The notes beneath the pieces are model-generated. The model worked only from the letters and a program-made list of their open reading frames with translations. It searched no databases and was not told where the DNA came from. Below, piece by piece: positions 1 to 26,866 of a DNA stretch of 26,866 nucleotides. Position 1 is the first letter of the stretch; every line of letters starts with the position of its first letter. Both the position numbers and the translations under genes were made by a program. Origin of the DNA: a bacterium (GTDB lineage Bacteria > Dependentiae > Babeliae > Babeliales > RVW-14); the NCBI GenBank assembly GCA_010027825.1, contig RGUK01000012.1:1-26866 (forward strand), given 5' to 3'.

Positions 1-37
1 CCGCTATTGTTACTTATTTACGCAGCGTTAACGCGGA

Positions 38-415
38 TTAACCGAAGATTTGAGGGCCGTAATCCGGCGTGTTTGAATCGGGCGCGCCGGTAAAGCCGCC
101 GCCTCCGCCACCGCCGGCGCCGCCACCACCGGCACCGCCACCACCTTGACCGCCACCGCCGGCACCACCACCTTGACCGCCACCGCCGGCACCACCACCA
201 CCAGCGCCGCCGCCGCCAGGCGCGTCATAATCCATGTCGACAAACATAAAACCCATGTTTTCGGTGATTACGATGTCTTGCGCCGTAACAGACGCGCCAA
301 TTGTCTGCAGTGTAACGCCCAACAACGTATACACAACGCCCGCAGCGGCGCCGGCGCACGGCTTATTTTGGGTGTCCAGTACAAGTTTGGAATCGTTCTT
401 GCCGGCCAGCCACAA
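38..415 (-). CDS. Tail tube protein, C-terminal part with poly-glycine tail (frameshifted)
   Basis: This frame encodes the second half of what looks like a contractile-tail tube protein. The stretch GASVTAQDIVITENMGFMFV followed by an acidic DMDY end resembles the C-terminal beta region of myovirus tube proteins. The only start is a TTG at 415 without a Shine-Dalgarno, and the frame is open upstream to about 505, so this is unlikely to be an independent gene. It overlaps the 363-629 frame, which carries the N-terminal half, and joining the two gives about 197 codons, reasonable for a tube protein (T4 gp19 is 163 aa) plus an extension. The last 45 or so residues before the PDYGPQIFG end are almost pure Gly with Ala and Gln. 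I am fairly sure of the family. Whether the break is an error, a mutation or programmed frameshifting cannot be decided here. Confidence 0.6.
   Translation of the reverse strand: MWLAGKNDSKLVLDTQNKPCAGAAAGVVYTLLGVTLQTIGASVTAQDIVITENMGFMFVDMDYDAPGGGGAGGGGAGGGGQGGGAGGGGQGGGGAGGGGAGGGGGGGFTGAPDSNTPDYGPQIFG
92..217 (-). repeat. Simple repeat encoding poly-glycine tail
   Basis: A low-complexity run of ccgccaccaccg-type units encodes Gly blocks separated by single Ala or Gln residues (GGGGAGGGGQ pattern) at the C-terminus of the tail tube protein. It is periodic at 12-15 nt, prone to slippage, and likely to vary between isolates. Confidence 0.85.
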
Positions 416-629
416 CCCGAGTAAACCGAGCTTCGCCTTTGCGCCGGTCGCCGACGTAGTAAACGTTTTGCGTGCCGATCTCGTAAAGCATGTTAACCGT
501 ACGAGTTAAAGTCCATTCGGCTGATTGTACAACCGCCCCAGTGGCCACGTCATTGCCAATTTTAAGCTGAACGTTTTCAGCTTTAATAACACCCTGCACG
601 CTTTGATTGTTACCGCCAAAAACAGACAT
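363..629 (-). CDS. Tail tube protein, N-terminal part (frameshifted)
   Basis: The gene directly follows the sheath gene (42 nt gap), the usual sheath-then-tube order of myoviruses, and has a strong Shine-Dalgarno (AAGGAG) eight bases before its ATG. The 88 residues begin MSVFGGNNQSVQGVI and contain TVNMLYEIGTQNVYYVG, which I associate with tube proteins that stack as hexameric rings inside the sheath. The frame ends early, after RVVAG and about 13 residues that do not look like tube protein. The rest of the protein continues one frame over (38-415). The two frames overlap from about 505 to 363, so a +1 shift anywhere there would restore one protein. An 88-residue tube protein would be too short to fold as the normal beta-barrel. 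Confidence 0.6.
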   Translation of the reverse strand: MSVFGGNNQSVQGVIKAENVQLKIGNDVATGAVVQSAEWTLTRTVNMLYEIGTQNVYYVGDRRKGEARFTRVVAGRQERFQTCTGHPK

Positions 630-670
630 TGTGTGTGCTCCTTTTTAAATTGTCGCAGTTGTATTGTTTG

Positions 671-3475
671 TTAGACCACCAAGTGCAGCTCAATGTTATT
701 GAGCGGCGCCGGAACCGAAATGGCTAGCACAATTTCAATCCGGTCTTTGAGCAGCGGGTGCAAACGCAAAACTTTAAGCGTTGCCCCGGTTATCGGCGCG
801 CCGAGCTCATTTGTATACACTTTTGTCAACAAATACCGCGCCGTGTCGCCAATTACGCCGCCCAGCAAATTAACCATACTCTGAGACGCGTTTGTCCGCC
901 CGATGTACGGCCGTAAAGTCCGCAAGAACAAGTAAGAAATAGCGTCAACGTTACGCCGAATAGACTCTTCCTTGTGGTTCACGTCGAGCGTGCTGGTCGT
1001 GAGCGCTTGCCGAGTATACGGCGTGCCCGTATTCGACTGCGTTACGATCCACGTGCCGGCCGCAGCAATGATGTTCAGCTGCGTCTCGTTAAAGTACTTG
1101 TACGACCGCGTGTAGTCGTCAAACCCGGCAACTTCGACGTTTGTCAGCGGCTGGTGCCCCAACACGCCAGAAGCCAACCCGGCCAACGCCGCAGCCAAAT
1201 AATAGCCCGGCTGAACTGTGCCGGCCTCGCCAACCTCGTCGGGCCAAACAGCGCAGATCCGCCGATTTGCCAGCGACCCAACCTGCGTCGCAATATCCTC
1301 GGCGATCTCCGTCCGCGTGCGCTCGTGATAAATCTCAACGCGCTGCGGCACCGTAACGGGCGCGTCCTCACCGCTGTACAAGAGCAGTGTGTTCTCCGAC
1401 AGCACACGGTCGACAACGTACTCTTCGTACGCCTGAGCGTTGAAGCCGTCGACAGCGAAGTTGTAACGGACTTTATCGCCGGGCTGCACGTTATTCGTAA
1501 TGAAATAACCGTTGCCAGACGTAACCTGCAGCTTCGTGTACTGCGTGCCGGTCGCCGCGGGATCGTCACCCAGCGTAGCGAGCACTTCAGCCGTCACAGT
1601 ATTGTCAGCAACGCCGCCGATCGTCACGCCCTTGCCGACCACCTGCGCAACCGGGCGGGCCTTTACCGCAACAAAGCCGCCCTTCCAATTGTCGGCAATC
1701 TCGTTCGATTCCGAATTAATGTGCGCGGCCCACAGGTCGATCACCTTGCGATCGAACGTAAGCGGCACAAGATTGTAAATATCGTCGCGGCCCTTGATGC
1801 GTTCCAGCACATAAGCCCAGCTGTCCAAGCTGTCCGGGTTGGCTACGGCGGTGTATTTCACAGAAATGCCGTTGCTGTTCGTAAGCGCCTTGTAAACGCC
1901 CCACTTCAGCGGATTGTCCGGATCGAGTTGGCCCGCAATCAGATCCAAATTCGCAACGGAATCCAGCGTGCCAACCTCGTCGGTCAGCGCGGTCAGCCAC
2001 TCGCGGTATTCGACGTACGCCGTGCCGCTGTAAACATTTAACGGCTGCTGCACACCGTTGGCCGTCCAACTCGGGTGATACGCCACCGCGCCTTCCTGCA
2101 AGCACAGCTGTGTGGCTTCTGTGTAATAGTTCGTTAACGGCGCGAAGCCAAGCCGGTTTTTTGTCAACGTAATGTTGTCTTTGATGTAAAACTCTACGTT
2201 GATGTGATTCGACGAGCCACGCATCGCGACCGGGAGGTCGTCCTGCAGGTAAATTTCATTGGCCGAGCCGGCAGCCGAAGCAACGCACGTGATGTACCAC
2301 TTATCGCCTTTGCGCAGCCCAAGGCCGTTGAAACTTACTTTGACGCCCTTGGTGCCGACGACAACCGCAGTAGCCGCGGCAGACACCGTGGTCGGGCCGG
2401 AAAAGTCGAGACCCTTGGCTGTCGTGACGCTGATCTCAGGAAGATCGGCAAACAGGCCGCCCTTGGTGCAAGTGACGATATAAACATCGTCGTTCGCGCC
2501 GGTGTAACCATTAAGCAGGTCAGTCGTCCCGACCGCAGTTGTGAAACTGGCGGCGGAGGCCGTAGCGTTTACGGCATCGAAGGCTTGCGATACAACCGCG
2601 CGCCACTTCTGGCCAATTGTTAACTTTGTTTGATCGTCAAACGTCACAGTCAACCCGCGGGTGCCGATCGTCGCAACGTTCGTAACGGGAATTACCTCGT
2701 CAACGTCGTCGGAGCCGCTGGCCGAGAGTACGCGAAGCACCGCAGAGTCGCAGCCCACCACCGCGCTCCGAACCACCTCAAAAGTGTACTCTTCGTTAAT
2801 GTAGCCCGAGGCCCAGCCGTTATAAGCCGTTCCAACGGTCACCACCGGCGCTGTGGCCGCGTCGCCGGTTACGAGCGTTACCGTGTGTGTGCTCGCGGTT
2901 GTCGCCTGATTTGTGCTGGCCGCCACCGCCGTCTTGATGCGCGAAGCAACCTTCTCGCTGCCGAACCCCGTGATGGTGGTCCACAGTTCGGTTTCCGCGC
3001 AATCGCCCGGGCGAATGTACGTCGCACGAACTACGTCGCCAACCTTTACGTCGCGATCGTTGAGTACGGCGCTCCGGGGATAAGCCGCGCCGTTCGACTT
3101 AAGCGCCAAAAAGCTCGACTTAAGTACGTTGTTTTCAGCCCGGTCGGCCGGATCTGTGAAATAAACAGCCGCGCCTGAGTTGCTGGTTGTGTCCGTCGCG
3201 GTGTTGTAATACTGCAGCAGCGCGCCGTCGATAAATACTTTCGTGTAGGTATCGTCGACGCGGGAGCCGGCGGTGCGCTGCGGCCACGCGTAAAACGTAT
3301 CGTGCAGCCGGTTATATTCGCCCAGCTTGGTGTAAGGTTTTTCGTCAACGTTGGTGTAGCGGTGCAGCACAGCCTGCGGGCCGGCAATATGCGCGCGCAA
3401 AGGAGAAGCAAACTCCGTCGGCGCAGCAGTGAAATCCTGGAAAACGAGTACTTGCGGCTTTACGTAGTCGGCCAT
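671..3475 (-). CDS. Tail sheath protein with large inserted domains
   Basis: This is the contractile sheath subunit, which surrounds the tail tube and shortens during infection. The C-terminal third (about 740-934) carries the sheath-type pattern: a long YYLAAALAGLASG helix, a region of regular strands, then LRPYIGRTNASQS and a last strand pair ending IELHLVV. The N-terminus (MADYVKPQVLVFQDF) fits the strand sheath proteins donate to neighbours. At 934 residues it is much longer than T4 gp18 (659). The extra length includes two tandem, mutually similar segments at about 215-300 and 318-402, each with a Gly-rich tyrosine start, an IGTRG/VGTKG turn and a GQKW/GDKW end. The start has AGGAG nine bases upstream. 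It follows the tail-terminator candidate and precedes the tube gene. Confidence 0.88.
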   Translation of the reverse strand: MADYVKPQVLVFQDFTAAPTEFASPLRAHIAGPQAVLHRYTNVDEKPYTKLGEYNRLHDTFYAWPQRTAGSRVDDTYTKVFIDGALLQYYNTATDTTSNSGAAVYFTDPADRAENNVLKSSFLALKSNGAAYPRSAVLNDRDVKVGDVVRATYIRPGDCAETELWTTITGFGSEKVASRIKTAVAASTNQATTASTHTVTLVTGDAATAPVVTVGTAYNGWASGYINEEYTFEVVRSAVVGCDSAVLRVLSASGSDDVDEVIPVTNVATIGTRGLTVTFDDQTKLTIGQKWRAVVSQAFDAVNATASAASFTTAVGTTDLLNGYTGANDDVYIVTCTKGGLFADLPEISVTTAKGLDFSGPTTVSAAATAVVVGTKGVKVSFNGLGLRKGDKWYITCVASAAGSANEIYLQDDLPVAMRGSSNHINVEFYIKDNITLTKNRLGFAPLTNYYTEATQLCLQEGAVAYHPSWTANGVQQPLNVYSGTAYVEYREWLTALTDEVGTLDSVANLDLIAGQLDPDNPLKWGVYKALTNSNGISVKYTAVANPDSLDSWAYVLERIKGRDDIYNLVPLTFDRKVIDLWAAHINSESNEIADNWKGGFVAVKARPVAQVVGKGVTIGGVADNTVTAEVLATLGDDPAATGTQYTKLQVTSGNGYFITNNVQPGDKVRYNFAVDGFNAQAYEEYVVDRVLSENTLLLYSGEDAPVTVPQRVEIYHERTRTEIAEDIATQVGSLANRRICAVWPDEVGEAGTVQPGYYLAAALAGLASGVLGHQPLTNVEVAGFDDYTRSYKYFNETQLNIIAAAGTWIVTQSNTGTPYTRQALTTSTLDVNHKEESIRRNVDAISYLFLRTLRPYIGRTNASQSMVNLLGGVIGDTARYLLTKVYTNELGAPITGATLKVLRLHPLLKDRIEIVLAISVPAPLNNIELHLVV

Positions 3476-3573
3476 GCTTCAATCTCCTAGAGAGGCATAA
3501 CGTTATTTTGTGTGCGGTTGGCGCCTGACAACAGTATATACAACACGCACGTTCGCAAAAAACAATTTGCAAA

Positions 3574-4287
3574 TTAATAATCAAGCAACTCAGACGCTTT
3601 AAAAACAATGCGTTTTAGTCGTGGCACTTGCGGTTGTAATTCCCACAACTCTTGCGCGATATAAGTAACAGTGATCGGTACGACATAGCCCTGCGCGGCT
3701 TCTTGCACCATTGCCAACCCGCCGATCTCACTTACATAAAATCGTAACAAATTCATCTGGTCAGTGATAATCGGCCCAAATGTTACAAGAAATTTCATGA
3801 CCTCAGTTGCCAGAAATTCCGCTTCGCCGCCGTGATGCGCTAAGCAATACAGTGAATGACTGCCCTGCCAAAACCCTAAGTAATTTGTAGCGCCTAGCGC
3901 GAGATCTGCCGAAGCATGGTCGCCAATTACCTGACGAGACCACTGCCAAGTATTTCGTTTAATTAAGATTGCCGGGCGTTTGTCGCTGTTGGTCGGATTC
4001 CAGCGCGTAATGCTCTCAATCAGCAACCCGATCTGATTTAACCCGCTATCTGATGGTTTCCAGCCGCCTAATTCTTCGATAATTCTGCGAACGCGCGCAT
4101 CATCGATATTGGCCGGGTCAGAAAAATGCGTAATTAAAAGTTGCCGCAGCAGGCCGGTCATTACGTGGGGCCGCATGCCGTAAGAACACAGCGCGCTGAC
4201 TTTGTCGATACGATTTTCAGGTGCGCTGCCGGCTGGAAATTGCGCTTCAATTTCCGGCGGGTTTAGCGGAGAGTCGCAGGTGCTCAT
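3574..4287 (-). CDS. Tail completion/terminator-like protein (tentative)
   Basis: This 237-residue soluble protein lies between a zinc-knuckle neck gene and the tail sheath, the slot where myoviruses usually keep the tail terminator or head-tail joining protein. The C-terminal half has a compact alpha/beta pattern: a strand, then SLYCLAHHGGEAEFLATEVM, a helix, an SEIG strand, and YVVPITVTYIAQELWEL followed by a short positively charged end. This is how many terminators look, with a strand-helix-strand core and a VPVTV-like strand. Residues 1-110 are unrecognised. The ATG at 4287 has only a poor Shine-Dalgarno (GAAAAAGACGACTTAC), and no better start exists before the upstream stop at about 4324. 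The role is inferred mainly from position. Confidence 0.5.
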   Translation of the reverse strand: MSTCDSPLNPPEIEAQFPAGSAPENRIDKVSALCSYGMRPHVMTGLLRQLLITHFSDPANIDDARVRRIIEELGGWKPSDSGLNQIGLLIESITRWNPTNSDKRPAILIKRNTWQWSRQVIGDHASADLALGATNYLGFWQGSHSLYCLAHHGGEAEFLATEVMKFLVTFGPIITDQMNLLRFYVSEIGGLAMVQEAAQGYVVPITVTYIAQELWELQPQVPRLKRIVFKASELLDY

Positions 4288-4413
4288 GTAAGTCGTCTTT
4301 TTCGGGTAATTTTGGCAGCAGGCTTATTTGCGGAATCAGCCGCAATTTTTTAAGCAATTTTTCGGGCGGGTTCGTTATTTTAATTGCCGGCTGTAATTGT
4401 TGCTTATTTCGCA

Positions 4414-5628
4414 TTAAATATTCCAAAAATCTTCTACTGCTTTAGTCGGTTTTGGGCTAGGCGGCGGGGCGATTTGAATTGGTGCAACGGGAACTACAGT
4501 CAGCGGTTTTAAATCGGGTCCGTATTCGCCAAGTTTTTCGTAAAGTACGCTGTAAGTCCCGGCAAATAGTTTTAACGCCAACCCCCAGCGCCCGTTCGCC
4601 ACCGTTGACGTTTGCGCCACAGCTAAATCACGATTTGGCAAACTGGGCGCCGCGGCATCGACATCAGCTTGCTTAAATACATAAACATTGGCGCCTTCTA
4701 CCGCGTAACCCGTGGCGTCAATATAAGCCAAACTATCATCCCCGCCGTAGTTTGAATCAACAATAATGTCGCCGCAGCCTTCTACGCTTTCTATCGGCCT
4801 AGGATCTCTATGCGCCGGCTCTCCGCCCACTTCAATGTTGTATACCGTATTGTTAAACGGCAACAAGCCCATCGTCACCTCATAGACAACCGGAACATTT
4901 CGAATCGTGGCGGCTACTTTAATTTGGTCAATTACCCAGCGCTCGTCGGTTGAGCCGTTTACCCAAATATCGCGTTTACTCAGCGCCGGGAAGCCGATCA
5001 CCCGGGCTGTCGTATAAGCGTTTTCCCGTGTAGCCCCTTTAACTTCAGTATCTACGCGTTCAGCATTAACCGTTGGCGCTAAATCCCAGCATTGAAGCGC
5101 AAGCGGCGGATGATAGCCAACTTCAAAACCCGTCCCCGCACATATTTTGCAGTTGTCATCCGTCACTTCTTGTGTCAACTCATCGCGGCAACGAGAACAC
5201 GGTTTTCCGTAGCGGTATTGCTTAATTAAATAACCCGGCACCGAAACAAGCCGGTGCCGAAGCTGCTCTTTGCGAATAATTTCTCGGCTTAATAACCAAT
5301 CGCGCTCCGTTAATTCACCTAAGCAGTTTGCCGCCTGTGAAACGTAAATATTATCCGGCGTCGTAAGCGTAACGCGATAATGAGTTAATAAATCCATTCC
5401 GCCTTCGCGCCATCCCGGGTCTAACGCGAAATAGCCGTTTGTAACCGGGTCGCCTACGTTTTGCCAATCAACAGCGGATTTAATTGGCGTATATCCGTAC
5501 TGTAATTGAAATACGTACGGCCCGGGCTCGCGGAATTGGGACTCTAGCTGCCACCACACTCGCGTTACGCCGCGAACCATGTGGTCTACAGAAATGCGGC
5601 GGAACGGATAAATGCGTTCTTGACTCAT
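4414..5628 (-). CDS. Neck/virion structural protein with zinc knuckle and Ig-like C-terminus
   Basis: The 404-residue protein carries a four-cysteine knuckle, CSRC at 144-147 and CKIC at 160-163 followed by AGTGF, which should bind one zinc ion. I associate this CxxC-x12-CxxC-GTGF arrangement with neck or head-tail region virion proteins of large myoviruses. Residues 1-125 are Trp- and Tyr-rich and beta-like. Residues about 300-378 (DATGYAVEGANVYVF, then NGRWGLALKLFAGTYSVLYE) form a carboxypeptidase-regulatory or CnaB-like beta-sandwich repeat. The tail is Pro-rich. There is no Shine-Dalgarno before the ATG, but a perfect TATAAT lies six bases upstream, so the mRNA may be leaderless. It is the first gene of the tail unit after the noncoding RNA region. 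Confidence 0.6.
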   Translation of the reverse strand: MSQERIYPFRRISVDHMVRGVTRVWWQLESQFREPGPYVFQLQYGYTPIKSAVDWQNVGDPVTNGYFALDPGWREGGMDLLTHYRVTLTTPDNIYVSQAANCLGELTERDWLLSREIIRKEQLRHRLVSVPGYLIKQYRYGKPCSRCRDELTQEVTDDNCKICAGTGFEVGYHPPLALQCWDLAPTVNAERVDTEVKGATRENAYTTARVIGFPALSKRDIWVNGSTDERWVIDQIKVAATIRNVPVVYEVTMGLLPFNNTVYNIEVGGEPAHRDPRPIESVEGCGDIIVDSNYGGDDSLAYIDATGYAVEGANVYVFKQADVDAAAPSLPNRDLAVAQTSTVANGRWGLALKLFAGTYSVLYEKLGEYGPDLKPLTVVPVAPIQIAPPPSPKPTKAVEDFWNI

Positions 5629-5634
5629 GGTTTA

Positions 5635-5663
5635 ATTATATCGCCGGACCTCTGATACCTAAA
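5635..5663 (-). promoter_or_regulatory. Candidate leaderless promoter for the 4414-5628 gene
   Basis: On the minus strand a perfect TATAAT (5640-5635) ends six bases before the ATG at 5628, and a weak -35 (TTTAGG, three of six matches) sits 17 bases upstream at 5663-5658. The predicted transcript start falls on or next to the ATG, which agrees with the absence of any Shine-Dalgarno. The -35 overlaps the U-run of the preceding terminator hairpin, so one unit ends and the next begins here. Confidence 0.4.
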
Positions 5664-5705
5664 AAAAGCGGGGGCCTACGTACTATGTCCGTAGGTCCCC
5701 GCTTT
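5661..5705 (-). terminator. Strong hairpin with U-run; also possible first helix of the plus-strand RNA
   Basis: Positions 5665-5680 and 5690-5705 form a 16-pair stem around a 9-nt loop. Read on the minus strand it is followed by seven T, a textbook intrinsic terminator placed just before the tail gene unit. On the plus strand one position pairs as G-U (5674 with 5696), while on the minus strand it is a C-A mismatch. The same stem could therefore also cap the 5-prime end of the plus-strand structured RNA. The plus strand has only three T after the stem. Confidence 0.7.
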
Positions 5706-6118
5706 GCCCCGACCACGAAATTACTCGCGTGGTCGGGCTCAGTGCTTGCCGGCCGAGACGGCAATACCCGTGAGGGAGTGCACTGAGAAAACGTGCCGCA
5801 ACCAATCGGCGGGGAGCGGCTGGCGAAAGCCTAGACGGACAACCGTCAGGCGACTTGGCATCGAGGGTTACCGGCGGCGCAACCGATTCTATTGCCGCCG
5901 GGCCGATCGATGACGAACAGCACGGGTCCCGCAAATATTACAGCGTCGATTCGAAAGCTCGACGTTCGCTGTTTCCAAATGCTTTTGACCCTGTGGCACG
6001 CTGTTCCGTGCCAGTCCGCGTTACGCCTGTGCAAGTAGGCGTTTCAAAGCCGACCGCGGCGGCTATGATCAGCTTTTGCTTCCGACAGCTCGACGACGTA
6101 CGCAGGGACCGCTGATTA
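5665..6118 (+). ncRNA. Putative large structured noncoding RNA, family unrecognised
   Basis: No plausible gene lies here on either strand, but consecutive perfect stems fill it: CCCGACCACG/CGTGGTCGGG (5708-5717/5728-5737); a three-way junction closed by CTCAGTGC/GCACTGAG (5738-5745/5780-5787) holding TTGCCG/CGGCAA and CCC-GTGA-GGG; GGC-GAAA-GCC (5822-5831); GACGG/CCGTC (5834-5847); CATCGA/TCGATG (5859-5864/5907-5912) enclosing CCGGCGGC/GCCGCCGG (5871-5878/5894-5901); CGTCGA/TCGACG (5944-5964); TGGCACG/CGTGCCA (5994-6013); ACGCCTGT-GCAA-GTAGGCGT (6023-6042); AGCCG/CGGCT (6048-6064); ATCAGC/GCTGAT (6068-6073/6111-6116). Three hairpins end in GNRA loops (GUGA, GAAA, GCAA) only on the plus strand, and G-U pairs extend helices only on that strand (6029/6036, 6030/6035, 6067/6117). 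The RNA would therefore run opposite to its neighbours. RNase P, tmRNA, tRNA and intron signatures are not visible. GOLLD- or ROOL-type phage RNAs are possible relatives I cannot test. Ends are approximate. Confidence 0.7.
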
Positions 6119-6138
6119 GGCGCTGCGTAGAAGTTTTT

Positions 6139-6178
6139 AAAACTGCACTGGCTCCCTCCTTTAAAGAGCCTGCGTGCA
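6139..6178 (-). terminator. Terminator after the VWA gene
   Basis: On the minus strand, six bases after the stop of the VWA gene, TGCAC-GCA-GGCTC pairs with GAGCC-A-GTGCA around a 11-nt loop and is followed by GTTTTAAAAAC. This gives a moderate intrinsic terminator closing the three-gene cassette and separating it from the structured RNA region. The loop contains an AGGAGG sequence, but no usable start follows it. Confidence 0.55.
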
Positions 6179-6183
6179 CGTCG

Positions 6184-7620
6184 TCAGCTGTCTTTGAGGC
6201 CCAGTTTGAACCCCTCCATCATGCTCGGCCTGTCGACACAGCCGCGCACGACGGTAACCTTTTCTTTTGCCGCCGGCGCCCACGGCACCGACAGCATGGC
6301 AGCGGGCGAACCAATTTCCGGCGACCGAAATTTAACTCGGCTCGGATGATTGTGCAGCCAGATCAGCCGCTTAATCTTGGTTATATCCGCGAGCTGCCGA
6401 TACAGCAGTTCGCCGTCGTTGTCGCCAATGATCACGACGGCTTTAATCAACCACGTGCTGGCGCCCGTGGTGACCTGCTCGAACAGCGGAGAGATTTTCC
6501 GGAGTTCGGTCAGCTCAATCGCCGGCCGACCATTGAACCACGGAATGAACTCCACCTCCGACTCCACACAGCCGTTGCTGTGCGGGCAGACCAGCACGTC
6601 AGAGCCAGACACGCCGGCGTAGCCAGCCGCGTTTGCGATGTCGCACGCGGCTTTCGCCGTGCGTGCGCACGACGGGGAAATGTCCGGCAGAAACAACGTC
6701 ACCGGTCGACCGGTCACGCTGTCTTCTTTAAAGGCATTTCCCAACGGCCGGCGGGCCAGTTTCCGGGTCACAATCTTTTTGGCGCTCAAGATTGGAATTG
6801 GCCCGGACTGCCCGCCCGACGAACCCGCCGCGATAAGCAGGTTAATCAGCTCTGCCATTTTCTGGCGGAGCGCGGAGTCGACGCGTTCAAGCCGGGCCTC
6901 GGCGCCGGCAATTTGACCGCGAGCAACCCCGGAAACCTGCCCGGCCGCGTTTAACGACGACCGCGCGCGCTGCGCATCGCGACGAGCTTGGCGGGCCCGC
7001 TTGACAGCGTTTTGCGCGGCGCGGGCCTCCGGCGAACGCCCGCGACCGGGGCTTTCGCTTTTAGCCTGCTGCTCGGCGTTAGCTGCCCGAGCGGCTTCAA
7101 GCTGCCGCTCTGCCGCGTTCACCTTTTCGGCTGCCGCTTTTTGTTCGGCGGCCTTAATTGCCTCGGCGACGCCGCCCGGCTGCGGCTGGCCGTTAGGCTC
7201 GCCGCCCGGCGACTCCTGCTCGGAGACATTATCCCCGGAAGCTTCGCCAGAAGCCTCGCCGGAGGCCTCGCCCGGTTCGCCTGCCGAGTTGGGCTCAGCG
7301 GGCTGCCGGTCTTGCGATGCTTGCCCGCTGCCGTACAGCTCGGACAACTTTGTGCCCGCCCCGTACACCCCGGCGAAACTATCAATCATTCCGCCGGCGT
7401 CCTCGCGCGCCTGATCGCATCGCGAGCAGGGGCAAGACCGGCGAAAACAACCCGCCGACAACACGCAATTGCGGTCCTCGCGGAGCTGTGCGCCAAACAT
7501 CCAGTCGGCAAACAGATTTAACTCCGTTTGCTCCGCGGGCGACTTGGTCTCCACAAACGCCCCCGGCTTGCGGCGAGAAACCGCAAGCAACTTCTGCAAG
7601 TCTCGCAGCGTAAGTGCCAC
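6184..7620 (-). CDS. VWA-domain protein, partner of the MoxR-type ATPase
   Basis: The 478-residue protein ends in a von Willebrand factor A-like domain. TLFLPDISPSC contains the DxSxS metal-site motif (Asp313), and AVVIIGDNDGELL supplies a later acidic strand end, so binding of a divalent metal is likely. The N-terminal region carries a cysteine cluster at about 52-68 (C-x5-C-x4-C-x-C-x2-C) that could hold zinc or an Fe-S cluster. A low-complexity acidic Gly/Pro/Glu stretch with three EASG repeats follows, then a long Ala/Arg/Gln-rich helical segment. I place the start at the GTG at 7620, with AAGGAG seven bases upstream, rather than the longer frame from 7698 that crosses a perfect hairpin. 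MoxR ATPases commonly act on such VWA partners in chaperone or metal-insertion complexes. The substrate here is unknown. The gene ends the cassette. Confidence 0.7.
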   Translation of the reverse strand: MALTLRDLQKLLAVSRRKPGAFVETKSPAEQTELNLFADWMFGAQLREDRNCVLSAGCFRRSCPCSRCDQAREDAGGMIDSFAGVYGAGTKLSELYGSGQASQDRQPAEPNSAGEPGEASGEASGEASGDNVSEQESPGGEPNGQPQPGGVAEAIKAAEQKAAAEKVNAAERQLEAARAANAEQQAKSESPGRGRSPEARAAQNAVKRARQARRDAQRARSSLNAAGQVSGVARGQIAGAEARLERVDSALRQKMAELINLLIAAGSSGGQSGPIPILSAKKIVTRKLARRPLGNAFKEDSVTGRPVTLFLPDISPSCARTAKAACDIANAAGYAGVSGSDVLVCPHSNGCVESEVEFIPWFNGRPAIELTELRKISPLFEQVTTGASTWLIKAVVIIGDNDGELLYRQLADITKIKRLIWLHNHPSRVKFRSPEIGSPAAMLSVPWAPAAKEKVTVVRGCVDRPSMMEGFKLGLKDS

Positions 7621-7652
7621 TGCGGCTCTCCTTTCCGGCCGGCGTAGTCGTA

Positions 7653-7687
7653 GGGGGCGCGACCCCGCCGTAATAGGTCGCGCCCCC
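7653..7687 (-). other. Perfect 12-bp stem-loop between the ATPase and VWA genes
   Basis: GGGGGCGCGACC (7653-7664) is perfectly complementary to GGTCGCGCCCCC (7676-7687) with an 11-nt loop, in the 74-nt gap between the two genes. There is no U-run on either strand, so it is not a normal intrinsic terminator. It could be an RNA-processing or stability element that sets different levels of ATPase and VWA protein, or a partial terminator. Confidence 0.6.
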
Positions 7688-7694
7688 GTAAGCA

Positions 7695-8513
7695 TCACCG
7701 CCGGAATTCCGCATACAACGCGGATCCCGGCTGCCGCACGAGCTTTTGAATCGCTGCGCGGTCTTTGTCGCTCTTCACGAGAAACCCCTCGATCAGAGCG
7801 TCCACGTCGTCGGGTGACTTTGCCAGTCCGCGCGTCCGCAGGAGTTCCCGCAACTCCTGCAGACTGGGCCGAGACTCACCGCCAGTGCGCACGGCGTTAG
7901 CCATGCGCACCGCAAGTCGACAGGCGCCGCCCGGCGCACCCGTCGACTTCCGAAGAACGTCGATTTCGACGTTCTCCGGAAGAAACTGCATTTTCACGCG
8001 GAAGCAACGCCTTTTGATGGCGTCGGAGAGGTCGCCTTCCTCGTTGGCGGTGAGCACAACGAAGAGCTTCCTCAGGTCCGCCTGATGGAAGTTATGCCGA
8101 GCGTCCGGCACTCTTCCGTGCTGGAGGAAATCGAGAATTAATGCGTAGAACCGCGTTCCAGCCTTCTCGACTTCATCCAGCACCAGAACTACCTCGCGGT
8201 GCTTTGTGGCCTTGACAGCCTTGAGCACCTGCCCGTCGAGGTAGGCCTCGTCGGGGTGGGTGACGCCGACCGCCACGCGGCCGATGTCGACACCCTGGTT
8301 GACCTCTTCGTTGGTCAACCAGGAGTGGCACGGCACGAAGATGTGCTGCGCCTGCCGGCCGCGGGCAAAACATTCCGCGAAGAATGTCTTGCCCGTTCCG
8401 GGATCCCCCACCAACAGCGCCGCACGCAGCGTGTCAGTGATGAGCGCCAGGAACTTGGCCGCGAGGGTCTCCCCCCGCCGGGCAAAATAGCCCGGCAACT
8501 CCGCAACTTCCAC
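7695..8513 (-). CDS. MoxR-type AAA+ ATPase
   Basis: A 272-residue single-domain AAA+ ATPase. Walker A is GDPGTGKT (residues 36-43), Walker B is VVLVLDE with acidic Asp113/Glu114, sensor 1 is the Asn in VVLTANEEG, and an arginine pair in SDAIKRRCF is positioned as the finger contacting the neighbouring subunit's nucleotide. Compact size, no extra domains, and pairing with a VWA gene immediately downstream point to the MoxR branch, whose hexamers remodel protein complexes through VWA adaptors. Two GTG starts are possible. The first (8519) lies inside the Shine-Dalgarno GGAGGTGATC, so the second (8513) is preferred. Nine to fifteen bases separate it from the upstream gene, indicating co-translation. 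MoxR-like ATPases occur in phages, but I do not know one fixed in the neck gene block. Confidence 0.85.
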   Translation of the reverse strand: MEVAELPGYFARRGETLAAKFLALITDTLRAALLVGDPGTGKTFFAECFARGRQAQHIFVPCHSWLTNEEVNQGVDIGRVAVGVTHPDEAYLDGQVLKAVKATKHREVVLVLDEVEKAGTRFYALILDFLQHGRVPDARHNFHQADLRKLFVVLTANEEGDLSDAIKRRCFRVKMQFLPENVEIDVLRKSTGAPGGACRLAVRMANAVRTGGESRPSLQELRELLRTRGLAKSPDDVDALIEGFLVKSDKDRAAIQKLVRQPGSALYAEFRR

Positions 8514-8528
8514 GATCACCTCCAGTGG

Positions 8529-9023
8529 CTAGTTGTTACTGAACTTCGGCCAACAATCCCCGCCGCCGTCGGGCTTCTCGCCCTCGTTTTCGGGTTTGGC
8601 CGACTCGCCGCCCTGCTCCGCGGTTGCCGCCAAACCCTCCTCGAACAATTCTTCGGCGACGTACTCGAAATCGACGCCGGTCTCCAAGAAAGCTGTCAGC
8701 GCCGCGTTGATCAGCGGCAACGACATCCGCAGCTGGTCAGCCAGCGGCTTTGTTCGGGGCATTTTCTCCAACGTGCGGCCGGCCTGCACGAGCTCCTTGC
8801 TCGCGGTCATCAGGCAGCTGGCCACAACCATCCTGGCCCACATAGCCAGCGCCTCCTTGGCCGCGGCCACGTCCTTTTCGGACGTGGCCCACTCGACGCC
8901 GAGCCGCACACGCGTCGCTTCGATCTCGTCGAACGGGACCGGTTCCCCGGCCCTTCGCCGCGCCTTGACGTTTTCGATCATCCGGTCTCGGATGAACTTC
9001 GTGCCGGAATCAACAGCCTTCAT
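8529..9023 (-). CDS. Unknown protein, first gene of the MoxR-VWA cassette
   Basis: I do not recognise this 164-residue protein. It starts with a good Shine-Dalgarno (AGGAG seven bases before the ATG) and its stop lies just before the ATPase start, so the two are probably translated together. Residues 1-130 are predicted mostly helical and charged, with an amphipathic segment around AKEALAMWARMVVASCL and repeated leucines after it. The last 30 residues are an acidic, Gly/Glu/Pro-rich disordered tail ending CWPKFSNN. No signal peptide or membrane segment is visible. By position it may be the third component or substrate adaptor of the ATPase-VWA complex, but nothing in the sequence shows this directly. 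Confidence 0.6.
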   Translation of the reverse strand: MKAVDSGTKFIRDRMIENVKARRRAGEPVPFDEIEATRVRLGVEWATSEKDVAAAKEALAMWARMVVASCLMTASKELVQAGRTLEKMPRTKPLADQLRMSLPLINAALTAFLETGVDFEYVAEELFEEGLAATAEQGGESAKPENEGEKPDGGGDCWPKFSNN

Positions 9024-9125
9024 TTATCAACTCCTGCGTAAGAATGAATTGAACACCAGAGGACCAATAAATATGCCCTAATTTTTGCGAATATTTAGTA
9101 CTCAGCCGCCAGCCCGGTAAAACGC

Positions 9126-9151
9126 AAAAACCCGGCTTTCGCCGGGTTTTT
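9126..9151 (-). terminator. Intrinsic terminator after the neck gene
   Basis: AAAAACCCGGC pairs with GCCGGGTTTTT around a 4-nt loop. On the minus strand the loop is GAAA (a GNRA tetraloop) followed by a T5 run, so it terminates the gene ending at 9189. With T6 on the plus strand it could work in both directions. It isolates the downstream three-gene cassette, which must then have its own promoter in 9024-9125. I see no clear consensus there. Confidence 0.85.
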
Positions 9152-9188
9152 TAAGCATTTTCCATTCTCCAGAACGAGATACAGCCGC

Positions 9189-10199
9189 TTAGTAGCGAAT
9201 ACGAATTGCGTCTGTATACGCGCTGTATTTGTACGTGCTTGTAACTTCGCCGTAGCAGCTTTCCAAATTAATGCTGGCTTTTGTTGCTCGCACCCATTCG
9301 CGGTAAGCCTGCCATCGCGTTTGGCCCGCCCGCTCGTAACTCGCTTCTTTATTTTGGTCGTTAATGGCTACTCCACCCGCCGAATAATCAAGCTGGTTAC
9401 GCCGAAATTGCTCTGCGACCATAAAAAACAAATTTGCGCAAATACCTTCCAGCCAGTGATAGCGGAAAGGAAAATTTTGCGTGTTATAGATCTGATCAAG
9501 CGGCGGCGGAATTTCGTTCCAATACATCACCGGCCGACTAATCGCTAGCGCAATCTCCGCGTCATCAAACATTAAATGCTCTAAAAGATAACTTTCGGCC
9601 GGGCTGGAGTCGCGCAAATGCAGGCGAATTTCTGCAATGCTGGGCGGCCCTCCAATATCGCTCGGCGGCCCAAATGTGCTTCGGTTAATAACTAAATAAA
9701 AGGTATTTGAGAAAATTACGCAGGCGGATTCTGTGGGGGTTGCCGGTACAGTTGTCAGCGCCATTTCCGCGTAATAAATGCCGGGCGTATTTACCATACT
9801 AGGCGTCAATTGCGCTTGAACCTTACCAGTTAGCGCGTCAGAAATAGTCGCGGGCACCGATAAGACGGCCCGCTCATTGCCTAACGACATCTGCTCTTTT
9901 AAACGCAGCGTAAACGCAAATAGCGGATTATCAGGATCAACGCCGGGTAGACAACCAGTTAAATCAACCGGATTGCCGGCGTTGTCGATCATTTGCCAAT
10001 TAATCGTCGCGCACTGGCCTTGTGTTATTTGCATCGCCCGCATACGAGTTAACACCGGCAGGCTGTTAGTCGTGGCGATCAGCGCGCTAATTACGTTCTG
10101 TCCGGCGCACGTTACCGGCGTTAAGCTGGTCGGAGCCGCAGAGATATTTGGATCGCATGTGACGAGCGGGTGCGACGTTGGCGTGGCGATAACAACCAT
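9189..10199 (-). CDS. Head-tail adaptor/neck protein with Ig-like N-terminal domain
   Basis: The 336-residue protein has two parts. Residues about 50-175 look like an Ig-type beta sandwich of the baseplate-upper-protein kind: QGQCATINWQMIDNAGNPVD, a LRLKEQM strand, then an exposed turn and YYAEMALT. Residues about 183-330 are helical, starting with AEIRLHLRDSSPAESYLLE and FDDAEIALAISRPVMYWNE, and ending with RWQAYREWVRATKASIN. I associate this latter pattern with adaptor or neck proteins that sit under the portal in large myoviruses. The start has a strong GGAGGAGG. The gene lies downstream of the head genes, is flanked by terminators on both sides, and is followed in the same direction by the MoxR cassette and then further neck genes. 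Confidence 0.55.
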   Translation of the reverse strand: MVVIATPTSHPLVTCDPNISAAPTSLTPVTCAGQNVISALIATTNSLPVLTRMRAMQITQGQCATINWQMIDNAGNPVDLTGCLPGVDPDNPLFAFTLRLKEQMSLGNERAVLSVPATISDALTGKVQAQLTPSMVNTPGIYYAEMALTTVPATPTESACVIFSNTFYLVINRSTFGPPSDIGGPPSIAEIRLHLRDSSPAESYLLEHLMFDDAEIALAISRPVMYWNEIPPPLDQIYNTQNFPFRYHWLEGICANLFFMVAEQFRRNQLDYSAGGVAINDQNKEASYERAGQTRWQAYREWVRATKASINLESCYGEVTSTYKYSAYTDAIRIRY

Positions 10200-10240
10200 A
10201 AACCCTCCTCCCGCATTGTTAACAACCTAAGTATACAAAT

Positions 10241-10273
10241 AAAAAAGGCTGGCCAGTAATAGGCCAGCCTTTT
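10241..10273 (-). terminator. Bidirectional-looking terminator after the head operon
   Basis: AAAAGGCTGGCC (10243-10254) and GGCCAGCCTTTT (10262-10273) form a perfect 12-bp stem with a 7-nt loop. On the minus strand the stem is followed by TTTTTT in total, a standard intrinsic terminator for the head gene unit ending at 10299. The plus strand has only four T. Confidence 0.85.
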
Positions 10274-10298
10274 CGTGAGAAAACAAAATAAACTGTTA

Positions 10299-10655
10299 TC
10301 ACGGAGCGGGGGCGTCGTTCTGAACAAAGTTGCCGCCGCCGGTGTACGACGGAGCCGTTGTCCCAAGCACGCGACCCTGCAGCGCCAGTTCCGCCGTCGT
10401 GGTGCCGGCCTCGTCAAGAAGATAAACCGAAGGCGATTTAACAATCGCGAGCGCCCCGGAGGTCAAGGCGCGCTCAAGCGCCTTGAACTGCCGCTGCGAC
10501 CGCTTCGTGCCGAGCTTCGTGACGAGGTCGCCCGGTTGCGAGTAGGTGGCATTGTTGTCCAGCCGCTTGCCCCGGACGCCCAGAAAGCCAAATACGATTG
10601 ACTGTCCGGAAACGTTTTTGACCGTTGTGTAAAGGTCAGTTGTGGTATTAGACAT
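10299..10655 (-). CDS. Small virion-associated protein of the head block
   Basis: This 118-residue protein starts behind a GGAG (TAATGGAGTAACTT) and ends just before the head-unit terminator. It contains a beta-rich start (KNVSGQSIVFGFLGVRGKRL), a central QFKALERALTSG helix, and a PSVYLLDE strand. The C-terminus is Ala/Gly/Pro-rich. The pattern (short strand, Gly-Asp-Leu motif, helix, strand) is one I have seen in small proteins close to the capsid gene in large phages, but I cannot name a function. Neighbours suggest a head or neck accessory. Confidence 0.6.
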   Translation of the reverse strand: MSNTTTDLYTTVKNVSGQSIVFGFLGVRGKRLDNNATYSQPGDLVTKLGTKRSQRQFKALERALTSGALAIVKSPSVYLLDEAGTTTAELALQGRVLGTTAPSYTGGGNFVQNDAPAP

Positions 10656-10666
10656 AAGTTACTCCA

Positions 10667-11059
10667 TTATTGCCGACCGGCCTGAGCCGCCGCAGCCTGC
10701 ACAGCCTGCAACGTCAGTACGGCGTTTGCTACTTCCGGGCTATTCGCTGCCGCGGTCGCCATCCCACGAAACGCGGCTTCCTTTTCCTGCATTACCGGCG
10801 CGCCCGTACGCGCCGCAAGCAGCGCGGACAACTGCGCGTTGGCGACGGCCAACTCGGATACCTGGTCCGCGGCGGTCTTTTCCTGGTCCAACGTATAGTT
10901 GGCCAGAAGATTTTGACCCAATGCCCACAATTCGGCGGCTTCCTGCTCGGACCGCGTATGAATGCCCGCCGCAGCGAGCTTTTCAAAAAAGTGCGGACCG
11001 GAAACATTAGCCACAATCGTGTGCACCGCCTGCGCTACCGCGGTGTCAATCGTATCCAT
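10667..11059 (-). CDS. Small helical head-block protein, unknown function
   Basis: The 130-residue protein lies directly behind the major capsid gene and starts with AAAGGAGCGTTTGT before its ATG. It is Ala/Gln/Glu-rich and almost entirely helical, with a possible coiled-coil middle (EKTAADQVSELAVANAQLSA). No Cys, membrane segment or recognised domain is present. Gene order suggests a minor head or assembly protein. Its function is unknown. Confidence 0.55.
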   Translation of the reverse strand: MDTIDTAVAQAVHTIVANVSGPHFFEKLAAAGIHTRSEQEAAELWALGQNLLANYTLDQEKTAADQVSELAVANAQLSALLAARTGAPVMQEKEAAFRGMATAAANSPEVANAVLTLQAVQAAAAQAGRQ

Positions 11060-11091
11060 ACAAACGCTCCTTTGTAATTAATTAAGCCGCA

Positions 11092-12018
11092 TCACAGGAA
11101 ATCAACACGAGCCAGACCGTTCGTATGACCGAACGAGCCGCCCTGCGTGTTGTACGCAAAGTACTCAAGCATGAACGCCTCGCGACGGATGTACATCGTG
11201 GTGGGCTCAAGCTCGTAGTTCTTGCCGATAAACTTCGGCGATGCAAACATAAACAGCGAATCGTCGGGCACAAGGTCCCGCTTGATCGTGACAATCCAGC
11301 GGCAGTTGAGGAAGTTGGCTTCCGCCCAGCCGTTCTTGATGATGTCCTGCGAAAAGTCACCGCCCATTTCGTCGCGGCCGAACTTCAGGAGCTCCTTGAT
11401 CGTGATGTTATTCACGAGGCAAGTCTCAACCTCGAAGTGCGACGGAGTCCGGGGCATAATCTTCAGGGCGTCAACCAGCGTCTCGCGGGTGATGCCGCCG
11501 TAGATCTGCTCGTACTGCACCGCGCCGCTCGCCACGTTCGCGACACCCGGAGTGGGCAGCACGGCGTTAAAGGCGGCAATAAACTTGCCGTCCTCTTCCG
11601 CCAGCATGTCCTTGATCATGTTGTCGCTGAGAACCTGACGAATGTCGATCACGTACGTACGCAGCTCGTCGACGTCTTTCACAGCGCGGGGCGACACGAT
11701 CCGGTCAAACATGACGCGGTAGCGCGGGCCACGGATGTAAAAGTTGATCGGGAGCGTCGCGAACGGAAGCGACACAGCCGCCGGGGAATCGGGTTCCTTG
11801 TCGACAATCTTAACCGGCTTGTCGGTATCGACCTGCCGATCGAGTTCGTCGTTGGTGATGGTCAGCGGCGGCATAATCCGCCGATAAAACCCATCTTCAC
11901 GCATCTTGGTGCGCGTGAAATCGTTAACCGCGTCGATCGCCTGCTTCTGCATGCCAGGCGTATCAAGCTGCTCGAACAGAGTCTCGTTCAGCAGCTGAAT
12001 TTCTTGCTGAGTCGGCAT
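11092..12018 (-). CDS. Major capsid protein (HK97-like fold)
   Basis: The 308-residue protein is the best match in the window for the major capsid subunit. It is preceded by protease and scaffold-like genes, has a very strong Shine-Dalgarno (GGAGGTTTTACA-ATG), and its codon usage is GC-rich and regular, as for highly expressed genes. Residues about 1-55 are helical and charged, like the arm region. A central helix (VDELRTYVIDIRQVLSDNMI) may be the spine helix. The end has the P-domain strand series (IVTIKRDLVPDDSLFMFA, then IGKNYELE) and finishes FGHTNGLARVDFL, a pattern seen in many tailed-phage capsid proteins. There is no obvious N-terminal scaffold domain. Confidence 0.8.
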   Translation of the reverse strand: MPTQQEIQLLNETLFEQLDTPGMQKQAIDAVNDFTRTKMREDGFYRRIMPPLTITNDELDRQVDTDKPVKIVDKEPDSPAAVSLPFATLPINFYIRGPRYRVMFDRIVSPRAVKDVDELRTYVIDIRQVLSDNMIKDMLAEEDGKFIAAFNAVLPTPGVANVASGAVQYEQIYGGITRETLVDALKIMPRTPSHFEVETCLVNNITIKELLKFGRDEMGGDFSQDIIKNGWAEANFLNCRWIVTIKRDLVPDDSLFMFASPKFIGKNYELEPTTMYIRREAFMLEYFAYNTQGGSFGHTNGLARVDFL

Positions 12019-12062
12019 TGTAAAACCTCCGTGTTATTACTGATTTAAAGGGTTAGTTGAGT

Positions 12063-12617
12063 TCACGGCGTCCAGTTAGCCGCGCCGGGGAGCCACACAG
12101 TCCAGAACGACAACGACAGAACGTTGTTGTGGTTCCGAACGCTGCCGCTCGATACGACGCCGACCACCGGCCTTACGTACTGGGTTACGCTAGCATTTGT
12201 GAGCACGCCGTCGGTCGCCGCCGGCGTGGCAGTCCGAGTAGCGGTCAGGAGATCGCCAGGCGCGTAGGTCTGAGTCGAATCAAACTCCGTGCTGGCAATT
12301 TCATAACCGCCGGTCGCCACGAGGCCGGACAGCTTACCAGTCGGGGCAATCGCCTGGTGCATGAACCGACCGGACGCCGTGGTGCCCGGATTGCTGACGT
12401 CGGCATCCGTGGAGCCGTTCAACAGGAAAATCGCAACATTCGTCTTGTGCACGCCGGGCACAAAGAAACCGGTCGAATTCACGAACACCACGCGGCCGCG
12501 GGGCAGCGCGAAGCTAATGCTGGGATCCAGCTTGGCGCTGTAATCCAGCGACGCCATGTCGAACCAGCCCTTTTTAACATCAAGGCCGTGCTCAAAAATC
12601 AGGTCGGGAGCGGGCAT
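12063..12617 (-). CDS. Capsid-associated/decoration-like protein (tentative)
   Basis: The 184-residue protein precedes the capsid gene in the operon and has the same strong translation signal (ACTGGAGGTTTAACA-ATG). It is beta-rich, with many Ser/Thr/Gly and Val-rich strands (SFALPRGRVVFVNSTGFFVPG; YVRPVVGVVSSGSVRNHNN) and few charged helices. This fits a head decoration or cement protein, which are often coded beside the major capsid gene. No signature motif confirms it. Confidence 0.55.
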   Translation of the reverse strand: MPAPDLIFEHGLDVKKGWFDMASLDYSAKLDPSISFALPRGRVVFVNSTGFFVPGVHKTNVAIFLLNGSTDADVSNPGTTASGRFMHQAIAPTGKLSGLVATGGYEIASTEFDSTQTYAPGDLLTATRTATPAATDGVLTNASVTQYVRPVVGVVSSGSVRNHNNVLSLSFWTVWLPGAANWTP

Positions 12618-12662
12618 TGTTAAACCTCCAGTGAGTAAATGTAAATTTCGGTGTGTCTACGA

Positions 12663-13088
12663 TCAGGCCGTGGGCGGATTTAAACCAAGACCCGTGAACA
12701 ACTTCACGTCGGAAGCCTTGAGGCGACCATCGCGGGCACCCACGTACCCGCTCGTCAGGCTGCTCGACGGGTCGTAGCCGGCGGTTTTCGTCGCCACCGG
12801 TGTACCCAGCCGAGCCAGTTCAGCCGCGTTTTTATGCGCAGCTAATTTGATTACAAGTTCCATAGTACGAACCGGATCACGCAGAGCAGAAGCCAGCGCC
12901 TCTTTCTGCTGCGGTTCAATCCGCTCGTTGTCGACGCAGGCAGCAACCGCGGCAGGAATTAACTTAGCAAGCTTTTCCTGCTGCTCGTCGCGAACCTTGA
13001 GTTCGGCGGCGGCTTTAGTCATCGCGGCATCGGAGTAGCCGATGTAGTCGATGATTTTCTGCACAAGTTCGTTATTGACCGTAGACAT
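12663..13088 (-). CDS. Small head-block protein, unknown function
   Basis: The 141-residue protein starts with GCACGGAGGTTTTTA before its ATG and ends 45 bases upstream of the next gene. Residues 1-95 are helical and charged, with an Ala-rich middle (EKLAKLIPAAVAACVDNER) and RTMELVIKLAAH. The C-terminal third is disordered and Ser/Gly-rich. The mixed helical-then-flexible build fits a small assembly or head-associated protein. No family is recognised. Confidence 0.55.
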   Translation of the reverse strand: MSTVNNELVQKIIDYIGYSDAAMTKAAAELKVRDEQQEKLAKLIPAAVAACVDNERIEPQQKEALASALRDPVRTMELVIKLAAHKNAAELARLGTPVATKTAGYDPSSSLTSGYVGARDGRLKASDVKLFTGLGLNPPTA

Positions 13089-13106
13089 TAAAAACCTCCG
13101 TGCTAA

Positions 13107-14366
13107 TTAGCGGGTGACGAGTTCGAGAACATGCTGTTTCATCATGTCCCGGAGCTCGCGCGACTTTTTCGTGCGGGCTTCTTTAAACTGAAATTTGCCG
13201 GCGTGCTTGAAATTCAAAACAGCCTGACCAACCGTGATCATGTCCTTGGTCCGCTGATCAGAAGCGGTCTTGCCGGTTACGCCAGCGTCGGAGGGATTCA
13301 AATCACCGCCGCCGTCGGCCTGCGACTGCGCAGCGTGAATTAAAGCCTCCGGCGGAATTCCAAGCTCTTCCAAAGCCATAGCCAGCTCTTGCATGGCCGC
13401 GTCTTCATCCCCGCCAGCAGGGGCGCCGCCTATATCGTCGCCGCCGTCCTGCATCATGGCCTCAAGACCTGCCGGAGCAGCCGCGCCAGCCGCAGCGCCG
13501 GTTGTCTCCGGGCCGCCGTGATCTTCGCCCTCAGCCGCGTCATCAGTCGGATCAGCCTCGGCCGACTTCTGATAAACGTACCCGAGCACTAAATCAGCCA
13601 TGGCGTCGGCCTCGCGAAGCGCATTCGCGCAAATTTCCTGAACAGCCGCCTCGGACGCTTCCTTGTCCCAACCCAGATGCGCGGCTAACTCGTAGCCAGC
13701 GCGGAACGCGGCGGCCTTATCTTCAGTCTCCGGCTCTTTTTCCATTTCCGGTTTATTGGCCGGCATGGTGTCGCAGTCTTTGCCCTCGGCCGGCTTCTTG
13801 TCTTTCTTCTCTTCAATCTTCTTCTTCAAAAATTCCGGCATTTCCGAGGCCTTGACCAGCGAGTTCTCGCCAAAATTAATCAAATTCGCGAGAATGTCGT
13901 TGCCAAGCGTTCCGGCTTTCGCGCAGGCTTCTTTAAACGAAACGCCGCTGTACTTTTCGCCGTCATTCGCCTTGACCGGCGACGAAGTGCCCGGATCGTC
14001 CTTCGTGCCTTTAAAATCTTTTTCGTTGGCCGGATCTTCGCCGGTCGGTTTAGCCGACACGCCAATGTTCAGTTGCACGTCGTTCTGACGACCGTCTTGC
14101 GACAGTTCGGGCGTGTTATCAACCGCCACAACGCCCTCTTGCTTCTTGACATCGGCCTCGTTCTCACGGGACCGCTCACCTTCGTGCGCCGGCTGCGCGT
14201 CGTTATCAACGTTCGCGGAGGGGTGCGAAGACGCGCCAAGATAAGTGCCCGGGTCGGCAGGCGTGGGGCTCGCCGACTTTGCGCCGGCAACCTTCATAGC
14301 TCCCTGCGAAATTTCTTCGGTGAGCGCGTTTAACTGAGCGAAGAGGGATCGTTGCATCCGTGCCAT
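13107..14366 (-). CDS. Acidic scaffold-like or head-assembly protein (tentative)
   Basis: The 419-residue protein lies just after the prohead protease and before the capsid genes, the usual place for the internal scaffold. It is very acidic and low in hydrophobics, with long disordered stretches rich in Ala, Asp, Glu, Gly and Lys, a KKK-rich basic patch around 210-220, a helical AAFRAGYELAAHLGWDKEAS segment, and a basic helical end (KSRELRDMMKQHVLELVTR). Such composition is common for scaffolds or core proteins that are later cleaved. I chose the ATG at 14366 because AAGGAGACAAAA precedes it. Extension to 14483 would lack this signal and overlap the protease gene. Confidence 0.55.
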   Translation of the reverse strand: MARMQRSLFAQLNALTEEISQGAMKVAGAKSASPTPADPGTYLGASSHPSANVDNDAQPAHEGERSRENEADVKKQEGVVAVDNTPELSQDGRQNDVQLNIGVSAKPTGEDPANEKDFKGTKDDPGTSSPVKANDGEKYSGVSFKEACAKAGTLGNDILANLINFGENSLVKASEMPEFLKKKIEEKKDKKPAEGKDCDTMPANKPEMEKEPETEDKAAAFRAGYELAAHLGWDKEASEAAVQEICANALREADAMADLVLGYVYQKSAEADPTDDAAEGEDHGGPETTGAAAGAAAPAGLEAMMQDGGDDIGGAPAGGDEDAAMQELAMALEELGIPPEALIHAAQSQADGGGDLNPSDAGVTGKTASDQRTKDMITVGQAVLNFKHAGKFQFKEARTKKSRELRDMMKQHVLELVTR

Positions 14367-14416
14367 TTTTGTCTCCTTTAGGGCCAAATCGTTTACGACG
14401 ACTGAAGGCCGCTTAA

Positions 14417-15868
14417 TCAAGTAACATAATTTTGCAGTACACAATGGTTTGCTGTCAATAAACTGTTTCCGTATTTTTCGCAAACAGCGGCGAAGGCAGC
14501 AATTTTGTAAAACGCATAATGTTGCGCAAGCGCACTTTCAGCATTCGTCGCAGCCCGCTTTTCGCGAGCCAGTTCGGGCGCTGCGGCATTGTTTAACGCC
14601 GCACGATACGCCCGACGTTGAACATTCTGCATCAGTATGCTGTGCGTTTGCGCTACTTTCTCAGCCCAAACATGCGCGGCCACAGGAGCTGCGCTGGCCG
14701 GATAATATACGTTATTTTCAAGTTGCGACACAATGTTTACGTCGTCAGCGAGTTTGGTGAAAATGCCAGGCAGCGCGTTTACTACGGCTGACACAAATCC
14801 GGCATTTGCGCCTTTAATTGTCAAATTTAAAAAGTCGCGAACGGGCAAAATCACGCCGGCGTCAGCCAAAGCGCGCAACGCTTCCGCCAACTTAACACGC
14901 GAAATTGCTGTTGAATCGAGTGAAGGTTGTACTTCTTGCGCGCTGGCTAACGAAATTTGTGTCCAATTATCGGCGCTATTTTTTTCTGCCGCAGCAAGTT
15001 CGTTAAGCGCAGCTAATTGAACCTGCGCACGTTTGGTTGTTGTTAAAAACTGATCAAACACTGTGGGCGCCGTAACGCCGAGACGTTCAGCCAATTCTGC
15101 ACCCGATACGCATTCCGCACTAGCCGCTTTTTCAATTTTTCCGGACACGTACGCGATACGATCTGCGGGCCTAACGACGTGGGAAATATCGAAGAACGTG
15201 GGATTGGGGTTATCCGCATGCAAAACGCTTCCGTCGTCAAGCACACGCCCAATATTATGCTTTAAACCGCCCGCTTTGCAGCGACCGCCGTTTTCTGGCG
15301 AGTCACAATACTCTGCTCGCGTTTTGGCCGCGTTCCCGCACGACGAGCATTTATCGAACGGAATCTTGCAAGCCATAGAAACCGCAATTTCTTTGTCGTT
15401 GGCCAGCTTCTCTAATTCTTTGTCGGCAATCAAACCGCCGTTACGCTCGGCTGCGTCGTGAGAGCCGTTTAGCGCCACGACAAGTTCAATCCGGTGCATC
15501 GGCTCGTGATAAGCAGACGCCTTTACAACGCCGAAAGACTTAGCCGGGTTTTTGTTGGCATGGTCGCGGTAAAACCGGGCAAATTTCTCAAACGTGTGGT
15601 GATAATTTTTGCAGCATTCGCGCGTAAAGCCGTCCCCGTTACGATTACAGCCATAATCCTCAGTCGCGCCGATTGCGATTAGATGAACTGGAATTTCGTC
15701 TTTTGCGAATTTAATATTTTCCAGTTTGTGCGCAAATTCGGCCCCGGCGCGCTTAATAAGATCTTGTTTGTCATTACCAATGAGGCCGCGGCTAGAAATT
15801 TTGATTAACGACGCCACGGGGTCGCTAAATTCTTGCGATTGCGGTTGAATAACTTTAATCATGCTCAT
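14417..15868 (-). CDS. Prohead protease with zinc-knuckle insertion
   Basis: The 483-residue protein matches the pattern of phage head-maturation proteases with a herpes-type fold. The N-terminal strand GATEDYGCNRNGDGF is followed by DHANKNPAKSFGVVKASAYH, where His103 is the likely catalytic His, and KEIAVSMACKIPF, where Ser164 is the likely nucleophile. Directly after this comes a Cys cluster (C174-x2-C177, C188, C197) that probably binds zinc, then a FFDISHVVRPADRIAY core strand. The last 240 residues are Ala-rich and helical, and may serve as a scaffold or targeting extension. It cleaves head proteins during maturation. Only a weak Shine-Dalgarno precedes the ATG, and the gene lies 18 nt after the previous stop. 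Confidence 0.75.
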   Translation of the reverse strand: MSMIKVIQPQSQEFSDPVASLIKISSRGLIGNDKQDLIKRAGAEFAHKLENIKFAKDEIPVHLIAIGATEDYGCNRNGDGFTRECCKNYHHTFEKFARFYRDHANKNPAKSFGVVKASAYHEPMHRIELVVALNGSHDAAERNGGLIADKELEKLANDKEIAVSMACKIPFDKCSSCGNAAKTRAEYCDSPENGGRCKAGGLKHNIGRVLDDGSVLHADNPNPTFFDISHVVRPADRIAYVSGKIEKAASAECVSGAELAERLGVTAPTVFDQFLTTTKRAQVQLAALNELAAAEKNSADNWTQISLASAQEVQPSLDSTAISRVKLAEALRALADAGVILPVRDFLNLTIKGANAGFVSAVVNALPGIFTKLADDVNIVSQLENNVYYPASAAPVAAHVWAEKVAQTHSILMQNVQRRAYRAALNNAAAPELAREKRAATNAESALAQHYAFYKIAAFAAVCEKYGNSLLTANHCVLQNYVT

Positions 15869-15886
15869 GTGATGGCGCCCGTGCGG

Positions 15887-16903
15887 TCATTTGGTAACAT
15901 AGTCGTGCAGGGCGCGCTGCAACCACGCCGCGACCTCCGGACCACGCTGGTAAGCCGTATAACCGGCAACAGCGGCGGGAACAGCGCGGTAGCCGAGTCT
16001 TTTGAAATATCGACTGTTGTTGGCGCGACCGGCGGCTCGCTGATATGCGGCGGCAGAAGCTGCAGTTTGCTTTTTTAATTCTTCCGCAATCGTTTTGTTG
16101 GCAGCTTCCCGCGCAGCGTCGGCGACTTGCCGGGTTTGTAAGCGCTGCTCTGCTAATAAACCCTCCCTTTGCGCAGCTTCAGCCGGCGTTATGGCGCCGC
16201 GGCGAACGTCCCTATCAATTTGCCGATATTGCGGTTCCAATGTTGCGGCATTAACATTTACAGCGTTTTGATGGTTTAAATCAGCTAATTCAACAGCTTT
16301 TTGTCTGGCTGTTTCTGCAGTTCGATTAGCTGCTGCCTGTTGTGCGGCCGCGGCATCGATTCGGCGGGCGTGCCCGCGTTCTACGCTGGGATTAGTTGCC
16401 AGGCCCGCGAGGCCACCCGCGCCGGCGGCGGTCGCAGCTGAGATGGTAGTTATTCCCGCCTTATTTCCCAACTCGTTTAATGCGCCTTCAACCGCCGCGG
16501 GCACCTTGTCTGCGCTGCGCTGTGCCTCCAACTGCCGGCGGCCGGCTTGAAAATTGCCCGGGTTGCCGGCCGCCACTGTTGACTCATAAGCGCTAAGTCT
16601 CGGATTTGTTGGGTTATTATTATTATTTGCAAAAGTCGGCAATGCGTGCGCGAGGCCTAAACCCGTCAAACCGCCGAGACCGCCGTAGAACAGCATATTG
16701 CGTTGGCGTTTCTCTTCTTCGGGTTGCAGCGCGCCAAGCAGCGCGCCTACGCCAGCGCCCCCGAGGCCGCCAAGTACGTATTTACCGTAAGGCGCCGCCA
16801 AAAAGTCATAAAAGCCGTAGCTTCTTTTTTCAATGCCGCCGTTGCGCTTGTTTACAGCCATATCCGCCAAACAACGCGCAAGTTTTTGAAAGTCAGTCGC
16901 CAT
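15887..16903 (-). CDS. Glycine-zipper-containing phage protein, unknown function
   Basis: The 338-residue protein has GAGGTTGGT before its ATG. Two short Gly-rich hydrophobic segments (residues 43-59, VLGGLGGAGVGALLGAL, and 71-88, GGLGGLTGLGLAHALP type) and a third at about 149-169 resemble glycine zippers that insert in or disturb membranes. The rest is an Ala/Arg/Gln-rich coiled helical region. It precedes the prohead protease. A virion-internal protein ejected with DNA, or a membrane-acting protein, is possible. Nothing proves either. Confidence 0.55.
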   Translation of the reverse strand: MATDFQKLARCLADMAVNKRNGGIEKRSYGFYDFLAAPYGKYVLGGLGGAGVGALLGALQPEEEKRQRNMLFYGGLGGLTGLGLAHALPTFANNNNNPTNPRLSAYESTVAAGNPGNFQAGRRQLEAQRSADKVPAAVEGALNELGNKAGITTISAATAAGAGGLAGLATNPSVERGHARRIDAAAAQQAAANRTAETARQKAVELADLNHQNAVNVNAATLEPQYRQIDRDVRRGAITPAEAAQREGLLAEQRLQTRQVADAAREAANKTIAEELKKQTAASAAAYQRAAGRANNSRYFKRLGYRAVPAAVAGYTAYQRGPEVAAWLQRALHDYVTK

Positions 16904-16910
16904 ACCAACC

Positions 16911-18419
16911 TCAGATTAAATTGGTTTCTTGGTTTTTGTGATCTAACATCATGCGGTCACGTTCGGCCTTCAATTTTGACATATCGATTAGTTGCTTTAC
17001 GTCAAAATCGGCCAACTGCCCGGCCTCCAAACGTTTACGGAGCAAAGCCTGCAACACAGCCGGCGACTGCACAACATTCGGCGCGACGTCGGCAATCTCA
17101 TTAAAAGCTTCCGCGACCTCGTGCGGCTCGTGGGCACTAACAATCGGATCATTAAGCATTAAATCGTGCAATGTTGCCTGCGCGCGAATATTCTTAAGCA
17201 ACATTTCATGGTTTGGTTCGTCTAGCTTTTTGTAAGCATCTGCGCGAAGTTTTTCAGGGTCCGTGTCGAGGCCAAAAAAGCTGCGGCTGACACCGCGTAA
17301 ATCGGTGTTATTGCCAAACGCGATATTTTCGCCAATTGAACTCATTGGCTGTTTAAACGTTGCGCCAGGATTAAAATCTTTTGGTTTTTCTCCGCCCGCG
17401 CCGTACATGACATTTTTGAAATTTTTAGACAACCACGATTTTTGTTCGTTCCCGCCGCCGCTGTTGCCGCCAGGCCGGCCCCCGCCGTTCCCGCGCCCGC
17501 CGCCGCGGTTCCCGCCCCCCGCCGCCTCTTTAAGCGTTAGCGGCGGTTCTTCAAGCGCATCGAGTACCGATTTTGTAATAAATTCTGGTACGTTTTTCTT
17601 TTGCGCGCTTTCAGCTGTTTTCACTTCCGGCAGTTTTTTTTTAACGTCTACGTAATCGGTGACGGCCGTAATTACGTTATTGACGAAATCGTATACCGCG
17701 TCGTGGCCAAAATATTCGCGACCTGTGCTCGCCTGCTTTTCAAATTGCGGATATACGGCGGCAATTTTTTGCAGCACGTTTACGCCGTCCGGGCCCAGCC
17801 GCAATTCTACTTGTTTCACGGCGTCCGGAAACGGCATGCTACCAGCGCCCCGAAAGTAATTCGCCAGTTCATCCATCGCGGCGGCGGCTTTGTTGTACGC
17901 CACAGACGCTACGCGCCGCAGTTCTTCTGCTTGCCGCTGGGCTGCAATTTTTTCGCTGTAAGCGCGCCGCGCAGCGGCTAGTTCATCGCGCGGCGGCAAC
18001 ACATACGTTTGCGCTGGCGCCGGAGTTAATGCCGCCGCAACTTTATTTAACGTAGCTTGCCGGCGCGCAATAAAATCTCGCGGCGAGAATGCGTATTCAG
18101 TTGATACGGTCGCGTCACGAGCAATTTCCGCTGACGTTTTTACAGTTTTTGGATACAGCTGCGCTAAAACAGCCTCAGCGCTGGCCAGTTGAAAATCCGC
18201 CGCTTTTTCGTAGGTATTTTCGCCGTGCGCGCGCTGGCTGTTGGTTCGGCCGGTGTTGTAAGCGTGAACCATTAAAGAAATGTGACCAGCGGGAATGTTA
18301 AAATCTTGCGCACTTTTCACGATTGCGGAATTCGGATCAAGCCCGGCGTTTACCGAAGCTGCAGCGGCCTCGATCGCACTCAACAATCGCTGCTCGGCTT
18401 GCTTGGAGAGCGCGCGCAT
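16911..18419 (-). CDS. Large Ala-rich protein with Gly/Arg/Asn hinge, unknown function
   Basis: The 502-residue protein starts at the ATG at 18419, with GGAGAAATAAT upstream and the previous gene's TAA just before it, so the two are translationally coupled. An upstream in-frame start (18473) has no such signal. Residues 1-290 are helical and Ala-rich. A low-complexity Gly/Arg/Asn stretch at about 298-324 separates them from a second charged helical part (HDLMLNDPIVSAHEPHEV and an end rich in Met and Lys). No catalytic motif is seen. The context (between the helix-turn-helix protein and the protease) suggests a structural or assembly role. Confidence 0.55.
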   Translation of the reverse strand: MRALSKQAEQRLLSAIEAAAASVNAGLDPNSAIVKSAQDFNIPAGHISLMVHAYNTGRTNSQRAHGENTYEKAADFQLASAEAVLAQLYPKTVKTSAEIARDATVSTEYAFSPRDFIARRQATLNKVAAALTPAPAQTYVLPPRDELAAARRAYSEKIAAQRQAEELRRVASVAYNKAAAAMDELANYFRGAGSMPFPDAVKQVELRLGPDGVNVLQKIAAVYPQFEKQASTGREYFGHDAVYDFVNNVITAVTDYVDVKKKLPEVKTAESAQKKNVPEFITKSVLDALEEPPLTLKEAAGGGNRGGGRGNGGGRPGGNSGGGNEQKSWLSKNFKNVMYGAGGEKPKDFNPGATFKQPMSSIGENIAFGNNTDLRGVSRSFFGLDTDPEKLRADAYKKLDEPNHEMLLKNIRAQATLHDLMLNDPIVSAHEPHEVAEAFNEIADVAPNVVQSPAVLQALLRKRLEAGQLADFDVKQLIDMSKLKAERDRMMLDHKNQETNLI

Positions 18420-18420
18420 A

Positions 18421-19359
18421 TTATTTCTCCGGAAAACGTAGATTTTGAATTTCTTGCTGATTCGCGACTTCACCGCCCGCGCGCAATGTCATCAGTTCGT
18501 TGTTATTTAATTCGGCGGCGCTGTTATCAAAAGGTAACATTTTTAGGGCCTCGGAATCCAGTTTTGTTCCGACATTAAATTGTATCGAATTCAACATCGC
18601 GCCGATATTTTCCACAATTGTATGTTGCGCGCGGCTGGAACCGTCAGTGTTTTTCTCAATTTCAACGTACTTCGCGTACATATCGAGCAGCGGCAATTGC
18701 GTATGCGAGTTCGACTGCACCGTTACTGCCGCAAGCGCTGCTTTGTATTTTATGGAATTCATGGCGAAATCTTGGAAAAAATTTGTTACGCCATGCGGAG
18801 TTGTCGGCCGGTCGGTTTGCGTAAATTTGTTAATTACAGCGTCAAGCACGTGTGGCCCGCCGTGAAAACCTAATAATTTCCAAAGCAAATCGTATTGCCG
18901 TTCTTGCAATCCCCGGGTGACAGCGTTCGCCATAACTACATTTACCATGTAGTCCATGTTTTGCAGTTTTTCACGAACGTCAAAAAATACGTTTACAAAT
19001 GCAGAAATAATCGACGGTTTTGTGCCGAGTTTACTAGCAATTTGTTCATCTGTTTCGCCGGCTAATACCCGAGCCTCGATACCCCACCGTGTTGGAGCTT
19101 TATCGTCGCTCCACATGGAATACGCCCAGAATAAATCCTTATCGATGTTCAACAGGGCGTATATCGCGTCGGGTTGTGTGTTTAATGCGTCGTAATGCCG
19201 CTTGAACCTTAGCGCGCGGCGAATCCACACAAACCCGTTAAGCCCGTCGATTTTTCGAGAGGCGCGCCGACCGTTGCCGCTGTTTATTTGCAGCACACGC
19301 AGCCATCGCCAATGCGGCGCGCGAATCGGGCTATCTGCAATAAAAATCGGCGAATTCAT
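18421..19359 (-). CDS. Phage protein with helix-turn-helix-like segment
   Basis: The 312-residue protein contains a compact segment at about 94-122 (IEARVLAGETDEQIASKLG then TKPSIISAF) that resembles a sigma-region-4-type helix-turn-helix. It is followed by VFFDVREKL, a combination I associate with conserved phage proteins found near terminase or capsid genes. The first 50 residues are basic and Trp-rich. The C-terminal half is helical with no motif. There is no clear Shine-Dalgarno before the ATG (AATTACAGCCAATG). Its stop is immediately followed by the next start. DNA binding is plausible, and a small-terminase-like role is only a guess. Confidence 0.55.
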   Translation of the reverse strand: MNSPIFIADSPIRAPHWRWLRVLQINSGNGRRASRKIDGLNGFVWIRRALRFKRHYDALNTQPDAIYALLNIDKDLFWAYSMWSDDKAPTRWGIEARVLAGETDEQIASKLGTKPSIISAFVNVFFDVREKLQNMDYMVNVVMANAVTRGLQERQYDLLWKLLGFHGGPHVLDAVINKFTQTDRPTTPHGVTNFFQDFAMNSIKYKAALAAVTVQSNSHTQLPLLDMYAKYVEIEKNTDGSSRAQHTIVENIGAMLNSIQFNVGTKLDSEALKMLPFDNSAAELNNNELMTLRAGGEVANQQEIQNLRFPEK

Positions 19360-19368
19360 TGGCTGTAA

Positions 19369-19626
19369 TTAAGACAACTCACTCGGAAACCGCAGCCGGG
19401 CGCCGATTAGTCCACCAATTATCGCATAGACGCAAGCAATTATTCCGATGTGTTCGTAATACCAGCGCCATTGCTCATAGCCGTATGCAATGTCGCGCGC
19501 CATAGTTTTTTCAATCGCGGGCACGTGACACATAACGTCAATTTCAACGCCGATAAGCGAGACGCCCAGCCAAGCCGCTAAAATTGCGCCCGTAATAATC
19601 CGGAGGCTAGGTAAAAATGCGGCCAT
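19369..19626 (-). CDS. Small membrane protein with two predicted helices
   Basis: The 85-residue protein has two hydrophobic segments, about 5-27 (SLRIITGAILAAWLGVSLIG) and 60-78 (IGIIACVYAIIGGLIGARL), linked by a charged stretch (TMARDIAYGYEQWRWYYEH). A TTG at 19650 would add eight residues and overlap the collagen-like gene's stop. I prefer the ATG at 19626, although both lack a strong Shine-Dalgarno. Small two-helix proteins in phages are often holins or holin-like, but no endolysin is seen nearby, so the role stays open. Confidence 0.5.
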   Translation of the reverse strand: MAAFLPSLRIITGAILAAWLGVSLIGVEIDVMCHVPAIEKTMARDIAYGYEQWRWYYEHIGIIACVYAIIGGLIGARLRFPSELS

Positions 19627-19642
19627 AGTTGCTTCTGTTATT

Positions 19643-21694
19643 TTAACCAAATAACGCCAGCATTACGCCAAGCGAAGATCCGCTACTACCCGCCGGCCCG
19701 GTTGCGCCGGTAATACCAACGCCAGTTGCGCCCTGCGGCCCTGTGGCCCCAGTGCTTCCAACACCCGTTGCGCCAATCGCGCCTGCTACGCCCTGCGGGC
19801 CTTGCGGGCCTGACACGCCTTGCAAGCCGGTCGCGCCGGTAATACCAACGCCCGTTGCGCCAGGGTTACCCTGCAGCCCAACCGAACCCTGCGGGCCTTG
19901 CGGACCTGTAGCGCCCGTAACTCCTTGCGGGCCTAGCGGACCTGTTGGCCCGGTAAACCCGGTCGGGCCGGCGACACCAGTTGCGCCCTGCGGGCCGGTG
20001 GCGCCCGTAATACCCTGCGGACCTGTAACGCCTTGAAGCCCTGTCGCGCCCTGACCGCCGGTTCCGCCAGTTAAACCAGTCACGCCTTGTGGTCCGGTCG
20101 GGCCAGTGGGTCCGGTCGCGCCCTGCGCGCCTGTATTGCCAGTTAAACCAGTAACGCCAGTTGCGCCGCGCAACCCCGTAGCGCCAATTGCGCCGGCCAC
20201 ACCTTGCACACCTTGTAGGCCGGTTGCGCCAGTGGCTCCCGCGGAGCCCACAGGGCCGGTAGGCCCTGTGGGCCCGGTTGACCCAGTAAGCCCTGTCGCG
20301 CCCGTTATTCCGGCGGGCCCGGTCGGGCCAGTCGGCCCTGTTGTGCCCAGAGCGCCAGTAGCCCCGGTCGCGCCGGTTGGCCCAGCAACCCCGGTCGGCC
20401 CTGTTGTGCCGCGCACGCCGGTTGCGCCGGTAACACCAGTCGGGCCTGTCGCGCCGCCCGGCGAACCAGCTGGTCCGGTTGCGCCGGTAACACCAGTCGG
20501 GCCTGTCGCGCCGCCGGGTGTGCCAGCCGCGCCCGTCGCGCCGCGTAAACCAGTTGCGCCGACAAGGCCGGTAGCGCCCGTTATTCCAACGGGTCCGGTC
20601 GGGCCCGTCGGCCCTGTTGTGCCTTTAATCCCTGTAGCGCCGACAACACCAGTGGCGCCGAGCGCGCCCGTGGCTCCAGTAACGCCTACGCCCGTTGCAC
20701 CTTGCGGTCCGGTCGGCCCTGTGGCTCCGGCGACGCCCTGACTTCCACCGACGCCTTGAACGCCTTGCGGCCCTTGAATGCCCTGCGGGCCCTGCACGCC
20801 AACAGAGCCACTAAGGTCAGTTAAATACGAATAATTAGTGCCGTTCCAAATATACAACCGGGCATTATCTGGATTATTTACGTCACCTGTGTCGATAATC
20901 GCAAACTGTCCGACGCTAATGCCCGTCGGCGCGATGTCGGCGGCCAGAGCAGCAATCGAACTATAAATTTTTGTGATCGCAACAGGTGCGCCCTGCAATC
21001 CTTGCGCGCCTTGTAATCCCTGCACACCGGTAGCGCCGGTTAAACCAGTTGGCCCGGCGGGGCCAGTCTCGCCCGTTAAACCAGTAACACCAGAAACGCC
21101 GGTCGGCCCTTGTGGCCCCGTAGAGCCAATATCGCCTTTCGGCCCGGTAGCGCCGTTATCGCCGACATCGCCTTGCGGCCCGGTTGGACCGGTAGCGCCG
21201 GTATCACCGACATTGCCTTGCGGCCCGGTTGGGCCAATATCGCCTTGAACGCCTGGCAAACCAATTTCGCCTTGCGCGCCCTGCGGCCCTGTCGCGCCCG
21301 TCGCACCGATATCGCCGACCGCGCCGGTAGGGCCTATTAAGCCGGGCACGCCCTGCGGCCCTTGCGGTCCCGTTGCGCCCTGCGGCCCTGTAGCGCCCGC
21401 AATTCCAATTCCAGTTGCGCCAGTTAACCCAGTCGCGCCTTGAATACCCGTAGCGCCAATAGCGCCTTGCGGGCCGGTTGGACCAGTAGTTCCGTACGCG
21501 ACCGAACCACCGCCGCCACCCGGACTAAAAACTATAATTCCGTCGTCTTTTCCGACGTAAATTTTTTCTTGATCTACGTCAAGGACAACGTCGCCGCGCC
21601 GAAGATCGGTCGGCGGGCCGTCTGTGTCGTTAGTCGTTTGCCGGCGCCGCGTAGGAAACCGTAAAAAATTGAATATCCGCGTAAAATACGGCAC
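19643..21694 (-). CDS. Collagen-like virion fibre protein
   Basis: The 683-residue protein is built from Gly-X-Y triplets, mostly [12 protein letters not shown] and GLT. Residues about 68-236 (some 56 triplets) and 299-672 (some 125) are collagen-like and should form trimeric rods. A globular break at 237-298 ([19 protein letters not shown], then [19 protein letters not shown]) separates them. The first 67 residues have a short basic start and a small beta region ([19 protein letters not shown]), and the end ([11 protein letters not shown]) is hydrophobic. The start is GTG with GGGGGA upstream. Such proteins serve as fibres or capsid decorations in phages. The position beside head genes rather than baseplate genes leaves either possible. 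Confidence 0.85.
19679..20800 (-). repeat. Collagen-coding 9-nt periodic repeat, block 2
   Basis: About 1.1 kb with strict 9-nt periodicity (GGN-NNN-NNN triplets on the minus strand) encoding the longer Gly-X-Y block. Imperfect 27- to 63-nt units recur, which makes recombination and length variation likely. On the plus strand the same stretch gives a long proline-rich shadow frame. Confidence 0.85.
20987..21493 (-). repeat. Collagen-coding 9-nt periodic repeat, block 1
   Basis: About 0.5 kb of the same 9-nt periodicity, encoding the shorter Gly-X-Y block before the globular break. Near-copies such as the QGDVG/QGNVG units lie 60-63 nt apart (around 21150-21240), showing growth by tandem duplication. 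Confidence 0.8.
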
Positions 21695-21716
21695 GGCTTA
21701 TTCCCCCGGCGACTAC

Positions 21717-22136
21717 TTAAAAAAGTGTCGGCGTTTCTACGGTCACGGTCAGGACAAAATTTTTAACGCCCGCGCCGAGCGGCTGAATGCGCAAATACAA
21801 ATATCGCTGCGGATTTGAGGGCGAACCGTCGCGGTTCAAATACGCGACATTTATTTCGTTATTTTCCGCAATCGCCACGACATCCGGATCAGCGACCACT
21901 TCTGCAATATCAGATAAGCTCAACAGGTGAAATGACTCCGCCGGCAGCGTAGAATTTGGCGGGGCACTCTGGTTGCTGGAATACAGATCAGCCTTAAAAC
22001 CGTCATTCGTGCCATTCTGTTGCACAAGCGTGTAGCCGCGCAAAATGCCGCGATGCGGCATCGGCACGGGAATGGTGTTTACGCTGCCGCTGGTCGCCGT
22101 GAACGTTTTTGTTCCCGCCCAAATCGGATTGGCCAT
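21717..22136 (-). CDS. Small beta-rich virion-like protein
   Basis: The 139-residue protein has AAGGATAAACC before its ATG and lies between the 915-residue gene and the collagen-like gene. It is almost all beta, with an even spread of strands (TKTFTATSGSVNTIPVPMP, GYTLVQQNG, YLYLRIQPLGAGVKNFVLTV) and a Val/Ile-rich end. This suggests a jelly-roll or beta-sandwich, such as a head decoration, fibre base or receptor-binding piece. The adjacent collagen-like gene makes a fibre or attachment role reasonable. No family is recognised. Confidence 0.55.
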   Translation of the reverse strand: MANPIWAGTKTFTATSGSVNTIPVPMPHRGILRGYTLVQQNGTNDGFKADLYSSNQSAPPNSTLPAESFHLLSLSDIAEVVADPDVVAIAENNEINVAYLNRDGSPSNPQRYLYLRIQPLGAGVKNFVLTVTVETPTLF

Positions 22137-22145
22137 GGTTTATCC

Positions 22146-24893
22146 TTAAGCGTTTGCCACATTGGAAAGGTCAGTACCTTGCGCCGAAATGTCCGGATCG
22201 GCTTCGACGGTTTTCTGCTTAAGAAACAGAATTACGTCGCCGAGCATTTCAAAAGCGTTCCGCAGCGAATCTTCTAATTCCGGCATGTCAGATTTGCCGT
22301 AGCGGTCAGCGAAACGATCGCCGTGCCAGTAGAACATGAATAAAATCCGACCGAGCTTGTCCAAACCCTTTACAAGTTCGCCCATGTACCGGTCCACCAT
22401 GCCGTCATCGCGAACTGTTTTCAACATTGCGCCGATCATAGCGCTGTCAAAAACTTCTCGCTGGCCACTCTGCGCAGCGTTTACAACAGACCTGATGTCT
22501 TTTTTATCCAGCATGGTGTTCGGGTTGTAGATTTGCCGGTCAGTCTGGCTGGCCGACATTCCCGGCACCGGCACACCGACGTCGATGCCCAACTGAGTCG
22601 GGATCGTTGTGCCCATAATGCTTTCGCCGCCCATAACCGGCCCGGGATCTGAAGGCGCCGTCGGGGCGCTGTTGATGAGCATGGGGCTACCGTACGGATC
22701 GGCGTATTTGATGCGGCCGGCAAATTTGCGTTTGGCCGCGGCCGTTTTCAAAATATCACGCGCGGCAGTTTCACGTAATCCGTGGCGCTGCACCAAAGAG
22801 ATTAACGCTTGTTTTTCGGACAATTCTTTTTCGATGTGCCCGCCTCGCGGTGTAGTTGTCCAAATTTCAACCGATGTGCCGGCGTGCTTAACAGTCAATC
22901 CCGCTGTTTTTTGCATTAACGCTAATTGCGCGTCGGCGAGATTTCCCGGCATCAGCGGCGGGTCCTCACTTTCGCCGCAACCGCACGAAGCCTGCCCGGC
23001 CGCCGAAGCGTCCGCCACATCGTCCTCGCCGGGTTCGCATTTCAGCATTTTAAATCCTTCGGGCACGAAGATGTCGCCCATGCTCGACCGCAGCTTTGAC
23101 CCGCGGCTGGCTTTTAAATGAATCCGAACGCCGTCGCGCCACTTGTCATAATTCAGCGGATCCGTGTAGCAACAGCCAGAGATATGCCCGCGCGGCGGAT
23201 ACTTGCTGCGATCTTCTAGGTGCACTTCGTAAGAAATCGTGCCGTATTCGCTCGTCCCGTACTCTTTGATTACGCGCGCCGGCACTACCGCGTCACCCGA
23301 CTTGTTTAATAGCACAACGCGATTTCGCCCGGTCGGCAAACTGTTGGCCTCGGGGAGCGCTTCGAACCAGGCATTAAACTCGTCGCCCTCAATGCGTGAT
23401 AACGCAAACACCTGATCTGCCCGAGTGTTTAACCAATCCGGCGAACCCTCAGTGCGAATAACGGTAACGAAATCTTCGCGCTTGGCGGCGCCCTGCGGGT
23501 GAACAGCGACATAGCACCGTTCAATATTCCCGGGTTTAACTAAAATGTCGTACAACCCGCTTTCGGTCGGATTAAACAGTTTCTGCTCGACCTGAATGTT
23601 GTACGGCACCGACACGTTATCCCGGTCGCGCTGATCAAGAATGAGCACGCCGTCGCGCAAAAGTTTTTCTTGATCTTCTTCGGTGTAGCCCTGCGGCAGC
23701 CCAAACTGCACTGTCGCGTCGTACGTGATGATGCGCAGGGTCGTAGCTGCTTCCGGTTTAGCGGGGGCTTCCGACAAAACACTGGCAATTTTTTCTTGCC
23801 GGGTTTTTTCTTGCGCCACGGCAATTGCTTGTTTGATTACATCCAAGCCGTGCCAGTCGTCAATGCATTGAGCTAATTGCGGCGCGTATTTGCAGGAATT
23901 GACCAGCGCGCCCAGCATATTAAGCCCAGCATGCTTCAAAAAATCGGCTAAATTAAGATTTTTGCCCAGTTCCGAAAACGCATTGGTTGTGTTTAATGTC
24001 GCACATTTTGCCAACGTCGGCAGAACGGCGGTCATCATTTCCTTAAGGGTCGGCCGAAAATTGGCTTCCTTCTTTTGCTTGGCGTTCCAATCGGCAATTG
24101 ATGCCAGCGTATGTGCATGCTCTCGGCGAGCAGATTCGATGTGCTGCTGCAATATTTTGTGCTTCGCAGCCTGCTCCAACGGCACACTTAGCGTCGCCGC
24201 ATAGCCCTCGTTATCGGCGCCTGAATACTGAATTTTGCTCAAAAGTTCCGGCTCAAGTTCGCTGGCAAACCACGGCAACGTCTTCGGGCCGTACTTGTAT
24301 TTGTTGCTGCCGGCGTATATTTCAAGATTTTTGCCGGGATGGTCCAGCGTAGCGCCGCCAACCTCATACGCATTTTTTTCGCTCGGCAGCGGTCGAGCCG
24401 AACCAAATTTGGCCGGACTGCGCGACAGTTGCGTAAAATCGGGCTGCCGCTGACCAAATTGCCACAAATTACGATCAATTCCGCCGCCTAGGATATTAGG
24501 CTTCCGGTTGATCAAATAATTAATCCAGTTTTCTTTGAGCGGCACAAACATGTCCTGATCTTTGATGTACAGGAGTTCGTGCCCCTTTAAATCGCCATTC
24601 AGGAAGAAAACCGGAGCGTACAACCACTGTTCGCCCACTTTGAACGCGAAAATACCGACTGCTTTGGTGTTTTCTCGATTGCGGTCGAGCAGCTGAAAGC
24701 CGATTTCATAATCGAGCAGCTTGGGCGCCGAATCGCGCAAATACGCGTGGGCCAGATTGGAGAACGCCTGCTCAAAAGGAGTATCGTCGCCACGGCCCCC
24801 GATTTCGGCCTGCTTGGTCTGACTGCGGTCGTGGGCGCGCACGACGGCCAACCAATGCTTATACGACGACGTTTTACCCTTTTTATTGTCCAC
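22146..24893 (-). CDS. Very large unknown protein, probably virion-associated
   Basis: The 915-residue protein has no domain I can name. I place its start at the GTG at 24893, since GGAGGT lies five bases before it. The ATG at 24905 is inside that signal. Residues 1-150 are mixed alpha/beta with aromatic-rich strands (GIFAFKVGEQWLYAPVFFL). A helical part covers about 250-380. A beta-rich core is at about 385-610. A Cys/acidic patch (CEPGEDDVADAS then SCGCGESEDPP) lies near 620-650, and the last 200 residues include a flexible PVMGGESIMG region and a helical end (DKLGRILFMFYWHGDRFADR). It lies between the polymerase gene and the fibre genes. Its size and context suggest a virion or injected protein. 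Confidence 0.6.
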   Translation of the reverse strand: MDNKKGKTSSYKHWLAVVRAHDRSQTKQAEIGGRGDDTPFEQAFSNLAHAYLRDSAPKLLDYEIGFQLLDRNRENTKAVGIFAFKVGEQWLYAPVFFLNGDLKGHELLYIKDQDMFVPLKENWINYLINRKPNILGGGIDRNLWQFGQRQPDFTQLSRSPAKFGSARPLPSEKNAYEVGGATLDHPGKNLEIYAGSNKYKYGPKTLPWFASELEPELLSKIQYSGADNEGYAATLSVPLEQAAKHKILQQHIESARREHAHTLASIADWNAKQKKEANFRPTLKEMMTAVLPTLAKCATLNTTNAFSELGKNLNLADFLKHAGLNMLGALVNSCKYAPQLAQCIDDWHGLDVIKQAIAVAQEKTRQEKIASVLSEAPAKPEAATTLRIITYDATVQFGLPQGYTEEDQEKLLRDGVLILDQRDRDNVSVPYNIQVEQKLFNPTESGLYDILVKPGNIERCYVAVHPQGAAKREDFVTVIRTEGSPDWLNTRADQVFALSRIEGDEFNAWFEALPEANSLPTGRNRVVLLNKSGDAVVPARVIKEYGTSEYGTISYEVHLEDRSKYPPRGHISGCCYTDPLNYDKWRDGVRIHLKASRGSKLRSSMGDIFVPEGFKMLKCEPGEDDVADASAAGQASCGCGESEDPPLMPGNLADAQLALMQKTAGLTVKHAGTSVEIWTTTPRGGHIEKELSEKQALISLVQRHGLRETAARDILKTAAAKRKFAGRIKYADPYGSPMLINSAPTAPSDPGPVMGGESIMGTTIPTQLGIDVGVPVPGMSASQTDRQIYNPNTMLDKKDIRSVVNAAQSGQREVFDSAMIGAMLKTVRDDGMVDRYMGELVKGLDKLGRILFMFYWHGDRFADRYGKSDMPELEDSLRNAFEMLGDVILFLKQKTVEADPDISAQGTDLSNVANA

Positions 24894-24964
24894 AGCTACC
24901 TCCATGCGGCACAGCAACTCAAACCGGCTTTAATAATTTAACCGGTCGGCTTGCTAATATCATA

Positions 24965-26866
24965 CTATTTTTGCGATTTCCAACCGCTAACCGCCCCCGA
25001 CAGCCCGAAGGTTTCACCACGCGCCAGCGCGGGCACATAGCTGCTGCCAGATTCGCTACTAGTTAAACCGCGCTGTACGCTGTTCATTAAACCTTTTTCT
25101 TGATATGACCCGAGCATGCGCGTCAGCCAGTCTTGATCGTTGGAAATGCTGGCCATGCCGCGCACCATTTCAGGCGCAAACGGCGGCGCTTCTTTATGGG
25201 CTTGCACGGACTTGATGCCGTATTTGTTTAAATTGTTAACAACGCTTTTGCCGATTTTCGTGCCGATAGAATAATGCAACACGGGCTGTTCGAGATAGTG
25301 CCCAACGAGCGAATTAGGCGCGCCCATTACTGTGCCGGAACGCGGTTGCCAACTCTGCTCTAACACAGAATACGGCACAATGTCGTCCGGTACGTAATCT
25401 CCGTACTCGTCGGTCATTCGGACGTGATTTACAATACCGCGAGCCAGCAATTCAATGTTGCGCCGATGCGGATTCATGCCGCTGTTTTGCATGACTTGTC
25501 GCATCGCTTGCGTAAAATACCGGCGGCCCTCGCCGACACCTTTATGCCGTACAATTTCGGCCGGGCTGGGCATGCCGTCAGAAATAGCGTCGCCGGCTTC
25601 TATCGCATCTCCTTTTTTTACCGTCACTTGCCGCGTAATAGGCACGTAATGATCGGCGGAGTTGATTTGCACGTACCAACCGCCTTGCGGGGCCGGACGT
25701 ACATCCTGCACCGACCCGTCTAATTGGGCGTGAGTAGCGCCGTCGGGGTATTTCTTAGGCACCTGTACAAGAGCGTTTAAAGCTTTAAACCCAGAAATTG
25801 AATTAGCGCCGCCGACACCGCCTGAGTGTTTAGAACTCAACTGTCCCTGCGAAACCGGTTCAGACAGCGCCTGCGTAGCGGCCACTCCGACATAATCCCC
25901 AATAGGTGGGAGCCGATTTTTTTCGCGATAGCCGGCGTCTTTGGCGTACACACCGCCGTCGGGCGGACCGCCCGTAATCGGGCTGCGGACTAAAATATGT
26001 TGAATGCCCGAACTTTTCATGTCGCGCAAAATTTTAGGCGTCAATACCGTATTGCGTTTGTATGACCCGGCGTCACGAGCGAGTAAAGCGCCTTCGTTAT
26101 CGGCGTCGTCGACATCGGTCGGGAACCCGCGATCGTGTGCCGTTTTGAGCCGGTCAGCATCTGTTTCGTCTTCCGCGGTGACCAAAAGCCGGTGCGCCAT
26201 TTGCGTTAATTGTTTTCCGTAAAAGCCAGCGTCTGCGGTCGCTGTCTTTGTGTCGATTACACCTTTGCGCGCCCCGAAACTAGCCGCAAAATATTCGGCA
26301 GGTGTAAGGCCGGCGCCGTAGCTATTCAACACGGGCACGGGAATCGGCTCGTTGCGGTGATCGACGTATTGCAGGTCCGCGCCAATTAATGAGTTCAATG
26401 AGTACTTATTGCCCACACCCGCGCCAATAATTTGATGCGCCAGCGGATTGTCTTGTTCCAGCGCCTCGTTGTAAACATTCTCGACAAGCGTTGATTGCGC
26501 AGAGGCAGCGGCGCGCATAATTTTGGCCTGCCGCTGCTCGCTAGTTAACGACTTATCGGACAAAATACCGCGTAATTGCGACCTAAATTCCAATTTCGCT
26601 TTTTGCGCCGCCAACGACGTTTTAATATCTTTTAACCCAAACGAGAGCCCGTTTGTTGTATACGCGGCATCACGGGACACGTCGTGCAGCTGCTTCATAA
26701 CATCCCGATACTGCTCGGGATGTTTTTTTGCGAGCTCGGTGGCCAAAGCCGCCGTTGTTTTTTTGTTCAGCACACGATCGTAATCGCGCAGATCCGCCGG
26801 GAGGGCGTTATTAATTAACAACTGCCCAAGCGTTGTTTTTAACATGCCGCACCGCGCAGTTATTTT
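24965..26866 (-). CDS. RNA polymerase beta-prime subunit, C-terminal half (partial at window edge)
   Basis: This aligns by eye with the second half of bacterial beta-prime. Counting from the ATG at 26845: TTLGQLLI (4-11) matches the TTVGRALLW region after the catalytic Asp loop; 138-172 corresponds to the bridge helix and following strand; EYFAASFGARKGVIDT (184-199) matches YFISTHGARKGLADT; GVAATQALSEP (320-330) and QGQLSSKHSGG (333-343) form the trigger loop, with His340 and Gln333 equivalent to E. coli His936 and Gln929. TRQVTVKKGDAIEAGDAISDG (404-424) and the RRNIELLARGIVNHV helix match the C-terminal jaw/clamp. The second zinc site is lost: no Cys in the VRSPITGGPPDGGVY region. There is no stop between the ATG and the window edge and no Shine-Dalgarno, so the frame probably continues upstream, where the catalytic NADFDGD motif should lie. 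It synthesises RNA with a beta partner; virion packaging is possible. Confidence 0.88.
   Translation of the reverse strand, partial: KITARCGMLKTTLGQLLINNALPADLRDYDRVLNKKTTAALATELAKKHPEQYRDVMKQLHDVSRDAAYTTNGLSFGLKDIKTSLAAQKAKLEFRSQLRGILSDKSLTSEQRQAKIMRAAASAQSTLVENVYNEALEQDNPLAHQIIGAGVGNKYSLNSLIGADLQYVDHRNEPIPVPVLNSYGAGLTPAEYFAASFGARKGVIDTKTATADAGFYGKQLTQMAHRLLVTAEDETDADRLKTAHDRGFPTDVDDADNEGALLARDAGSYKRNTVLTPKILRDMKSSGIQHILVRSPITGGPPDGGVYAKDAGYREKNRLPPIGDYVGVAATQALSEPVSQGQLSSKHSGGVGGANSISGFKALNALVQVPKKYPDGATHAQLDGSVQDVRPAPQGGWYVQINSADHYVPITRQVTVKKGDAIEAGDAISDGMPSPAEIVRHKGVGEGRRYFTQAMRQVMQNSGMNPHRRNIELLARGIVNHVRMTDEYGDYVPDDIVPYSVLEQSWQPRSGTVMGAPNSLVGHYLEQPVLHYSIGTKIGKSVVNNLNKYGIKSVQAHKEAPPFAPEMVRGMASISNDQDWLTRMLGSYQEKGLMNSVQRGLTSSESGSSYVPALARGETFGLSGAVSGWKSQK

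Follow-up and report, generated by a model that had tools for sequence, protein, structure and literature searches.

Large structured RNAs of bacteria and phages are few and mostly unexplained. In the window (the whole stretch of 26,866 nucleotides analysed here), a region between two minus-strand genes had been put forward in a preliminary description as such an RNA, read from the plus strand at 5665..6118 and opposite all neighbouring genes. This raises the questions of whether an RNA is encoded here, on which strand it lies and with what it might act. The stretch 5640-6140 folds far beyond its shuffled counterparts on both strands, at -223.7 kcal/mol (z -6.0) on the plus and -224.8 kcal/mol (z -7.0) on the minus strand, each value being matched by 0 of 100 shuffles, which bears out the structured region as such. 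Since palindromes in DNA fold on either strand, relatives of this stretch were sought.

Detection of a family of homologous elements

The relatives were reached through two genes, the downstream one (4414-5628) and that for MoxR (7695-8519), which led to IMG/VR contigs, several of them near 200 kb. A homologous element was found in eight such contigs (L001, L006, L007, L008, L009, L011, L024 and L075, the last found later, by model R1), giving nine distinct sequences with the window; L012 and L013 repeat L011, and L025 and L026 repeat L024, as judged by the ends of their T-runs, and these were excluded from the nine. In the relatives the element follows the vWA-like gene and is itself followed by a T-run. 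Model R1 misses L024 (14.7 bits), and model R2, though it finds L024, which lay outside its own sequences, misses the window, which is divergent in the P2-P4 region.

Wider searches added no further members. No relatives were found among 50,697 phage records, phage and plasmid records gave no match, and in the genome collection A2 was without a relative and the RNA pattern gave 0 matches. The distant phages L015-L020 have an AAA protein 31-33% identical; no such element was seen in L015, L016 or L017 when the DNA beyond the following gene was read, and R1 had no match at E<=5 in L015, L016, L017, L019 or L020. One RNA pattern produced three matches, two of them known and the third, in L073, rejected as a chance match inside a large ORF; another drew at least 120 stretches, and R1 on the 80 listed gave none at E<0.1. 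A protein-independent pattern of the P8/P9 core, drawn from known members, retrieved six IMG/VR contigs, all of them RNA-bearing records already known.

The element and its neighbours are arranged as follows:

9070..9098, minus: promoter-like sequence CTAAATA-N14-GGCATATT of the operon (motif comparison)
8529..9023, minus: small gene, first in the operon (no family found)
7695..8519, minus: gene for a MoxR-type AAA+ ATPase (Pfam AAA_5, E 4.4e-12)
6184..7698, minus: gene for a vWA-like protein
5661..6162, minus: the whole RNA element, Shine-Dalgarno (SD) sequence to U-run, 502 nt (homology with the eight relatives; ends inferred from sequence)
5635..5661, minus: AG-N-TATCAG element and the following gene's TATAAT -10 box (same layout in relatives)

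The comparison shows a new family of large structured RNAs (502-663 nt from SD to U-run) on the minus strand, each closing a phage MoxR-vWA operon. Its members share a layout in which an SD-like sequence and an ORF of 3-5 codons are followed by a pseudoknot and about ten helices, with a U-run at the end. The extent of 5665..6118 proved too short, as the SD and mini-ORF (6137-6160) belong to the element and its minus-strand 3' end lies at about 5661. A protein-coding region was considered and rejected: among the best 40 tblastx matches, which all come from two close pairs (L006-L075 and L008-L009), several frames on either strand are represented, frames switch, and no conserved reading frame emerges.

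The RNA lies on the minus strand

An A-C mismatch on the minus strand is a G-U pair on the plus strand, so that helices rich in G-U and poor in A-C on one strand identify it as the strand of the RNA. In helix P3 of seven relatives, compensatory changes occur in 8 of 9 pairs with pairing kept, and its cells comprise 46 Watson-Crick, 9 G-U, 0 A-C and 8 other combinations. Helices P8, P8b and P9 together, in seven sequences including the window, hold 11 G-U and 0 A-C, while P4 has one of each; all these counts (P3, P4, P8, P8b, P9) were taken from plain MAFFT alignments. Covariation among homologous intergenic regions, which the preliminary description had proposed as a check, is present in the form of compensatory changes, and the conserved helices point to the minus strand. 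The pairing is supported by shuffles and slides, being weak in one of five measures, the P8-P9 pair types, where 45 of 500 shuffles reach the value. A covariance model built from seven relatives with the window left out (R3) matches the window at 5736-5791 on the minus strand (E 6.3e-13), and each of the nine homologues has the SD, the mini-ORF and the U-run on that strand. Hairpins capped by GNRA loops on at least 4 Watson-Crick pairs number 9 on the minus strand of the nine homologues (in 7 of the 9 sequences) and 0 on the plus.

It is almost certain, on these grounds, that the RNA exists and is encoded on the minus strand, with the same orientation as the MoxR-vWA operon. A plus-strand RNA antisense to the operon, as originally proposed, is very improbable, although several features of the window by itself lean that way. 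The four plus-strand G-U pairs cited for it (5674/5696, 6029/6036, 6030/6035 and 6067/6117) are all present; stems of the window taken irrespective of conservation have 5 G-U pairs valid on the plus strand and 2 on the minus; the 5665-5703 hairpin (P11) is unbroken on the plus strand and has an A-C mismatch on the minus; and the hairpin 6099-6129 is followed on the plus strand by U5. Against this, a T5 run near the plus-strand 3' end occurs in only 3 of the 9 sequences, and the GNRA-capped hairpins once read on the plus strand only are absent from the window on either strand when stems of at least 4 Watson-Crick pairs are required. The case for the minus strand is further qualified by an indiscriminate count of all stems in the eight sequences then known, 50 to 33 (p 0.08), and by the duplex energies of P2, P7 and P8, which leave the strands indistinguishable.

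Parts of the RNA

From 5' to 3', the following parts are recognised in the window:

6155..6160, minus: Shine-Dalgarno sequence AGGAGG (SD-like sequence before the mini-ORF in 9/9 homologues)
6137..6148, minus: mini-ORF GTG CAG TTT TAA, peptide MQF (3-5-codon ORF in 9/9)
6099..6129, minus: hairpin P1, arms 6129-6123 and 6105-6099 (swap test, arms chosen for complementarity)
6116-6111, minus: 5' arm of pseudoknot PK1, in the P1 loop, pairing downstream
6068..6073, minus: 3' arm of PK1, GCUGAU with AUCAGC (arms found in 9/9)
6048..6064, minus: equivalent of helix P2 (window member divergent in this helix)
6023..6042, minus: equivalent of helix P3 (its place in the window rests solely on order and complementarity)
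5940..5972, minus: helix P5 with internal motif RACGU/AAWCG (read in nine sequences; swap test)
5859..5912, minus: helices P6 and P6b (P6b given for only 5 sequences)
5795..5820, minus: helix P7
5736..5791, minus: helices P8/P8b/P9, the most conserved domain (model R3)
5708..5737, minus: helix P10
5661..5703, minus: hairpin P11 and U7 tract, intrinsic-terminator-like (U-run ends the minus strand in 9/9)

The SD is AGGAGG in 7 of the 9 homologues, AGGTGG in L001 and GGGAGG in L006. The mini-ORF begins with ATG or GTG, continues for 2-4 further codons and ends in a stop in all nine, the peptides being MQF, MPFP (four), MFT, MNFT, MHWPR and MTWP. Among the four MPFP versions only synonymous differences are seen; as their proline codons vary at third positions alone, the peptide itself seems to be under selection. 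Pseudoknot PK1, whose arms were chosen by hand, is supported across the nine sequences by permutation through arm swapping (p 5e-5), and after it the helices follow in the order P2, P3, P4, P5, P6, P7, P8/P9 domain, P10 and P11. The terminal U-run is interrupted in L011. A terminator scan reported none here; its loop limit was 8 and the P11 loop is 9. Loops of P11 contain 6-nt palindromes in 5 of 9 sequences (GCUAGC three times, UCAUGA and UCGCGA), CAUAGUA in 3 and UUU in 1. The complement of CAUAGUA, UACUAUG, is absent from the three RNAs carrying that loop (window, L001, L024), and occurs in the P8b loop of L075 (1547-1553, minus), which is itself without CAUAGUA.

Comparison with known RNA families

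A search with the Rfam covariance models, as had been proposed, gave 0 matches at gathering for the window and its eight relatives. The idea of a phage RNA that is large, structured and foreign to the known families is supported; the suggested kinship with GOLLD or ROOL received no support from these searches. At E<5, the window, L009 and L008 gave only matches far below gathering, the single one in the window being a chance-level match to SorX (E 0.6). ARAGORN found 0 tRNA or tmRNA genes in the window and the eight relatives' loci, only the loci being scanned. GOLLD, ROOL, introns, RNase P and tmRNA were accordingly rejected as identities, with no Rfam or ARAGORN match. A self-splicing intron, a ribozyme or an RNA of a mobile element, which the size and pseudoknot might bring to mind, can hardly be entertained: apart from the lack of an Rfam match at gathering, the element stands in the same place in nine sequences, and the downstream gene is complete with its own start.

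The class is therefore absent from Rfam 15, while the broad kind, a large structured phage RNA, is already known from ROOL and GOLLD, which often lie near tRNA islands. OLE is likewise a large RNA, not known to be phage-borne, and differs from the present one, which has no Rfam match. According to PMC12286853, ROOL and GOLLD occur in phages and prophages as large structured RNAs of unknown function, ROOL with multiple pseudoknots; OLE is a dimer, and all three form RNA-only homo-oligomers. The RNA described here resembles ROOL and GOLLD in being large, structured, phage-borne and equipped with a pseudoknot, but it is without an Rfam match or tRNA genes in the loci scanned, carries a 5' SD and mini-ORF, and is fixed in the MoxR-vWA operon. 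In the literature searched, including the part of PMC2864571 at hand, we found no description of such an element, though one may still be published.

Linkage to a MoxR-vWA operon

The operon runs in the order small gene, MoxR-type AAA+ ATPase, vWA-like protein, RNA. The ATPase belongs to the MoxR type by its Pfam AAA_5 domain, a domain that MoxR proteins carry. In the vWA-like protein no metallopeptidase or other Pfam domain was found, Foldseek searches with its models gave no match at E<=0.001, and sequence searches of the PDB returned nothing convincing. Only its vWA part aligned with TROVE entries, and there was no TROVE Pfam hit. Y RNA, the partner of Ro60/Rsr, is much smaller than the RNA here, and neither a TROVE family hit nor an ARAGORN hit was obtained for the present system. 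Viral MoxR-vWA pairs, in Acidianus two-tailed virus and group 2.2 jumbo phages, have been proposed to act in virion assembly (PMC7824862); ours is likewise an AAA+ and vWA-like pair in a virus, but with an RNA element as third part and a vWA-like protein without a Pfam metallopeptidase domain.

When 25 related records were searched with R1, one solid match emerged (E 5.6e-16; next best 0.02), in the only record whose vWA-like gene is intact. A further record has a vWA-like gene cut by the contig end, and the other 23 have neither a vWA-like gene nor a MoxR relative, except for a marginal one in G015 (AAA E 5e-4). Over 29 records, R2 was solid in the four RNA-bearing ones only. Weak matches comprise those of R1 in G005 and others (E 0.02) and of R2 in G010 (E 0.001) and G021 (E 0.03). 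In the records searched, then, the RNA is found only beside the MoxR-vWA pair, a count that leaves out the DNA beside 98 vWA-like proteins; as many records are fragments, a missing RNA or vWA-like gene in them is not proof of absence.

Candidate function and alternative explanations

The presence of a conserved RNA as the last element of the operon suggests an RNA subunit or scaffold, and its detection in only one two-protein chaperone operon supplies a concrete candidate protein partner. We envisage that the operon would be transcribed from the CTAAATA/GGCATATT promoter to an end near 5661, and that the structured part would outlive the mRNA as a stable RNA. Ribosomes might start at the mini-ORF and stop at once, keeping the 5' border of the RNA free of nuclease or docking it on ribosomes, so that this peptide-conserving mini-ORF would tie the RNA to ribosomes. 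The folded body could serve the MoxR-vWA chaperone pair as a scaffold or co-factor, probably when virions are assembled, and might dimerise through the palindromic P11 loop. Taken as a whole, the new minus-strand family together with this mechanism has, in our estimate, an even chance of being right. Its functional core, an RNA that partners the MoxR-vWA machine as subunit or scaffold, is a tentative proposal, though the favoured one among the functions considered. More speculative is the full picture of a remodelling AAA+/vWA machine that has a large RNA subunit dedicated to it, made as the last cistron, bearing a ribosome-loaded mini-ORF and dimerised through its loop, which would be the first RNA-dependent MoxR-vWA system.

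The element might instead be a 3'-UTR of the MoxR-vWA mRNA, its structure and mini-ORF-bound ribosome protecting the message or tuning expression, in which case the RNA would have no function of its own. In the window 35 nt separate the stop of the vWA-like gene from the start of the mini-ORF, and the detection of the RNA in this operon only also fits such a role. Few-codon ORFs with translation signals have precedents in minigenes such as lambda bar. The two-codon minigene mg2 of axe-txe is reported to act in cis, possibly protecting mRNA from endonuclease (PMC8708949). The ORF here differs in having 3-5 codons and in being followed by a large conserved structured RNA; in our judgement protection would hardly call for the retention, over 500-660 nt, of a pseudoknot with about ten helices, and we regard the 3'-UTR reading as doubtful, though it is the strongest of the alternatives. 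A leader or attenuator, in which translation of the mini-ORF would control read-through of the U-run into gene 4414-5628, could account for the SD, the tiny ORF with a Pro-stop end in 5 of 9, the pseudoknot and the terminator-like end before a gene. That gene, however, carries a -10 box of its own immediately ahead of the ATG; in L008 the RNA and the downstream gene are separated by a further ORF, which has its own terminator and promoter-like module; and a relative of the downstream gene is retained in 23 of the 25 records that show no vWA-like gene and no solid R1 match, which makes attenuation quite improbable.

Somewhat less improbable, but still unlikely, is a free-standing, homo-oligomeric ornate RNA in the manner of ROOL and GOLLD, with no protein partner and an incidental position in the operon. 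Size, pseudoknot and phage origin agree with this, as does the known homo-oligomerisation of those RNAs, and the palindromic P11 loops in 5 of 9 sequences are suggestive, though only that. The RNA here is tied to one operon, however, in addition to lacking Rfam matches and, in the loci scanned, tRNA genes, and the passages of PMC12286853 consulted mention no SD mini-ORF for ROOL or GOLLD.

The downstream border and other features of the phage

An AG-N-TATCAG-like element stands directly after terminator T-runs at operon borders, at 5652-5661 (minus) in the window and in L008 (5895), L009 (5894), L010 (4105), L014 (5895), L024 (2786) and L057 (5946). A promoter scan of the window reported none at 5635..5661. 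The ATG of gene 4414-5628 follows 6 nt after the end of the TATAAT box (5626-5640, minus), with similar arrangements in several relatives, and by this spacing the start of that gene is leaderless-like.

The promoter-like motif CTAAATA-N12-22-GCATA, present at 9098 (minus) and in L001, L006, L008, L009, L010, L011, L014 and L024, possibly serves a phage polymerase. A gene at 24965-26845 (minus) resembles RNA polymerase beta' (RNA_pol_Rpb1_5, E 8.8e-25; rpoC model, E 5.9e-52, below cut-off), an indication that this phage has genes for a multisubunit RNA polymerase. Weak matches at 671-3475 (minus) to tail sheath phrog_279 and at 11092-12018 (minus, below cut-off) to the HK97-type major capsid NF042927 suggest that the phage is probably contractile-tailed. 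The gene at 19643-21694 (minus) encodes a collagen-repeat tail fibre protein of 683 aa.
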